Assembly: GCF_003325355.1 (NCBI RefSeq)
Contig: NZ_CP030852.1
Location: 1-64,000 of the forward strand
DNA length: 64,000 bases
Source of the DNA: Runella rosea
Lineage (GTDB): Bacteria; Bacteroidota; Bacteroidia; Cytophagales; Spirosomataceae
Direction: 5' to 3'
Shown one piece after another: positions 1 to 64,000 of the stretch; position 1 is the first letter of the stretch, and each line of letters starts with the position of its first letter. The notes under the pieces are model-generated. The model had not been told where the DNA came from, ran no database searches, and worked only from the letters and a program-made list of their open reading frames with translations. A program made the translations under genes and the position numbers.

Positions 1-1989
1 CCCTCGGCGGGCGGCATCCTCCAGCGCGGTTAATTGTGCCGCAACTTGTTTATTTTTAGTTATGTTTCCTTCTACAGCTTTGTCAAAAAGAATGGTCAAA
101 TCTGCCGCTTTACCAAACTTGGAAATGGATGCCAAGACATCGTTGCGGTATTCCTCCGGCACTCGGTCGGCTTGATATAACTTTGCTAGTTGCGAAACCG
201 CTTCGGTACTACTGGTTGATTTGAGGGCAAAAACCGTCTTTTTGGCATCTCCAAAGAAATCAGGCGTAGTTTTCAGACGCGCTGCCCACAATGGTTCTAA
301 TTCACGAACGGTTTGCCAAAGGGCAAAATCCAGAAACTCATCCATTGAATTATCCAATACCGAGAGCGCCGTACGGGCCGATTCGGCGGTTTTTGCATTG
401 CGAAGTCCAATTACAGCTTCCAAACGCACCTGCGGATGGGGGTCGGTCACGGCCTTTGTCAAGAGGGAAACGGGATTCGTTATTTTAGAATACCAAAGCC
501 CAAGCGCCCGTAGGCCCGCCGCACGCGCTTTGTGGTTTTGCGCGTTCAATAAAGTCAAAAGTAGCGGTTCATTGACAGTGTCGAGCGTTTGGTAAACCCA
601 AAGTGCTTCCAACAACTGATGTTCATAGTTGGTGTCATTTTTATCTAAGTTTTGAACCCATTTTTGCAGAGCAGGAAGCACTTCTGTAGCCCCACGGGCT
701 TTCAATACCTGCTTGGCCTGCGCCCGGGTCCAGTCCTCGGGCAGTTTGAGTGCTTCCAAGAGTTCAGTCACCGAAGCTTTGCTCAACTGCGGTTTTTTAA
801 CTAACGTGCGGTTTTTTGCCACAATACGCCAGATACGACCATGCTGCTGGTCGCGACGCGGGTCATGAAAATCCACTTCACCGTGTTGGATAATCGGGTT
901 ATACCAATCAGCTACATAAATGGCACCGTCGGGTCCCACCGAAATATCAACTGGACGAAAGGCCACATTATCTGTCCACATCAGGTCTTCAACCTGCTTA
1001 GAAGCATACCCACTTCCTTGTTCTTCTAGTTTGAATCGATTGATACGGTTGGCACGAAAATCGTTGGTAATCAAGCTTCCCTGCCACGACTCAGGCAAGT
1101 GTCGGCCCGAAACAATGTCCAACCCGCTGTGTTTAGGTTGACCTGGATTCAGGCCACGAATGATTCGGGCTGCGCCTGGGGCGGTTACGAAAGTAGCTCC
1201 TGGAAAAGCATAGTTAATGCCTTCGCCACCCGCACCGTCGGTCAGGAAGGATTGTCCCCAACGGTCAAATTGCAACCCCCACGGATTAATCAACCCACGG
1301 GCATAGACATCCATGTCGAGATTTTTGGTGTTGAGCTGCCACACGCCACCGCCTTCGAGGCGCTTGGTTCCAAACGGCGTTTCGACGTGGCTATAGATAT
1401 AGATAGACTGGTTAAAATAAAGCCGCCCCTCGGGGCCCCAACGGAACGTGTGAATGAGGTGGTGCGTATCGGCCGTACCAAAACCATTCAAAATGCGGCG
1501 TCTTTTGTCGGCTTTTCCATCGCCATCAGTATCAGAAAAATGTAGAATTTCGGTGGAATTCGCCACGTACACACCCCCATCTCCTGGCAATATTCCCGTG
1601 GGTGTGATTAACCCTTCGGCAAAAACAGTCGACTTATCGGCCTTACCGTCGCCGTCGGTATCTTCGATTACAAAAATTTTATCGTTGGCTTCTTCCCCCG
1701 TTTTGAGGTGAGGATAGGCGGTACTACTCACCACCCACAAGCGTCCGTCGGCGTCCCAGTTCATTTGGATGGGCTTGGCCACGAGCGGGTCGGCGGCAAA
1801 CAATGTTACTTCAAATCCTTCCGCTACTTTAAACGAACGAAGTTCTCTCTCCACATCTGGTTCGGGATTTGCCTTGCGGTCGTCTTGGTGAACCGTAGAT
1901 GTAATGAGCAGAGATAAAGGAATGAAAATAAACCGTTTAATAAAAACAAGTGTGGTGTTGGACGAGTTGAAAAAGCTGAACCTTTGCAT
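1..1989 (-). CDS. PVC-type propeller/HEAT dehydrogenase-like protein, partial (C-terminus beyond window)
   Basis: The reading frame is open from an ATG at 1989 down to base 1, so about 663 codons are visible and the end lies outside. An N-terminal hydrophobic segment suggests export. Residues about 40-390 form a sorbosone-dehydrogenase-like six-bladed propeller, with calcium-type DTDGDGKADK repeats and VADWYNPIIQHG near its end. Residues from about 450 on look like HEAT repeats (HPQVRLEAVIGLRNAKTAE). Complete members usually end in a c-type cytochrome CxxCH domain, which would be out of view, so heme binding is inferred. The start lies 22 bases after the stop of the SGNH gene on the same strand, which suggests an operon. 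The larger homologue at 16494-19136 has the same layout and does show CxxCH. Likely periplasmic sugar or alcohol oxidation; substrate unknown. Confidence 0.8.
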   Translation of the reverse strand, partial: MQRFSFFNSSNTTLVFIKRFIFIPLSLLITSTVHQDDRKANPEPDVERELRSFKVAEGFEVTLFAADPLVAKPIQMNWDADGRLWVVSSTAYPHLKTGEEANDKIFVIEDTDGDGKADKSTVFAEGLITPTGILPGDGGVYVANSTEILHFSDTDGDGKADKRRRILNGFGTADTHHLIHTFRWGPEGRLYFNQSIYIYSHVETPFGTKRLEGGGVWQLNTKNLDMDVYARGLINPWGLQFDRWGQSFLTDGAGGEGINYAFPGATFVTAPGAARIIRGLNPGQPKHSGLDIVSGRHLPESWQGSLITNDFRANRINRFKLEEQGSGYASKQVEDLMWTDNVAFRPVDISVGPDGAIYVADWYNPIIQHGEVDFHDPRRDQQHGRIWRIVAKNRTLVKKPQLSKASVTELLEALKLPEDWTRAQAKQVLKARGATEVLPALQKWVQNLDKNDTNYEHQLLEALWVYQTLDTVNEPLLLTLLNAQNHKARAAGLRALGLWYSKITNPVSLLTKAVTDPHPQVRLEAVIGLRNAKTAESARTALSVLDNSMDEFLDFALWQTVRELEPLWAARLKTTPDFFGDAKKTVFALKSTSSTEAVSQLAKLYQADRVPEEYRNDVLASISKFGKAADLTILFDKAVEGNITKNKQVAAQLTALEDAARRG

Positions 1990-2010
1990 AATAACTTTAA
2001 ATCTTTTATA

Positions 2011-3246
2011 CTACTTTACTGGAGAAAGTTGATACACGATAGGCTTCGGAGTGCTGTGCAGGGCAATTTGTCCTTCAAGCCATTTCATGATGAGACTTTG
2101 GTCTTCGAGGCCCTTGGCGTGTCGGCCCTGTTCGTACGAGCGAAACCCTAGAATGTACGTTCGATTCAGGGGGCGGTATTGAAAAAAGAATTGCTCATTT
2201 TTTTTCAAAATCATTTCCCGCAATTTACTTACTTGGTTGAAGGACGGACCTTGGGTAATTTCTATCCCTTCAGCCCATTTTTTGTCCGACGCCGTAATCA
2301 CTTGCTGATTATCCGCAGTCAGGGTATAAAAACCTTTTTTTAACCCTGTAACCTTGATTATCTGTCCTTTGGTGAGAATCGAAGTATTATTTGTCGGAAA
2401 TGGAAGGGGCAAAAAGCGCTCCTCGGCGGTAAATTTTAGCATTCCGTTCTTTACATCAGCGTCTAGCATTTTAGCCGTTGCTACCGCCTCAACGTTATCT
2501 TTTGTCACTGCAATGCTAACGGGTTTTGGTTGGGGATCCAATCCAAGGTTCTTTTCTAGTACTTCGGCCAAGTAATAATAACCCGCCTCATTCAAGTGAA
2601 CACCATTTTCCAAAATGCTCGTTTTTTTGCTCATTTCTTCAATGGGTTTGTAAATATCAATAAACATTTTGCCGCGTTCAGAAGCCAATTTTTCGATTGC
2701 AGAAGCGTAAACCACCAGATTTGCATTTCGTTTTTCTACGTTTGCAGCCGCATCTTCGTACCTGACTGGAATCGGAGACAGCAAGATAGACTTTGCCCCG
2801 AGAGAATCTATTTTGTCAAGCAACTTGGAGAGGCCTTCCCTAAAACGCGGCAGACCTGCCTCACCTTCCTGCGCTTCTACACCCCCATAAGCCACAAAAA
2901 CTACGGTTGGTTGTGCTTTGGTGATTTGCTGCATAAGGTGCTCATAAGGGGTCGGAGGATTGGTAAAAGTACTCCGCGCTTCTCCCCAAACATTATCGCC
3001 TGTCCAACCCAAATTTCTGAATGTTACATTATGACCCGGCCACCGCGTGGTGAGGGCTAACTCCAAATAACCATATTGAAATTCATTTTCAAACAACGAA
3101 TTTCCTAGAAATACAACTCGGTCATTGTCTTTAAGTTCAAAAATTGTGCTTGTTTTAGACTGACTTTGGGCAAGTACTGACCCAAGGGCCATAGAAATTA
3201 CGACTAAAATGGGACTGAGTAAAGCCTTTACATTTCTCTTTTTCAT
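2011..3246 (-). CDS. SGNH/GDSL-family hydrolase, secreted
   Basis: 411 aa with a signal peptide (cleavage near ALGSVLAQS). Block I is GNSLFENE, placing the nucleophile at about Ser50. Blocks II and III are seen as RNLGWTGDN and VFVAYGG, and the catalytic His is in NGVHLNEAGYY near residue 220. The Asp that usually lies three residues before this His is Asn here. Families of this type are esterases or lipases, often acting on acetylated glycans. In Cytophagales and Planctomycetes they frequently sit directly before PVC-type heme/propeller proteins, as here with 22 bases between stop and next start. Substrate is not readable from sequence. The class is firm; activity is inferred. Confidence 0.8.
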   Translation of the reverse strand: MKKRNVKALLSPILVVISMALGSVLAQSQSKTSTIFELKDNDRVVFLGNSLFENEFQYGYLELALTTRWPGHNVTFRNLGWTGDNVWGEARSTFTNPPTPYEHLMQQITKAQPTVVFVAYGGVEAQEGEAGLPRFREGLSKLLDKIDSLGAKSILLSPIPVRYEDAAANVEKRNANLVVYASAIEKLASERGKMFIDIYKPIEEMSKKTSILENGVHLNEAGYYYLAEVLEKNLGLDPQPKPVSIAVTKDNVEAVATAKMLDADVKNGMLKFTAEERFLPLPFPTNNTSILTKGQIIKVTGLKKGFYTLTADNQQVITASDKKWAEGIEITQGPSFNQVSKLREMILKKNEQFFFQYRPLNRTYILGFRSYEQGRHAKGLEDQSLIMKWLEGQIALHSTPKPIVYQLSPVK

Positions 3247-3476
3247 ACAATTTGCGTCCGGGTAGTGGATACTGGGAATAGAAGGTCGTGTGAATGTGTT
3301 TTAGGTTATGGACTAAGCCGATTCAGTATAATTTTGAACCATCCATAAAAAGCTTTTATATGCGCACTTATACTAAGAAATGGTCTAATTTCTACGATAG
3401 GGCGTTTTTTCGACGCGTGATGTTATGCGTTAGATAAAAAGTAATTTATAATGGTTTTTTTCTAAATAAAACCTGT

Positions 3477-3517
3477 TTTTCGTACATTTAGGAATTTAAT
3501 TCCTAAATGTACGAAAA
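3477..3517. promoter_or_regulatory. Perfect 20-bp inverted repeat ending on the ATPase start codon
   Basis: Two 20-base arms (3477-3496 and 3498-3517) flank a single T. Each arm reads TTTTCGTACATTTAGGAATT or its complement. The right arm ends on the A of the ATG at 3517, so no normal ribosome-binding site fits between. As DNA it could be an operator; as RNA the hairpin would bury the start codon. It most likely controls the ATPase gene. Confidence 0.85.
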
Positions 3518-4673
3518 TGATTCAACGACACCTCGCATCTAAAATAAATACGTTGTTGGAAAAATACCCAATTGTGAGTATTACGGGTCCAAGGCAGTCG
3601 GGCAAAACAACGCTTGCAAAAATGGTAAGGCCTGATTATCAGTATGTAAGTCTGGAAAATTTGAGCATTCGTCAATTTGCCCAATCCGACCCACAAGGAT
3701 TTTTGACCCAATACCAAGACGGCGTCATTCTGGATGAAGTGCAGTACGTACCCGAATTGTTTTCATACTTGCAAGTGTACACTGACGAACGAAACCGAAA
3801 AGGAGAATACATTTTGACGGGTTCCCAAAATTTTCTGCTGATGGAAAAAATTACCCAATCATTGGCAGGACGAGTTGCGGTATTTCATCTTTTACCTTTT
3901 TCATGGAATGAACTCAAAAACACCAAATATCAGTCTCAAAACTGGGAGCAATACCTGATAGACGGCTCCTATCCGCGCAAACGCGTCGATGATATTGAAG
4001 CAGATACATTTTATGAGAATTACCTGCGTACTTATATTGAAAGGGACGTTCGTCAGGTAAAAAACATTTTGGATTTGGGACTTTTCCAGCGCTTTATTCA
4101 GCTACTGGCGGGCCGAATCGGGCAGTTATTCAACCAAAATAGTTTGGGAATCGAACTAGGACTTGACAACAAAACCATGAATTCGTGGCTTTCCGTCTTG
4201 GAAACTTCTTTTATCGCTTTTCGTTTACAACCTTATTTTCAAAATTTTAATAAGCGAGTAGTGGGTACGCCTAAGGTGTATTTTTATGATACAGGATTAG
4301 CGGCGTATTTACTAGGAATAAAATCTACGGATGACCTAAACCTACATTTCGCCAAAGGAACACTGTTTGAAAACCTGATTATTAATGAATTACAAAAAGA
4401 TGTGCTCAATGCAGGTGCTCGGCCAAGGTTTTATTTTTGGCGTGATTATAGTCAAAACGAAGTAGATTTACTGATACAAGAAGGGACGCAACTAAAAGCC
4501 GTGGAGATAAAATCGGGAAAAACCATCAACAATGATTTTTTAAAGGTCTCCATTATTTCAAAAAAATAGCCCCTGATGCCCAACTAAACTTGGTGTATGG
4601 TGGCGGCGATTTTCAAAAAAGAAGCGATACGACGGTGTTTGGCATTGAACAAATCAACAAAATTGTAAACTAA
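3517..4673 (+). CDS. AAA family ATPase with DUF4143, frameshifted near the 3' end
   Basis: The N-terminal P-loop ATPase has Walker A GPRQSGKTT (residues 24-32) and Walker B GVILDEVQ, followed by a DUF4143 region and a restriction-endonuclease-like end (WRDYSQNEVDLLIQEG). The first frame stops at 4569 after 350 codons. Adding one T to the T6 run at 4536-4541 restores the usual family ending through KGLHYFKKIAPDAQLN to a TAA at 4671-4673. The break is either a real recent mutation or a homopolymer sequencing error. The next gene begins three bases later. Biological role of this family is poorly known; many copies are found per Bacteroidota genome, often in accessory DNA, and they are often suspected to bind DNA. 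The palindrome immediately upstream is distinctive. Confidence 0.8.
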
Positions 4674-4676
4674 AAA

Positions 4677-5699
4677 ATGGAAATTGGAATTGACAGTTTT
4701 GCCGCGGTAACCATCAACTCGACGGGTGCAGGAAGTACAAGTGCCGAGGCAATGGCCCGATTATTGGATCGTATCGAACAGGCAGATCAGGCAGGACTTG
4801 ATGTGTTTGGTATTGGAGAACACCACCGCAAGGAGTTTCTTGACTCGGCCCCTGCACTAATTTTGGCGGCGGCAGCAGCCCGTACCAAACAAATCCGCCT
4901 AACGAGCGCGGTTACGGTGCTCAGCGCCGCTGACCCTGTGCGGGTTTTCCAAAACTTTGCAACCCTTGATTTGATTTCTCAAGGTCGGGCCGAAATGGTC
5001 GTAGGGCGGGGTTCATTTACCGAAGCCTTTCCTTTGTTTGGGCTTAACCTTCAGGATTACGATGCGCTTTTCTCAGAAAAGCTAGAATTGTTGCTTAACA
5101 TCCGTGACAATGAGACGGTTACGTGGTCTGGAAAATTCCGACCTGCACTCAAAAACCAACCCATTTACCCAAGACCACAACAAGATCCGTTCCCTATCTG
5201 GTTGGGCGTAGGCGGAACGCCTCAGTCATTTGTACGAGCTGGGGTACTCGGTTTGCCGCTGATGGTGGCTGTGATTGGGGGTGAAACGCACCGTTTTCGA
5301 CCGCTAATAGATTTGTACCGTGAAGCGGGAAGAAGGGCAGGCCACGCCCCAGAAAAATTAAAAGTAGGCTTACATTCTATTGGATACGTGGCAAATACAA
5401 CCGAAGAAGCCATTGACGATTTTTATCCAGGTTACGCCGAAACTTTTACCCGAATCGGCAAAGAACGGGGGTGGCCACCCGTTAGAAGAGAACATTTTGA
5501 CGCCCAAAGAGGCCCGCAGGGGGCGTTGCTCATTGGTAATCCTGAAGAAGTAGCCGAAAAAATTCTGCGCCACAGCGAAGCACTTGGTGGTATTTCTCGA
5601 TTAACTTTCCAGATGGACAATGCCGGATTATCGCATTTAAAGCTGATGAAATCCATCGAATTGATTGGGACACGTGTTACGACAATGGTAAATCAGTAA
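4677..5699 (+). CDS. LLM-class flavin-dependent oxidoreductase (bacterial luciferase-like)
   Basis: 340 aa TIM-barrel protein of the luciferase-like monooxygenase superfamily. Family hallmarks are GIGEHHRKEFLDSAPALILAA near residue 45, LTSAVTVLSAADPVRVFQNF near 85, MVVGRGSF near 110 and PIWLGVGGTPQSF near 175. These enzymes use FMNH2 or F420H2 and oxygen on aldehydes, ketones or related small molecules. Here the cofactor is probably FMN since F420 is not typical of Bacteroidota. It follows the ATPase gene with three bases between stop and start, so the two may be co-transcribed by chance insertion. Substrate unknown. Confidence 0.85.
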   Translation: MEIGIDSFAAVTINSTGAGSTSAEAMARLLDRIEQADQAGLDVFGIGEHHRKEFLDSAPALILAAAAARTKQIRLTSAVTVLSAADPVRVFQNFATLDLISQGRAEMVVGRGSFTEAFPLFGLNLQDYDALFSEKLELLLNIRDNETVTWSGKFRPALKNQPIYPRPQQDPFPIWLGVGGTPQSFVRAGVLGLPLMVAVIGGETHRFRPLIDLYREAGRRAGHAPEKLKVGLHSIGYVANTTEEAIDDFYPGYAETFTRIGKERGWPPVRREHFDAQRGPQGALLIGNPEEVAEKILRHSEALGGISRLTFQMDNAGLSHLKLMKSIELIGTRVTTMVNQ

Positions 5700-5784
5700 A
5701 ATTATAGGCCTGAAAACTGCCTGAGAACTGTCTAAATTAAGGCTAACTACTTTGACTCAGAAAATATTCAATTCTCAGGCGGCT

Positions 5785-6789
5785 TTAAAGACCTAATTTT
5801 GTGGCGGCATTGTGCTTTTTGATGTCCTCAATTCGGGTGTATCGCTGAATCATCAAACTTGTTTTATGCTTACTTTGGCGCATAATTTCAGAATCATTGG
5901 CACCGTTGATTTTTGCAATGGTGATAAAAGAAGCCCGCAAGGAGTGCGCCGAATATTTTTCTCCTAAGTATTTTTTGACCGTAGTGTAGACCGTCATATC
6001 GTTGAGTCGGTCGGTCGTAAGTCGGTCGCCCTTCCGTACTCTTACAAACAGTGGGCCAGTGGTGCGCTCTAGTCTCATTATCCAGTTTTTTAAATTCCTA
6101 ATGGGACATAAACTTGCTTCTGGGCTGTAAAAAAAAGCTTTTTCCTCTGCTTCTCCGTATTGATTTGTCTTACTTTTGGTCAAGGTTATGATTGCTCCAT
6201 CTTCGTTAAATTCAACATTTTCGATGTTTAAATCCACCAATTCTGAACGTCGGTAGGCTCCCGCAAAGCCCAAAAGAATCAGGCTTTTATCACGCATTCC
6301 AGCGTGGGTTTCGGTCTCCATTGTTCGTAAAACTTTCTTTAATTCATTCATTTGAAATGCGGGAGCCTGTTTTTGGCGAATGCCTTTGGTTCGTTTGATG
6401 CCCTCCATGACCGCCTTAAAACCCCGGTCATTGGTGGGTAGTTCTACATTATTCAATTCGTGCAACTTCCGTATGGCCGCTAATTTACGATTGATGCTCG
6501 CCCACTTGTGCGTATCGGCCAAGTGAGACACATACGCTGACAGAGTCGGGGTAGTTGCAGGGAATTCACTTTGTCCATTTTCACGACACCATTCTATAAA
6601 ATAGTAAACATCCGATCTATAAGCCCGTTGGGTATTGTCTGACCCTTCCAAGCCTTTACGGACATAATCAGCTACTTTTCCAACGAGCACATGAGGAAGT
6701 TGGGTATTTGGCGAAGTTGCTTGAACATTTTGAGAAACAGTGTTTTCTTTCATTGCGTCAAAAAAGGGGTGAAAATCAAAAATAATCAT
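5785..6789 (-). CDS. Tyrosine recombinase (phage integrase family)
   Basis: 334 aa. An N-terminal SAM-like DNA-binding domain (NTQRAYRSDVYYFIEWC) precedes a catalytic domain with Arg in AGAYRRSELVDL, Lys in TKSKTNQ, the box HSLRASF, a second His in KHKTSLMI and the nucleophile Tyr in QRYTR. All catalytic residues are present. The start could also be the Met at 6753 (MKENTVSQ). It acts as a site-specific DNA recombinase. On a plasmid it may resolve multimers; beside the YopX-like and S24 repressor genes it may instead be the integrase of a small element. No direct-repeat attachment sites were recognised. Confidence 0.9.
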   Translation of the reverse strand: MIIFDFHPFFDAMKENTVSQNVQATSPNTQLPHVLVGKVADYVRKGLEGSDNTQRAYRSDVYYFIEWCRENGQSEFPATTPTLSAYVSHLADTHKWASINRKLAAIRKLHELNNVELPTNDRGFKAVMEGIKRTKGIRQKQAPAFQMNELKKVLRTMETETHAGMRDKSLILLGFAGAYRRSELVDLNIENVEFNEDGAIITLTKSKTNQYGEAEEKAFFYSPEASLCPIRNLKNWIMRLERTTGPLFVRVRKGDRLTTDRLNDMTVYTTVKKYLGEKYSAHSLRASFITIAKINGANDSEIMRQSKHKTSLMIQRYTRIEDIKKHNAATKLGL

Positions 6790-6907
6790 TAGTTATGATA
6801 ATTAAACCTTATCGTAAGTAATAATATTGAAAATAAATAAAGCTGTCATTCAACAACAGTCGAATATTGAGTCTAGAAAGGGAAACGAAAATGAACTAGC
6901 TCGGCAA

Positions 6908-7378
6908 CTATCCCGCCATGCGTCGAGGATTATTGAAGGAATTGTTTATTTGTACCCGAAATGGTTTTATGAATTCAGGATTCTCTAAAATATTACCTAG
7001 TATCTCAATTTCTTTTTCATGCAAACTTCTAACCGGGCCTTCTAAATGAAGTTTATTGTCTTTGACGGTATAAAAATGATAGGCTTTAGAAAACTGATTC
7101 CAAAGAATGACGCAAGGTTGCCCGTTAAAGTTGACAATATCTGCTTCGAAAAGATTTTCACCGTTTTTGTCACTAAAGCCAATATACTGTAATTCGATAA
7201 ACCGTTTTGATTTCGAATTGGACTGAAAGGCGGAGCCGTCTGGTAAGATAAGTTTCAAGCCTTCGTCAATATGAAGTTGCACAGGCAATCCATCAAGTGT
7301 AAGCTTAACGGGCGACAGATGCATTCTTTTTCCATCCCATACCTTAAATACATTTCGTTTGTTAGGTAGCCAATCCAT
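6908..7378 (-). CDS. YopX-family protein (phage-associated)
   Basis: 156 aa. The N-terminus FKVWDGKRMHLSP and the centre LQYIGFSDKNGENLFEADI match the YopX pattern (FRAWD...QYTGLKDKNG...YEGDIV). YopX proteins are small, function unknown, and found mainly in phages, prophages and plasmids. The gene is divergent from the S24 repressor at 7632, and the 253 bp between them contain the operator-like inverted repeat. This arrangement suggests that the repressor controls it. An alternative is that it is a stranded phage gene with no current role. Confidence 0.7.
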   Translation of the reverse strand: MDWLPNKRNVFKVWDGKRMHLSPVKLTLDGLPVQLHIDEGLKLILPDGSAFQSNSKSKRFIELQYIGFSDKNGENLFEADIVNFNGQPCVILWNQFSKAYHFYTVKDNKLHLEGPVRSLHEKEIEILGNILENPEFIKPFRVQINNSFNNPRRMAG

Positions 7379-7496
7379 CGTATTGTTGTTTTAAATTTTG
7401 AACTTAAAGCACTTCGGACGACTGTACCCAAAACCGTATCGCTAAAGATTTGAGCTTGTGCATCAGACAATTATTTTTGATACTTATTGTTGCAAA

Positions 7497-7521
7497 TATA
7501 TGATACAATATGTATCATATA
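7497..7521. promoter_or_regulatory. Operator: perfect 10-bp inverted repeat in the divergent intergenic region
   Basis: Arms TATATGATAC (7497-7506) and GTATCATATA (7512-7521) flank a 5-base spacer. Extra half-sites occur nearby (TGATAC near 7478, GTATCATGTACGTATC near 7628). The site sits between the YopX-like gene and the S24 repressor gene, where a CI/LexA-like repressor would bind. Confidence 0.7.
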
Positions 7522-7631
7522 CAAGTATTTACTATGCTTTTTTTGGGATATTTTTTTGTGTACCAATTAATAGGATACTATTTGGGTATTCATCCAACCA
7601 TTTGTACATTTGTCACGTAACCATTTGTATC

Positions 7632-8453
7632 ATGTACGTATCTTCAAACTTAGTTTTCCTCAGGAACAAAGAACATAAAAGTCAGAATGATATCGCCGAT
7701 GCAGTACAAATTGGGCGGGGAAGCTATTCACAATACGAACGCGGCCGTTCAATGCCACCGATGGAGGTTCTTCTGCGTTTGGCCGATATTTTTAAGGTAA
7801 GTCTGGAGACGTTGGTAAGAAAGAATTTGGCAACCATGAATGCCAGCCAACTGGATGAAATCTTTAACGCTCACCTTAAAAATGCCAAGGGTCTTAACTT
7901 ACGCATCCTGCCCATATCAGTGGGCAACGACAACCTTGATAACGTAGAATTGGTGCCCAAAAAAGCCAAAGCAGGATATATTGGCGGAGGGCACGAAGAC
8001 GCCGATTTTATTTCCGAGCTGGTACAGTTTCGGTTACCAATGCTCCCCACAAATCAGAAGTTTCGTATGTTTCAGATAGAAGGCGACTCTATGTATCCTA
8101 TTCCTGATGGCTCGTATGTACTTGGTTCTCACGTTCATAACTGGTTTAGTGTCCGCGAAAACAATGCTTATATTATCATCACCAAAGAAGATATTGTTTT
8201 CAAAATAGTAACGTCTAAACCCTCCGCCCAAACCGCCGATCCGTCCCTGACACTCACCTCCTTAAATAAGCTTTATGCTCCCTATGATTTAAAATTGGAA
8301 GAGGTCTTGGAGATATGGGAATTTAGCCTTTTTATGAGTTCTGACCTTCCAGAGCCCGAACAGGAGGCTCCAATTGGGGAAATACTGAATGAAATTCGTG
8401 GACTAAAAAGAGAGTTTATTGCCCTGAAGTTGGGGTTGAACGACAAAAAATAA
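7632..8453 (+). CDS. XRE-HTH / S24 peptidase repressor (CI/LexA-like)
   Basis: 273 aa when started at the ATG at 7632. The frame extends upstream to 7458, but that extension is Tyr/Ile/Cys-rich and overlaps the operator, so I reject it. The HTH lies at residues about 12-65 (QNDIADAVQIGRGSYSQYERGR). A linker contains an Ala-Gly pair in KAKAGYIGGG, the expected self-cleavage site. The S24 domain has the catalytic Ser in EGDSMYP and the Lys in DIVFKIV. A repressor that cleaves itself under DNA damage is therefore likely. It probably controls the divergent YopX-like gene and itself through the repeat at 7497-7521. A coiled tail ends the protein (IGEILNEIRGLKREF). Confidence 0.85.
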   Translation: MYVSSNLVFLRNKEHKSQNDIADAVQIGRGSYSQYERGRSMPPMEVLLRLADIFKVSLETLVRKNLATMNASQLDEIFNAHLKNAKGLNLRILPISVGNDNLDNVELVPKKAKAGYIGGGHEDADFISELVQFRLPMLPTNQKFRMFQIEGDSMYPIPDGSYVLGSHVHNWFSVRENNAYIIITKEDIVFKIVTSKPSAQTADPSLTLTSLNKLYAPYDLKLEEVLEIWEFSLFMSSDLPEPEQEAPIGEILNEIRGLKREFIALKLGLNDKK

Positions 8454-8468
8454 TTCATTAGCACTCAG

Positions 8469-8492
8469 GGGGAGTAGTCGAGGCTACTCCCC
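8469..8492. terminator. Stem-loop between convergent genes
   Basis: GGGGAGTAG (8469-8477) pairs perfectly with CTACTCCCC (8484-8492) around a 6-base loop, and GCAC/GTGC can extend the stem. There is no immediate U run. It lies between the ends of the S24 repressor and the YitT gene and could serve both. Confidence 0.6.
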
Positions 8493-8528
8493 GTGCAACA
8501 AAACGGTATGTTTTTTTACAAACCTTTA

Positions 8529-9503
8529 TCAGTGCTTCAAAGAGCGCTTTTTAATCATCCCACCTTTGGTATCCTTTACACTGCTCATGACAACGAAAGA
8601 ATTGGGATCAATGGTTTGAATCTCGGTGTTCAATTTATTAAGCTCCAAACGGGTAATCACCGTGTAAATAATATCAAATTCACCCGTTTCTCCGCTTTTT
8701 CCGTAGCCGCGTTTTCCTTTATAGACCGTTACGCCTCTGCCCATTTCATTGATAATCATTTGGCGAATTTCTTCGTTATGAACCGAAATAATGGTAACGC
8801 CCGTGTATTCATCAATACCCTCAATGACAAAATCTAGCGTTTTGGAAGCGGCCAAATACGTAATCATTGAATAAAGGGCCGTTTCGATGGAAAGAAAGTA
8901 GGCAGCTGCTGAAAAAATGACAATGTTAATCATGATGATAACATCACCGATTGTGGTGCCAAATTTACGGCTTAGAAAAATAGCCAAGACTTCTGTCCCA
9001 TCAATCACTGCTCCACCCCTCACGGATAAACCGATTCCTGCTCCCAGAAAAAACCCGCCAAAAACCGCCACTAACAAGTTATCGTTGGTTATTTCGGGAA
9101 AATGTACGGTCGCTACGCAAACCGCTAAACCCGCAATGGCGAGGGCCGTTTTGACCGCAAATTGTTTGCCGATGACGATATAACCGAGGAAGACAAACGG
9201 TAAATTTATCAGTACTAATAAAACAGCGAGAGGTATACCCGTCAGCTTTGTAATAAGGAGTGATATTCCGGTGGCACCTCCATCGATGAAACTATTGGGA
9301 ATTAAAAAACTTTCCAACCCAAAGGCTGCCGACGCAATACCGAGGCAAACCAAGATAAAGTCTTTGAAATATCGGACAACATTAATCTTGAGTTCGCGGA
9401 AGCCTTTGGCCAGAACAAAATCTGAATACTTCTGTTGGCCAACCAGTGATTTCTTATTTCTAAGAATCGTTTGGGTGATTATTTTGGTCAAAAACGAATT
9501 CAT
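8529..9503 (-). CDS. YitT family membrane protein (DUF161 + DUF2179)
   Basis: About 324 aa from the Met at 9503 (MNSFLTKII); the frame is open to 9563 but that extension is not membrane-like. Hydrophobic segments fill residues about 40-240 with the family signature SFIDGGATGISLLI and GGAVIDGTEVLAI. The C-terminal cytosolic DUF2179 domain runs from about 245 (YTGVTIISVHNEEIRQ). YitT proteins are broadly conserved and their transport or signalling role is not settled. The gene is convergent with the repressor and appears monocistronic. The family assignment is firm. Confidence 0.9.
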   Translation of the reverse strand: MNSFLTKIITQTILRNKKSLVGQQKYSDFVLAKGFRELKINVVRYFKDFILVCLGIASAAFGLESFLIPNSFIDGGATGISLLITKLTGIPLAVLLVLINLPFVFLGYIVIGKQFAVKTALAIAGLAVCVATVHFPEITNDNLLVAVFGGFFLGAGIGLSVRGGAVIDGTEVLAIFLSRKFGTTIGDVIIMINIVIFSAAAYFLSIETALYSMITYLAASKTLDFVIEGIDEYTGVTIISVHNEEIRQMIINEMGRGVTVYKGKRGYGKSGETGEFDIIYTVITRLELNKLNTEIQTIDPNSFVVMSSVKDTKGGMIKKRSLKH

Positions 9504-9583
9504 ATTTTTTATATTTTGAAATGGATGGGTGTGAATTTTATCCCCAACAGAGTCGCTTAGCAACCTTGTTGGGGAGGAGAAAT

Positions 9584-10075
9584 TTATCGTAGAGAGGTCA
9601 CTTCTGGAATTTTGTCATTGACAATCTTACACCATTTTTCTACCATTTGCAGCTCCCCAGATAATGTCAAACTATCATGAGCAGTATTATAAAATTCCAA
9701 AATAACGTCTGGTTTTTGTTTATTCTGGTATGTTAATGCCAATTCTAGTTTTTCGATTCCACCCGAACTACTGGTTGTTTTTCGGGTGATTATCACCCGG
9801 CATTTTTGAATTTCAGAGAGGTTAATTTGTTGTGAAAACGCTTGGTCCTTCACGGTTCTTGTAAAGAAAATTACGCCATTTTGGTCATCAATTCCAATGC
9901 TTGAACGATGCCATGAATCAAATCTGCTGACAGTAAAATTGCTCTTTTTGGCAAAATCGAAAAGCCTTTGGCGTAGTTCCTCGCCTTTTTTACGATTATT
10001 TATACTTATTAAAACAAACGGTATGATACAGATAAGTATGACAATCATACCTACGATTGAAGCTCCTAAATCCAT
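9584..10075 (-). CDS. Hypothetical membrane-anchored protein
   Basis: 163 aa. One N-terminal membrane segment (SIVGMIVILICIIPFVLISI) is followed by a soluble basic region and a domain that ends with MVEKWCKIVNDKIPEV. No family recognised. The soluble part alternates strands and looks like a PH-like or bPH fold, which is only an impression. It lies upstream of the YitT gene on the same strand with about 80 bases to its start, so it may be co-transcribed. Confidence 0.6.
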   Translation of the reverse strand: MDLGASIVGMIVILICIIPFVLISINNRKKGEELRQRLFDFAKKSNFTVSRFDSWHRSSIGIDDQNGVIFFTRTVKDQAFSQQINLSEIQKCRVIITRKTTSSSGGIEKLELALTYQNKQKPDVILEFYNTAHDSLTLSGELQMVEKWCKIVNDKIPEVTSLR

Positions 10076-10181
10076 TTTTTAGTCTTTTAAATTTTAAATA
10101 CACAATCGCTACAGAGACGGCAGCCAATGCCATTTCTGCAAAAAATAAATATTACGAAGTCACGAAAGTTTAAAAACTTAA

Positions 10182-10559
10182 TTACCAGAAGTAATGGAAA
10201 GGGAAAATGATGTCGGTCCGCTCTAAACGAACCAATAGATTGAGGGAAAAGAAACTGTACTGAGAAAAGGTCGTATCAAATAACTGCTCAGCGGTTTTGA
10301 AGCAAGCCCAAAATCTGTTTAGAAAGTTTTCGGGACGAGGAAACGAAGGGGATTGTAGAGGCGCAACTGATATTTCGGCGTGCGCAGTGAGGCAAAATAG
10401 ATCTGGTAATTGTACCGAACTATTGTGTTTACTCTGATTATCAGCAAGTTGCAAATCTGCGGAATGATTGACAAAAGCATTCCCACTGTATAAGCTTAAT
10501 ATAAAGCTATACAGGGTTAAAATGCCTATGAAACCAATCAGTTTAGCCGCTTTTTTCAC
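10182..10559 (-). CDS. Small hypothetical secreted or membrane protein (start uncertain)
   Basis: About 125 aa if started at the GTG at 10559 (VKKAAKLIGFIGILTLYSF). This start gives a basic N-terminus and one hydrophobic segment, as expected of a signal peptide or anchor. A TTG at 10715 would add 52 residues that look less like a protein start. The C-terminus IIFPFHYFW is aromatic-rich. No family recognised. Small proteins of this look occur beside receptors and efflux systems in Bacteroidota, but nothing here identifies a partner. Confidence 0.4.
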   Translation of the reverse strand: MKKAAKLIGFIGILTLYSFILSLYSGNAFVNHSADLQLADNQSKHNSSVQLPDLFCLTAHAEISVAPLQSPSFPRPENFLNRFWACFKTAEQLFDTTFSQYSFFSLNLLVRLERTDIIFPFHYFW

Positions 10560-10719
10560 CGTACGAGGGTTGTAATTGTAACGTGTATTTCTGCAAGTTA
10601 CAAAAAACAGTAGGTTTTTACAACCGTATGGATGAGAAAAATGGACGAGTTGAGGCACATTCCTGAATGGTATATCACTGAATTTTAACAAATTAATTAT
10701 CTCAAATTCAAGCAATTAC

Positions 10720-10767
10720 AAATTGTTTGCGCTTAACTTATCACCTCAAATTAAGCGCAAACAATTT
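10720..10767. repeat. 17-bp perfect inverted repeat with 14-base loop
   Basis: AAATTGTTTGCGCTTAA at 10720-10736 pairs with its complement at 10751-10767. It lies upstream of the small gene at 10182-10559 and downstream of nothing on the plus strand. It could be an operator or a strong hairpin terminator for minus-strand transcription from the GMC gene; a U run is not evident. Confidence 0.6.
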
Positions 10768-10860
10768 CACAAATCATCCTACCCACAAAGGTCAGAATAG
10801 ACGGATTATGTACACTTCATGGCTATTAGGAGCGGCCAATTATGCAACAACATCAACCTG

Positions 10861-10880
10861 CCAGAAGCGTAAACTTCTGG
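10861..10880 (-). terminator. Stem-loop downstream of the GMC gene
   Basis: CCAGAAG (10861-10867) pairs with CTTCTGG (10874-10880), and AACCTG/CAGGTT further out can lengthen it. The position, 32 bases beyond the GMC stop on the minus strand, fits a terminator. Confidence 0.45.
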
Positions 10881-10911
10881 GTTAGATTTTAAGGTTCTGA
10901 CAGGTTATTTT

Positions 10912-12642
10912 TTACAAATTCTTCTTTTTAAGTTCAGTTACCGCAAAATCAGCGGCGCGGGCGGTCAGGGCCATGTAGGTCAGGGAAGGATTGACGCACG
11001 ATGAAGAAGCCATGGCGGCCCCGTCGGTGACAAACACGTTTTTGCAGGCATGTAACTGATTGTGCTTATTCAATACAGAAGTTTTGGGATCTTTTCCCAT
11101 GCGGGCGGTGCCCATTTCATGAATACCTAAACCCAAATGGACTTCGGGACGGTTATAAGTAGTTATGTTTTTGAACCCAGCCGCTTCCAACATTTCGGCT
11201 GCGGAGCTAGCAATGTCTTTCCTCATCGCGATTTCATTTTCACCAAAAGCGGCGTCAAACACAATCATCGGAATGCCCCATTTGTCTTTTTTTTCTGGGT
11301 CAAGATACATCCGATTATTAGGATTGGGTAACACTTCACCAAAGCCGCCAAAGCCGATGTTCCACGTACCTGGTTGCGTCATTTCTTTCTTGAAATTAGC
11401 GCCAAAACCGTCCATTCCAGCCCCCCTTTTCCAATCGCTGCGGCTTGCTCCGCCTTGGTACCCAAAGCCGCGCAAATAGTTTGGTTGTTTGTCTGCTCCC
11501 CAGTTTCGGAATCTCGGAATGTAGAGAGCATTGGGCCGTTGGCCAAAGACGATATCATCTTCAAAGCCTTCCACCGTGGCATTAGCCCCAACCCCTAAAT
11601 GGTGGTCCATTATATTGCGTCCCACTTGGTCACTGTCATTGCCTAATCCATTCTGAAAACGACTCGATTTGGAATTCAGCAGCAGCGCGGCGGTGTTCAT
11701 CGAACCTGCATTTAGAAAAAGTATGCTCGCAAAATACTCACTGACTTCCATCGTGTTCTGATTAATAACCCGCACACCTTTGGCTTTTTGGCTTTTCTCA
11801 TCGACCAAAACTTCCGTGACAATCGTATCGTGCAGCATTGAAAGTCGTTTGGTTTTGGTCGCGGCGGGAATCGCACCCGACAAAGAACTGTACACCGCCC
11901 CATAAGGACAGCCACGAGCACATTTATTTCGGTATTGACAAGTGGCTCTTCCCAATGCAGTGTGCCACGGCTGCGGTTTGGTCAGATTGGCGGTGCGACC
12001 GATAATGATGGGGCGATTGAGCTTTTTCTTCATCATTTCCGTAAAATGACGCTCAGGCGAATACATTGGCATGGCAGGAAGAAAAAATCCGTCTGGCAAT
12101 ACCTCCAAATTGTCTTTATGGCCATTGATACCCACAAACTTCTCAGCGTGTGTATACCAAGGAGCCAAATCTTCATACCGAATCGGCCAATCCACGCCAA
12201 GGCCCTCTTTGGCATTTGCTTCAAAATCCTGCCTATTCCAGCGGTACGACTGTCGCCCCCAGTGCATGGATTTACCACCCGTATGATAGGCCCGAATCCA
12301 GTCGAAAGGACGTTTTTCAATGTAAGGATTTTGTTTGTCGTTGGTAAAAAAGGGGCCTGTTTCTTCGTTGGCCAATGTGCCGAAGCGGTTATTGGCCCAT
12401 AATTCTTCCGCCGAATGCACGGGGACTTTCCCACGGTGCGCAAACTCCCACGGAGCTTTTAGGGCTGTATCATAATCTTCGATGTGTTTTACCTCTCTTC
12501 CACGTTCAATCATCAACACATTCAGGCCTTTTTCCGTTAGTTCTTTGGCTGCCATTCCGCCCGTCATCCCCGACCCTACCACGATTGCATCGAATCGGTG
12601 GGTTTTATCTACCACAAGGTTTAAGTTCATTTTCAGGCTCAT
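10912..12642 (-). CDS. GMC oxidoreductase, FAD-dependent sugar dehydrogenase catalytic subunit
   Basis: 576 aa. The FAD Rossmann motif is VVGSGMTGGMAAKELTEKG at about residues 21-39, and the GMC C-terminal box includes HEMGTARMG and NPSLTYMALTARAADF. Between them TCQYRNKCARGCPYG gives Cys-x5-Cys-x3-Cys, the pattern reported to hold a 3Fe-4S cluster in FAD-dependent glucose dehydrogenases. The start is 3 bases from the stop of the small-subunit gene upstream, so they form an operon. Related enzymes oxidise sugars at C1 or C3 and pass electrons to a cytochrome; no cytochrome subunit is adjacent, but large heme proteins occur at 16494-19136 and 1-1989. C3 oxidation would feed the DUF1080 proteins nearby, which is inference. 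Confidence 0.88.
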   Translation of the reverse strand: MSLKMNLNLVVDKTHRFDAIVVGSGMTGGMAAKELTEKGLNVLMIERGREVKHIEDYDTALKAPWEFAHRGKVPVHSAEELWANNRFGTLANEETGPFFTNDKQNPYIEKRPFDWIRAYHTGGKSMHWGRQSYRWNRQDFEANAKEGLGVDWPIRYEDLAPWYTHAEKFVGINGHKDNLEVLPDGFFLPAMPMYSPERHFTEMMKKKLNRPIIIGRTANLTKPQPWHTALGRATCQYRNKCARGCPYGAVYSSLSGAIPAATKTKRLSMLHDTIVTEVLVDEKSQKAKGVRVINQNTMEVSEYFASILFLNAGSMNTAALLLNSKSSRFQNGLGNDSDQVGRNIMDHHLGVGANATVEGFEDDIVFGQRPNALYIPRFRNWGADKQPNYLRGFGYQGGASRSDWKRGAGMDGFGANFKKEMTQPGTWNIGFGGFGEVLPNPNNRMYLDPEKKDKWGIPMIVFDAAFGENEIAMRKDIASSAAEMLEAAGFKNITTYNRPEVHLGLGIHEMGTARMGKDPKTSVLNKHNQLHACKNVFVTDGAAMASSSCVNPSLTYMALTARAADFAVTELKKKNL

Positions 12643-12645
12643 TTA

Positions 12646-13254
12646 TCAGTACGCGTAGATTTTTTGGTTGGGTTTTAACTTTACTTCTTCCAGCTTTCCA
12701 GGAATCGGCACATATTCAAAAGAGCCTTTAATGCCTACTTCAGAAGTAAAATAGCCAAGCAAGGTTAGTTCCTTCATCAATCGCCAAAAGGGAAGACCTT
12801 TGACCTGCGTTTTCATCAATTCACGGTCTTCATTATCGCCCATTTTTGACTGTTGCACGTTGTAGGCTTTCATTAGCTCTTTGGTCTCATTTTCAATCTT
12901 ATGGAGAATTTCGCTCCTACGAGCCTCATTTTCGGTTAAAAAACCAGCCGTTTGTAGCTGCTGAACCCCTTCCAAAAAACTCAATTGCTCAGGTTGGCGA
13001 TAGCAATCTTTCAACATCAATTCGATAAATGCAGGCACGTCGGCCTCCTTTGCTCCTGCCGTATCGGTTTTGGGAATAATCATCTCGGCCACTTCCGCCA
13101 CAATTTGTCGCTGAGTATCATTTAATTGAAACGATACGCTTCCGCTTTTTGTAAATGCAGTATTATCCCTATGCTCCATCGCCAAAAGGGTCGGCGCAGA
13201 AAATGCTCCACCCATTAAAATCGCCACGTGACTGATAGCTTCTCTTCTGTTCAT
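12646..13254 (-). CDS. Gluconate 2-dehydrogenase subunit 3 family protein
   Basis: About 202 aa from the Met at 13254 (MNRREAISHVAIL). The twin arginine and hydrophobic stretch form a Tat-type signal; the frame is open to 13287 but the extra residues precede the signal. The body has SFQLNDTQRQIVAEVAEMIIPKTDTAGAKE, typical of this family. In FAD sugar dehydrogenases the small subunit carries the Tat signal and brings the catalytic subunit to the periplasm. The gene directly precedes the GMC gene with 3 bases between them, which supports a two-subunit complex. Confidence 0.88.
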   Translation of the reverse strand: MNRREAISHVAILMGGAFSAPTLLAMEHRDNTAFTKSGSVSFQLNDTQRQIVAEVAEMIIPKTDTAGAKEADVPAFIELMLKDCYRQPEQLSFLEGVQQLQTAGFLTENEARRSEILHKIENETKELMKAYNVQQSKMGDNEDRELMKTQVKGLPFWRLMKELTLLGYFTSEVGIKGSFEYVPIPGKLEEVKLKPNQKIYAY

Positions 13255-13535
13255 CGCTTTTTTTGAATAAAATACGAATCTATCCAAAATCTACCTTTTG
13301 TTAGGCACTTTCATAATATAGCTAGCCCACCATAGCAACTACTTCAGGCAAGTATTTTCAATTTTAGCGGGCACACACTTTTTCCTTTTACTTGATTAAC
13401 AACAGAATAAACAACTGATTTTTTAATAAATACCTTTAAAATAAACAGGTTAAAGCACTTTTGTTAGCTAAAAATAGGCGTTGAAGCCGTATATTGCGAT
13501 GATTATAGATTATTATATTTTGTTCTCACTTCATT

Positions 13536-15515
13536 ATGCAAAAACTAAAATTTACCTCCATTCCTCTCCCATTATTTAGTAAACTTTCCATGCGTCGGTT
13601 GACCTCAAACGTTCAAAATGGCTTCACGTTGATTTTATTTTACTTCCTTTTGTACGCCACTAGTTCGATGGCTCAACTCACAAAAGCCAAGGAAGATTCT
13701 ATCTACGTGCGCCAGCATTATACAAAACTAGAGCAAATGGTACCCATGCGTGACGGGGTCAAACTATTTACCTCTATTTATGTTCCAAAGGATGTATCGA
13801 CGGGGGCAAAATACCCAATTATGCTTTGTCGTACGCCTTACAGTTCGGCACCGTATGGCGACACCTTGTACAAAACATCACTGGGGCCTTCCATGCATTT
13901 CGCCCGCGATGGATATATTTTTGTATACCAAGATGTTAGAGGAAAATACATGTCAGAAGGCGACTTTGAAGCCTATCGTCCGTTTATTCCAAACAAGAAA
14001 AACAAAACCGATAATGACGAAAGCTCTGACGCCTTTGATACGATTGATTGGTTAGTCAAAAATGTGGCAGGAAACAACGGTCGGGTGGGTACTTGGGGCA
14101 TTTCGGCACCCGGTTATTATACCACCATGACCAACATCGAAGCACATCCCGCCTTGAAAGCTTCTTCGCCACAAGCCCCCGTTACTGATTGGTTTATGGG
14201 CGATGACCGTCACCACAACGGGGCATTTTTTCTGATGGGCACATTTTCGTTTATCTCTTCTTACGGTGCGCCAAGACCAACGCCCACTCCCAAGGGGAAG
14301 CCTGGTTTTTCGGCCTACGGTACCCCAGATGGCTATGAATTTTATAAGAATCTAGGTCCGCTCAAAAACATAAATGAGAAGATTTTTAAGGGAGAAAACC
14401 GCATCTGGAATCAGTTGATGGAGCATGAAGTGTACGATGAATTTTGGCAATCACGTACCCCTGTTCCGCACCTGAAAAACATTAAACCCGCCGTGATGGT
14501 GGTGGGAGGTTGGTTTGACCAAGAAGATTTGTACGGACCGCTAAAAGCGTACGCAGGTATTGAACGCAACCAACCAAAATCACCCAACCTATTGGTCATG
14601 GGTCCGTGGATTCACGGCGGATGGGCGCGGGGCACGGGAGAATCGTTGGGTCACATCCGATTTGGCTCTCGAACAAGTGATTTTTACCAAACAAACATTG
14701 AATTACCCTTTTTTAATCACTACCTGAAAGACAAGCCAAATCCAGAGTTGCCCAAAGCTTATATTTTTGAAACTGGCTCCAACGAATGGAAAAAATACGA
14801 CCAATGGCCTCCCAAAAATACGGTTGAAAAAAAGCTCTATCTGCACCCCGACGGTCGTCTTTCTTTTTCGCCAACCATCACTACGATGCAGTTGAATGCT
14901 CCTCCCGCATTCAATGAATACCTAAGTGACCCCGAAAAGCCAGTTCCTTACACTGCAGAAATCAGAAATATCAGAGGAAGCGATTTTATGTACGAAGACC
15001 AGCGATTTGCGGCCCAACGCCCCGATGTACTGGTGTATGAATCGGAAGTTTTGACGGAGGACGTAGCCATTTCAGGCAATGTTTTTGCCAATCTTTTTGT
15101 ATCAACCACGGGTACTGACGCCGATTTTGTGGTAAAATTGATTGACGTATATCCGGGCAATGCCCCCAACGATAGCCCTGAAAATCCGCGCAAAGCAATG
15201 GGCGGATTTCAATTATTGGTACGTGGAGAAGTCATGCGGTCTAAATTTAGAAAGAGTTTTACGGTGCCAGAGGCAATGGTACCCAATAAAATTGAGCACG
15301 TAGCCTTCGACATGCAAGACGCCGCCCACCGCTTCAAAAAGGGTCACAAAATTATGATTCAGGTCCAAAGCAGTTGGTTTCCACTGGTTGACCGCAATCC
15401 TCAAAAGTTTGTAAATATTTATAAAGCGGAAGCCAGTGACTTTCAGAAAGCTTTTCACCGCGTGTATTGCTCAGGCAATAGTTCTTCTTACGTGAGCGTC
15501 AGGGTGTTAGAGTAA
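13536..15515 (+). CDS. CocE/NonD family hydrolase (X-Pro dipeptidyl-peptidase-like), secreted
   Basis: 659 aa. A signal peptide is best read from the internal Met at residue 19 (MRRLTSNVQNGFTLILFYF, ending SSMAQ). The alpha/beta hydrolase domain has the nucleophile Ser in WGISAPGYY, the Asp in GGWFDQED and the His in GPWIHGG. The C-terminal jelly-roll PepX_C domain covers about residues 390-655. Family members hydrolyse amide or ester bonds, including glutaryl-7-ACA and cocaine-type esters; in Bacteroidota many act on peptides. It is divergent from the GMC operon across a 281-base gap and appears to be a single-gene unit closed by the hairpin at 15543-15586. Confidence 0.88.
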   Translation: MQKLKFTSIPLPLFSKLSMRRLTSNVQNGFTLILFYFLLYATSSMAQLTKAKEDSIYVRQHYTKLEQMVPMRDGVKLFTSIYVPKDVSTGAKYPIMLCRTPYSSAPYGDTLYKTSLGPSMHFARDGYIFVYQDVRGKYMSEGDFEAYRPFIPNKKNKTDNDESSDAFDTIDWLVKNVAGNNGRVGTWGISAPGYYTTMTNIEAHPALKASSPQAPVTDWFMGDDRHHNGAFFLMGTFSFISSYGAPRPTPTPKGKPGFSAYGTPDGYEFYKNLGPLKNINEKIFKGENRIWNQLMEHEVYDEFWQSRTPVPHLKNIKPAVMVVGGWFDQEDLYGPLKAYAGIERNQPKSPNLLVMGPWIHGGWARGTGESLGHIRFGSRTSDFYQTNIELPFFNHYLKDKPNPELPKAYIFETGSNEWKKYDQWPPKNTVEKKLYLHPDGRLSFSPTITTMQLNAPPAFNEYLSDPEKPVPYTAEIRNIRGSDFMYEDQRFAAQRPDVLVYESEVLTEDVAISGNVFANLFVSTTGTDADFVVKLIDVYPGNAPNDSPENPRKAMGGFQLLVRGEVMRSKFRKSFTVPEAMVPNKIEHVAFDMQDAAHRFKKGHKIMIQVQSSWFPLVDRNPQKFVNIYKAEASDFQKAFHRVYCSGNSSSYVSVRVLE

Positions 15516-15542
15516 TTCTTTCCTTCAATGTTTTGTAATAAA

Positions 15543-15586
15543 AAAGGTGTTTGTTGAAGCAAACAACTACTTCAACAAACACCTTT
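15543..15586. terminator. Bidirectional terminator hairpin, 17-bp perfect stem
   Basis: AAAGGTGTTTGTTGAAG at 15543-15559 pairs with its complement at 15570-15586 around a 10-base loop. It lies between the convergent CocE-type and DUF1080 genes with A/T tracts on both sides. Confidence 0.8.
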
Positions 15587-15605
15587 AAATGAAGGGCTTA
15601 AGTGA

Positions 15606-16469
15606 CTATTTTCTTCTCCTTCTTTTGTATTCACAGGTCGAGTTATCGGCCTTTACAAAATAGGATTTGTAATTTTTGGCCTTTGGATCCATACACCCTT
15701 TCAACTCCAGCAGCTCAACTTTACGGAATTCAACGGGGTGACTTTCACTTTGGAGCGAGATTGACCCGTGTTCTAATAGTTTTCCGTTGACCAACAGTGC
15801 AGGGTCGTGTCCGCTCACGTTACCGCCTCCGAGTTGGGGTTTATTGTATTCCAACACTTTTTCCCCATTGGCAAAATGTTGAATCAGTGAATCCCCCAAT
15901 ACCAGTACTTCGGCCCGTACCCATTGATCGCCATTGTAGGTCTGTGAAGTAGAATTAATACAATGTTGCGTGATTAATTTACCGTCAATGACAACGTTTG
16001 TACCTGGCGTACACAAGTTGCAGGTGGTACGTTTTTTGTCGTTTCCACCCAATAACTGTACTTCGATGGAGGCTGGGAAATCTTGGCTTAACCCCATGGT
16101 TTCGGCGGGCTGACCATGAACCATGATGCCGCTATTGCGCCAGGCCCATCCTTCACCTTTGGGGGCTTGCTCGCCCACAAAACGGTATTCAACGGCAACT
16201 CGATAATACGAAAAATCACCTTTATAGAAAATGTGACCGTATTGTTGTTTGAAATCATCATAAGCGTCGTACCTCACAACCATGCTGCCATTCTCGACCC
16301 GAAAGGTGTTGCCAAAATTTTCGTTCAGGGCATATCCCCTAATTTTAACATCCCAACCGTCGAGATTTTTACCGTTAAACAATTGTTTCCATTCTTCTTT
16401 ATCGGCTTTTTTTTGCCCAAAAGCCACGACTCCGAGTAGAATCAATAGACCTGTCAATGATGCTTTCAT
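15606..16469 (-). CDS. DUF1080 (3-keto-disaccharide hydrolase-like) secreted protein
   Basis: 287 aa with a signal peptide (MKASLTGLLILLGVVAFGQ). The concanavalin-like DUF1080 fold starts with WKQLFNGKNLDGWDVKI and includes WAWRNSGIMVHGQ and PASIEVQLLGG. The tail from about 255 is Cys-containing and basic (KGCMDPKAKNYKS...RRRRK). Characterised DUF1080 proteins cleave 3-keto-glycosides or sit in such pathways. It is 24 bases downstream of the heme/propeller gene and is probably co-transcribed with it. Exact substrate unknown. Confidence 0.85.
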   Translation of the reverse strand: MKASLTGLLILLGVVAFGQKKADKEEWKQLFNGKNLDGWDVKIRGYALNENFGNTFRVENGSMVVRYDAYDDFKQQYGHIFYKGDFSYYRVAVEYRFVGEQAPKGEGWAWRNSGIMVHGQPAETMGLSQDFPASIEVQLLGGNDKKRTTCNLCTPGTNVVIDGKLITQHCINSTSQTYNGDQWVRAEVLVLGDSLIQHFANGEKVLEYNKPQLGGGNVSGHDPALLVNGKLLEHGSISLQSESHPVEFRKVELLELKGCMDPKAKNYKSYFVKADNSTCEYKRRRRK

Positions 16470-16493
16470 CTGTATTTTTTTAGGTAAGTTACG

Positions 16494-19136
16494 CTATTTT
16501 TGTTGGGCAAGGAAAGTCAGCAATGAGGCAAATTCTTCGTAAGAAAGCGCATTGACCAACCCAGAAGGCATCATCGACGTTTCCATTTCTTTACGACTGA
16601 CAATGTCAGATGTTTTAAGGGTTGTAACCTGCCCCGTAATATCTCTCAATACTACTTTGGAGGCCGATTCTTCCGTAATGAAGCCCATATAGCTTTTATT
16701 ACGCTTGGCGGTGATGAGAACCGTAGAAAATCCTTGCGAAATTGAGGCATTAGGTTTTAAGATAGATTCTGCAATCTGTTCCCGATTCATGATGGAGCCA
16801 ATTTGCCCCATGAAAGGGCCTTTCATTACTTCGCCTTTTGAAAGGCTGTGGCAGGCAATACAGCCTTGTTGGGTAAAAATCGTTTTCCCTAACGCTGCAT
16901 CTCCTTGAAATTTGGCCATGGCCAACATAACATCCTCAATCGAGGCCTCTCCTACCTGTCCTTTTTTATTTCTGATTTTTTCCAAATCGACCTTTACTTC
17001 TTCCTTCACGGCAACAGGTTCTTCTTTTCCAAACTCAGGGATTTCCATCCGATGACGGCTATTGAGGTCAATATAAAACTGCTTATCGGTCGATTTTTGC
17101 CACTCCGCCACCAAGAAATCTTTGATTGCTGCCGAAGACTCCCACGTAATTGCCTTATAATAAGGTCCGTGGGTATCGGGGCGCGTACTCCACCACCAAG
17201 ATCCATCGTATTCAGCTTCTTTTTTATAAATCCGCGAAAGTGTTGTTAGGATTTGTTTTTTTAACGATTCATCATTTGTACGCTGGTATGCAGCCATCAA
17301 CCCATTCGCAGCTTTTGAATCGTGCATGTAGCGCAACGCCCAAAGGGCAATCGTTGAGTTGGCCGTTCCAATGGCTTTTACGCAGGCATCTATCGCATTT
17401 AGGCTCACCAATGACCGAACTGCAATGTGTGCAGGAATAATGGCCGAATTTGGCGTAGCGTGGGGGCCTTCAGTGCCAATGGCAGGGGCAGCAAAAGTGG
17501 ATGGAACGGCCACTTGCAAAAGCGCATCAGCGGCCTCTGAACGACCCAAACGGCCCAGTCCAACCGTAGCCGCTACCCTAACCCGAGGAGAAGAATCTTT
17601 TAAGCCATTGAGAAAAGGCTCCGTTGGCACAGACGTCAGATTCCCCTTACGATCGGCCAATGCGCGTAGCGCAAATTCTTTCAAATCGGCATCTTGGGTT
17701 AGTGTGAGCAAATTCGCTACACCCTCAACTCCTGTGGCTTGTGCATACGTAAAAAGCGCCGCTACTCGTGCCGCAAGCGGCTTCTTTTTGTCGGTAGTTA
17801 ATTTCCAAACCGCCTTACTGTATTTTTTTGTTGGACGCGTAAGCAATTCCTGCTGAGCCGCCAATCTAGCCACTGCGCTACCTGAAGCTAAGTAGGCTGT
17901 TAACTTACTTACTGACGCTTTTTTAAGGTCAGCAAAAGGCTTGTAAACCCAGTTTTTGGGTACGGCCCGCACCACAAAGCCTTTTTTAGGATTGCCAGAA
18001 TAACCCGCACCATCCCAAGCTGAAAGATAAGCCCGCCCAGAAGCATCGATGTCGATATCGGTAATTTGGGCTAATTTTATAAACGGCTCCTCTTGCTGAG
18101 TAAAGCTGGCACCATCTGGCGTAACGCGGTGAATATAAAGCTGGCTACGGCCCCAATCTGCCATCATAGGTACGTTGTTGTATTTGGCGGGCCAGGTTGC
18201 ATCATCCATGAACAGTGCCCCTGTTCCCGAGCCGCCGCCCAGGTCAATCAGTGCAGGGATGATTTCATCAGTAAAATGTTTGAACAACACAGGATAACCG
18301 TATTCTCCAGACTGAATTTGGTTACTGAAACGAATGTTCCAACCGCCGCCATCGTTGGTATTGCCCCGGGCAAAAATATTCATGTACGGGTCAATGGCTA
18401 CGTCATAAATATTTCTCATGCCATGGGTATATACTTCCATCTCGGTACCATCAGGACGAACACGGACAATTCCCCCGCCCAACATTGTCATTTTTTTTCC
18501 TGAACGGTCGGTAGCGTTATGGAAACCAAAATCCCCAACTGCTATGTAAATCCATCCATCAATCCCCATGCGGATTCCGTTGGTAGCGTGGTCGGTACCA
18601 CGACTTTGAAGAAATTTGGGCGAACTTATGTGCTCAATGAGGAGAGATGAAGGGCCATCGGCCACCCCATCATTGTTTTTGTCTTCAAAAACCACCAAAT
18701 TCATCCCAGTTGCAATTCCCGTTTCTTTAGAAAATACGGTATGAAGTACATACACCCTGTCGCCAATTGGTAGAATTCCACGCGGATTGTCTGCCAAAGC
18801 ATATGTGGTATGTTGATCTATTTTTCCATCATTATTGGTATCAACCAATCTGACAATACTTCCGTTGCCAGGTTTTTTACCGAGTGAACCCATTTTATCA
18901 ACCCCCACATACACCTCCCCTGAAGGAGCTACTGCAATACATGCGGGGCTAGGTGTGATGTCGGCGCTGCTAAAATTAGAAATATTCAGCTCTTCGGGCC
19001 AACTTGTTGCATTCCGTAAGGAATCAATTCTGGTTGTTTTAGTATAATTTTTCGGAGTTTCTGTCTTCCACGGTTGGGTACCGTTTAAATAGAGGAAAAG
19101 CAACGAAGCAATTAGTGTGTAGGAGACTTTTAGCAT
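16494..19136 (-). CDS. PVC-type heme-binding dehydrogenase: propeller + HEAT + c-type cytochrome
   Basis: 880 aa. After a signal peptide (ASLLFLYLNG), a sorbosone-dehydrogenase-like propeller spans about residues 55-390 with calcium-type DTNNDGKIDQ motifs. HEAT repeats follow at about 400-640. The C-terminal cytochrome c domain has QQGCIACHSLSKGE with heme-binding Cys-x2-Cys-His near residue 770, and a distal Met probably in EVMKGPF or later. It is likely a periplasmic sugar dehydrogenase or electron carrier. The DUF1080 gene follows 24 bases downstream. Such pairs are common in Planctomycetes and Cytophagales. The 1-1989 gene is a shorter relative. Confidence 0.85.
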   Translation of the reverse strand: MLKVSYTLIASLLFLYLNGTQPWKTETPKNYTKTTRIDSLRNATSWPEELNISNFSSADITPSPACIAVAPSGEVYVGVDKMGSLGKKPGNGSIVRLVDTNNDGKIDQHTTYALADNPRGILPIGDRVYVLHTVFSKETGIATGMNLVVFEDKNNDGVADGPSSLLIEHISSPKFLQSRGTDHATNGIRMGIDGWIYIAVGDFGFHNATDRSGKKMTMLGGGIVRVRPDGTEMEVYTHGMRNIYDVAIDPYMNIFARGNTNDGGGWNIRFSNQIQSGEYGYPVLFKHFTDEIIPALIDLGGGSGTGALFMDDATWPAKYNNVPMMADWGRSQLYIHRVTPDGASFTQQEEPFIKLAQITDIDIDASGRAYLSAWDGAGYSGNPKKGFVVRAVPKNWVYKPFADLKKASVSKLTAYLASGSAVARLAAQQELLTRPTKKYSKAVWKLTTDKKKPLAARVAALFTYAQATGVEGVANLLTLTQDADLKEFALRALADRKGNLTSVPTEPFLNGLKDSSPRVRVAATVGLGRLGRSEAADALLQVAVPSTFAAPAIGTEGPHATPNSAIIPAHIAVRSLVSLNAIDACVKAIGTANSTIALWALRYMHDSKAANGLMAAYQRTNDESLKKQILTTLSRIYKKEAEYDGSWWWSTRPDTHGPYYKAITWESSAAIKDFLVAEWQKSTDKQFYIDLNSRHRMEIPEFGKEEPVAVKEEVKVDLEKIRNKKGQVGEASIEDVMLAMAKFQGDAALGKTIFTQQGCIACHSLSKGEVMKGPFMGQIGSIMNREQIAESILKPNASISQGFSTVLITAKRNKSYMGFITEESASKVVLRDITGQVTTLKTSDIVSRKEMETSMMPSGLVNALSYEEFASLLTFLAQQK

Positions 19137-19384
19137 ATAAGATAGAAATTGATGGTCATTGAGTAAAGAAACGATTTAACGGATTATAATGAAGCGTCTA
19201 TGGCTTTTGATGATTTATTTACTACATAAACTTTCGTTTTAGAATAAAAGACGGGTTGGTTCCCTCATAACTCACGCAAAACTACTAATTCAACCGAATG
19301 AATATACCTTTTTCCTAGATTTGAAAGCCAAATAGGTATATTTAAAATCTTGAGTGATGTCGTAAGCAAACTTAACTTTTGACG

Positions 19385-19423
19385 TTTTAATCATAAGTGC
19401 AAGTTTTGCACTTATGATTAAAA
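19385..19423. repeat. 18-bp perfect inverted repeat, candidate parS copy 1
   Basis: Arms TTTTAATCATAAGTGCAA (19385-19402) and its complement (19406-19423) flank GTT. The core is shared with the repeat at 19565-19593. It lies downstream of parB, about 190 bases from the parB stop, in a gap without genes (19137-19615). Confidence 0.65.
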
Positions 19424-19564
19424 TACTGTATATCAGTTATTTGCAATGTTTTTTATTTCTTTTAAACATAATCTAAGAAACGTTTAATTCGTATCTTTTT
19501 TAAGAGAATAACGGAAAAGCTACTGAGTTTTTTTGCCAAGATTTTATTTTGAACCGAAAGAAAA

Positions 19565-19593
19565 TCCATATGTGCAAGTTTTGCACTTATGGA
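19565..19593. repeat. Inverted repeat, candidate parS copy 2
   Basis: Arms TCCATATGTGCAA and TTGCACTTATGGA flank GTT with one mismatch. The stretch GTGCAAGTTTTGCACTTATG is identical to copy 1, 175 bases away. It is 23 bases beyond the parB stop and could also be a terminator. Confidence 0.6.
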
Positions 19594-19615
19594 TAAAACA
19601 ATGATTATCAATAAA

Positions 19616-20458
19616 TTACAAATATTTTTTCAATTCTTTTACCTTTTGCACGAGCAGTGCGTAGTCTGACTTTGAAACCATATTTGTCGCAATTCGGGCT
19701 ACTTCCTTTTTTCGTTGCGCCAACTCTTCCAGAAAAGGAGATGATTCAGTTTTGGAGGGTTCAGAAAGTGATTCGAAGGATTGAAACGCTCCTTCGGCTA
19801 CATCTTCCCGTTTGCCTAATTCCTGAATAGTCGTTTTCTTCAAAGCGGCGTTACCAGCCAATACTTGTTGACGTAGCTCTGGCGAAAACTTTGAAATACC
19901 CTTGGCAAAATTTCCGTCGTTTTTGATCGTGCGCTGACTTACTTTGTATTCGTCGGCCAGCTGCTTTGAGATGTCTATTCCCCCTTCTTCGCGGTCGTAT
20001 TTTCCCTTGCGGCCTTTTTCGCGGTTGTACCTCAGCCCCCTAAAAAAAGATAATTGCTCGGGGCTTAAATTTCGCCGTCCTAGTTGAAAGTCAATCATGT
20101 AATCCTTGACTTTCTCAAGGTCATCAAACTTTAAAAGTACAATTTTAAAATCAATCGTGTATTTTTCGCAAATCGTGTATCGATTGTGCCCATCAATGAG
20201 TACATAAGCCACTTCCTCAGAATCATCCAAGCCCGCCACTTTTCGGGTTGTTTCCCATACAGCCAACGGGTCTTTACATCCCTGACTCAGGATATTTGCT
20301 TCTAGCATGGCCAATTCATCAGTCGTCAGCGGGGTAATAAATTGACGAAGTTCTTCCAGAATGATGAGTTGTTTCTTTATTTTTTCCACTTCAGAAAATG
20401 CTGAACCGGGCAATTGAGCGGTTGCTTTTTTGATACCCGACATGAAATCTTTTGCCAT
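19616..20458 (-). CDS. parB: ParB/RepB/Spo0J family partition protein
   Basis: 280 aa. The ParB N-terminal domain covers about residues 35-125 and contains the box IDGHNRYTICEKY; the central HTH is SKQLADEYKVSQRTIKNDGNFAKG at about 165-190. The C-terminal part is helical and Lys/Glu-rich (EELAQRKKEVARI). It binds a centromere-like site and works with ParA to segregate the replicon. It follows parA by 14 bases on the same strand. The two related palindromes just downstream are plausible binding sites. The sequence is a plasmid-type divergent ParB, not a chromosomal one. Confidence 0.88.
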   Translation of the reverse strand: MAKDFMSGIKKATAQLPGSAFSEVEKIKKQLIILEELRQFITPLTTDELAMLEANILSQGCKDPLAVWETTRKVAGLDDSEEVAYVLIDGHNRYTICEKYTIDFKIVLLKFDDLEKVKDYMIDFQLGRRNLSPEQLSFFRGLRYNREKGRKGKYDREEGGIDISKQLADEYKVSQRTIKNDGNFAKGISKFSPELRQQVLAGNAALKKTTIQELGKREDVAEGAFQSFESLSEPSKTESSPFLEELAQRKKEVARIATNMVSKSDYALLVQKVKELKKYL

Positions 20459-20472
20459 ATCTCGAAGAAAGT

Positions 20473-21423
20473 TTATGCAGTTGCTAGTTCTTGAGCCAGT
20501 GCCAAGTACTGATTAGCGGAATTAGATTTGGGAGAATATTCAAACAGGTCTTGTTTGGCGACCTGCGATTGTTTGATGACCGTGGAGGTTTCAATCAGGG
20601 TGTCAAAAATGGTAAAATGCCCATAAACCTGACGAATATGATCAATCATGGTACGATGAACGCTCTGATTTTTATGAACCATTGTAAAGAAAATTCCCCT
20701 TACTCGTAAGGAATAATTCAAATGTTCTCTAATCTCAAAAATCCGATTGAATAGATTCTCAACCCCATGATAAGCAGATGCTTCGGGCTGAATCGGAATG
20801 AGGCATTCGTGAGAGGCAACCAACGCACAGGTAGTCAGCACATTAAGTGCGGGCGGGCAGTCAATCAGAATAAAATCGTATTCAGAGAGGAGAGGAGCAA
20901 GTTTGTTGGATAATCGCTTCTCACTACCGATTGAATTTACCAGTTCTAACTCCCGGTAAGCCATTTGAATATCAGAGGGTGATAAATGCAGTTTTGACTC
21001 AATTTCGATAATTGGTAGGTCTCTTTTATCCAACAAAGAATCAATTATCTGGGTTTCGGGTTGATGAATTCCAAAGCACTGCGATAAATTTCCCTGCGAA
21101 TCCATGTCAAGCATCAGCACGCGGTTCCCGAGTAAACTCAGCGCTTTGCCAAGGTTGATGGTGGACGTTGTCTTCCCGACTCCTCCTTTGTGATTAACGA
21201 TGGATATTACTTTGGCTTTACTGAATTGCTCCTCCGAAAAACCGTAGTTTCTCAATACGGGCCCCAATTTGGCCAAGTGGTTCTCGTTGAGGTTTATCAG
21301 TCCCCCCTGCGCTTTATAGAGGGTTTTGGAAGGCAATCCCGCCTCTTTTTCAATTTGTGAATGGTTTAATGCAGGTTTTGATCTAAGAAACCGAAACACA
21401 ATATCCTGTGTCAACATCAGCAA
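20473..21423 (-). CDS. parA: ParA family ATPase with N-terminal HTH
   Basis: 316 aa. The N-terminal region (about 1-60: NHSQIEKEAGLPSKTLYKA) looks like a DNA-binding HTH, as in plasmid type Ia ParA proteins that repress their own operon. The ATPase has a deviant Walker A HKGGVGKTT near residue 75, MLDMDSQGNLSQ and Walker B FILIDCPPAL. It segregates DNA with ParB, encoded 14 bases downstream. Self-regulation would use the TTAGATA repeats upstream of the start. Confidence 0.9.
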   Translation of the reverse strand: MLMLTQDIVFRFLRSKPALNHSQIEKEAGLPSKTLYKAQGGLINLNENHLAKLGPVLRNYGFSEEQFSKAKVISIVNHKGGVGKTTSTINLGKALSLLGNRVLMLDMDSQGNLSQCFGIHQPETQIIDSLLDKRDLPIIEIESKLHLSPSDIQMAYRELELVNSIGSEKRLSNKLAPLLSEYDFILIDCPPALNVLTTCALVASHECLIPIQPEASAYHGVENLFNRIFEIREHLNYSLRVRGIFFTMVHKNQSVHRTMIDHIRQVYGHFTIFDTLIETSTVIKQSQVAKQDLFEYSPKSNSANQYLALAQELATA

Positions 21424-21448
21424 TAAGGGTTAGAGTACATAGCCAAAA

Positions 21449-21498
21449 TTAGATATAATTTTATCAATATCTCTTTATTTAGATATAAAATTATCTAA
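21449..21498. promoter_or_regulatory. parA promoter region with TTAGATA repeats
   Basis: TTAGATA at 21449-21455 and a perfect inverted pair TTAGATA (21479-21485) with TATCTAA (21492-21498), 6 bases apart, lie 25-75 bases upstream of parA. They could be operators for the ParA HTH domain. The remaining gap to 21781 is AT-rich with no gene seen. Confidence 0.55.
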
Positions 21499-21781
21499 TT
21501 TTTTCACCCGAATTCTTAAAGATCTTTTTTAATATAGGCTTTTTGAGCTTTGCCAATCCGATATATAGCTGATGCTAGGAAATTCACTTTAGGGCACTGG
21601 CTTAATTATTTTCAATTTAAAACGAAGAAAAGAGTACACTTGTTATCTTGATATTGATGTTTGACAATAGTGCAACGTTTGCAATATAGTAAAGTAGAAT
21701 CTTTCGTTTGTAAAAGCAGAATTGTTACTAATTATTCGACGATTGTCCATAGTTCAAAGGCCATTATTTTATGTAAAACGC

Positions 21782-22588
21782 TTATTCATACCGTTTTTTC
21801 AACAGATTCAACATAAACACATTGATTTCCCATTGACTCGCCACGGGTTGCTGCGTATAAGGCAATACGGGCATGTAAGTAGCGGGGCCAAACTCGGTAT
21901 TCATTGTAAGTTGGGTTCCGTTCTTGCGATGTATTTCTACTATTTTATCCCACCATAACAGATGAGTTTCAAAAGTTTCTTTCCATTCGGGGGCACGGGG
22001 ATCATTTACCTGCGGGCCTTCAATGTGACCAATGCGGGTGTGGATATGATCGGTATGGCTCAGGGCTAATTCAACAGCTTCTGGTTGGTCGGCCAATAGC
22101 GATTCATGCACATTACACCAGTGTGAAATGTCCAATGTAATGCGTAAATCGGAAATTTGGGTAAGATAGTGTTGAGTTATGTGTGCCGCAAACAGGCTCT
22201 TGCCACGGTGAGTTTCGTGGATGATTTTAACGCCTGTTTCTTTTGAAATACGAGCGGCGACTTCAAATAAACGCTTATTTTGCTCAAAACTGAAATAGTC
22301 CTTTCCCGATTGGCAATTGATGAAAACAGGGTTGGCCGAAGAAAGGTGTCTTAGGTATTTTTCGTAATTTTCGGCGTGCTCGTCAAGATCCCTTTCAAAA
22401 GATTGGTAATATTGACCGATGAATTCAAGGTCGTATTGTTTGAATATATCCAGAATTTCCTGTTTTTTTTTAACTTCTAGAGGCAGTGCCATTTCTACCC
22501 CATCATAGCCCACCTCTTTTACATTTTTGCAGAACGTATCAAATGGCAGCATATTACCCCAGGCCGGAGCGTAGAACTTAATTTTCAT
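21782..22588 (-). CDS. Sugar phosphate isomerase/epimerase (TIM barrel)
   Basis: 268 aa, xylose-isomerase-like TIM barrel. Hallmarks are GYDGVEMALPLE near residue 27, VKIIHETHRGKS near 122, and LDISHWCNVHES near 152, with metal ligands expected in E, H and D/H of these boxes and TEFGP near 237. No signal peptide, so it is cytoplasmic. It is separated from the upstream PhyH gene by 421 bases that contain a terminator, so it probably has its own promoter. Sugar substrate unknown. Confidence 0.85.
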   Translation of the reverse strand: MKIKFYAPAWGNMLPFDTFCKNVKEVGYDGVEMALPLEVKKKQEILDIFKQYDLEFIGQYYQSFERDLDEHAENYEKYLRHLSSANPVFINCQSGKDYFSFEQNKRLFEVAARISKETGVKIIHETHRGKSLFAAHITQHYLTQISDLRITLDISHWCNVHESLLADQPEAVELALSHTDHIHTRIGHIEGPQVNDPRAPEWKETFETHLLWWDKIVEIHRKNGTQLTMNTEFGPATYMPVLPYTQQPVASQWEINVFMLNLLKKRYE

Positions 22589-22701
22589 GCTATTTTTATT
22601 ATTGGGTAAATATTCGCTTTTGATTGAAAAGGTTGAACTGCTATTCTTGTTCCCAATGATATGAGTTAGGTTCTAGGTTCATCATTTTTTCTGTTTTGTT
22701 T

Positions 22702-22735
22702 AAAAATTAGGTAGTCAGTTGACCACCTAATTTTT
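22702..22735 (-). terminator. Rho-independent terminator after the sugar operon
   Basis: AAAAATTAGGT (22702-22712) pairs with ACCTAATTTTT (22725-22735); read on the minus strand the stem ends in a U tract. It lies 275 bases beyond the PhyH stop. The rest of 22589-23009 holds no gene that I can see. Confidence 0.65.
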
Positions 22736-23009
22736 GCATTCATTTATCTACTAATTATTCTCAATCACTTCATTTTTTAAATTTACATACTAGATTATGA
22801 CAAACCACAATTCAAAAAAAACTATTTATTCTTAGAAGAATCGAATGTTATGTACTTTTCCCGTTTTTAGAATTCTTTTTTAATACAAAAGCATTCACTA
22901 AACCATAACCAGTATTCACCTAAAAAACCATCAATTACCATTGTTTTAGCAAACACATGCCCCTAATATTCCTAAAGGTGGTATAGAAAAAGTGCCCAAA
23001 ACAGTCTAT

Positions 23010-23798
23010 CTATTTGACCAGAAAATCGGCATTATCTGTAATACTTACCGCATCTTCGGCCAATAAATCGCCTTTAAAAGGCTCAATCGGGGTGTAGCTG
23101 CTGGTGTGAACATCTTTGTAGGGTTTATTACTCGACAAGTTATATGCCGTAATAATTGACCAACGAGGCTTGTCTGATAAATTGGCCGCTGAAGCGTGAA
23201 GGGTATTACAATGAAAAAAAGCAGTATCTCCTGCAGCCATCTCCAAATAGTCCAACGGCATAATTTTGAGGGCTTCGTTTACTTTTTCCATGTCAGCCCC
23301 AACCTGTTCTCCCGCAAAACCGTGCTCAACCCGTCCCATTTTGTGCGACCCTCGAATCATCTGTAAACAGCCGTTTTCTTTAGTTGCTGGGGTGAGAGCA
23401 GTCAGCACACTGAGCATATCAGGCAATAAAAACCCGTTGTTTTTGTACCAATAGCCATAGTCTTGGTGCCATTCCCATGCTCCGCCCGTTTTGGGTTCTT
23501 TCTGCATCAATTTTGAATGATAATGCGCTGCCTTGCCACCCAATATCTGTTCTACGCCCCTTACGATCCGCTCAGAACGTGCAAATTTACTGTATAGGCT
23601 TTCATCCAGCGAATACCACAAGGCCAGTTTTGTTTTCAAGCCCGAAGCATCAGTACGGTCATAACTTTTTTTTCTCATCACGTCATCTTTAATGGCTATT
23701 TTGTACAATAAATCTACCTCTTCTTGCGTGAAGAAATTGCGAACCACAACGTAGCCATCACGGTGATAGGTGTCGAGGTGTTCTTTCGTAAATTCCAT
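23010..23798 (-). CDS. Phytanoyl-CoA dioxygenase (PhyH) family protein
   Basis: 262 aa. The Fe(II)/2-oxoglutarate dioxygenase fold is shown by the N-terminus HRDGYVVVRNFFTQEEVDLL, the iron motif His-x-Asp in EWHQDYGYWY near residue 112 and the distal His in FFHCNTLHASAAN near 198. Members hydroxylate various small molecules; the substrate is not predictable. It is the last gene of the sugar operon, following the MFS gene by 14 bases. Confidence 0.85.
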   Translation of the reverse strand: MEFTKEHLDTYHRDGYVVVRNFFTQEEVDLLYKIAIKDDVMRKKSYDRTDASGLKTKLALWYSLDESLYSKFARSERIVRGVEQILGGKAAHYHSKLMQKEPKTGGAWEWHQDYGYWYKNNGFLLPDMLSVLTALTPATKENGCLQMIRGSHKMGRVEHGFAGEQVGADMEKVNEALKIMPLDYLEMAAGDTAFFHCNTLHASAANLSDKPRWSIITAYNLSSNKPYKDVHTSSYTPIEPFKGDLLAEDAVSITDNADFLVK

Positions 23799-23812
23799 GA
23801 TTGTATCAGTTT

Positions 23813-25091
23813 TTAAGATTTAACAGCATCAATATCGGGGACTAACAAATGAATGATTAGCAGAGCAGCACCATACATCGAAGCAGCAATAAAGAACAGG
23901 CTCTTATAACTGCCTGTGGCTTCCAGCAAATGCCCCGTGGCAGTGGCCATCAGCATCCCTCCGACAGCACCTGCCATACCGATAAACCCAACGACGGTTC
24001 CAACGTCTTTCTTTGGAAAAAAAATCGGTTGCCAAGGTGTACATATTGGCCGACCACCCTGTATGCGCAGCCATACCAAGACCTATTAGCAGTACTGCCG
24101 ACCACAAATTGGCAATGCCAGATACCCAATAAATTGGGGTGACAAGCAGGGCACAGAGAAGTAATGTTGTTTTTCGTGCTGCGTTGATACTCCAACCCAT
24201 TTGCAGGAATTTGGACGAAAGCCAGCCCCCACCAATACTTCCCGCATCGGCAATCAAATAGGCGGTAATGAGCGGTAAACCGATTTTATCTAATTGAAGT
24301 CCGTAAGTTGAGTATAAATATTTGGGCAACCAGTAGAGAAAAAACCACCAAATAGGATCGGTCATGAATTTTCCGATGGCTATTGCCCAAACCTTTCGGG
24401 TACGAATAATTTCCCAAAGTGAAGCTGGATTTTCATCATTAATTTCAACATCTTCTTTGATCAGGGCCACTTCCGCTGCATTGACTGAAGGGTGATTTTC
24501 GGGCCCATGAACCATTTTTACCCAGAAAAAAAGCCAGATAAACCCAAGTAACCCCGTCAAGATAAAAGCCCATTGCCACCCAAAATTGAGTGCAATTATA
24601 GGAACAGTAAGCGGGGCAACAATGGCCCCGATGTTGGATCCAGAATTAAAAATGCCCGTTGCAAATGCCCGCTCTTTTCGGGGAAACCACTCCGAAATAG
24701 TTTTAATGGCTGCTGGAAAATTTCCTGCCTCCCCTACCCCCAAAGCCAACCGAGCAACTCCGAATCCAAAGGGAGTCCGTGCTAGTGCATGACCCATAGC
24801 CGCCAGCGACCATACCGCAATGGAAAGAATAAACCCTTTTTTTGTTCCTAAAAAGTCAATCATTTTACCCACCATCAGCAAACCAATGGCATACGAAAAC
24901 TGAAATGCCGTGACGATGTAGCCGTATTCGATTTCCGACCAACCGATTTCCGTTTGGAGCTGAGGTGCCAAAATTGACAAAACCTGACGGTCAACATAGT
25001 TGATAGTTGTAGCAAAAAAAAGCAAGGCGCAAATCCACCAACGCCTGAACGTCGGTTTCTCTAAGTGTAATATTTCAGGCTGAATTTTCAT
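23813..25091 (-). CDS. MFS transporter (hexuronate/anion-symporter type), frameshifted
   Basis: The first frame (395 codons from 25091) carries about ten membrane segments and the MFS loop GKMIDFLGTKKG, then diverges after LATDFF. On the minus strand eight Ts precede CCAAAGAAAGAC; removing one T restores PKKDVGTVVGFIGMAGAV and two more membrane segments down to the stop at 23813. The full protein is about 425 aa. The N-terminus FRRWWICALLFFATTINYVDRQVL resembles the ACS/ExuT group that moves hexuronates or other sugar acids. The start overlaps the end of the TIM-barrel gene by 4 bases. The break is either real or a homopolymer error at 24016-24023. Confidence 0.8.
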
Positions 25092-25990
25092 TGCTCGTAT
25101 TCCAAACGTGATTTATACCCTTTCCAAATCGCCATGGTATTTTGGACAAGCTGTGGTTTGTTGCCTTTAATATTGTAACACTGTATACCAATCGGCCCTT
25201 TGAATTTCAGATCTTTGACCACGTATTTGAGCAAGCCATAGGTATCAAAACTGCCCGTGCCAAGCGGTAAAATATAGTCATCCCAAATGGTTTTCTGCGA
25301 TGTCATCACATCGTTGGCCCCGCAAATCGTAATCATTTTTAGATAAGGTTTTAATTCTTTCAGGTGGGGTTTGAGTTGCGTACGTTCGGCGGCGGAGGTT
25401 GTTGCCAGCCAATGACACAGATTAAAAGTGAGTCCCACATTTTTACGATTGATTTGCTTGATGAGTAACATTGCATGATTGGTACGTTCCACATAAAAAC
25501 CATGATGCGGATAAATAGCGACCTGCAATCCCGCAGCTTTGGCCCAATCGCTTAATTGAGTAACCAATCTCACCACCAAGGTATCCGCCCCGTGCGATGA
25601 GGGCTTGAAACGGGCCGCATCGACAATGATAAAAGGTGCAATGATAGTTTTACTGCCTTTTAGCTGTTGGATGTACTCTTCCAAACGCATATCAATATAT
25701 GGTTCCTTCAGCTCCACCCGCACGTAAAAATAAGAACCTGCAAATTGATGTTTATCCAATGCAGCCTTCATCCCTTCAAAACTTTGCGTTTGGTTGATTT
25801 CGATGCCGTCGAAGCCCGCTTTTTTGACCAATTCCACCTGTTTATCAAATGTATTATAGGTAGAATCACCGCGAATGATGTTGTGCAAAGTAAAAAAATC
25901 GTTTTTGATTTTTTGGGCAGATGCAATTGCAGCACAACCCAGCCAGAAGAAAAGTAGAAAAAAGTACACCCTTAGTGCCATTTTTTGCAT
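25088..25990 (-). CDS. Secreted sugar phosphate isomerase/epimerase (TIM barrel)
   Basis: About 300 aa from the Met at 25990 (MQKMALRVYFFLLFFWLG), which gives a signal peptide or lipoprotein-like leader ending IASAQ. The barrel boxes are AGFDGIEINQ, VAIYPHHGFYVE and LTFNLCHWLATT. Exported relatives of inosose dehydratase occur in many Bacteroidota sugar clusters. It overlaps the MFS gene by 4 bases and lies 34 bases after the Gfo/Idh/MocA stop, so it is part of the same operon. Confidence 0.8.
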   Translation of the reverse strand: MQKMALRVYFFLLFFWLGCAAIASAQKIKNDFFTLHNIIRGDSTYNTFDKQVELVKKAGFDGIEINQTQSFEGMKAALDKHQFAGSYFYVRVELKEPYIDMRLEEYIQQLKGSKTIIAPFIIVDAARFKPSSHGADTLVVRLVTQLSDWAKAAGLQVAIYPHHGFYVERTNHAMLLIKQINRKNVGLTFNLCHWLATTSAAERTQLKPHLKELKPYLKMITICGANDVMTSQKTIWDDYILPLGTGSFDTYGLLKYVVKDLKFKGPIGIQCYNIKGNKPQLVQNTMAIWKGYKSRLEYEQ

Positions 25991-26024
25991 TATTTGTGCC
26001 GGACCGCCAGCGCGGTTAAAATAT

Positions 26025-27392
26025 TTACATCGTCCAAGGTTTTCTTGCCAACGGAGCCGCCAATAAGGCATTTGCGTAGTTATTACCTTCAAAAAGCTCT
26101 TTTTCGGGATTCCACTTCAGTTTTTCCCCCGCTCCTACCTGAGCGGCAATCAACCCGATTTGGGAGATCGAAATAGTACGGTGTCCTACTTCAATGGGTT
26201 CGAGCGTTTTTCGATTTGTTTTTACGGCTTCAATAAAATCTGTTTTATCCCATAGCGTTTTTGACAAATCTAACTCGCTTCCCATAGGTTTTGAATCCAG
26301 CATTTTAGGGTTACTTGCCGTCAATTTGCCAGGATAATTTTCTACATGAATCCATCCTTCTGAACCGATGTATTTGATGCTTGGTCTGCTCGTTGGGCTT
26401 TGCAGGCAAGTCATTTCAACGCTGTTAGCGTAACGGTATGTTACCTGAAAATTGATCATTGTATTCCAAAGACTTTTGGGAAATTCTCCTTTGCCTTCCA
26501 CTTCGACAGGCCCTGAATATTCACTGTTGTTAGCCCACTGCGCCATATCAAAATAATGCGCGCCCCAGTTGGAAATCATTCCCTGTGCATATGTATCTAC
26601 CCGCATCCAATTAGGGCGTTTCAAAATATCAAAGGGCGTATGCACCCGCATATCAGTATAAGGTACATAGGGCATAGGGCCCAGCCAAAGGTCATAGTTA
26701 AGTCCTTTTGGAACGGGCATATCCACCTGTGAAGGAACCGGCGGCGGGTCAGAAGGAAACACGATTTCGATTTTTTGCAGTTTTCCGATTCTACCGTTTC
26801 GCACTAATTCTACGGCTAGATTTTGCGGCCGTATAGAGCGAAACTCACTGTCGGTCCGATTCACCACTCCGTATTTTTTGAGTGCGTCCACGAGTTCCCT
26901 TCCCTGATGAACACTCATGCTGAGGGGTTTTTCGCAACTGATGTGCTTTTGGGCTTTGGACGCCAAAATACCCATCGGAACGTGCCAAAAATCTGGTGTC
27001 GAAATCATGACGGCATCAATGTCTTTGCGGGCAATGATTTCCCGAAAATCCACGTAGGTGGCGCAACCTTTGTACTTGCCGCTTATGGTGTTTTTGGCAT
27101 AATGCGCCTCAATAGTTGTTTTGGCCTTATCCAGTCGCCAACTGTCTACGTCGCAGGCAGCTACGATTTGGGCATCTGCTATATCCAGCAGACCGGGGAT
27201 TTTTGCCCCAAGGCTTTTTTGCTCGGCCCCCTGCAAATTTTGGCCATAACCCTGCCGACCGGTACCGATCAGGCCAACGGTAATTCGGTTGGAAGGAGCA
27301 TTTTTCCCAAAGACCGAGGCTGGAACTATGGTAGGAAATCCGACGGAGGCTGTTGCCAACCCGGTATTTTTAAGGAAATTTCTTCGGTTCAT
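26025..27392 (-). CDS. Gfo/Idh/MocA family oxidoreductase, Tat-exported
   Basis: 455 aa. MNRRNFLKNTGLATASVGF is a twin-arginine signal. The Rossmann motif is VGLIGTGRQGYG and the family Lys is in HISCEKPLSMS. The C-terminal domain continues to the end. Members oxidise or reduce sugars with tightly bound or cycling NAD(P); exported ones may use a bound cofactor, and some act as glycosidases. It overlaps the DUF1080 gene by 4 bases and precedes the TIM-barrel gene. Confidence 0.87.
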   Translation of the reverse strand: MNRRNFLKNTGLATASVGFPTIVPASVFGKNAPSNRITVGLIGTGRQGYGQNLQGAEQKSLGAKIPGLLDIADAQIVAACDVDSWRLDKAKTTIEAHYAKNTISGKYKGCATYVDFREIIARKDIDAVMISTPDFWHVPMGILASKAQKHISCEKPLSMSVHQGRELVDALKKYGVVNRTDSEFRSIRPQNLAVELVRNGRIGKLQKIEIVFPSDPPPVPSQVDMPVPKGLNYDLWLGPMPYVPYTDMRVHTPFDILKRPNWMRVDTYAQGMISNWGAHYFDMAQWANNSEYSGPVEVEGKGEFPKSLWNTMINFQVTYRYANSVEMTCLQSPTSRPSIKYIGSEGWIHVENYPGKLTASNPKMLDSKPMGSELDLSKTLWDKTDFIEAVKTNRKTLEPIEVGHRTISISQIGLIAAQVGAGEKLKWNPEKELFEGNNYANALLAAPLARKPWTM

Positions 27393-28141
27393 AACTCTTT
27401 CAGTTTAATATTTTTAAATGCTACGCTATGCCCGTGGTCTTGCAACAAAATGTGCCCTTCGGGAATCGAAGCAAAACCCTGATAATCTTTGAATTTGCTT
27501 TGCTGAACACCCTGTTTGAACGCCTCCGAATTTCGGTTAATGTCCAACACTTTTTTTCCGTCGAGCCAATGTTCGATATGATTGCCGTTCACCACGATTC
27601 GGGAAGAGTGCCACACTTCCACTTTTATGTCCGGCTTTTTTGCTGCCATAACATCATAAATAGAAGCCGTTTTGAGGTCTTGCGGCAAGGGTTTGCCGTT
27701 GTAGATATAATCGGCATCGTCAATGAGTTGGTATTCATAGCCCGTCTGCGAGCCCTTTTCTGGTTTGGGTTGTCTTTCCTCAATAAAATACTTCACGCCG
27801 GAGTTTCCCCCTTTGCCGAGCTTCCAATCAAAAATTAACTCAAAATTTCGGTACTTTTTCAGTGTCACAATGTCTCCTACATCACCTGATTCCGCTCCAT
27901 CCGAAAGTTCTCCCCGAAGTTCACCATTTTTCACAACCCAGCCATGCTTCGGAAACACGCTGCTGTATGCGCCCCGCCAGCCTGCAGTCGTTTTTCCATC
28001 AAACAGCAACACCCAGCCCGTCTTTTGCTCGGTTTGAGTGAGGGTATTAGGTTTTTGAGCATTACATCCCATCACTCCTAAAAACCATAGAATGATGGCC
28101 ATGAGACGTAAATAATACATAATGAGGTTGTTTTTTTGCAA
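27389..28141 (-). CDS. DUF1080 lipoprotein (3-keto-glycoside hydrolase-like)
   Basis: 250 aa. The leader ends in LGVMGCNAQ, a lipobox. The fold has GWVLLFDGKTTAGWRGA, ELIFDWKLGKGGNSGVKYF and the closing LLQDHGHSVAFKNIKL, all typical of DUF1080. It is the first gene of the operon 28141-23010 and is divergent from the AraC gene. Members hydrolyse 3-keto-sugars in known cases. With the Gfo/Idh/MocA enzyme, epimerase and permease it suggests stepwise handling of an oxidised sugar. Confidence 0.87.
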   Translation of the reverse strand: MQKNNLIMYYLRLMAIILWFLGVMGCNAQKPNTLTQTEQKTGWVLLFDGKTTAGWRGAYSSVFPKHGWVVKNGELRGELSDGAESGDVGDIVTLKKYRNFELIFDWKLGKGGNSGVKYFIEERQPKPEKGSQTGYEYQLIDDADYIYNGKPLPQDLKTASIYDVMAAKKPDIKVEVWHSSRIVVNGNHIEHWLDGKKVLDINRNSEAFKQGVQQSKFKDYQGFASIPEGHILLQDHGHSVAFKNIKLKEL

Positions 28142-28261
28142 AATTCAAACATTTATCATCATTTTTCTAATGATAATTTTGCAAAAAATGTCCCCATATT
28201 TGCAATAAATGGTTTTTTTAAAATAAATTAGCAAATAATAAAACAGAAACCCATTTAGTGT

Positions 28262-29140
28262 ATGCGTCCAGACCGTCTGACTGTTCCCCAAACGGATTAC
28301 CGCTCGTTTGACATCCGACACGAACAAGTACCTTACTTTACGAACCCTTGGCATTTTCACCCCGAACTCGAACTTAACTATATCGTTGAAAGCACTGGCA
28401 CGCGTTTCATCGGTCAAAGCGTGGAGCGTTTTGAAAGTGGTGAAATTGTGTTGTTGGGCAAAAACCTGCCGCACTACTGGAAAAACGATGCTTCCTATTA
28501 TCAGCCCTCGACAGCTCCCAAGGCGCAGGCCATTATACTGCGTTTTGCTGAAGATTTTGCAGGAGCCCCTTTTTTTAAACTACCCGAAACCAAACATATT
28601 GAAGCCCTTTTTGAAAAAGCCATTTATGGGTTAAAGCTCCTTGAACCACTACGCTCCCAAGTAGCTCAGCAATTGCATCAATTACTTGAAGCAGTAGGCT
28701 TTTCCCAATTAATGACTTTTGTTGGTCTGCTGGACACCCTTGCCAAATCCAATGATTTAGCCGTCATTTCGCCCAATTATATGCCGATTTCCACCCTTAC
28801 TAAAAACAACGAGCGCATGAATCGGGTGGTGGCTTATTTGTTGGAACATTTTACCGAACCGATTACTTTACAAATAGTCGCCGAATTAGGGAGTATGAAC
28901 GAATCAGCCTTTTGTCGGTACTTCAAAGCCCAAACAGGACAAACACTCAATCAATATATTACTGATTTGCGGATTCGATACGCCTGTGAACTGCTCAGCA
29001 AAAGTAAAGACTCAATCACCCAAATTTGTTTTCAGGTGGGTTTTGAGAATGTCTCTCATTTTATTCATGTTTTCAAAAAAGCACGTCACCAAACTCCTTT
29101 TGAGTTTCGACAGAAGGTAATAGGCAAAATACTTATATGA
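28262..29140 (+). CDS. AraC family regulator with cupin sensor domain
   Basis: 292 aa. An N-terminal cupin-like domain begins with FTNPWHFHPELELNYIV; the C-terminal AraC domain has two HTHs, including SMNESAFCRYFKAQTGQTLNQYI and ITQICFQVGFENVSHFIHVFKK. It is divergent from the sugar operon with 120 bases between starts, so it is the likely activator of that operon in response to a sugar. Confidence 0.88.
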   Translation: MRPDRLTVPQTDYRSFDIRHEQVPYFTNPWHFHPELELNYIVESTGTRFIGQSVERFESGEIVLLGKNLPHYWKNDASYYQPSTAPKAQAIILRFAEDFAGAPFFKLPETKHIEALFEKAIYGLKLLEPLRSQVAQQLHQLLEAVGFSQLMTFVGLLDTLAKSNDLAVISPNYMPISTLTKNNERMNRVVAYLLEHFTEPITLQIVAELGSMNESAFCRYFKAQTGQTLNQYITDLRIRYACELLSKSKDSITQICFQVGFENVSHFIHVFKKARHQTPFEFRQKVIGKILI

Positions 29141-29162
29141 ATAGCACTACTTCATGAAAGGT

Positions 29163-30356
29163 TTAAACTTCTACTTTGGTCACTTTTAAATCAAACCCTT
29201 CATTTAATTCAAAATAAAGGAGGAATCCCCTTTGTTTAGATTCCTGTTCTGTGATTTCTATATGAGAACGAATAGCCGAGAGCGAACGGAGTGATTCAGC
29301 ATGGTAGGGAAACATACGGAAGAATTCTTTCATCATCCATTCCACATCAGTGATCATGTTAAACTGATTGACCAGGGCAGTGCCTTGAAATTTAATTACT
29401 AATTCTCCATAATGACTCTTATTAGCTACATTACCCAAAAGGCGGTCATAAAATTCATCAGCGTGTTTGCGTAGCCGAGTCTTATAATCGGCTGTTACTT
29501 GCTCAATGTATTTGTCCACATCCATGATAGCCTCTCCACTACCCTGTTTGGCTTTCTTTTCTTCCAGTGCCTTCACGTTCTTCTTTTCCCACACCCAAAA
29601 CCGTATTCCTGTTACTCTTGGTTTTTTAGAATCCAAGTTGTTACCAAGCAGTTCATATTTTACAAACAAGTCGGTCTTCTCGTTTATCTCGTGAATGGCT
29701 GGGTCAATTACATGCTTCTTTAACGAAGAAAATCGTGAATAAACCACTTTATTGAAGCCCAGTTTTTCCTTGAACGATTTCAAATCTACATCTATCGGAC
29801 GACCATAATTTTTCCAGCTGCTGAAAAAAGGGAATAGCTTGATAGATCGAGTGGTTTGTAATGCAAATACGTTTTTCTTGAAAAAACTAAAATTCTCGGT
29901 TTCCTTTACCTGTAAGATCTGCTTCGCCAAGTCGTGTGAAATATATAGGTCAATTTTCCCCGAGTCATGCTTATGTACACTCTGCGAGATAATTGGCACG
30001 ATGATGGTTTCACGACCTTCTATCCATTCCACAAGAGTTGTCTGCAACATCTTGATTGAGTCAATCAAATACGAATAACCTGATGTATTGGTGGTTTGGA
30101 TGCTCTTTAAAAAGTCTTTAATTTCAAGCGTTAGGACGATGTTTGTGTTGCGACTCAGGTTTTCTAAGTCAGCGGGTTTGAGTCGAGAGGCAATTTCATA
30201 GAATAACTTGGGGGTATATACTTCGTTGATTTCAGCTTTTTTGCTTTTTGACAACTGACGTATAAAGGTAGGAGTGGCAATAGGGTTATTCAGAATGACT
30301 ACGTCGGAATTATTCTGCAAGTCTTCGATATATTCTGAATTGGTCTTCTTTGCCAT
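29163..30356 (-). CDS. Replication initiation protein, Rep_3 (RepB) superfamily
   Basis: 397 aa. The two winged-helix initiator domains are suggested by LISHDLAKQILQVKETENFSFFKKNVFALQTTRSIKLFPFFSSW-type sequence (about residues 140-205) and RVTGIRFWVWEKK (near 250). It binds iterons to open the origin. The start at 30356 faces the iteron region at 30478-31084. An inverted repeat carrying half-iterons (30497-30540) lies between the gene and the main iterons, as in plasmids where Rep dimers repress their own gene. This gene identifies the molecule as a plasmid or chromid. Confidence 0.88.
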   Translation of the reverse strand: MAKKTNSEYIEDLQNNSDVVILNNPIATPTFIRQLSKSKKAEINEVYTPKLFYEIASRLKPADLENLSRNTNIVLTLEIKDFLKSIQTTNTSGYSYLIDSIKMLQTTLVEWIEGRETIIVPIISQSVHKHDSGKIDLYISHDLAKQILQVKETENFSFFKKNVFALQTTRSIKLFPFFSSWKNYGRPIDVDLKSFKEKLGFNKVVYSRFSSLKKHVIDPAIHEINEKTDLFVKYELLGNNLDSKKPRVTGIRFWVWEKKNVKALEEKKAKQGSGEAIMDVDKYIEQVTADYKTRLRKHADEFYDRLLGNVANKSHYGELVIKFQGTALVNQFNMITDVEWMMKEFFRMFPYHAESLRSLSAIRSHIEITEQESKQRGFLLYFELNEGFDLKVTKVEV

Positions 30357-30496
30357 TACAATTGAGTTTTATTTAGAATTCAGGTAAACATAGAAAAAAA
30401 GTAAATAAGCTCAAAACTCATTTACATTTTCATTTTATAATATCACTGATTATCAGACTATTAACTACATATATATAATGAATGAATATACATTAT

Positions 30497-30540
30497 CCTC
30501 AAAAATGAATATTACTTCACACCAATATTCATTTTTGAGG
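30497..30540. promoter_or_regulatory. Inverted half-iterons, rep operator
   Basis: A 17-bp perfect inverted repeat (arm CCTCAAAAATGAATATT, 30497-30513 and 30524-30540, 10-base loop) contains ATGAATAT, the left half of the iteron. It lies 140 bases upstream of rep and fits the site where Rep dimers repress transcription. Confidence 0.7.
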
Positions 30541-30638
30541 ATTGGTCATCTAGGTTTTACATGAATGGATATACATTTTATTTTAAGTTATCAACAATAA
30601 AATTAAAATAACTACTTGTTTATCAATACATTAACTAG

Positions 30639-30647
30639 TTATCCACA
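30639..30647 (+). other. DnaA box
   Basis: TTATCCACA matches the consensus DnaA box exactly and directly precedes an iteron at 30649. Confidence 0.75.
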
Positions 30648-30686
30648 CATGAATGGATATACATTTTATTCATTTGGAGCTTATAC

Positions 30687-30796
30687 ATGACTCAATATAC
30701 ATTCATACATGAATGGATATACATTTATACATGACTCAATATACATTTATCCATGAATGGATATACATTTATACATGAATGGATATACATTTATCA
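30687..30796 (+). repeat. Iteron array: five tandem 22-bp units
   Basis: Units begin at 30687, 30709, 30731, 30753 and 30775, exactly 22 bases apart. The 17-bp core is ATGAATGGATATACATT in three units and ATGACTCAATATACATT in two (30687 and 30731). The 22-bp period places each on the same DNA face. Two other copies at 30561 and 30649 are 88 bases (4 x 22) apart. Confidence 0.92.
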
Positions 30797-30799
30797 TTC

Positions 30800-30950
30800 C
30801 ATAAAACATTAAAAATCAGACAATTATGCTCGTTTTTATAACTTCTAAAAAAATACTTAAAAAGAACTTAAAAAACAATTTTAAAAAACTATATAAAAAA
30901 GGTCTTTATAATTTTTTGTTTTTTTGAATCAATGGGGAAAAGAAAAATTC
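30800..30950. other. AT-rich segment (probable DNA unwinding element)
   Basis: A/T tracts such as CTTAAAAAGAACTTAAAAAA dominate directly beyond the iteron array, the expected place for strand opening. Confidence 0.6.
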
Positions 30951-30974
30951 ATTAAAGCAGGTGTTATTTAGACG

Positions 30975-31004
30975 TTGAAGTAACTATTTTTTTAGTTACT
31001 TCAA
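30975..31004. repeat. 12-bp inverted repeat in the origin
   Basis: TTGAAGTAACTA (30975-30986) and its complement (30993-31004) flank TTTTTT. It may be a terminator shielding the origin or a structural element. Confidence 0.55.
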
Positions 31005-31162
31005 TTACCTTTTTAAATAAAGGCTACTTCAAGTTAATGGGATAAACAAAATTATTTATTGATCGACATGAATGAATATACATTCCTACAAGAGAACCAA
31101 AGGGGTAATTTTAAGCCTTCAAAAAGGAAATAAATAATTGATTTTCAGATATTTAATTACAT

Positions 31163-31191
31163 TTTGCAATCAGGATTTAGTTGTACTTTTG
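31163..31191 (+). promoter_or_regulatory. Bacteroidota-type promoter
   Basis: TTTG at 31163-31166 and TACTTTTG at 31184-31191 match the -33 TTG and -7 TAnnTTTG elements with a 17-base spacer. It points to the short ORF at 31233. Confidence 0.45.
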
Positions 31192-31232
31192 AATTGTAAC
31201 AAACTCGTATTACTATAAAAACAGCTTCAAAA

Positions 31233-31406
31233 ATGCCAGTAAAAATCTATTGTCTTATACTACAACTTGGGACGAAATCGGCTTTTACCCTAAAACTACA
31301 ACGTTATAACTACAAACCACCAGCGAGCGATAGCAGAGTAAAAGCCATACTGTATTTACAAGTTTTGGCTAGCTACTATCTAAAGCAAATGTTACTCATT
31401 GATTGA
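31233..31406 (+). CDS. Small ORF of 57 codons behind the promoter
   Basis: Starts MPVKIYCLILQLGTKSAFTL and ends at 31406. It lies antisense to the end of the broken TraG-like gene. No family recognised. It may be a real small protein or chance reading behind a leader transcript; the promoter-like site 42 bases upstream is the only support. Confidence 0.25.
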   Translation: MPVKIYCLILQLGTKSAFTLKLQRYNYKPPASDSRVKAILYLQVLASYYLKQMLLID

Positions 31407-31409
31407 GAA

Positions 31410-32835
31410 TTCTTTGATTAAAGCACATCAGCATAGAGGGCAACCACCACCGACTAAGACCACATTTTCATTGAGTTCCTGTATAGCCGTCGTCACTGCA
31501 AGCTATCAAAGTAGGCAAAAAAGTCGTGCACATCCACTCGATTGCAATGCAACTTAGTATTCGTGAACATGCTTAAAATAGTTACTTCCTCTGATTTTAA
31601 TGAGCGTTCACCACTTTTTCCATAGAGCAATGAATAAGTTAGTTAAAGCATCTTTCGGTTCTTCATCGGGGTTCAAATCCTTCATATAGAAGGGATTGAA
31701 GTTTATGGGATTATCGGTTTCGTAAGTAATATACCGTTCACCATGAGTTTCCAAAGACGTTTGTATGTGTCGCCCACATCCACCATGCTTATGTGTACAC
31801 CGTGAGACAGTAGGTAATATATGGTTTTGTATTGGTCAATGTAAACGACTTACCTGGCCCCCATGGACCAATTACCATAAAATTTTGATTGGAAATCAAT
31901 CCTTTTTCAACGGAGCAAAAAACGTATTTACTATACACGGTTGGCAAAAGCGGCCAGTGAGTAGAGTCCTATTTTTGTTGAAAAAAATGTCTTGGTAATT
32001 CGTTTCCACGTTCCAAATGTTCCTAGCCTCTTCCAAAAAGCAAGTAGCTAAATTGTCTCTTCCAGTTTCAAAAATGTTACCCAGAATACATACCCAAAAT
32101 AACGTTTTAGCGTCCCAAATAGCCAACTTTGGTTTGAAGTTGAATTAGACATTACTGCCGCTGCCAATGAACGGTAGCTGTCAGCGATTTTGGAATATCG
32201 ATAAAAACCCATTACGTAGAAATATGCTTTTACAACCTTTCAGTTGTTAACTTTCACTACTGCCATAAAGGTATTTTTGTAGAAATACTCACTTCGTTTT
32301 CCTTCGACCCTGCCGAAAAAGAATAATTGAAGCGTACATTGCCGATCATTTCATTTACCATCTCAACCCCGCTGCAAATTACTAACCCTTGGTTATATAC
32401 GTATTTGTGTTTATGTCATAAATCATTTCAACATCGATCGAAAGCGAAAAATATTTTTGAAAGAGCCTCGTTTCGGTTTTGTAATGAGAATTTCGTATTT
32501 ATTCAGCCTGTTTAATCTTTTCTTACTTTCCCTGAATCTTAGAATGTTCCTCGAATTGATTTACAATTTCCGTAAATTCAATCTAAGTTTAAGTATCTTG
32601 AATTTCTTTGGGTACTAAGTGCCGTTTGAGTAGCGAGGATTGCTGACTGGTTCGTTTCAAAGGCGAAGAAGCAGGACGAGTAATCTACATATAGCAGTGG
32701 GGCCGCAGGTAGGGACGTTCCGCAAAGTGTCGTTGGTTTTCCCAAGCAACATAATTTTTGGATTACAGATATTCACTTTCGAAAATTGGGTTGTACTCCT
32801 CGTCAATGAACATATCATTGAAGCCAATGGATAGA
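31410..32835 (-). pseudogene. TraG-like conjugation ATPase, heavily degraded
   Basis: Pieces in different frames on the minus strand match a VirB4/TraG ATPase. A P-loop reads SNQNFMVIGPWGPGKSFTLT (around 31850-31900), followed by HISMVDVGDTYKRLWKLM, then in another frame ERYITYETDNPINFNPFYM and DALTNLFIALWKK, then SLKSEEVTILSMFTNTK. At least three frameshifts and stops separate them. N-terminal parts (toward 32835) are too worn to recognise with confidence. In working systems this ATPase powers the mating-pair apparatus. Limits are approximate. Confidence 0.7.
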
Positions 32836-32838
32836 ACC

Positions 32839-33120
32839 TTAATTGTCTGAACTAAAGCATCCCAATAAGATTACAATCAACCATATAAAAATCATCCCTT
32901 CAACTTCCTCGCCCCGATTCCATTTTTGAAAGAGGTTTAGTCCCACAAACACCGCAGCCGTCGCGGCAGGAGGAGACAGGTATTTATAGTAATGGCGTAG
33001 AAATAATCAATTGTTCAGGTTTAATACCAAAGTCCTGTTTAGTTATTTATGGGGTGAACCTACTTCCATTTCTGAGACGTAGGCACTTAAACGGGTCGTG
33101 ATGATAAGTATCGCCTCCAC
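32839..33120 (-). pseudogene. Small conjugation membrane protein remnant
   Basis: A frame ends at 32839 with AAVFVGLNLFQKWNRGEEVE and a terminal hydrophobic helix (MIFIWLIVILLGCF). Its upstream part is in another frame (KQDFGIKPEQLIIS). The pattern GLxLFQKWNRGE resembles the VGLIGGxKVYNKW region of TraE/DUF4134 proteins. Position between the TraE-like genes and the TraG remnant supports a transfer role. Confidence 0.5.
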
Positions 33121-33396
33121 CTACCGCCAAATTTCAACGGTAATAAGTTCTCTTTCATCTAATTGCCAACGGTTATAGATACGAAGTCCTTCAATCAAAC
33201 TCATAAATCCACAGACCAAGTAAGTAAAGGTGACAAACATTGAATGGTTGTTGTGAAGTGGTTCTGATAAATATTTATCAATTCTCACCCTCGAAAATCC
33301 ACTTTTCTTAGTCAAATCTACTGATTTAGCAAATGTATGGTCATTCATCAGTGAAGTCAGCAAAAATGAAGAAACTATATATTGGAGTCGTTTCAT
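33121..33396 (-). pseudogene. TraE/DUF4134-like small membrane protein, likely truncated by TAG
   Basis: 91 codons from the Met at 33396: signal peptide MKRLQYIVSSFLLTSL, then a helix with GFMSLIEGLRIYNRWQLDER. The TAG at 33121-33123 is followed in frame by VEAILIITTRLSAYVSEMEV before a TAA, so the original protein was probably longer. It begins 4 bases after the stop of the next TraE-like gene, in operon order. Confidence 0.5.
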
Positions 33397-33400
33397 TGGC

Positions 33401-33718
33401 TTAAAAGAAGACATACTGCAGGGACGCGGCAATGGCTAAAATGAATAAAATCGCACTCATCCAACCCAATGCAGCTTTTTGGGTATCTTGGTCACCATTT
33501 TGCCACTTGCTGTAAATTCTGAACCCGCAGACTAAGCCAACAATGGCTGCAATTACATAGATAATGGTTGTTACTGATGTAAAATAAGCCTGTAGGGCAG
33601 CAGCTTGTTGATCAATTACTTGGGCGTCACTTTGAATACCTGCATTCTGCGCGTTGGACTATGTAAAAGCCGCTATTGTCAATTCAGCGCTCCACAGGTA
33701 GTGAATCTTTCTTTTCAT
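33401..33718 (-). pseudogene. traE: TraE (DUF4134) conjugation protein with internal TAG
   Basis: 105 codons. After MKRKIHYLWSAELTIAAFT a TAG at 33659-33661 interrupts the signal peptide region, then SNAQNAGIQSDAQ and two membrane helices with AIVGLVCGFRIYSKWQNGDQ and KAALGWMSAILFILAIAASL. This is the DUF4134/TraE pattern in both helices. A single C to T change (CAG to TAG) explains the break. The family is a small inner-membrane part of Bacteroidota conjugation systems. It is divergent from the ParA-like gene. Confidence 0.75.
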
Positions 33719-33758
33719 TATTACGAATTTTTTAGGTTTGTAACTGATTTTTAAGAAA

Positions 33759-33812
33759 AAATAAATAATTTTTATTATTTTAAATTATTAAAATAATAAA
33801 AATTATTTATTT
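33759..33812. repeat. 25-bp perfect inverted repeat between divergent transfer genes
   Basis: Arms 33759-33783 and 33788-33812 are exact complements around ATTA and contain only A and T. The element lies upstream of both the TraE-like gene (33718) and the ParA-like gene (33900), so it probably served as a shared operator or promoter structure. Confidence 0.7.
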
Positions 33813-33899
33813 AAAATTTAATGTATATTTATTCATGTTTAACTCAAAGAATTGGTAACCACAGATTTTATCAGACTGAAAAATACCAGATATAAACCA

Positions 33900-34520
33900 A
33901 TGAAAGTAATAACTGTGGCGCATTAGAAAGGGGGAGTGGGCAAGACCACTTTGGCACTTAACCTTTCCTTTTTACTTAAAGATATGCTCAAAGTAGGCAT
34001 TCTTGATACCAATATTCAAGGCATTGTAGTTGGCTTGGGTGATTTGCTTGAAGGTAATAAACTTGTACCACAGGAGGTTTTAACTATAGGAGACGTACCA
34101 GAACTAGTCATCCTGATAATTGATACCCCGCCTTACTTGACTGTTCAACTTTCGACACTGTTTGAGATTTCGGATTTTGCATTAGTGCCTTTCAAGGTGA
34201 GTTATTTGGACGTTATGGCAGTTAAAGCAACAGTTGCGCTGATTGCTGAGGCTCAAAAACAAAACCCCACCATGAAGCCAGGAATTGTGCTGAACATGGT
34301 AAAGCACCGCACAAGTGTAAATGCTGAAATTAAAAAGATTTTAGACAGTTACCCCATTCCGACCCTAAAAACGAAAATTATGGAACGGGTAAGTTATATT
34401 CGGTCAGTAGTTTCTAATGGGGTGGGAAATATAGGAGATGAAAAGGTAACGGAAGAAATGATGCCCTTAGCCGAAGAAATAGTTGGACAACTTTATAAAT
34501 ATGAAACAGGATGGCTGTAA
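33900..34520 (+). pseudogene. ParA/MinD-like ATPase of the transfer region, with amber codon
   Basis: 206 codons from the ATG at 33900. The start MKVITVAH is followed by TAG (33924-33926) and then KGGVGKTTLALNLS, the deviant Walker A; the usual residue there is Gln (HQKGGVGKTT), so CAG became TAG. Walker B is ILIIDTPP. The rest is intact to 34520. ParA-like genes of this length open the transfer operons of Bacteroidota conjugative elements. A shorter product from a downstream start would lack the P-loop beginning. Confidence 0.75.
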
Positions 34521-34779
34521 GTGACGAATTTAAAAACCGTTTGGGTAAGTTGAGTACAAAACTTGCAGAAGAACCTGCTACTTTACCCATGCAAAAGGTA
34601 GAACCGGTTCAACTGGTTCTGTAGAAAACCGTGGAAGAGCCAGAGGAGGAAATTACCCAGTTCAACGTGAAAATCCCCGCTGCTTTAATGAAAAAATCAA
34701 GCATAAAGCGGTGGAGCAGGATATCAATATCAATGACGTGGTAGCTCAGATTTTGATTGATCACTTTAATAATTTATAA
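34511..34779 (+). pseudogene. Small transfer-region protein, broken
   Basis: Starts at 34511 inside the end of the ParA gene (10-base overlap). MAVSDEFKNRLGKLSTKLAE runs to a TAG at 34622-34624, then KTVEEPEEEITQFNVKIPAAL, then a one-base deletion before NEKIKHKAVEQDININD and VVAQILIDHF to the TAA at 34779. The end looks like a ribbon-helix-helix DNA-binding protein. Overlap and order suggest a ParA partner in transfer. Confidence 0.55.
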
Positions 34780-34788
34780 AGATTGATA

Positions 34789-35146
34789 TTGGAGTACGGA
34801 ACACATTTTTTGGAAATAGATTACCCAATTGGTATTTTAGATTACGAAGCGCTTGCTATTGGCATCTTTGCGGGTTATAAAGTCTATAACGTATATGACT
34901 TGCATAGGTCGTAAGGCTGTCTTATTGACATTCTTCGTTGCTGCGGTGAATTTTTTCGCGTTGATTTAAGTAAAGATTGTTCGTCTGATTCTGGGCCTTA
35001 CACTTGTTATTGGATTCCTTACCAATTATGTGGTGTAAGACTCTGTGGATAATTTCATTGGAATTGTGGCAGGCTCATCGATTGGAGCATTGATTAACTA
35101 CAAACACACCAAAGACTATAAAGTGTATCGTTATCCAACACCTTAA
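34789..35146 (+). pseudogene. Hydrophobic transfer-region protein, broken
   Basis: Begins at a TTG with LEYGTHFLEIDYPIGILDYE, then frameshifts near 34900. The continuing frame has KAVLLTFFVAAVNFFALI, TAA (34967-34969), VKIVRLILGLTLVIGFLTN, TAA (35036-35038) and FIGIVAGSSIGALINYKHTK to the stop at 35146. Three or four membrane helices are implied. No family recognised. Confidence 0.5.
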
Positions 35147-35325
35147 AGATCGCATGAAAGAGAATAAAGAAAAGGTTTTTAAAGCCATGGAGTTGAGACG
35201 GTTATTTGAGAGAAAATAGCGTAAATACCACCGCTTTTCAACTTAAATAACATAAAAATATAATTTATCCTCATTTAATTAAATGTTTTTATTATTTTAA
35301 GCCCAAAATTAAATAGATATTTTAA

Positions 35326-36076
35326 ATGTCGGGGCTGATAATCAAAGAGAAAGAAGGGAATGCTCTGGGTGGTAAGCTATTGCTGATTATTGCCATTCTG
35401 TTATTAATTTTTCACTTTTTGTGGTTTTGCCATGTGATTATAGCAGAAAGCCTACCTATCCGAGGCTTCATTTATACTTTTTTGACCAAGCTCCATCGCC
35501 AATTTAAGCTGTTTAACACGTCCATCCTTTCCAAAATTATGATCTATTTCTTGATATTTTTAAATTTACTTGGCTTGAAAGGAAAGATTGTTCCAAATGT
35601 TAAAAGGCAGAAAATAATGGCTGATGCCCCACTGTGGACAGCTTTATTCATGGGTTCAATCTTTCTGCTCTATCTGAAAGAGGCTTTTACTCCAATTTTG
35701 ATTGATACTTTTTATATCATTGTCACGTTGGTAGGCTCGCTATTGTTGGTCAAGCCAGGACAACACATGTCTCGATTGCTTTTGCCCAACCTGAAAATGA
35801 TATTTTAATGTATCGAACGAAGAATTCCCTCAAAATGAAACGTTTGTATCTAACGAATCAAGACTTCCTACCACTTCCTCGCAAATGGCGGGAAGGCTTA
35901 GTCGATATCGTAAACCCTTTTGGTTTGACCATGGTGTTGGGTTTGCCAGGTTCTGGAAAGTCATATACGATCTTAAAACCCAGTCTTTGGCAGTTCATTT
36001 ACGAGGGTTATACGGCTTAAATTTTTGGGGTATCAATTTTGATTATATTGAATATTCACACTGTTGAAATCCGTTG
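35326..36076 (+). pseudogene. Type IV coupling protein (TraD/MobC-like), frameshifted
   Basis: The first frame (35326-35808) encodes an N-terminal membrane region with four helices. The next frame, from about 35880, has WREGLVDIVNPFGLTMVLGL then PGSGKSYTILKPSLWQF, the P-loop of a VirD4-type coupling protein. After a TAA at 36018 another frame has INFDYIEYSHC, corresponding to the INFDDLEYSHRCNPL motif of the family. At least three frameshifts. The family docks the relaxase-DNA complex to the secretion channel. Downstream sequence is not recognisable as this protein. Confidence 0.65.
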
Positions 36077-36380
36077 TAATTATCAATATTATCGAAGAAA
36101 TTCTGGCATCAAATATCTCTACGTTGAAGCAGTACGAGTTCATTGGGCATTTTGTTGATAATTTTGGTGAGGAATTTGATATTAAAAACATTCAAAGCTT
36201 TTATGAGTGTATTGAAAGACCAGCTCAAAAAATGGAAAACTGCTTATAATCAATAATTTGGCAGTTTTGATGCAAAAGAAATATGATGTCGATTACCAAA
36301 AAATTAACCGAGCAAGAGTAACGTTCTTTCAGAAACTGGCTTTTACATGAACATTAATACCGTGTAAAGCAGGACATTCC
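36064..36380 (+). pseudogene. Unidentified broken coding fragment
   Basis: One frame reads ISTLKQYEFIGHFVDNFGEE and FDIKNIQSFYECIERPAQ to a stop at 36249; the next frame continues QKKYDVDYQKINRARVTFFQ. The two halves look like one helical protein broken by a shift. I do not recognise the family. Confidence 0.3.
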
Positions 36381-36494
36381 GCTGCTCATTGAGTATGAAA
36401 TGACAGAATACAGAAGAACTGCCGATTCGGCAGTTCGAAACCCATAGGTAATTTAACCACCGCTTCTGCGGTTCCGATTTTAAAATTTATACCA

Positions 36495-37019
36495 ATGAAC
36501 CCACGAGGTAGACCTAAGTTGGCTGCTGACGAGAAAGGCAGCTACACCCCTATTTTGGTAGGAGAAGATGTGCTGAAAACCTTACAGATATCTTCGGAAA
36601 AGCCCGAAGAACAGGCGGAATTGAAAGCCAAATTGACAATTGTGAAAGAACACCCTGAAGCAAGTGAATACTACTGGAAATTGGTGTTTACCTACTCGTT
36701 TTTTGTCTATAAAAACCGCCGTATGACAGATGCCATTTTTGAACGGTCTGATACAATGACACTCGAAAACATCAAAAAGATGAATCTTAAACAGTTGGCG
36801 GAGATAGTAAATATTGAGTATCATAACTTCAAAAATATGTACTCAGGGCGGGGAAATGCCAAGAATTTGTTGCAGTACCAGTCATTTTTGTACGAAAATG
36901 GAGTCAATTTTATTTCATTACAATATATGGATACGCTTATCAATAAGGCATATTCCTACTATCAATTGCTAAAAAGTGACAAATATACCAGCGAAGAATT
37001 GAAGAATTTGTTTTTTTGA
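36495..37019 (+). CDS. Hypothetical protein with AT-hook-like N-terminus
   Basis: 174 aa. Begins MNPRGRPKLAADEKGSYTP, where PRGRPK resembles an AT-hook. The rest is helical and charged (EEQAELKAKLTIVKE; LKQLAEIVNIEYHNFKNMYS, possibly an HTH). No family recognised. Unlike its neighbours it is unbroken, so it may still be in use. A DNA-binding role is a guess. Confidence 0.55.
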   Translation: MNPRGRPKLAADEKGSYTPILVGEDVLKTLQISSEKPEEQAELKAKLTIVKEHPEASEYYWKLVFTYSFFVYKNRRMTDAIFERSDTMTLENIKKMNLKQLAEIVNIEYHNFKNMYSGRGNAKNLLQYQSFLYENGVNFISLQYMDTLINKAYSYYQLLKSDKYTSEELKNLFF

Positions 37020-37132
37020 TTTTTCTATTGAGTCATCTTAAAAGCATAATTTAAACGCTCCAATCGAGATTCATAAGATGTTAAATACATGGACTTAGCA
37101 GCATCGCTCAGCCAAGATTTTTGCGTTAAAGT

Positions 37133-38032
37133 CTACACTTTCTCGTAGTCTTTCTGAAAAATAACCAATTGCTGGCGTACTCGTTTTTTGGCAGTACCAA
37201 TACGAGAACCAAATATGAGGAAATCAACGAAAGCGTAAAAAGCATTAGCAGTGTAGCTATCGGTTTCGTAATCATTACTAAAAAGACCGTCTTTTAACGC
37301 CATATCCGAATCAGTGAGATGTAAGCGGGTACAAATCAAGTTGTAAGCAGGGCTCAGTACAAAATCACCATCAAGGGTTTCGATAATGGAGAAGTTTTTG
37401 AGATGAGCGTCACCATTTGAAAACAAATCATTGAATAATACCAGTCGAAAAAATTTCTCCAATTCTACCCGATAAGCGGACAAATGGTGTTTTATCAATT
37501 GAGCAATTTCTTCATAACTGCCTTCGTATTTATAATCTGGCCCTGCTGATTGCTTCGTTCGGCCCGATAATGAAGCAAAATCTTCCTGCCGCCATTTTGA
37601 ACCATCAGACCGAAAATCAAAGCGTTTAAAAAGCAAAGCGGGCTCTTCGTCGACAAAGAAAATGAGGCCGTTAGCTGCTGATGAAACACCATACACTTGC
37701 CGAGCAATTTGCATGGTAAGATGTTCATTAGCGGGTATTTCAGTTGCCTTAGGTAAATCGGCAGGAATAGGTTTCAATATATAGTGTGTTTGCTCATTTG
37801 GTTGAGGCAGCCGTAAAGAAGTACCGTCAAGAACAAATACATTTTTTCCCTGTACGCCCGAAATGGAAAGCTACCGAAATGATTGGCCAAAACCAGAAAA
37901 GTTGATGCTCTGATGTCTTGGTGTTTGAAGGGTAGGAGAAACGCGTTTACCGTTAAAAAGTACCTGCCGGTCTTTAGGACAGTAAGTTTCAAAGTTGAGT
38001 TGTATTGTAGAGGGACAAACCATGATTTTCAT
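37133..38032 (-). pseudogene. HipA-like Ser/Thr kinase toxin core (HipT-like), inactivated
   Basis: 299 codons. The N-terminal part has SISGVQGKNVFVLDG and HYILKPIP (ATP-binding), the C-terminal part LFKRFDFRSDGSKW and FSNGDAHLKNFSI, the catalytic loop with Asp. A TAG at 37871-37873 (codon 54) interrupts the frame before LSISGVQ. The later metal-binding Asp, usually in PxYDL, is Asn here (SPAYNLIC). With both lesions no active kinase is expected. HipA-type kinases phosphorylate tRNA synthetases and cause growth arrest. It begins 3 bases after the HipS-like gene. Confidence 0.7.
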
Positions 38033-38035
38033 AGC

Positions 38036-38363
38036 TTAATGGTCTGTTTTTTTAGGTTGTTCCATAACTCGAACTGCTCCAATCGTATCAGAGTGTGCAA
38101 TGGCCAACAAAAGCCCGAAATCATCATTTTCGTCGATTTTAAGTAATCGACATTGTATCGCACGATTATAACCCTTTGATAACAGGCCATAGAATAAAGG
38201 AAAAAGGTAAGGCGACTTATATTCCTGATTTGAAATGGGCAACGTCAAACTCAATATTGGGGCGAGTGATGTAAGTGTCATCGTACCGAAAAATGAAACT
38301 GTCAGGCGTTTCAATCAGTTCGCCCACTGCTTCATGATTAAGATAGACAGTCGCCTTTCTCAT
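38036..38363 (-). pseudogene. HipA N-terminal domain protein (HipS-like), frameshifted
   Basis: Starts at 38363 with MRKATVYLNHEAVGELIETP and RYDDTYIT, then shifts by one base into LSLTLPISNQEYKSPYLFPL and FYGLLSKGYNRAIQCRLLKI, ending in TIGAVRVM at 38036. This is the HipA N-terminal subdomain encoded separately, as in three-gene HipBST systems. The start codon overlaps the antitoxin stop (ATGA), giving translational coupling. Confidence 0.7.
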
Positions 38364-38563
38364 AATTTAACGGTCAGGTTAAGTTCTAAACCCAGCACCT
38401 CTACAATTTTAGTTAGCGTTTGAAATGATGGATTACCCGTTCCGTTTTCAACGGCAATCACGGTACGAAGTCCTATCTCTGCCAAGTCGGCTAAGTCGTT
38501 TTGGCGAATATCAAGCCTTTGTCGACGTTGCCTTATGGTTTCACCAAGTTGAATGAGAGTCAT
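38360..38563 (-). CDS. hipB: HipB-like XRE antitoxin
   Basis: 67 aa, intact. The HTH is IRQRRQRLDIRQNDLADLAE and LRTVIAVENGTGNPSFQTL. It binds the operon promoter and neutralises the toxin. It is first in a three-gene row with overlapping or 3-base spacing to HipS-like and HipT-like genes. Retention of the antitoxin with broken toxin parts is the usual outcome of toxin loss. Confidence 0.8.
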   Translation of the reverse strand: MTLIQLGETIRQRRQRLDIRQNDLADLAEIGLRTVIAVENGTGNPSFQTLTKIVEVLGLELNLTVKL

Positions 38564-38577
38564 AAATGAAGATTTGA

Positions 38578-38657
38578 ATGTGCAATATAATGCTTGTTTG
38601 GCTCTGTTTTTCTAAAAACGCAATTGTTTGTTTATTAAATGTGTAATATATTGCATT
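38578..38657. promoter_or_regulatory. Operator repeats between hipB and the primase gene
   Basis: TGCAATATA at 38581-38589 and TATATTGCA at 38647-38655 form an inverted pair, each inside a longer similar stretch (ATGTGCAATATAATGC and ATGTGTAATATATTGCAT). They flank the divergent promoters and are likely HipB binding sites. Confidence 0.5.
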
Positions 38658-38675
38658 AAATAAAGAAACAAGTTG

Positions 38676-40406
38676 ATGCGAGACTTAGAACAAATCAAAC
38701 GAATATTGGATCTTGAAGTGGTTTTGCAACACTATGGCTACAGGTTTGTCAAATCGAAGTCATCAACTGTTTCGCGCATCTACCGAAAAGGAGAGCAACG
38801 CTTATCTGTCATTGTTGACGGAGGTTTCGCTGCCAAATTCTTTGCAGACTTAAACGATCCTCAATTTAAAGGCGATATTTTTAAGTTCATGGAACGTATG
38901 GAGCATGGAAACTACCGCCAAATATTTGAGAAGATTGAATTAATGATGGCTCAATCTGGTACGCTTCCCGATGTATTTGCCAAAAAGATAGATTTACCCG
39001 AGCAGAGCGTGGTTGAACCGGTGTCGGACCGTCGCAGGGAAGATATACGCCTCCGCGAGCAGGATTTATACCGCAAATTTCAGATTACACCGCTTACAGA
39101 TACTGAATACCTTGAAAGTCGGTATATTTCAAAAGATGTACTCTTTTCCAAAGAATTTGAAGGACGACTCAAAAATGTGACTTTTGATAACGGAGTTATT
39201 CAGTACGCAAATACAGCGTTTCCCATGTATGCGCGCAACGGAAACATTCAATCAATGGATATTCGGAATATGGCTTATAAAGCGTTTCCTAAAGGAGAGA
39301 GAGGGGAGGCTTTATGGCGTTCTAATCAGTTTTTTGAAGCAAAAAGGGCGTTGAAAGCCGAAAATGGACTGGAGATACCGGTAGGAACGCTTGGAACTCT
39401 TTACCGTCGTGATACCGAAAATTTCGTATTTATGTACGGAGAGGTAGGGAAAGAAATGCGTTTGATTGTACCTTATGAGCAAGCTAAAACGGGTCTGAAT
39501 GAAGTCCCTGTTCATCGAATAATCATTTCGGAATCGCCTATTGATGCAATTTCGTTAAAACAATTGAATCCTGAAAAAGCCAATGAACGACGTTTATACG
39601 TCGCTACTTGTGGACAGCCCAGCGGGAAACAACTGGCTTTTTTACAGGAAATTCTTAATCAAAATCCTCAGGCACAGTTTGTAATTGCACAGGATGGTGA
39701 TAATGCCGGCCTACGATTTGCAGTGAATTATTTGGTATTGGATCACCCATCCGAAGACCCAGAAATGAAGATTAAACCGTACCTGATGTTTTCATCGACG
39801 GTTGAACAGCAACCCAAGAAAATAAAGGAAAGTACCCAAACCCAAGAATCCACGGGAATGAACCGGTTGAAGCTGGAACTTCGCTACCCTTTGGCCGCTG
39901 GAGCAAGAAAAGCGCAGGAATTAAATGAGGGTTTTATCAGGGCTTTAGCGGAAGAGATGAATTTGTTTGCGTCACGAATACCCAAAAATTGTAATGACAA
40001 ATCTCAGAAAAATAAAGAACAGCAAATCGAGCATCATCTCCAGAACATACCTATCACAGAGACAATGCTCGACGAAAATATGCAGTACCTGATTACGCGT
40101 ACTGAGATTCACTTTCTGAATAATGCCGAACTAACTACAAAAGTACTGAAACGTATCAGTGATGAAATTGAAAACAGGCAGGGGCAAAAACTGTTTCAAT
40201 TCGTTTGTTTAACTCCGCAGCAAAAAGATTTGAATAATGTCTTAAAAGAGCTTAACGGTCAGGCGTTACCGTCGTCTCATCCTCTTACATTACCAGAACT
40301 TCCAGTTATTAAATCATACCAAGATATTCAAAAAGACAAAAAAGCGGGTAAGGAAAATGTTGAACATCAGTGGTTTATGTCAAATAATAACAAAATTATA
40401 TTTTAA
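38676..40406 (+). CDS. Plasmid-type DNA primase (CHC2-like N-terminus, TOPRIM)
   Basis: About 576 aa from the ATG at 38676. The N-terminal zinc-finger-like region lacks clear Cys ligands (LEVVLQHYGYRFVKSKSSTV). The TOPRIM core has the Glu in RIIISESPIDAIS near residue 290 and the Asp pair in FVIAQDGDNAGLRF near 345. These match primases carried by conjugative plasmids and ICEs in Bacteroidota, which prime the transferred strand or plasmid replication. It is intact in a region of broken genes, which suggests it is still useful, perhaps for replication. Confidence 0.82.
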   Translation: MRDLEQIKRILDLEVVLQHYGYRFVKSKSSTVSRIYRKGEQRLSVIVDGGFAAKFFADLNDPQFKGDIFKFMERMEHGNYRQIFEKIELMMAQSGTLPDVFAKKIDLPEQSVVEPVSDRRREDIRLREQDLYRKFQITPLTDTEYLESRYISKDVLFSKEFEGRLKNVTFDNGVIQYANTAFPMYARNGNIQSMDIRNMAYKAFPKGERGEALWRSNQFFEAKRALKAENGLEIPVGTLGTLYRRDTENFVFMYGEVGKEMRLIVPYEQAKTGLNEVPVHRIIISESPIDAISLKQLNPEKANERRLYVATCGQPSGKQLAFLQEILNQNPQAQFVIAQDGDNAGLRFAVNYLVLDHPSEDPEMKIKPYLMFSSTVEQQPKKIKESTQTQESTGMNRLKLELRYPLAAGARKAQELNEGFIRALAEEMNLFASRIPKNCNDKSQKNKEQQIEHHLQNIPITETMLDENMQYLITRTEIHFLNNAELTTKVLKRISDEIENRQGQKLFQFVCLTPQQKDLNNVLKELNGQALPSSHPLTLPELPVIKSYQDIQKDKKAGKENVEHQWFMSNNNKIIF

Positions 40407-40644
40407 AAAAAGGGATCTAAGCACTTTTTCATAGAAGCCCTTAGCATAGTTCTTTTCATTGATTAATAGACCTACGATTGAACATCAAGCAAATACTTCT
40501 AATGTGCGCTCCTATTTTAGGACCAGTAGTTAAATTGGATAACGGGCTTATTTATTCCCGTATGAAAGGTGTGCAGAGCACTAAATCTTGGACACAGAGT
40601 TTCCCTTATTTTGGTAAAACTGATTTGATTATTAGGACTATTCT

Positions 40645-41010
40645 TCATTTACCACCCTTTTGATTTCAAGAATTCAGCAGGATTTTGAAAGCCAATCCCT
40701 CCATGAATTCTCTCAAATCTAGAGGCCGCCGCAGTGAGACCTTTTATCACATCTAACATAAAATCTTTCAGGTACAATCATAGTTTGAAAAACGCGTTTA
40801 AATAATATTTTAACACCAAGATATTAAATGACTAACATTCCATCGGGAGAAAACATCCAAAATGGTCAAAACTTGCACATTTCGAATGCTACCCTTAATC
40901 CTGATAAACTTGACATCGAATTCCTGGCAGGTAAAAGGCACTTGCACCTGTGGTAATAAGTCTTTAACCTAATTGCGTTTCATCTTTTTAAAACTTATCA
41001 AGTACTCATT
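40645..41010 (-). pseudogene. IS3-family transposase remnant
   Basis: The minus strand carries EFDVKFIRIKGSIRNVQVLT and ILDVFSRWNVSHL, the start of an rve integrase core, then after an internal deletion FERIHGGIGFQNPAEFLKSK with a stop at about 40645, the usual IS3-type C-terminus. About two thirds of the gene is missing. No inverted repeats recognised. Confidence 0.6.
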
Positions 41011-41164
41011 TCTAAGTAATTGATGAGTCTTCACAGACTGGATTACTACAAACGATGTAGCGATTTGACACTTGCCAAAAAACTGGTTATATTACTATAA
41101 AATTTAATTTGGGTAAGAGTACATGTGATAATTGACACACGTCTAAAATTTCCCATCCGATATA

Positions 41165-41725
41165 TCACATATTTTCCAGATTTCCTTCGCGCTTCTGCCA
41201 CAATTTTTTAAAATAGGATGGAGGGACACCTGTCACCTTTTTGAACTGAGTCGATAAATGTGCGACACTACTGTAGTGGAGGCGATAGGCAATTTCGGTT
41301 AAATTTATCTCATCATATAGCAGCAATTCTTTGACACGTTCAATTTTATGAAGGATAATGAACTGTTGGATAGTCATGCCTTTATGCTCTGAAAATATGT
41401 TTGATAAATATGTATAATCGTAGCCTAATTTTTCGCTGATATAGTCTGAGTAATTTACTTTGGGTACTTCATTCTCATAATGGATCATTTTAATGATGAC
41501 GGCCTTTGTCTTTTCAATAAGGATACTTTTTTTATCGTTAAGCAATTCTAGTCCTGATTGGAGTAGTTGTTCTTTAAGGATTTCACGTTGTGGTGGTGTA
41601 ATCTCTTCCAAAAGCTCTACCATACCCAAGTCAATAGTTTTGTAAGGCAACCTGAGCTTTTTTAGGGTCGCTTCCACTACCATTTTACAACGTAGACTGA
41701 CCATAAATTTGATGTATAGCTTCAT
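41165..41725 (-). CDS. AraC-type HTH regulator, short
   Basis: 186 aa. The C-terminal AraC domain has DYTYLSNIFSEHKGMTIQQF and INLTEIAYRLHYSSVAHLST followed by QFKKVTGVPPSYFKKL. The N-terminal 80 residues are not a cupin, so it belongs to the short AraC group often found on mobile elements of Bacteroidota. Target unknown. It is transcribed away from the ice-binding gene. Confidence 0.8.
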   Translation of the reverse strand: MKLYIKFMVSLRCKMVVEATLKKLRLPYKTIDLGMVELLEEITPPQREILKEQLLQSGLELLNDKKSILIEKTKAVIIKMIHYENEVPKVNYSDYISEKLGYDYTYLSNIFSEHKGMTIQQFIILHKIERVKELLLYDEINLTEIAYRLHYSSVAHLSTQFKKVTGVPPSYFKKLWQKREGNLENM

Positions 41726-42474
41726 GTAGTTTTTTGTTGATTGTATTCATTATATCATCGCTTTTACTAAAAGCAGATGAATACAAACCGAGGCCCTTAA
41801 GCTATACAAAACATAAGGTGAGCGTATCTACCCGTAAGCACTAAACAATCATGCCACACAACTAAAAAATTGGTCAAATTGTATATAAACCCTTTAAAAT
41901 GTGAGATTTATGTAAGAAAAAATCTAAGATATGTAATACTTTACTGATGAAGCAGAATCAGTTTTAATTGAATTACAACAAAATCATTTTGTTTTTGCTG
42001 TGAATAACCTGCCAATACCAAAGTTTATTATGGGTGTCCCAAACGTAAAATGAGTTCCACTCATTTTACAGGGCTAGTCGAATTTAACACTTTAAAAAAG
42101 TGTGATTTATATAATTATTTTCTGGAAATATGTAACACAAATTATGCTCCTAAGTTTGACATTTGTATTATGTCTGTTTATAGTTATGCTATCGTTATGG
42201 ATTTACTTGAAGTAAATACTTCTGCGAAATTGGATTCCCCGTATTTTTCGACTTTCTACATCATTAATTGAACCTGCAGCTTACCCAATTGCTTGAAGAG
42301 TACTCAATTACGACTGTATCACAACAAAACAATTAAAAATGAGCTATCTATCCGCTTATCGATTTTAAAACTGCTTTGGCCCATTTTTTATCATTGTACT
42401 TTTTGAGGGAGTATTTATTGCATTATTTTTTTTGTCAACAGGTTTAAGAGAATCACCATTTAATTTAAAAAAAA
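41726..42474. other. Intergenic stretch without a convincing gene
   Basis: About 750 bases. A 10-bp inverted repeat (GTAAAATGAG at 42045-42054 with its complement at 42060-42069) is the only clear structure. A 73-codon frame at 42050-42271 lacks support. The last 50 bases should hold the promoter of the ice-binding gene. Confidence 0.5.
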
Positions 42475-43701
42475 ATGAAAAAAAATTTATTTCTAATTCT
42501 AAGCGTATCCACCTTGGTTTGTTTGAAAAGTTTAGTTTTTGGACAGGCTCCTAATCTGGGGACAGCCTTTGACTTTGCATTATTTACGGCAAATGGGGCT
42601 TTTACGAATACGGGGGCATCAATGGTCATTGGTGATATTGGTACTAATGTGGGGGCTTTTAGTGGCTTTCCTCCAGGTACAGTAGTGGGAAACATTCGTT
42701 TGCCAGGTTCACCCGAAGCAGCGCAGGCCGCCATAGATGTAGTATCGGCCTATAACTCTTTGAACTCACGTCCTTGTGGTACAATCATTGCGCCCGAATT
42801 AGCTGGGCAAACATTGATGTCAGGGATAGTTTACTGCCAAAATACGGCCGCTCCTACAACTTTAAACGGAACCTTAACTTTAAGCGGGACTGGGATTTTT
42901 ATCATAAAGTTAAGCAGTGCTTTAACGACCGCAACTTCTTCATCAATTGTTCTGATTAACGGTGCTACCGCCAACAATGTGTTTTTTCAGGTAGATGGAG
43001 CCGTTACTTTAGGGACTGGCTCAGTCTTTAAGGGTACTATACTTGCACAGGGTGCTATAGTCCTGAATACTGGTGCTTCCCTTGAGGGGAGAGGCCTTTC
43101 AGTGGCAGGGGCAATTACATTAAACAATAATTCAGTGACCAATGTAGCGCGGCCATTACCCGTTACTTTGGTGTCTTTTACTGCCAAACCCCTTTCAAAT
43201 CAAACAGTTGACTTGGCTTGGACTACATCGCTGGAAACCAATAACAAAGGTTTTCTCGTGGAGCGCAGTAAGGAATTGAGAAATTTTGAAAAGGTAGAAG
43301 AAATAAGCGAAATCGCTGCCAACAGCAATTCCTTGAAAACCTATCGCCTTGTGGATCGAAAAGCGTATTCTGGTACCAGCTATTACCGATTGACACAAAC
43401 CGATCTCAGCGGTAAAGTGACGGTCTATCCAGCTATTTCGGTTGTTTTACGGGAAGATGCCTACGGGGTATTTCCTAACCCCGTTGTTAGTGAGGGAAGG
43501 TTTACCCTGCGTTTAGACGAGCCAGAAACCGCTTTGGTCAATCTTTATAGTATGGAAGGACGTTTGCTTCCCCTTCAAAAAATTGGAGTCCAGTCTGGTA
43601 ATCTTATGTTAAAAGCTACTAGCAAGATAGCCACTGGTGTGTATATTCTCTCAGTAGTGGAGCGAGGGCAAACGCGGAATCACCGCGTGGTCGTCGAGTA
43701 G
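42475..43701 (+). CDS. Ice-binding-like (DUF3494) secreted protein with T9SS sorting domain
   Basis: 408 aa. Signal peptide MKKNLFLILSVSTLVCLKSL then the DUF3494 beta-helix at about residues 25-220 (ASMVIGDIGTNVGAFSGFP; GTIIAPELAGQTLMSGIVYC; FKGTILAQGAIVLNTGASLE). A fibronectin-like linker follows, then a type A T9SS sorting domain at the end (GVFPNPVVSEGRFTLRL; GVYILSVVERGQ). Such proteins are exported and may attach to the cell surface; the DUF3494 fold binds ice in several organisms but also acts as an adhesin. It is 61 bases upstream of the lasso-type precursor gene on the same strand. Confidence 0.88.
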   Translation: MKKNLFLILSVSTLVCLKSLVFGQAPNLGTAFDFALFTANGAFTNTGASMVIGDIGTNVGAFSGFPPGTVVGNIRLPGSPEAAQAAIDVVSAYNSLNSRPCGTIIAPELAGQTLMSGIVYCQNTAAPTTLNGTLTLSGTGIFIIKLSSALTTATSSSIVLINGATANNVFFQVDGAVTLGTGSVFKGTILAQGAIVLNTGASLEGRGLSVAGAITLNNNSVTNVARPLPVTLVSFTAKPLSNQTVDLAWTTSLETNNKGFLVERSKELRNFEKVEEISEIAANSNSLKTYRLVDRKAYSGTSYYRLTQTDLSGKVTVYPAISVVLREDAYGVFPNPVVSEGRFTLRLDEPETALVNLYSMEGRLLPLQKIGVQSGNLMLKATSKIATGVYILSVVERGQTRNHRVVVE

Positions 43702-43762
43702 ATGTTATAAATTTTCAGTTCAATTTTTATTGTCCACCATCCACTACTAATAAAACTCAACC

Positions 43763-43909
43763 ATGAATACTAAAGGTCAGTATTTATCAGCTCCAGCCTC
43801 TAAAAAGGCGTATAAAACCCCCAAGTTAAAAGTCTTGGGTAAAGTAAAGAAAATGACTCAAAAACTTGGGTCGGCAACCGATGGTTTTGGCGGTTCTTTT
43901 GAAGGTTAA
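43763..43909 (+). CDS. Lasso-type RiPP precursor peptide
   Basis: 48 aa, MNTKGQYLSAPASKKAYKTP and so on, ending GSATDGFGGSFEG. The leader matches Y-x2-P-x-L-x3-G-x5-T exactly: Tyr17, Pro20, Leu22, Gly26, Thr32. If Thr is at position -2, cleavage after Gln33 leaves a 15-residue core starting Lys34, with Asp40 as core residue 7 able to close a ring. Lys at position 1 is unusual; cleavage before Gly36 would place Asp at 5, too early. Its neighbour 51 bases away, convergent, is the cyclase-like gene. No B1/B2 (recognition element/protease) or D (exporter) gene is visible in the window. Product unknown. Confidence 0.72.
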   Translation: MNTKGQYLSAPASKKAYKTPKLKVLGKVKKMTQKLGSATDGFGGSFEG

Positions 43910-43960
43910 CCAAATGTATAAGTGAAGAAGTTTTACGTTTGATATATTATATACCCATAA

Positions 43961-45916
43961 CTACCTAGCATTTTTGGCTGAATCTAGCCAGAGTGCTAGG
44001 TAAATAATACGACTCAACAGCCAGTTGTACCGGGTTTTTCTTTGCATTGGCACTCGATGCTCAAATACAACATTCACGATTTTTAAAAATAGGGTGCGGT
44101 CAATCACCTCCCAAATGGCATGACTTGGCGATTTAAATTGCTGATGCGCTGCCAAATAGAGTTGCTGGGCCGAAATCGTACCGTATTCCACAAAGTTGGC
44201 TTTGGTAAGTCGAGAAACAATTTGAGAAGGCAGAATCGTTTGTAAGCCATTCCGAATCAAACCACGTCCGCGTCCATGATCAAAGCTGATTTTGGCAGGG
44301 GTCGACAGGCCTAACTCTACAACATTTTTGTCGAAGAAAGGAAACGTATATTGATGGCCGTAATAAGCACCAATGTGATTTAATTGCTCATTACAGATTA
44401 CATTGGTTGTATTAAGAATTTGATTGGTAGAAACATTAAACTCCGACGAAATAGAAGCGCTCAATGCTTCGGTAGACTGAAGCACTCTTGCAGGTATCTG
44501 CTGTTTAAACTCAACACTAAATGCATTGTCAAGAAGGTTTTGATGAACAATTTTAGCCTTGACACGCTGAATGCAATACGCAATAATGGCCGATGTAGAG
44601 ATCCTAAGCGCCTGTTTTGTGATGGATAATGCCTTTAAAAAAGTACTAAATGGATGGGAGCGGAACCGCTTGGTTATATTGCCTCCAATGATGTGCAAGG
44701 CGTATTTTTCGTATTTTGAATGAGTGCTTAAGTCTCCGTTGTTATTCCCTAAAAAAGCCAGATTTCGCTCAGTGTATGAGATATATTGCAGACAGGCCAG
44801 GCGTAGTTCTTGCCAATCACTGGTGTCTATTAAGTAATCCAAGTACTCAAGACCGGTGGTGATAACACTGTCGCCGTCGTGCCCCGTGAGCAAACAATCA
44901 CAACCCAGTTGTTTGGCCTTTATCGAAACACTCAGGTGAAAACTGGACGGAATGATAAAGTGGTCGGGGCGGTCAAAAAGCTGATTGATTTTCAGTACAG
45001 CATCGAGCACGTCAGCGGTGGGATGTACGGTGTGGTGTTGCGTATGGTATTGCTTCACGACAGCTTCCACAAACGTAGATTCATCAGTCGAAGCCAGCCC
45101 TGTGTCAATGTTGAAGGTATGAAGTGAAGGGCGTTTTTGCTGGGTGAGTAAAGATTGGGCGATACAACTGACCGATGAAGAATCCAAACCACCGCTCAAA
45201 TGAGCGCCAATGCTCATTTTACCTTTTATTCGGGCGTCAATCGCGGCGGTAAAATGTTCTTTAAACAACGTTGAATATTCTTCGGGGCGGCTTATTTGGC
45301 TGAACTTTCCAAGGTTTGGGTTCCAGTAAGGTGCTAAATGTACTTTTTCGACATTGACTTCAAGAAAATGGCCCGGCAGAAGGCTGTAGATATTTTCGTA
45401 AAAAGTTTCTGAACTATAAGGTGTATACGTAGTACTCCAGGTTAGGTACTCCCTGAATTTATGTCTGTTGGGTGTTACTACTATTCCCGCAAGCCCAATC
45501 AAAGCTTTAATTTCGGTAGCAAAGGCAAAAAAACGACCCGGCTGATGTACATAGTAAAAGGGCATAACGCCCAGAATATCTCTTGCGCAAACCAGCGCCT
45601 GTTGGCGAGTATCCCACAAGGTTAGGGCGAAATCAGCATTTAACTCATTGAACGAAGAAAGGCCATTCTGAAGAAAACTAGAAATAAAAAGTTGATTGAT
45701 TGACGGGTTGGGAAAATCAGTATGCACCACGGCGTAAATACCAGCGGCATTGTTTGATTCAATTGTATTTCCAAACGCCAGCAGTGCTCCTTGGTCAATG
45801 ATTTGACCCGATACCTCTCCCCGGTGCCTTAGCCTTTGTTTAATATGTGTGAGGTCTTGGGCAGAAACCGCCTTACCATCAAACCGAATCATTCCCGCAA
45901 TCCCACCCATATTCAT
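43961..45916 (-). CDS. Asparagine synthetase homologue, probable lasso cyclase (C protein)
   Basis: About 651 aa. The N-terminal glutaminase-like domain begins MGGIAGMIRFDGKAVSAQDL, but the catalytic Cys2 of asparagine synthetase is Gly here, so glutamine use is unlikely. The synthetase domain has the PP-loop SGGLDSSSVSC near residue 250 and TGHDGDS near 360. Lasso cyclases activate an Asp/Glu side chain with ATP and close an isopeptide ring; loss of the glutaminase Cys is typical of them. The start could be the Met at 45937, 45916 or 45910. Next to a lasso-type precursor, a cyclase role is the best reading; other amide-forming roles remain possible. Confidence 0.75.
   Translation of the reverse strand: MNMGGIAGMIRFDGKAVSAQDLTHIKQRLRHRGEVSGQIIDQGALLAFGNTIESNNAAGIYAVVHTDFPNPSINQLFISSFLQNGLSSFNELNADFALTLWDTRQQALVCARDILGVMPFYYVHQPGRFFAFATEIKALIGLAGIVVTPNRHKFREYLTWSTTYTPYSSETFYENIYSLLPGHFLEVNVEKVHLAPYWNPNLGKFSQISRPEEYSTLFKEHFTAAIDARIKGKMSIGAHLSGGLDSSSVSCIAQSLLTQQKRPSLHTFNIDTGLASTDESTFVEAVVKQYHTQHHTVHPTADVLDAVLKINQLFDRPDHFIIPSSFHLSVSIKAKQLGCDCLLTGHDGDSVITTGLEYLDYLIDTSDWQELRLACLQYISYTERNLAFLGNNNGDLSTHSKYEKYALHIIGGNITKRFRSHPFSTFLKALSITKQALRISTSAIIAYCIQRVKAKIVHQNLLDNAFSVEFKQQIPARVLQSTEALSASISSEFNVSTNQILNTTNVICNEQLNHIGAYYGHQYTFPFFDKNVVELGLSTPAKISFDHGRGRGLIRNGLQTILPSQIVSRLTKANFVEYGTISAQQLYLAAHQQFKSPSHAIWEVIDRTLFLKIVNVVFEHRVPMQRKTRYNWLLSRIIYLALWLDSAKNAR
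43963..44001. terminator. Stem-loop at the end of the cyclase gene
   Basis: ACCTAGCA (43963-43970) pairs with TGCTAGGT (43994-44001) with an inner GGCT/AGCC pair. It overlaps the cyclase 3' end and may stop transcription from either side. Confidence 0.5.
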
Positions 45917-46080
45917 TAACGAAAAAAATAAAGACAATACGTGCGCTTTTAGCTCTTCAAGGTACTGATTATCCCCACGGCAAACAATCTTCTGCTGGAT
46001 TATGTCCTTGTAATATCTGCATTACTTTGTTATCTTTACCCAAGGTCGCTTTTAGTAGCTGTTTATCAATTGTTTAAACG

Positions 46081-46794
46081 ATGTTTAAGAAACACAATTT
46101 GTGGTTTTTTTTCCTGCTGTTTTTCCTTGGCTTGTGCGAAGGATGTCGGCAAATGAACCATGAACCCACCCCCGATGACGCGGCTTTTTTCCCCCTACAG
46201 GTTGGTGATTATTGGGTGTATCAGGTGACGCAGGAAAAGTATTTGGCCATTAAATCATCCCTAAAAAGTAGTTATCAATTTCAAGAAAAAATTAAGAGTT
46301 CATACCTTCAAAATGGTCAATTGTTTTATCTAGTTGAAGAGTCTACCCGGCAAACGGAGCAGTCTGCTTGGAAGCTCACGGGCATCCATACGGTTTATAA
46401 AAGCCTTTCGGAAGTTGTTAGTCAAGAAAACAACGTGCCGATGATTGAATTGGTCTTTCCCATTTTACTTACTACTTCTTGGAATTCTAATTTGTACAAT
46501 ACCCGCCCCGATACTAAACTCCAATATCAGAATCAAGGTAAAGCGTATAGAAGGGGGCCTTTGGGGTTTGATCGTACTATTTCAGTGATGGGAGACAATG
46601 ATTCTACCTTGGTCAATCAATCAAAATATTTCCGGATTTATGCCCCAAATATTGGTTTGGTGTACCGTGAAGATGTTGCTGTTGCCTTTTGCCAGTCGTC
46701 GTCTGATTGCATCGGCAAGGGCATCATTGAGTCAGGTGCAACAATGAAGTGGGAATTAATAGCGAGCAACCGATTGCTCAATACAACCAAATAA
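46081..46794 (+). CDS. Lipoprotein of unknown function
   Basis: 237 aa. The leader MFKKHNLWFFFLLFFLGLCE is followed by GCRQM, a lipobox with Cys22. PLQVGDYWVYQVTQEKY suggests the common Bacteroidota lipoprotein opening seen in adhesin- or substrate-like proteins. It ends overlapping the convergent C25 peptidase gene by 17 bases. Divergent from the cyclase gene with about 140 bases between. Confidence 0.7.
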   Translation: MFKKHNLWFFFLLFFLGLCEGCRQMNHEPTPDDAAFFPLQVGDYWVYQVTQEKYLAIKSSLKSSYQFQEKIKSSYLQNGQLFYLVEESTRQTEQSAWKLTGIHTVYKSLSEVVSQENNVPMIELVFPILLTTSWNSNLYNTRPDTKLQYQNQGKAYRRGPLGFDRTISVMGDNDSTLVNQSKYFRIYAPNIGLVYREDVAVAFCQSSSDCIGKGIIESGATMKWELIASNRLLNTTK

Positions 46795-49700
46795 GTTTTC
46801 CAGTATGCATTTCTGCTTGCCCGTTTTTTCGGATTAGCCGTAATTTATAGATGTAATGCCCGGGGGCTTTTGCCTGCCATAGAAAAGTGTTTTTACCAGC
46901 TTCGACGGGGTAATTGCCATCGAAAACAAGTAATCCCAATAGGTTATAAATGGTCAGTCGCGACTCGGTCGGCAATTCCTCTCTGTTCAGGTTCAATTCA
47001 AACTTGACATATGAAATGGCTGGGTTCGGATAAGCCAAAAAAGTAATAGGGGCATTGGGGGGTAAGGGGTTGAGTGTTAGCGTATAGGGGTTTTTTGTTC
47101 GATTACCTGAGGCATCTTTTCCAAAAATAATGAGCTGGTAGGTTTTGTCTTCATCGAGGTCTAAATGGGTTGAGGCTCGCAGCCGATTGTCCGAAAAAGC
47201 GGTAATTTTCACTAATTCTGGGGATATTTTTTGAGGGCTACAGGTACTGCACGCCAACAAAAAAACCTCAAATGCACTTAAATCACTGGCCGACAATGGG
47301 TTCTCATCCACGAGATAAATATCTACTTTCGGTTTTGGGTCAACGAGGGCGTAGTTTTCTTTCATGACCCCGTTAATAAAAACACTAAGTACTGGGCTGA
47401 CTACATCGGGTACAAGATTGGGTGGAAAACTGTTGCCCGTTGCCTGCGTCCAATCAATCAGAAGGGTGGTGGTATTGTTGGCTTTGTTCAGTTCAATAAA
47501 ATGGTTGTTGGGGTCAATGCGTACTTCAATTTTGTTCAATATAGTATCCGTTGGTATGGTATGATACACCGTATCGCGGTAACGAAAACCGTTGACTAGA
47601 ATTATTTTTTCGGTGGAGACTTTTCCCGTAATTTTCAATAACAATGAGACAGGTCGATCGGGCACGAATTTGCCTAAATTACTGATGGGAATTACCACTC
47701 GAATCGAATCACTGTTTTTGAGCGTACTTCCCGTGACCGAAGATTGAATGTAGATATCTTTTTGCGCCACGGCAAAATCGGGGCTTGATAATGGATATGG
47801 GATAAATGCGGGGTCTCCTTGAAGCACCATTTGCAACAAAACTGATACGTCAAAAGCACTAATGCTCTCTTTTTCAAGGTTTTCGTTCAGGAGTTGTTGG
47901 GTTCTGCCTAGCGATAACCCAAATGTGTTTACGTTGGTAAATAAATTGCCGTAAAGTTTAGTCAAGTAGCGGGTGGTGGGTGCTTCGTAGCTATAGTAGG
48001 AGTGGGCGAGTACTGCTGCCGCCCCTTTCTCAGGGGCCAACAGCCAGTCGGTAGAGAGGGTATTAAAACGGGAAAAAATCTCCCCAACTCCACAACCATT
48101 AAAAATCATGAGGGGATAAAATCGGTTACGGAAACCATTCTCTGGCGGTGAAGCAAAACCAAAATTTAGGTCGGTGATGGAGGGCCCCGCGTGGCCAATA
48201 AATGTAATCAAGCTGGTGCCCTCATTGACAATCGGAGCAATATCAATGGATTCTACCTTTTCGTAAGGATTGCTTTTGTGGAAGGATGTTATCTTTCCAC
48301 CCACAAATCCGTTTCTAAATATATCTCCCAGATGTTGGATTGCGGCCTTCAAACTTTGCGCTTCGTCGTGGGTTTTTCCACCGCTGATGTGAACGATGTT
48401 TTTACGCCATAAACCCTCAGAAAATGTTTCCTCCAACTGTTTGAGTTTGGCCAGATAGGACAGAACCTGCTCGTCGGTAGTTACGTTGAGTCTTCCTGTG
48501 GGTATGGCGGGGGTATTGGCCGAAAAGCCTTTTAAACCAGACGTCAACAAAATATCGGAGCCTGGATAACCGATTGTCGGCACTAAATCATCGGCGGCAG
48601 TTTTGACAAAATAGGGATAACTACAGGCTTTACCGATTAGCAGTAAATTTTTTACCGCCGTATTTGATAGCATAAAATCCGCAAAACGACGTATGGCTAA
48701 CGGACCCCGCTCGCCGTAGTTAAACGCATCATAGAGAGAATCAGCCTCTACCATGAGTATCTTGTGCCCTCCCCCGATCGAGGAGGCACGGTAGTCGGCA
48801 TAAGCTTTGGCTGAGTGTTTTAGCGAAGTATGGGTAATAATCACGTAATCTGTTGATGCAGAGAAGGTCAATTGAAATTTGACTGGCGCAATCCCCATTG
48901 GTTTCAACGACTGAGTCGTCAACAGAATGTCGCGGTTGCGGGTTGTTTCATCGACCACTATCTGCGCTTGGCCGTCACTAATTTCCAAAGTTAAGAGTCT
49001 GCAATTGGATTTGTCGGTTATGTCATAGCCTGTGGCGGTCGTGGGCACATTTTGTACCAAAAGTAAAGCAGACTGACGGGCGTTGGCCAGAAGGTGAAAT
49101 ACCTTGGAGGACACCCCCGCCATGTCGAAGGCCTGCGGATAGGATAGTTTTACGTAGGTAATTGAAAATTGATTTTTAATGTTGGTTTTTTTGGGCTCAA
49201 AACGTACGCTAAGGCGTTGGTTGAGCACCGAACTTGCCGCAATGGTGGTCTGGAATGTCTGGCTCATAAATCCCCAAAAATCCAAGGAGGGCAGGGTGGT
49301 TTGGGGATTGGTGTCTACTTGAATCTCAATTTGATGAAACAGATTATCCCGACCGTTGATCATGCCTTCCAGTTTGATGGGCCAATTGGTTTCGATTTGA
49401 TTCACCAATTTGAAATGAACTACACCAATGGAGTCAGAGGTCAGGAGGTTTCCAGACCATCCCTCTCCAGGCTCAAAATAACTTTGTTGGAGCGTAGGTT
49501 CGATTCCTTTCAAACTGTTAAAAGTATATTCTTTTATGAAGGCTTGGACGGTCTCTTCAAGGTGGAATTTTTCAAGGATAAGGCCTTGTGCGGAGGTATT
49601 TAATTCCAAAATTCGTTTGCCAGCAGATGAAGGATGGATGGTTAGGAAATAGGCAGCAACGTCCGAAAATAGCGTTTGATAGGGGTGTAGCCTTTTTTGT

Positions 49701-50062
49701 GGCCGATAGAGCAGCGAATCTTGACTCCCGTCGTTTCCTTCGCCGTAGAATTCAAGGTAATCAGTGTCTTCAAAAATCCCGTTTTGTTGGCCTACAATGC
49801 GTATGGCTATTTCCTTTCCTCGCCAGAATAATTGCCAATGAATAGGGTTTGTCTGGAGAAAAGTAGCATCTGCGTTTTTAATATCCTGATAACTGATACG
49901 ATAAATTCCCGATTGCGTAATTGAAAATTTTAAATATTTCTGATTGGGCCTAATCCATTCGTTGACCAACTGACTTTGAGCATTTAAGGTCAGGGTATTG
50001 AAACACAACCACGCTAGAAGTATTATTTTTACACTTTCAAAGTGAAACAATGTTTTACGCAT
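46778..50062 (-). CDS. C25 (gingipain/PorU-like) cysteine peptidase with T9SS C-terminal domain
   Basis: 1094 aa with a signal peptide (ILLAWLCFNTLTLNAQ). The N-terminal part is a PorU-like prodomain (WIRPNQKYLKFSITQSGIYR). The peptidase domain lies at about residues 420-760 with catalytic His in LITFIGHAGPS and Cys in MIFNGCGVGEIF. C-terminal Ig-like domains precede a sorting-type domain (FLAYPNPAISYVKFELNLNR). PorU is the sortase of the type IX system; a second plasmid-borne copy could be such a sortase or a T9SS cargo peptidase. The adjacent ice-binding protein is a plausible T9SS substrate. Confidence 0.82.
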   Translation of the reverse strand: MRKTLFHFESVKIILLAWLCFNTLTLNAQSQLVNEWIRPNQKYLKFSITQSGIYRISYQDIKNADATFLQTNPIHWQLFWRGKEIAIRIVGQQNGIFEDTDYLEFYGEGNDGSQDSLLYRPQKRLHPYQTLFSDVAAYFLTIHPSSAGKRILELNTSAQGLILEKFHLEETVQAFIKEYTFNSLKGIEPTLQQSYFEPGEGWSGNLLTSDSIGVVHFKLVNQIETNWPIKLEGMINGRDNLFHQIEIQVDTNPQTTLPSLDFWGFMSQTFQTTIAASSVLNQRLSVRFEPKKTNIKNQFSITYVKLSYPQAFDMAGVSSKVFHLLANARQSALLLVQNVPTTATGYDITDKSNCRLLTLEISDGQAQIVVDETTRNRDILLTTQSLKPMGIAPVKFQLTFSASTDYVIITHTSLKHSAKAYADYRASSIGGGHKILMVEADSLYDAFNYGERGPLAIRRFADFMLSNTAVKNLLLIGKACSYPYFVKTAADDLVPTIGYPGSDILLTSGLKGFSANTPAIPTGRLNVTTDEQVLSYLAKLKQLEETFSEGLWRKNIVHISGGKTHDEAQSLKAAIQHLGDIFRNGFVGGKITSFHKSNPYEKVESIDIAPIVNEGTSLITFIGHAGPSITDLNFGFASPPENGFRNRFYPLMIFNGCGVGEIFSRFNTLSTDWLLAPEKGAAAVLAHSYYSYEAPTTRYLTKLYGNLFTNVNTFGLSLGRTQQLLNENLEKESISAFDVSVLLQMVLQGDPAFIPYPLSSPDFAVAQKDIYIQSSVTGSTLKNSDSIRVVIPISNLGKFVPDRPVSLLLKITGKVSTEKIILVNGFRYRDTVYHTIPTDTILNKIEVRIDPNNHFIELNKANNTTTLLIDWTQATGNSFPPNLVPDVVSPVLSVFINGVMKENYALVDPKPKVDIYLVDENPLSASDLSAFEVFLLACSTCSPQKISPELVKITAFSDNRLRASTHLDLDEDKTYQLIIFGKDASGNRTKNPYTLTLNPLPPNAPITFLAYPNPAISYVKFELNLNREELPTESRLTIYNLLGLLVFDGNYPVEAGKNTFLWQAKAPGHYIYKLRLIRKNGQAEMHTGKLIWLY

Positions 50063-50711
50063 AACTCAGGTTGTATATTAAAGTGGATTCTGGATTACCC
50101 AGAAAAGTGCAAAAATGAGATATTTGTAGTATTTCGTGTATAGAACTTAAATGTATGCTTCATGACAAAACTAAATTACTTTGATTAATGAAATATGAGG
50201 TAGTCCTTGTGTCGATAGCTATCATGTATTGTTCACTGTACTTCTAATTCTCCTCCAACACTCAATTACATAGAAAGCTTTAACAAGGTAGACATTTTTT
50301 TTGGATGGTAAGTATCAGAAAATGGCTCTCCCTAAGGGGTAAATACACTGGCGGTTCAAGTTTCAGCCTTTAACTGACCTTGAAATATTAAAACGATTAT
50401 TTTTTTGGTAGAAGAAGCCATTGTCTTGGCTGTCTGTGAGGGTGATTTTTAAAAAAAGGGAGGTTGATTATTTGTTAAAACCGTGATTTGTTTATACCAA
50501 TGTCTACTTAAACACATAGTATGTAAATAGTTGGTATCCAAATGGTTGTCTTAGTTTGGTTAGGTGCTTGTGTAGTAAAATTTAATAAAAAATCAATTAT
50601 TCAGATTCTGTGGTAGTATGTTCCCAAGATTTGCATTTTGGTTTATCTTGAAGTAAATGGATAAATTAAATCTGACTTAATCGAAAGCCATCGTTTAATC
50701 GACTAAATTTA
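50063..50711. other. Intergenic stretch without a visible gene
   Basis: About 650 AT-rich bases between the C25 peptidase start and the histidine kinase stop. No frame looks coding and no strong repeat was seen. It should hold the promoter of the peptidase gene and the terminator of the kinase operon. Confidence 0.5.
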
Positions 50712-52610
50712 TTAAATCCCTAACACCGTGCGATTCCCCAAGACCTTTTCAAATTGGAGAAAGGTTGAGTATCCTTCCGTTGTTTCAATGATTTTGGATT
50801 CTCCTTTGAGTTTTTTACTTAAAATCTTTACCAGATTCAATCCAAAAGCGGTTCCATTATTTAATTCTGGGGCTTTGGCGGAGCCAATACCATTGTCTTT
50901 TACTTGAAGGCAGAGTTTGCCATTTTCCTCACATAATGAAAGTTCAATCTCGCCTGTTCGCCCCTCTGGGAAAGCATATTTAAGAGAATTGGTTAATAAT
51001 TCATTAACAATGAGGCCAATAATCATGGCGGTGTCGACGTCTAAATAAATCTGATCTAGCTTATAATTAATCTTCACTTGTTCGGTGGTAATCAAGCCAA
51101 ATGAATCCAATAACGAAATACCTAGATTTTTGAGATAATCGTTCATATCAACCGTTCCTGGATTGACTCCCATGTATAATTTTTGGTGAATCAGCCCCAT
51201 CGCTTCCACCCGGTTTTCACTTTCTCGAATGGCTTCCAAAGCCACTTTATCTTTTATGTATCTACTTTGAAGATGCAATAAACTGGAAAGAACTTGAAGG
51301 TTGTTTTTCACGCGGTGATGAATTTCTCTTATCAGATACTCCTTTTCTTTATTGCGCTGGCGCAATGTACGAATGAGTCTGAAGAGCATCAGGCCACCAA
51401 TTAACATGAGGCCAAGGAAGGAAGATAAAGCCCAAAGTTTTATCCTATCTTCCGATAGTTGCTTATTTTGTAAGGCAATTTGAGTCTCCTTCTGCTCGGA
51501 TTCATATTGGGTTTTTAAACTCGAAAATTGAGTGCTATTCTGAATACGGAGCAGACTGTCACCGATATAGGATGCTTTTTTTTGAAAGTAGAAGGCAGAA
51601 TCGTATTGGTTAAGCTGGCCATAGGCTTCGGCCAGAAGTTTATAATTATCTACAGCCTGTTGGGAGTGAAATGTTTTTTTTAGAAGTTTTTCATTTTCAA
51701 GGAGATAAGGCAAGGCATCTCGATATTGCTCCATCAGTTTGTAAACCTGGCCAATATTGCCAGTAACCGATGAGGTGAGCCAATAAATTCCGCTGCGTTG
51801 GGCTATTTGAAGACTTTGGTTGTAATCCGCTAGGGCGGATGAATATTGTCGCTTTTTTATGTAAGTATTGGCTCTACTATTCAGTGAAAGAGCAATATCA
51901 ATGTCGTAGTTGAAGAGGCGCCTGATTGCTAGACTTTCGTTATGAAATGCCAACGCTTTTTGAATGTTACCAGACTGCAGCCAAGCATCCCCGAGAATTT
52001 GGGCCGATGTGGAGAGGTCCCTTAAAATATTTGATTGTTTTTGTTCATCGTACGCTTTTTGAGCATAATTGATTGCGTCTTCCAATTTATTCTGAGAAAA
52101 AAAAACGAAGGCTAATTCAGAATTAGCCTTTGCAATACCAATGGGGTCATTGAGTTTTTGATAAATTGTAAGCGCCCGAAATCCGTAAAGTAGCGCTTTT
52201 TCAAAATTGCCCAGATTGTTATATACCCAACAGATTTTACCAAAAATTCTGGCTTCCCATTTTAAATTATTTTGTTTTTGGAATGCGTACAAAGCCCGAT
52301 TGTAGTAATAAAAGGCAGAATCGGGTTGGCTTAAATTCGCCCCAGCATTTCCTAGATTAAATTCAATTTTGGGTATCCATTCTAGGTGGTTATTTACTTT
52401 AGCAATATGGTATGAAAGATGAAAGATTCTTTTTGCCCTTCTGATATCGGTGTTGTTTACAGATTCAGCTAAATTATATAATTTTCTGATTTTAAGTAGG
52501 TTATTATCCAATAACAAAATCTTTTTCACAGAACTATCAGGGAGAGTATTTTGTGAAAAAACCGAAAAACTAAACAAAAAAGCCAGTGTTTTGAGTAAAG
52601 TTTTTTTCAT
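50712..52610 (-). CDS. TPR sensor histidine kinase (HisKA_2 type)
   Basis: 632 aa. A signal peptide, then TPR repeats over about residues 40-350, a membrane helix (WALSSFLGLMLIGGLMLFRL) near 405, the HisKA_2 box REIHHRVKNNLQVLSSLLHL with phospho-accepting His near 432 and a HATPase_c domain (LIVNELLTNSLKYAFPEGRT; VKDNGIGSAK). Family members signal through a cognate regulator; the LytTR gene ends 13 bases upstream of the start on the same strand and is the likely partner. Confidence 0.88.
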   Translation of the reverse strand: MKKTLLKTLAFLFSFSVFSQNTLPDSSVKKILLLDNNLLKIRKLYNLAESVNNTDIRRAKRIFHLSYHIAKVNNHLEWIPKIEFNLGNAGANLSQPDSAFYYYNRALYAFQKQNNLKWEARIFGKICWVYNNLGNFEKALLYGFRALTIYQKLNDPIGIAKANSELAFVFFSQNKLEDAINYAQKAYDEQKQSNILRDLSTSAQILGDAWLQSGNIQKALAFHNESLAIRRLFNYDIDIALSLNSRANTYIKKRQYSSALADYNQSLQIAQRSGIYWLTSSVTGNIGQVYKLMEQYRDALPYLLENEKLLKKTFHSQQAVDNYKLLAEAYGQLNQYDSAFYFQKKASYIGDSLLRIQNSTQFSSLKTQYESEQKETQIALQNKQLSEDRIKLWALSSFLGLMLIGGLMLFRLIRTLRQRNKEKEYLIREIHHRVKNNLQVLSSLLHLQSRYIKDKVALEAIRESENRVEAMGLIHQKLYMGVNPGTVDMNDYLKNLGISLLDSFGLITTEQVKINYKLDQIYLDVDTAMIIGLIVNELLTNSLKYAFPEGRTGEIELSLCEENGKLCLQVKDNGIGSAKAPELNNGTAFGLNLVKILSKKLKGESKIIETTEGYSTFLQFEKVLGNRTVLGI

Positions 52611-52623
52611 TATTGAAATGAAA

Positions 52624-53367
52624 TTAAGAAATTTTCTTTAAACGTCCCATGATTTCCTCTCTGGCTGATTTGCTGACGGGGATTTGATGTTTACCAATAT
52701 AAAGTGAAAGGTCACCAATTTGCTCAACGTGATTCAAATTAACGATAAAAGAACGGTGCACCCTCAAAAATTCAGATAGATTGCTGAGGGTTTCACTAAA
52801 TTTACCCAAGGTTTGTAAAATTTGAATCTCTTTGGTTCGGGTAAATACTTTACAGTAATAATCGTTGGCTTCGACCCATTGGATGTCCTGAAAAAACAAA
52901 CGTTCCATGCCGTTTTTGACTTTGACAAAAAGCCGGTCTTGAAGAACGTAGGCACTTTCATTTTCTACAACATCAACCATTTTTTTTGTTTTCTCCGCCG
53001 ATTGAATGATGGCCAACTCAATAGCATGTTTTAAATCCCGACCACGATAAGGTTTTGAAAGAAAAGCCGCTGGACCAGTGGTTTTTGCTTTTGAAAAGGT
53101 GATTTCATCGGAATTTCCCGTTAAAAAAATGATTGGGAATTGGAATTTTTTTGAAATCTGCCTTACAGTTTCAATTCCATCCCATTTTCCCGACAGCTGT
53201 ACATCCATGATTAGTAAATCTGGCGAAGATTTTTGAATGGATTCATAAGCGTCTTCACCATTTTCGAAGAGCCCAATCACTTCATAGCCCATTTCTTCAA
53301 GGCGGTCTTGGAGGTCTGCTCCAATTATTGCGTCATCTTCAACAATAACGATTTGAATAGCATCCAT
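52624..53367 (-). CDS. LytTR family response regulator
   Basis: 247 aa. The receiver domain has VIVEDDAIIGADLQDRLEEM and the phospho-accepting Asp in LLIMDVQLSGKWDG near residue 55, with Lys in FLSKPYRG. The LytTR DNA-binding domain covers about 150-245 (FFQDIQWVEANDYYCKVFTR; FLRVHRSFIVNLNHVEQIG). It is directly upstream of the TPR kinase gene and forms a two-component pair with it. Confidence 0.9.
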   Translation of the reverse strand: MDAIQIVIVEDDAIIGADLQDRLEEMGYEVIGLFENGEDAYESIQKSSPDLLIMDVQLSGKWDGIETVRQISKKFQFPIIFLTGNSDEITFSKAKTTGPAAFLSKPYRGRDLKHAIELAIIQSAEKTKKMVDVVENESAYVLQDRLFVKVKNGMERLFFQDIQWVEANDYYCKVFTRTKEIQILQTLGKFSETLSNLSEFLRVHRSFIVNLNHVEQIGDLSLYIGKHQIPVSKSAREEIMGRLKKIS

Positions 53368-53520
53368 GATTTACTTAAAGTGTTGAGTAAAAATGTCAAT
53401 GTTACCTGTATACTAAATGAGGGCCCAATTAAGCCATTTTAAGGACAAAGAACATTCTTTTGTGTACGAAGGGGCTAAAAAATATATGCCAATCGGTGTT
53501 TTTATTTATACAAAAAAAAA

Positions 53521-53562
53521 CAGACCTCGAAACTATACCTAAAAGGCGTCGTTTCGGGCCTG
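53521..53562. terminator. Terminator hairpin, T tracts on both strands
   Basis: CAGACCTCGAAAC (53521-53533) pairs imperfectly with GTTTCGGGCCTG (53551-53562), with A9 before and T9 after. It separates the PP2C regulator operon from the LytTR pair. Confidence 0.7.
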
Positions 53563-53605
53563 CTTTTTTTTTAATTTTATTCACTTAAGAAACGAAATTT
53601 GTCCC

Positions 53606-54781
53606 TTAATTGCCGTTGAATTGAATGGTCAGTACGGTGATGTCATCAAATTGTGAGTTTTCCCCGATAAAATCTTTCAAGTGCTGACGAATGGACTTGT
53701 TGATGTCTTGAGGCAAAGGCGCATTAACAAATGGGGTTAAAACATCCTCTGCTCTATGGGTTCCGAAGCGGTCACCAGCCGTATTATTGGCATCGGTTAC
53801 CCCGTCAGTGTACATAAAAAGAGTATCGCCTGGGTTTAAAGTCAGTACTTGTTTTTTATAGTTGTAGTCGGGATCAATACCGAGGGCCATACCTGTTGTT
53901 TTTACGACAGGTTCAACTCCCTTATCTTTTCGTAAAATAAAGGGTGGTTCATGGCCTGCATCTACGTATTCAACCACGCCCGTCTGTAGATCCAAAATAC
54001 CGACAAAGGCGGTCACAAACATAAAAGAGTCGTTGTCCTCTGATAAAAATGCGTTGACTTCTTTTACTTCGTCGGCGATATCTTCATAATTGCGGTGTAA
54101 AAAATGGGTTTTGAAAATGGCTTTTGTAATAGCCATAAACATACAAGCGGGCACACCTTTGTCCGAAACATCTCCGATGATGAAGAAAAGGTGATTTTCG
54201 TCAATCAAGAAGAAATCGAATAAATCTCCTCCCACCGATTTAGCAGGTTCCAAAAATCCATGTAAATCCAAGTCTTTTCTCTTCGGGAAAGGTGGGAAAA
54301 TCTTGGGCAACATTGATTGCTGAATATCACGGGCAATGAGCAAATCATTCTGAATCGAAACCAATTGGTCGCGCTCTTTTTCATGCTGAATTACCATTTC
54401 AATGTATCCAGCGGTTTTATCAATGGTAATGTCTAAATCATCAAAATTGATGGGTTTCGTAATAAAATCAAACGCCCCGAGGTTCATGGCCCGGCGGATG
54501 TTGTCCATATCGCCGTGGGCCGAAACCATCACCGCTTTTATCCTTGATTTTTTTGATTCGTTGAGGTGCGACAAAAAAGTCAGCCCGTCCATTTCGGGCA
54601 TGTTGATATCCGAAAGCACAATGTCGATGTCGGAATGTTCAGTCAACGCTTCGAGGGCTTCTACGCCATTGTGTACAAAAATGAATTCGTATCTTTTTTC
54701 ACGAATTTGTTTTCTGAATCGAGTTTGGATGAGCATTTCCATATCTAATTCGTCATCCATACTTAGTATCTTGATTGCCAT
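53606..54781 (-). CDS. Response regulator with PP2C (SpoIIE-type) phosphatase
   Basis: 391 aa. The receiver (1-130) has ILSMDDELDMEMLI, the Asp in DIVLSDINMPEMDGLTFL near residue 57 and the Lys in FDFITKPINFDD. A coiled linker leads to a PP2C/SpoIIE phosphatase domain (DLFDFFLIDENHLFFIIGDV; SDKGVPACMFMAI; FMYTDGVTDANN; SQFDDITVLTI) with the metal-binding Asp residues. Such proteins dephosphorylate anti-sigma antagonists or similar partners. It is the last gene of the signalling operon, 81 bases after the histidine kinase stop. Confidence 0.9.
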   Translation of the reverse strand: MAIKILSMDDELDMEMLIQTRFRKQIREKRYEFIFVHNGVEALEALTEHSDIDIVLSDINMPEMDGLTFLSHLNESKKSRIKAVMVSAHGDMDNIRRAMNLGAFDFITKPINFDDLDITIDKTAGYIEMVIQHEKERDQLVSIQNDLLIARDIQQSMLPKIFPPFPKRKDLDLHGFLEPAKSVGGDLFDFFLIDENHLFFIIGDVSDKGVPACMFMAITKAIFKTHFLHRNYEDIADEVKEVNAFLSEDNDSFMFVTAFVGILDLQTGVVEYVDAGHEPPFILRKDKGVEPVVKTTGMALGIDPDYNYKKQVLTLNPGDTLFMYTDGVTDANNTAGDRFGTHRAEDVLTPFVNAPLPQDINKSIRQHLKDFIGENSQFDDITVLTIQFNGN

Positions 54782-54862
54782 TGTCGTGGTAATTTGAGGT
54801 GAGTTTTTAACGTTTTAATTAATTGGGTTAGGTTCTAATAGGTTTCAAAACACTGATATATT

Positions 54863-55759
54863 TCATAATGTCAAGGGAATTTGAAGGGTAAATTCGGTAA
54901 AATTACCCGCCTCAGAGTCTACACTCACCGTGCCTCGGTGCATTATATTTACAATATCACGGCTCAGTGCTAACCCTAATCCAGTGCCTTTACCAACGGG
55001 TTTAGTCGTAAAAAAAGGTGTAAACAGTTTTTCTTTAATTGAATCTGGAATTCCTATGCCGTTGTCTCTGATTTTTATCTCAACCATATCACTCAGCCGT
55101 TTTGAAGTGACGATGATTTGAGGCGCGTACCCTTCAATCTGCAGTTTGAGTTTTTCGTTGATGGCGTAGCAGGCATTATTAACCAAATTAAGGACCACCC
55201 GACTGATTTCGGTGGCGGAAATTTTTACCATTTTTACTTTCGCATCCAATTGGAAAACCAACGACACATTGAATGTTCGGTCCTCACCTCGGGTGCCTTG
55301 GTAGGCAAGTTTGGTAAATTCTTCCAATAAAACGTTTAAATCAGCAGGTTCAAATTGGGCATCTTTATTTTCAGTTCTTGTTTGGGCTAACATACTTTGA
55401 ATGATGCGGGTGATTCGACCCCCATTTTCCCCGATTTTTTGATTGAGACCATATAGTTGGTCAAGTAAAAAAAGCAAATCCTCCTCCTCTTCGGTTAGCT
55501 GAACATCCTTTCGGTTGTCAAAAATCTCCTTTATTTCTCTAATCAGGTCAATAGAGAGTTTAGAAAAATTGTTTACAAAATTAAGCGGATTTTGAATTTC
55601 GTGGAGAATTCCTGCCGTTAACTGACCGATTTCTGCCAATTTATTCATTTGCTTATACCGCTCCTTCAAGGCTTCAATGTCATGCTCAGATTGGTGATTT
55701 TCTTGGTGTTCTAATTCACCTTTTTTTTCAGACTCAATCGTTTTATTGTCATTTTCCAT
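54863..55759 (-). CDS. Cytosolic sensor histidine kinase
   Basis: 298 aa, no membrane segment. An N-terminal charged coil leads to the HisKA box AEIGQLTAGILHEIQNPLNF with the phospho-accepting His near residue 52, and the HATPase domain with NLVNNACYAINEKLK, IKIRDNGIGIPDS and GKGTGLGLALSRDI. Its partner is probably the PP2C response regulator that follows. Its HisKA box closely resembles that of the large upstream sensor except for the His itself, so the two may form a pair or heteromer. Confidence 0.88.
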   Translation of the reverse strand: MENDNKTIESEKKGELEHQENHQSEHDIEALKERYKQMNKLAEIGQLTAGILHEIQNPLNFVNNFSKLSIDLIREIKEIFDNRKDVQLTEEEEDLLFLLDQLYGLNQKIGENGGRITRIIQSMLAQTRTENKDAQFEPADLNVLLEEFTKLAYQGTRGEDRTFNVSLVFQLDAKVKMVKISATEISRVVLNLVNNACYAINEKLKLQIEGYAPQIIVTSKRLSDMVEIKIRDNGIGIPDSIKEKLFTPFFTTKPVGKGTGLGLALSRDIVNIMHRGTVSVDSEAGNFTEFTLQIPLTL

Positions 55760-55782
55760 ATATCCTTTTGATTAAAAGAGGC

Positions 55783-58700
55783 TTAGCTGAGCGTTGGTAA
55801 CGTAATAATTACTTCGGTAAACTCACCCTCTTTGGAATTGAGTTCTATTTTTCCTTTATGGAGTTCAATGATGTCTTTGGTCATAAAAAGACCCAATCCG
55901 GTGCCTTTTGAGGTGGGTTTGGTTGTAAAGAAAGGACTGAAAATTAGATTTAAATCACGTTGTGGTATTCCTTTACCATTGTCTTTGATTCTTAACTGAA
56001 CTTCGCCGTTGATTAATGTAGTCGTTAATTTAATTTGTGGGGAAAAATTTTTATTGATTTTACTTTTTTCAAATAAAGTGTAGAGGGCGTTATCTATTAT
56101 ATTGGAAAGAACATCCCCAAACTCAGGTGGAAGAATCCGTGTTTTAAGCGATTGTTGTTCGAGTTCGATGAGTAATTCACCATTAAAATCCCTGTTTTTT
56201 TGAGTAAAGTCGTGGAAAATGACTTTGGCCCTGCTTTCAATAAAATAATTCAAATCTGTTTCAAAAAACTCACGTGATTTTTCTTTGAGCAATTTTTGCA
56301 TGTCCTTGACAATGCGCGTGGTACTGTTTCCGTGGTCATAAATTTTAGTAATACTATTTTTAAGTAGTGTCAACGAATCTTCAAATTCTTCTTGCAAATC
56401 CTGATTGAGACTCGCTTTGTTTTTTTCGAGCAGCTCATTTAGTTCATCAATCAAAATAGTTGAAGATTCAGAAAAGTTGTTGATGTAATTTAACGGATTT
56501 AAAATTCGGTCAACAATTCCTTTTGTCAATTGACCCACTGAAGCCAGACGTTCCTGTCGAATCAACTCCTCTTGGGTATTTTTAAGATTACTCAGGGTGT
56601 TTTCGAGGTCTTCCAGAATGCGAGTTTTGATGTAAGCAGCAATCAGGTGTTCCTTTAAGTTTTTAATCATGTTGAAATCCCTTTGATCAAACGCGTTGGA
56701 GCGGACGGAGTTTTCGAGCGTGATAAAACCTTCAATGTGATTATCTACCTTGATGACGATGGCTATCATGGATTTGGGAGTCACCAACGAATCAATCGGG
56801 GTATTTAGTTTTTCATAACTAATGTCGTTCTTAAAATAAATATCTTCGTAGACCTCAATGGCTTCGTAAATATAGCGATTTTCGGCTTCTTCGAGGCGTA
56901 ATTGCACAGATTCTACTGTCGATAGTTCATTGAACCCGTAAAGTGCTTTGAACTGATAGCCATTGGTTTCTTTATTGAAAATCAAGGCACTAGCACAGTC
57001 CATGTTACGAATGATTTTCAAACGATTTAAGACGGTTTGAAACAAATTCGCAAAGTTGATTTCAGTGTTGATGGCCTGAACAATGAAATCGATTTTTTCA
57101 AGCTGGTCATTTTTGGTAGTAAGCTCTTCAGATTGTTGTTCCAACTCTACTTTTTGGGTCACAACTTCCTCGGTACGTTCGCGAATGAGGTTTTCGAGTT
57201 CCAGTTTTTCACGAACCAATACCCGCAATCGCCAACGAACGGAGTTATAAATAAGCGCTCCAATCAGCAAAATATAGGCCGCAATGGCCCACCATTTTAA
57301 ATAAAGTGGTGTAGCTATCGAAAATTCTACGATGGCTTCCTCACTTTGTTTTCCGTAAATATTGCGAGCTCTTACCCTAAATTTATAATTGCCAGGGGGA
57401 AGGTTGGTATATTCCTTTTGAGATTGCGTAGTCCAATCTGACCATACCTTATCAAAATTTTCGAGGTAGTATTGAAAGCTCAATACTTCGTTGACGTTAA
57501 AACTCGGGGCTGAAAATTCAAATTCTATGTTATTATTCTTGGGCTCTAACTGAATTTTAGGCACAGACAAATTATCAGTGATTGCGGCTGTATCTGTAGG
57601 GTAACCGTTGAAAAGTGTCTCTTCGCCTTTGACTGTTACTTTTCGAATTAATGCGGAAAATGGACGTTGGTATTCTTGGCTAAGGTTTAAATCAAACCGA
57701 ATCAATCCTTCTGAGCCTCCAAACCAAATCAAATTTGAGTGGTCTGGATAAATAACATTGAAAGGTATATCAGAAATCGGTAAAAATGCAGTATTCGTTG
57801 CCTGATACGGCTTATTGGGTTGACCAGTTGGTAGGTAGGATGTAATAAATTTCTCGTCGCCGCGTGTGGTCCATATTTTTCCGCTCCCGTCTTCCAAAAT
57901 TTTTCCGTTCCAATATACAGTTGCTGCGCTATCGGTCTGAAAAAGATTGTATGGCTCGAATTGGTCTTTTTGCGGTTGAAACCGAAAAATTCCCTTTTGA
58001 TTATAGGCAATAAGCCCTTTGGAGGTGTTGGTGATGCGATTATACGACAAGGGAGGCAAGCCGTCTTTGGCGGCGTACTTTTTTTCTTCGTTGGTTTGAG
58101 CATTGATTTTTATGACACCGTCAGATAGCGTTTCAAGCCACAGATTCCCTTTTTCGTCTTCTGTTATCCCAACTATTTGCTCGTTGGTTTTACCGACAAG
58201 TCGGTAGTTTCGGCCACCACCCGCTAGGTTTAACATCCCCAGCCCATTTTGCTGTCCCACAAAAATGACGGACGGATTGATTTTAGATACGTAAACACAC
58301 AGCGAATAAAAAGGAGTAAGTTGCTGAGCACCACGTTCTGAAACTAAAAATAAGCCTCTGTTGGTGGCAGCCAGAAGCCCATTGGGGGCTACAGCCAAGT
58401 CAAAACAGCCTGCATTGAGGGCGGCAACGGGCCTGACGTTAAAATTGTCGATGTAAAAAAGGCCATTAAGTGTCCCTGCATATAAGCGTCCATTGGCCCT
58501 TACCACGGCTTTTACTTCGCCCTTCAAGTTACTAAACTCATTGAATTTCTCAATAGGAGAGTCCACATCAATTTGTACAATACCGTTATTGAGGGCTAAC
58601 CACAAGGCACCGTCACGGTTGGTGAACATGGCATTGACGAGCATGTTTTGCAGGTAGTCATTGTCTTTTATTTGGTTTTTTATTTGGCCATTTTTAGAAA

Positions 58701-59580
58701 TAATGACGATGCCAGCATTTAAGGTTCCAATGGCGAATTGGCCATTTCTTAGTACAGTTCCTGCGGTAGTTTGATTGGTAATTAAATGGCTATTGGCTTC
58801 ACAATCAAAGACTTTGATGGTATTATTGGATAATTTAAACAACCCTTGGCTACTCGTTAGCAACAAGAACTCATTATTTTCTAATGGAAATACGGCGGTT
58901 AGGTCAAAAAGCGTAGGAGTGAGGGCTGTTTTTGCGATTGGAATCAAGTTTTGGCCCTCCAAAAACTGGGGCCCTCCGTTTTTTAGAAATAAGATAATTT
59001 TTTGATTTTCATAAAACGAAGACAAAATGGTGCCTTTTACTCTAAATTCTTTGAGGCCTTTGGATGTGAGTAGAAAAACGTATTCTTGTGAGATAAAATA
59101 TACACCCGCCTTTGTTTGAAATATATTCAGAATTTGGCCAAAGGAGGTCTTAATGGCTTTGCTTAAACTTTCAAAATAGAGCGTTCCAGTACTATCTGGT
59201 TTTAAATACCCAAACTCACCTTTTCCGCCCACAAACACCCGCCCGAACTCACTCACACACAGTGCCGAAACTTTAGTGATGTTTTGGGTGGGAATGGTTC
59301 GCCACGAAACCCCATCGTACTCAAGCACTCCCGCAAAATTTCCAAAATACATTAAACCCCGTTTATCCTGCGCTACGGCAAAGTTTTGCCCGTGGGCGTT
59401 GTATTGTTTCGGATTAAACATCCTGCTGAGGGGTATTCCCTTTTCAGTAGCCTGTTTGTTGTATTGTCCCCACGCTCCACCTCCCCACAGTAACAAAAGC
59501 CACATGGTTATTCCACGGGCAAAAACAGCTATTTGGCCTAAACTGTTTGGTTGTTGATAGGTTGACAATAAGTTTTTCAT
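55783..59580 (-). CDS. Two-component-regulator propeller sensor with GAF and degenerate kinase domain
   Basis: About 1265 aa from the Met at 59580 (MKNLLSTYQQPNSLGQIAVF); the frame extends to 59652 but would overlap the upstream gene. A signal/anchor helix, two propeller regions (about 45-680), a Y_Y_Y domain (near 690-760, TNLPPGNYKFRVRARNIYG), a membrane helix (WAIAAYILLIGALIYNSVRW), a coiled coil and a GAF-like domain follow. The kinase box reads QLTKGIVDRILNPLNYINNF, with Asp (codon 56509-56511) where the His should be, while HATPase motifs are intact (DNALYTLFE; IKDNGKGIPQ; SKGTGLGLFMTKD). It therefore cannot autophosphorylate normally and may control the partner kinase downstream. Confidence 0.82.
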   Translation of the reverse strand: MKNLLSTYQQPNSLGQIAVFARGITMWLLLLWGGGAWGQYNKQATEKGIPLSRMFNPKQYNAHGQNFAVAQDKRGLMYFGNFAGVLEYDGVSWRTIPTQNITKVSALCVSEFGRVFVGGKGEFGYLKPDSTGTLYFESLSKAIKTSFGQILNIFQTKAGVYFISQEYVFLLTSKGLKEFRVKGTILSSFYENQKIILFLKNGGPQFLEGQNLIPIAKTALTPTLFDLTAVFPLENNEFLLLTSSQGLFKLSNNTIKVFDCEANSHLITNQTTAGTVLRNGQFAIGTLNAGIVIISKNGQIKNQIKDNDYLQNMLVNAMFTNRDGALWLALNNGIVQIDVDSPIEKFNEFSNLKGEVKAVVRANGRLYAGTLNGLFYIDNFNVRPVAALNAGCFDLAVAPNGLLAATNRGLFLVSERGAQQLTPFYSLCVYVSKINPSVIFVGQQNGLGMLNLAGGGRNYRLVGKTNEQIVGITEDEKGNLWLETLSDGVIKINAQTNEEKKYAAKDGLPPLSYNRITNTSKGLIAYNQKGIFRFQPQKDQFEPYNLFQTDSAATVYWNGKILEDGSGKIWTTRGDEKFITSYLPTGQPNKPYQATNTAFLPISDIPFNVIYPDHSNLIWFGGSEGLIRFDLNLSQEYQRPFSALIRKVTVKGEETLFNGYPTDTAAITDNLSVPKIQLEPKNNNIEFEFSAPSFNVNEVLSFQYYLENFDKVWSDWTTQSQKEYTNLPPGNYKFRVRARNIYGKQSEEAIVEFSIATPLYLKWWAIAAYILLIGALIYNSVRWRLRVLVREKLELENLIRERTEEVVTQKVELEQQSEELTTKNDQLEKIDFIVQAINTEINFANLFQTVLNRLKIIRNMDCASALIFNKETNGYQFKALYGFNELSTVESVQLRLEEAENRYIYEAIEVYEDIYFKNDISYEKLNTPIDSLVTPKSMIAIVIKVDNHIEGFITLENSVRSNAFDQRDFNMIKNLKEHLIAAYIKTRILEDLENTLSNLKNTQEELIRQERLASVGQLTKGIVDRILNPLNYINNFSESSTILIDELNELLEKNKASLNQDLQEEFEDSLTLLKNSITKIYDHGNSTTRIVKDMQKLLKEKSREFFETDLNYFIESRAKVIFHDFTQKNRDFNGELLIELEQQSLKTRILPPEFGDVLSNIIDNALYTLFEKSKINKNFSPQIKLTTTLINGEVQLRIKDNGKGIPQRDLNLIFSPFFTTKPTSKGTGLGLFMTKDIIELHKGKIELNSKEGEFTEVIITLPTLS

Positions 59581-59602
59581 TGATTGTTTTATACTGGACG
59601 GT

Positions 59603-62497
59603 TTAGGCTGTTTCCAAAGTAACATCCTCTTTGTAAGCAGTATTTTCGGCAATAAGATTATAAACTAAATATGGGTCTAAAAGAAAAATAGTGCTGTCTT
59701 TCAGGGCATTTACCGATTGAAGATACACCGTTGGCGGTGGTTCTGGTTCGCGAAACCAATACCCGCCTTCGCTTATCCATTGCTGATTACCATCAGTTTC
59801 GAGCAGTTCAATTTCGCCTTCATACACAAACAACAACGGTGGGCCTGCCGTACAATATCGATCCATGAGGAGGGTTTCGTAGGAAGTCAATTGAAGTTTT
59901 TGTAACGAAATGGTCATAGGTAGGAGCGAATCAGCGGGCAGTTTTTTTAATAAATCTATGGTCCGTATGGCGTTGAGTTTATTGATTAATAAATCTTCCT
60001 TTTTAAATCCGTGTTCTATTTTTTTGCAAAGGTCTGTTCGATGGCAATTGGGTAAAAACGCGGCCGTTTCCTTAAACTCTTCAAATGTCGTAGGGTATAA
60101 TTGATGCAAAACATAAAGGGCCGTTTCAACAATCACTTCGCTGTTTGAGTGTGCGCTAGAAATTAAGACGTATTGATTTTGGGAGTTTGGAAAATGCAAT
60201 AAGCTTTGAATTGCGGAGGCCTTTAATTCACTGGAAAGCTGCGCAAAATCCCGGTTAATAATGTCAAGCACACGCTCTTCAGGAGATAAGTGTTGTTGTG
60301 GATAATTTTCGCGGCATTTTTGCACTTTGTCTTCAATCGTGTCTTCCTCAAAAATAGGGGCTAATTTTACGCGAAGGTCTTCGGTTAGGGCCATCGAAAA
60401 TACTTCCTGTACAAAGCCTTGCGTCGCTTCGTTATTGTTTTCGTATAAATCTTTAATTAAATCAAAATCCTGGTCTACAATCAAGACATTGAGTAAGTTA
60501 AATAGTTTTGGGGCTGTTTGTTTGGTTTCTTCTTCCAACGAATTGAGTAGCGGGGCTAATTCTGGCATTCTTCTAATGTCAGCCTGTGCGGCCATCAGCC
60601 AAACGACAAAGGCAGCCTTTTCGTCAATTTCAGCGTTGATGTGGGTGCGTTCGAGGACCGTTGCGGTATAACGATTTTGATTAAGTGCCTCAAACACCCG
60701 ATCTCTGATGTGGGGATCGGGATGGTTCATTTTGGCTCTTAAAAAACGAGTTGAAGATAGTGTGTCGATTTTTTCAACAATACTGATGATTTCTTTTTGG
60801 GTTGCACGGTCGTTTTCTGTGCGGTTAAAAAAACGCTCCAATTCTCCCATTACTGGGTCACCGATGGACGCTAAAGCGATTTTTGTGGGGAGTTTAAAGT
60901 AGTTTGACGTGATATTATTCAACAAATGTGGCCATAATTCCATTTTTCGGATGTTTCCAGCGGCCAGCAGGGCCGCCCGTTTTACGCGGGGATTGGTATC
61001 CTGCATAAGCGCATCAATGTATTTGAATGCATAGTACCGGCCTGAGTTTTCAAGAAGGGTCACCGATTCAAGTCGTTCTTCGGGCAAGGGAGAGTTGGCC
61101 ATTTTGATGACGATATCGAAATCGGTTTTTTTACCAGCATCCTCCATTGGCATCACTGTTTCTGTGTTTTTTTTATCGCTCGAACTTTTACGTTTTGCAG
61201 ATTCTTTCAACAGATTTTTCAACACGTTTCGGTAGAGAGATTGGGTACTGAACGCAACCCATAACCACACAACTAGTATGCCTACAAAAATGTAGGAAAG
61301 ATAAACGGTGTCGATGAACGTAAAATAGGTCAGACCTAAAAGCAATACACCAGCTACAATATTTCCTCCCGCTTTGGGGCCACCTTCAATCCTGCTCTGT
61401 AGTTCGAGCCTTTCCTCTGGATGTATGGGTTGGAAAAGCAATTGGTAAGAAGGGTCACTGATGGATTTTCGGACCGTACTCATCGCAAAACGGCTCATGA
61501 CGATAAATGCAAAAAACACGTAGGTGGTACCATAAAAGGTCCCATAGACGGCTGCAAACGCATAAAAGATGGTCAGAACCAAAGGTAATACGACCAAGCC
61601 GAGTTTTAATCCGTATTTTTCAATAAAGCGTCCGTACAGTAATGTTTTGATTAACAGCTCAATAATGGCGCAAAGTCCAAAAAATAACCCTAAAAAACCA
61701 GTTAATAATTCTTTGTCTGGAAATACTTTTTTGGATTCGACGGCAAAAATAAATTCAACATAAAACAACCCCATTACAGGAAATAATGCCAACATAAATA
61801 CGGCGGTATAATACGGGGATTTGAAAAAATAATTGAAGGTTTTTTGTTTTGGTTTTTCTTTTTCACGCGAGAAAATGGAAAGTTCTGATTTGTATCTTTT
61901 AGAAATCGTTACCATCAAAACCAAACAAAAGACTAGGGTGCCGATTGATAAATACAACAATCCGTTGGTATCGATGAATTGTAATAAAAGAGGGACCGAT
62001 AAATAACTTACAATGGAAGAAATGACGTCGCCAGTGGTGATAAAACTAACAAGGCGCTTGGCTTGTTGTAGATTGAAAATGCGGGAAACAATGGCCCAGA
62101 AAGAAATTCCGTTGACAAAAACAAAGACGCGGTTCCAGATAAATAGAAAAAAGTAAATCCATTTGTTGCCCGTAATAAAGTGACCAACAAGCAATGCAGT
62201 TACTGAAATAATCAAGAAAATAATCAAAAACAGTGCGATTTTTGAGAAGTAAACGCGTTCTTGAATTTTAGAAACAATGTATCCTAATGCATAAACAATG
62301 ATACCACTGGCGATATACGCCTTTGGGAGCATGGTTCGGTCAAAACTATTTAGAAACAAAGACATCGTTGCGGTATAAAAAATAGCAACGGATACCCCCA
62401 TAAAAAAAGAGTAACGCATGAAAGGGTTGACAACCTTGAGGTCGCCTTCTTTCAAGTTCATCAGGTGATATAGTCGCTCTTTTTTTAACATAATCAA
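59603..62497 (-). CDS. MFS/ATP-ADP-translocase-like protein with HEAT repeats and cNMP-type domain
   Basis: 964 aa. About twelve membrane helices fill residues 20-440 (MRYSFFMGVSVAIFYTATMS; FVNGISFWAIVSRIFNLQQA) in the TLC/MFS style. HEAT repeats follow at about 470-800 (FKYIDALMQDTNPRVKRAAL). The C-terminus (about 855-955: LLFVYEGEIELLETDG; RTIDLLKKLPADS) resembles a cyclic-nucleotide-binding beta-roll. Function unknown: transport, sensing or scaffolding are all possible. Spacing is 15 bases from the GNAT gene and 22 bases to the sensor gene, within a single operon. Confidence 0.75.
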   Translation of the reverse strand: MIMLKKERLYHLMNLKEGDLKVVNPFMRYSFFMGVSVAIFYTATMSLFLNSFDRTMLPKAYIASGIIVYALGYIVSKIQERVYFSKIALFLIIFLIISVTALLVGHFITGNKWIYFFLFIWNRVFVFVNGISFWAIVSRIFNLQQAKRLVSFITTGDVISSIVSYLSVPLLLQFIDTNGLLYLSIGTLVFCLVLMVTISKRYKSELSIFSREKEKPKQKTFNYFFKSPYYTAVFMLALFPVMGLFYVEFIFAVESKKVFPDKELLTGFLGLFFGLCAIIELLIKTLLYGRFIEKYGLKLGLVVLPLVLTIFYAFAAVYGTFYGTTYVFFAFIVMSRFAMSTVRKSISDPSYQLLFQPIHPEERLELQSRIEGGPKAGGNIVAGVLLLGLTYFTFIDTVYLSYIFVGILVVWLWVAFSTQSLYRNVLKNLLKESAKRKSSSDKKNTETVMPMEDAGKKTDFDIVIKMANSPLPEERLESVTLLENSGRYYAFKYIDALMQDTNPRVKRAALLAAGNIRKMELWPHLLNNITSNYFKLPTKIALASIGDPVMGELERFFNRTENDRATQKEIISIVEKIDTLSSTRFLRAKMNHPDPHIRDRVFEALNQNRYTATVLERTHINAEIDEKAAFVVWLMAAQADIRRMPELAPLLNSLEEETKQTAPKLFNLLNVLIVDQDFDLIKDLYENNNEATQGFVQEVFSMALTEDLRVKLAPIFEEDTIEDKVQKCRENYPQQHLSPEERVLDIINRDFAQLSSELKASAIQSLLHFPNSQNQYVLISSAHSNSEVIVETALYVLHQLYPTTFEEFKETAAFLPNCHRTDLCKKIEHGFKKEDLLINKLNAIRTIDLLKKLPADSLLPMTISLQKLQLTSYETLLMDRYCTAGPPLLFVYEGEIELLETDGNQQWISEGGYWFREPEPPPTVYLQSVNALKDSTIFLLDPYLVYNLIAENTAYKEDVTLETA

Positions 62498-62512
62498 GAA
62501 AATTTAAAAGGA

Positions 62513-63097
62513 CTAAAGGTCCAGCTTCATTAGGAAGAAAGGCCGTTCGGGCATTTCTGGGATGTTTTCAAGTTGAGAAATTAAGTTAAAACCCAGTTTT
62601 TGTAAATGCACAAGTCGAGATAATTGAGGGAAGGCAATCATCACTTTTGAGCCTACTTTTGCCGCTTCGTTAATGCGTTCATTGTCGAGAATTCTGGCAA
62701 AACCCTGCCCCCGATACGCGGGGTCGACCACCAAACGGTTGATGGAAGCAATGGGGCTTTTTTGAAAAAGCGGACGGTGTTCTTTATGCAAAAAATCAGC
62801 GTAGGGAACATCCTCAATGCACTCATGAAAACTTAAACGAGCCGCCGCGACTATGGTCTCATCTTTAGTAATAATCCAATGGTGTGCATTTTTGTCTATG
62901 GAATCTATCCACACCTCTTGTGAAAAAAAAGTGGGATTTATGCCGTTCTCATTACGCCAAGCCTTAATTCTGAAACGACCAATTTCTTCCATGCGCTCAG
63001 GAAAATAGCCCTCATGAATTACAAACCCGTCGGGTAAGGATTTAATTTTGTTTTTTTCCATTACCAAAAAGTCCAAAAAATCGGGTAAAGTGTTCAT
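62513..63097 (-). CDS. GNAT-family N-acetyltransferase
   Basis: 194 aa. The acyl-CoA-binding motif is INRLVVDPAYRGQGFARIL near residues 118-138, with WIITKDETIVAAARLSF before it. The sequence MEEIGRFRIKAWRNENG resembles the start of autoinducer-synthase-like members, but I cannot assign a substrate. A start at residue 13 (MEKNKIKS) is possible. It begins 6 bases beyond the TonB receptor stop. Confidence 0.8.
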   Translation of the reverse strand: MNTLPDFLDFLVMEKNKIKSLPDGFVIHEGYFPERMEEIGRFRIKAWRNENGINPTFFSQEVWIDSIDKNAHHWIITKDETIVAAARLSFHECIEDVPYADFLHKEHRPLFQKSPIASINRLVVDPAYRGQGFARILDNERINEAAKVGSKVMIAFPQLSRLVHLQKLGFNLISQLENIPEMPERPFFLMKLDL

Positions 63098-63103
63098 TAT
63101 GAA

Positions 63104-64000
63104 TTACTTTATTTCAAATAAAATACCCAGTGAAATATTTCGTTTTTCTTGCGGAAAACGCGAAGCTCCCACAATATTGTCGGCTTCTCTAATGCCTGGG
63201 ACAAAGTATTCTTTGTTTAATAAATTATAACTCGTTACCTGCAACGATATACCTTTGATTATGTCGTGGTAGGTCAATGCACCATCCATGATGAAATATG
63301 GGTCAAACAGTTGGATGGGGTTTCGGCTGCCAGAAGTTCCAGCTCCCGTTTTGCGGGCACCCACATAATGAGAGGTGATGTTTAGCCTCAGACTTTTAGT
63401 GAATTGATAATTTGCACCGATGTTGAACGAAAAATCGGCAATATCGCTGATGCGTAAATTTGAGGTTAAGTCGAGCGGATTAGTGTACGTAAAATTACTC
63501 CAAACGTTGAGTTTGTTCCATTGATAGTTAGCTTCGGCCTGAATACCCCAAATCCGCTGACGCCCAATTCCCTGAAATTGATTGGTTTTGGTGCCGTTTT
63601 CCAATACTACCGAGGCCAACCCCACCGCATTGCTGTAATTGGCGCGGTAGGCAGCAACGGTAATATTAAGGTCTTTGATGGGTTTGTAGTAAAGGCTGAA
63701 CTCTAAGTTTCTCACTTTTTCGGGTTGTAGTGTTGGGTTGTTCAGCCGTCGTTCGGCGGTGGTACCGTATTTTTGAAGGTACGAAGCATCTTTAAACGCT
63801 TCCGCATAAATTGCCTTTAGAATAACGTTTCCTTTGCTGTAAATAGCTGATAATCTAGGGTTTGCTACCATACCATACCCGCCATTGTTTCTTACTCGGT
63901 TGTTGTCTACCCGTAATCCGCCAACTAAACTAAGTGATTCAGAATAACGATAAGTGGCTTGGGCATAGATTCCAACATCAAAAACACGAAAATTGTTACC
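63104..64000 (-). CDS. TonB-dependent receptor, C-terminal part (start beyond window)
   Basis: The frame is open to base 64000, giving 298 codons of outer-membrane barrel. Recurrent barrel strands are FRVFDVGIYAQATYRYSESL, NLEFSLYYKPIKDLNITVAA and NYQWNKLNVWSNFTYTNPLD, and the terminal strand is RNISLGILFEIK. It imports a substrate such as an iron chelate or glycan. It is 6 bases from the GNAT gene on the same strand and may be the first gene of the signalling operon. Confidence 0.82.
   Translation of the reverse strand, partial: GNNFRVFDVGIYAQATYRYSESLSLVGGLRVDNNRVRNNGGYGMVANPRLSAIYSKGNVILKAIYAEAFKDASYLQKYGTTAERRLNNPTLQPEKVRNLEFSLYYKPIKDLNITVAAYRANYSNAVGLASVVLENGTKTNQFQGIGRQRIWGIQAEANYQWNKLNVWSNFTYTNPLDLTSNLRISDIADFSFNIGANYQFTKSLRLNITSHYVGARKTGAGTSGSRNPIQLFDPYFIMDGALTYHDIIKGISLQVTSYNLLNKEYFVPGIREADNIVGASRFPQEKRNISLGILFEIK

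Follow-up and report, generated by a model that had tools for sequence, protein, structure and literature searches.

A plasmid-borne lasso peptide precursor-cyclase pair in Runella rosea that is probably served by chromosomal B1 and B2 proteins

The window, which is the whole stretch of DNA analysed here (64 kb, the first part of the 87,933-bp contig C3 in a genome of 7.16 Mb), contains a lasso-type precursor gene and, convergent to it, a lasso-type macrolactam cyclase gene. The peptide is predicted to form a seven-residue ring (Lys1-Asp7), and the plasmid pair is probably served in trans by a B1-B2 set shared on the chromosome. Both genes had been proposed in a first-pass annotation of the sequence and both are real, with 51 bases between their stops. 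The pair would thus be one spoke, carried on the plasmid, of a lasso-peptide system that is split over the genome. Chromosomal B1, a RiPP recognition element, would bind the YxxPxL leader and present it to B2, the likewise chromosomal protease, for cleavage after Thr-Gln. The plasmid-encoded cyclase would then activate Asp7 with ATP and bond it to the new N-terminus at Lys1; the product would be a lasso of 15 residues, seven of them in the ring, with a computed [M+H]+ of 1411.65 for the cyclised form. That B1 and B2 act in trans, where B2 cuts, how the ring closes and that the product is threaded are predictions from sequence. The component genes, their homologies, the missing B block and the family-wide co-occurrence of the parts can be read from the genomes themselves and are described below, with coordinates in Table 1.

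Table 1. Features of contig C3 that are discussed in the text.
Feature	Position	Strand	Remarks
Rep3 plasmid replication initiator	29163..30356	-	97% identical to pRUNSL02 initiator
AraC-type regulator (possible regulator)	41165..41725	-	G009 homologue at the opposite end of the module
7.7-kb shared stretch	42377..50077	.	89.6% to G006 contig C13
T9SS cargo, ice-binding-like domain and type A C-terminal sorting domain	42475..43701	+	61 bp upstream of precursor
Lasso-type precursor, 48 aa, MNTKGQYLSAPASKKAYKTPKLKVLGKVKKMTQKLGSATDGFGGSFEG	43763-43909	+	Motif match, NCBIfam match
Lasso-type macrolactam cyclase (C)	43961..45937	-	SGGLDSSS ATP motif intact, Gly in place of Cys2
Predicted lipoprotein, no known family matched	46081..46794	+	Relatives adjoin PorU2 and cyclase at many mapped loci
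PorU2, C25-family sortase-like type IX secretion protein	46778..50062	-	His/Cys motifs GHAG and NGCG intact

Contig C3 is a plasmid, as is evident from its Rep3 initiator and from eight blocks between 29176 and 40364 that align with pRUNSL02 of Runella slithyformis at 73-83%. It also encodes a YWFCY protein and an ATPase of the ParA type. Comparison of the lasso stretch with pRUNSL02 gave no match, and no lasso pair was found in the gene list of that plasmid, which is perhaps incomplete. A search of a plasmid collection with the DNA from 42400 to 46900 yielded no close match, and all matches of the cyclase in a protein search of this collection were below 60% identity.

The precursor agrees at each letter with the leader pattern Y-x2-P-x-L-x3-G-x5-T, as had been claimed from the first reading of the sequence, and combines the YxxPxL...G...T leader of lasso precursors with an acidic residue at core positions 7-9, here Asp7. 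It also matches the NCBIfam lasso peptide family NF033528 with an E-value of 2.4e-7 and 30.6 bits, below the naming cut-off of 33; this match is evidence separate from the profiles built in this study. The leader ends with YKTPKLKVLGKVKKMTQ, and the predicted core is KLGSATDGFGGSFEG with its predicted Lys1-Asp7 ring. Only 61 bp separate the precursor from the upstream gene for a type IX secretion system (T9SS) cargo on the same (+) strand, and the two genes are probably co-transcribed.

Of the four genes that a lasso system should have, the plasmid carries precursor and cyclase only; the missing two are chromosomal. The lack of B1 and B2 genes near the pair, noted in the first-pass annotation, extends to the whole 87,933-bp contig, on which the B1 and B2 profiles found neither. 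A tblastn search of C3 with B1, B2, kinase-like and nucleotidyltransferase proteins returned just two matches at chance level (E 0.34 and 0.50) and, as the profiles were empty as well, hidden fragments of these four genes on C3 were rejected. B1 and B2 are hence not encoded in the same cluster as the precursor and the cyclase, but if the B proteins act in trans, such clustering would be a usual rather than a defining property of lasso systems. The chromosome of the same genome (C1) encodes two B1 and two B2 genes above the Pfam cut-offs, so that both functions are present at the level of the genome; the NCBIfam model lasso_biosyn_B2 passes its own cut-off, whereas lasso_PqqD_Bac misses and Pfam PqqD passes. 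A complete cluster at C1:1.96 Mb contains a precursor, a cyclase, an ABC gene, B1, B2, a kinase-like gene and PorU2. Its precursor has a leader (KKYRAPKLKVVGKVATLT) that resembles the one in the window (KAYKTPKLKVLGKVKKMT) and a core (AMGSAGGD...) compatible with an eight-residue ring. The whole-genome search that had been suggested for B1 and B2 has therefore uncovered a B1-B2 cluster with a related leader. A second orphan pair, consisting of precursor, T9SS cargo and cyclase, is found at C1:2.39 Mb (core KIGSQFD...). A further cluster, at C1:5.73 Mb, is built differently and its leader is of the WxxP type; it was rejected as a partner on account of this other leader type (WAKP, with Asn replacing Gly).

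Within the genus, nine of 13 genomes encode a lasso-type cyclase, and the same nine contain B1 above the Pfam cut-off; eight of them also contain B2, in one case as a fragment at a contig end. Cyclase matches in two further Runella genomes (G003 and G007) were rejected as ordinary Cys2 enzymes. The survey was extended to 81 genomes of the family with a completeness of at least 95%, using limits of 240 bits for the lasso-type cyclase, at least 80 bits for B1 and at least 60 bits for B2, which were chosen after the tables had been seen, and leaving out three YcaO-type loci. In these genomes, 29 of which contain a lasso-type cyclase (40 loci in total), B1 occurred in 28 of the 29 versus two of the 52 others, and B1 together with B2 in 27 of the 29; these are raw counts over related genomes with kinship ignored, obtained with profiles that contain the window and Runella sequences and are thus not independent of them. 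The two exceptions among the genomes below the cyclase limit (G020 and G050) each have a weaker cyclase match, while on the other side G064 shows a B1 of just 60 bits and no B2, and G086 a B2 of 49 bits. Many genomes with an orphan cyclase also hold a cyclase that adjoins B1 and B2, by which the co-occurrence is partly confounded.

Despite this co-occurrence in genomes, B1 and B2 lie within 15 kb of the cyclase at only ten of the 40 loci and are missing from this range at the other 30, three of the 40 being situated within 15 kb of a contig start. In three genomes that consist of a single contig (G030, G038 and G048), 2.3-2.7 Mb separate the cyclase from the B1-B2 pair, and in a fourth (G073) the two are 3.7 Mb apart on the linear record, which corresponds to about 0.35 Mb around the 4.06-Mb circle. 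Conversely, ten loci (L191, L193, L195, L199, L204, L207, L211, L219, L225 and L227) contain B1, B2 and a kinase-like gene, and our own profiles found no precursor or cyclase in the 16-18 kb fetched around them. One genome (G021) has four lasso-type cyclases and one strong B1-B2 pair, and in another (G012) a single precursor-cyclase pair, a single clear B1 and a single clear B2 are spread over three sites. These patterns are what a shared hub with remote spokes predicts, and this suggests that one helper set often serves scattered peptide genes. FusB1, a published recognition element from outside Bacillota, bound non-cognate leaders at similar efficiency (PMC13381572).

The reliance on B proteins encoded elsewhere, which had been put forward as one option, is in line with the chromosomal cluster, with the intact locus of relatives (see below) and with the recurrent split in the family. 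It thus fits most of the evidence, but not a second Runella genome (G006; 99% complete, 60 contigs), which contains both the orphan pair and a fitting type of B1, whereas its sole B2 match is of the WxxP-leader type. The strongest competing explanation is that the pair functions without a canonical B2, either by means of another peptidase or through leader-free or leader-independent cyclisation. B1 is kept with no B2 found alongside in G006 (L052) and at L095, L117 and L120, and at the last three loci the search for a B2 between B1 and a kinase-like gene was negative. In these cases the B2 gene may be missing from the assemblies, or else the WxxP-type B2 or another peptidase serves the pair. 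Pseudomycoidin, moreover, is said in the title of a 2019 paper to form without leader and leader peptidase. Nevertheless, the joint presence of B1 and B2 in 27 of the 29 cyclase genomes makes this explanation rather unlikely, to which the Thr at leader position -2 in all 57 precursors adds a little, this being a weak point since the pattern used for selection demands Thr.

Shared B1-B2 in trans also raises the question of how the orphan arrangement arose. Related precursor-cyclase pairs, for which a search in other Cytophagales had been suggested, do exist: in the second Runella (G006) the cyclase is 89% identical, and orthologues with 49-67% identity occur in another Runella, in Spirosoma, in Fibrisoma and in one Dyadobacter. 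In this other Runella (G009) the locus comprises cargo, precursor, B1, B2, kinase-like gene, NTP_transf_5 nucleotidyltransferase, cyclase, lipoprotein and PorU2, and here as well as in Spirosoma and Fibrisoma B1 and B2 sit between precursor and cyclase. Over all 14 orthologous loci (L110-L123; cyclase identity 49-89%), B1 and B2 are in place at eight (L111-L116, L118 and L121), six of which (L111, the G009 locus, L112-L115 and L118) also have the kinase-like gene, the precursor and the cargo; no precursor was found at L116 and no kinase-like gene at L121. B1 occurs without B2 at two loci (L117 and L120), and neither gene is present at four (L110, L119, L122 and L123), although L119 and L122 stop near the cyclase and are little informative on the B genes. 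The simplest history would be that the B block was lost in the lineage of the window or that the pair moved without it.

It might be argued that, after the loss of this block, the pair is only a decaying remnant of a cluster and makes no product, which would fit the presence of the block in relatives and its absence from the window. Yet both frames are open in two genomes, the residues of the ATP site are unbroken and the same 7.7-kb stretch recurs in both genomes in differing surroundings, being the sole match of at least 250 bp between C3 and 73 of the 76.5 kb of G006 contig C13. Between the two orphan copies, the cyclase has a dN/dS ratio of 0.20 and the precursor one of 0.19, the latter based on only five nucleotide differences, and the cyclase value lies within the range of three neighbouring genes in the same comparison (0.07-0.20). 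The pair thus appears to be retained by selection, which for the cyclase seems to be of the purifying kind, and decay is an improbable explanation. The module is flanked by one imperfect 23-nt direct repeat (83%; at 42195 and 50636), which is too weak for the module to be called a mobile element, and this call was rejected.

The predicted ring is best judged from the 57 distinct precursors that were gathered from loci of Bacteroidota. The core start K-x-G-S-x-x-D, with Lys1 and Asp7, is found in 30 of these (28 distinct cores, window included), while Gly1 with an acid at position 8 is found in 14. A closure of seven residues at Asp40 of the precursor, proposed from the single sequence, agrees with the Lys1 and Asp7 that are common to the 30 distinct precursors; the acceptor acid of the window peptide is indeed at core residue 7, the ring itself being predicted. 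An Asp-closed ring of seven residues would be tight. Alternatively, the ring could be closed as a Lys-Asp isopeptide through the side-chain amine of the lysine instead of the N-terminus. The motif K.G[SG]..D occurs in 42 of the 57 precursors, the lysine being the first core residue in 30 of them and one of residues 2-4 in the other 12, so that the spacing between Lys and Asp is constant and the distance to the leader Thr varies. Lys-less cores such as AMGSAGGD and GMGSGGGD, however, adjoin homologous cyclases, and published lasso rings span 7-9 residues and are closed between the N-terminal amine and an Asp or Glu (PMC8498205). We therefore consider a side-chain closure doubtful and closure at the N-terminus of Lys1 to be the preferred reading.

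The Lys1-Asp7 core is associated with type IX secretion. A gene with a T9SS sorting domain lies within 500 bp of 26 of 30 Lys1-Asp7 precursors versus none of 25 others, in a recount of 55 precursors from a slightly different locus set in which kinship was ignored and with a sorting-domain profile that was built from Lys1-Asp7 neighbours and is thus biased towards finding the link there. The four without such a neighbour are L218, L122, L117 and L198. In an independent check with TIGR04183 (cut-off 23 bits), the cargo of the window scored 41.4 bits and ten of ten further Lys1-Asp7 neighbours passed with 34-52 bits. None of ten comparison genes did so, one of which came from L117 and nine from loci whose cores differ; the best of them, at L017, reached 19.9 bits. 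On the cyclase tree, the link is seen on both sides of a split with a support of 99/99, in the group of the window and in the distant group of the second pair. No paper turned up in a literature search that combined "lasso peptide" with "type IX secretion". Of the 40 cyclase loci, 28 have PorU2 within 10 kb, but this protein is not specific for lasso systems, as it occurs in 28 of 29 genomes with and 38 of 52 without a cyclase. PorU2 proteins shorter than 1,250 aa are near a cyclase in 33 of 73 cases, the longer ones in none of 31. When Lys is present among core residues 1-4, PorU2 or a cargo gene is nearby in 41 of 45 cases, and in four of ten without such a Lys. These, too, are raw counts with kinship ignored.

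Judged by this gene neighbourhood, the product most likely has its role at the cell surface, in concert with the T9SS cargo, the lipoprotein and PorU2. A more specific and quite speculative idea, to which we give little credence, is a surface cap: PorU2 would remove the sorting domain of the cargo and join the new C-terminus to the free side chain of the ring lysine. It derives from the PorU of Porphyromonas, for which the accessible part of PMC4560394 proposes a preference for amine nucleophiles when cargo is attached to the surface anchor. If true, a secreted protein would bear a lasso peptide at its end, both Lys1 and the association with a cargo gene (often with PorU2 near) would be explained, and lasso peptides would be part of a protein-display system.

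The cyclase itself is encoded by a frame that opens with TTG, but translation probably begins at the ATG at 45907, as the nearest relatives share this start (M-G-G-I-A-G). With the M-G-G-I start, the reported exchange of the glutaminase Cys2 for Gly is borne out; the protein hence lacks the catalytic Cys2 of asparagine synthetase B and shows the traits of a lasso cyclase, namely relatedness to asparagine synthetases, an intact ATP site and no Cys2. Its top family is the lasso cyclase NF033535 with 313.6 bits, ahead of asparagine synthase TIGR01536 with 174 bits. Like the precursor, it remains below the curated NCBI cut-off (525 bits), which is also missed, with 480.5 bits, by its counterpart from the complete cluster on the chromosome. 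In an unrooted tree, it falls into a six-row clade of cyclases from lasso loci (support 100/100), and six Cys2 asparagine synthetases form a clade of their own (100/100) apart from it; these Cys2 enzymes sit on a long branch amid the lasso cyclases of other phyla, and the cyclases do not form one clean clade. Placement among ordinary asparagine synthetases had been named beforehand as the outcome that would speak against a lasso cyclase, and the lasso reading survived this comparison. A fold search with the model of the protein listed asparagine synthetase-like and beta-lactam synthetase-like folds on top, from which lasso cyclases are indistinguishable in this way. That the window merely encodes an ordinary asparagine synthetase next to a chance small frame is consequently extremely improbable, for although its fold and domains match asparagine synthetase and the Cys2 enzymes branch among lasso cyclases of other phyla in the unrooted tree, its Cys2 is Gly, its tree placement apart from the six Cys2 enzymes led us to reject the enzyme half, and the precursor is conserved alongside the cyclase in relatives, which together with the NF033528 match led us to reject a chance frame.

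Among known systems, xanthomonins I-III are lasso peptides with seven-residue rings closed between Gly1 and Glu7; the ring predicted here would have the same size, but would be closed between Lys1 and Asp7. A split lasso operon has reportedly been found for the cebulassopins, to judge by the title of a 2026 paper alone, so the splitting in itself may have been described before. In lanthipeptide biosynthesis, unclustered leader proteases likewise serve a precursor from a remote position, as described in the portions of PMC8960859 and PMC10885120 that were available, although RiPP class and proteases are different and in the lasso case recognition protein and protease are usually found together. 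Paeninodin- and pseudomycoidin-type clusters consist of A, B1, B2, C, a kinase K and a nucleotidyltransferase N (PMC5067487 and PMC8498205, each in its accessible part). The present system shares with them separate B1 and B2 proteins, a YxxP leader, Thr at position -2 and the cyclase, and its relatives have a kinase-like gene and, at both of the two loci tested (L045 and L191), an NTP_transf_5 gene. It differs from them in that B1, B2, K and N do not adjoin precursor and cyclase in the window, where T9SS cargo, PorU2 and lipoprotein do. As lasso genes are usually sought as clusters, a hub-and-spoke layout would conceal much lasso chemistry, and pairs that borrow a resident B1-B2 set would be portable two-gene cassettes. 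The link between the Lys1-Asp7 core and T9SS cargo offers a lead to the purpose of these lasso peptides of Bacteroidota. A fold search with the lipoprotein model gave weak matches (best E 3.6e-5, TM 0.33-0.41), and the PorU2 next to it resembles the PorU sortase, as characterised in the accessible part of PMC4560394, in being a C25-family relative with His and Cys motifs retained.

The lasso module is collinear between the plasmid and the Runella genome G009 except for an AraC-type gene, which is found at one end of it in the plasmid and at the other end in G009, and whose orientation relative to the module is the same in both. This placement is as a circular permutation would give.

In four loci in which both B1 (RiPP recognition element protein) and a kinase-like gene are retained, no B2 (leader protease) was found in the interval between them. 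In genome G012 the lasso pathway is spread across three loci (L083, L084 and L057), with a single precursor-cyclase pair and a single clear gene each for B1 and B2. Two loci, L209 and L196, each encode two near-identical or similar Lys1-Asp7 precursors, with a T9SS cargo gene near every one.

At Dyadobacter loci (L131, L134, L137, L141, L142, L144, L148-L153, L156 and L159), precursor and cyclase are followed by two tandem PorU2 genes, most with a lipoprotein gene ahead and many with the core G-K-x-G-S-x-x-D; neither B1 nor B2 was found in the stretches fetched. A long PorU2-like protein is encoded in L190, among whose listed frames no lasso gene was present, and in the family survey no lasso cyclase was near any of the 31 rows with a long PorU2.

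In four genomes (loci L017, L091, L094 and L226) the neighbours of a precursor with a lasso-type leader (example core AAGSGDADGMTGLSVC) include a lasso-like cyclase as well as a YcaO protein. No B1 or B2 was found near them in the stretches read, and these loci are possibly YcaO-lasso hybrids. A distinct lasso-like cluster type, seen in L003, L087 and L088, comprises a WxxP leader, a kinase-like gene, B2, a cyclase, a CxxCxxCC-like protein and B1.

Table. Positions of features in the window and in the compared loci
Feature	Locus	Position
AraC-type gene	window	41165-41725
AraC-type gene	L045 (G009)	3602-4171
B1 and kinase-like gene, no B2 found between	L052	14412-15633
B1 and kinase-like gene, no B2 found between	L095	1083-2144
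B1 and kinase-like gene, no B2 found between	L117	13121-14448
B1 and kinase-like gene, no B2 found between	L120	13128-14354
Lys1-Asp7 precursor pair	L209	5570-5767 and 13028-13225
Lys1-Asp7 precursor pair	L196	12429-12554 and 17253-17384
Long PorU2-like protein, 1645 aa	L190	5777-10714
YcaO, cyclase and precursor	L017 (G000:C1:6.29 Mb)	1171-5177
WxxP-leader cluster	L003	8162-13210
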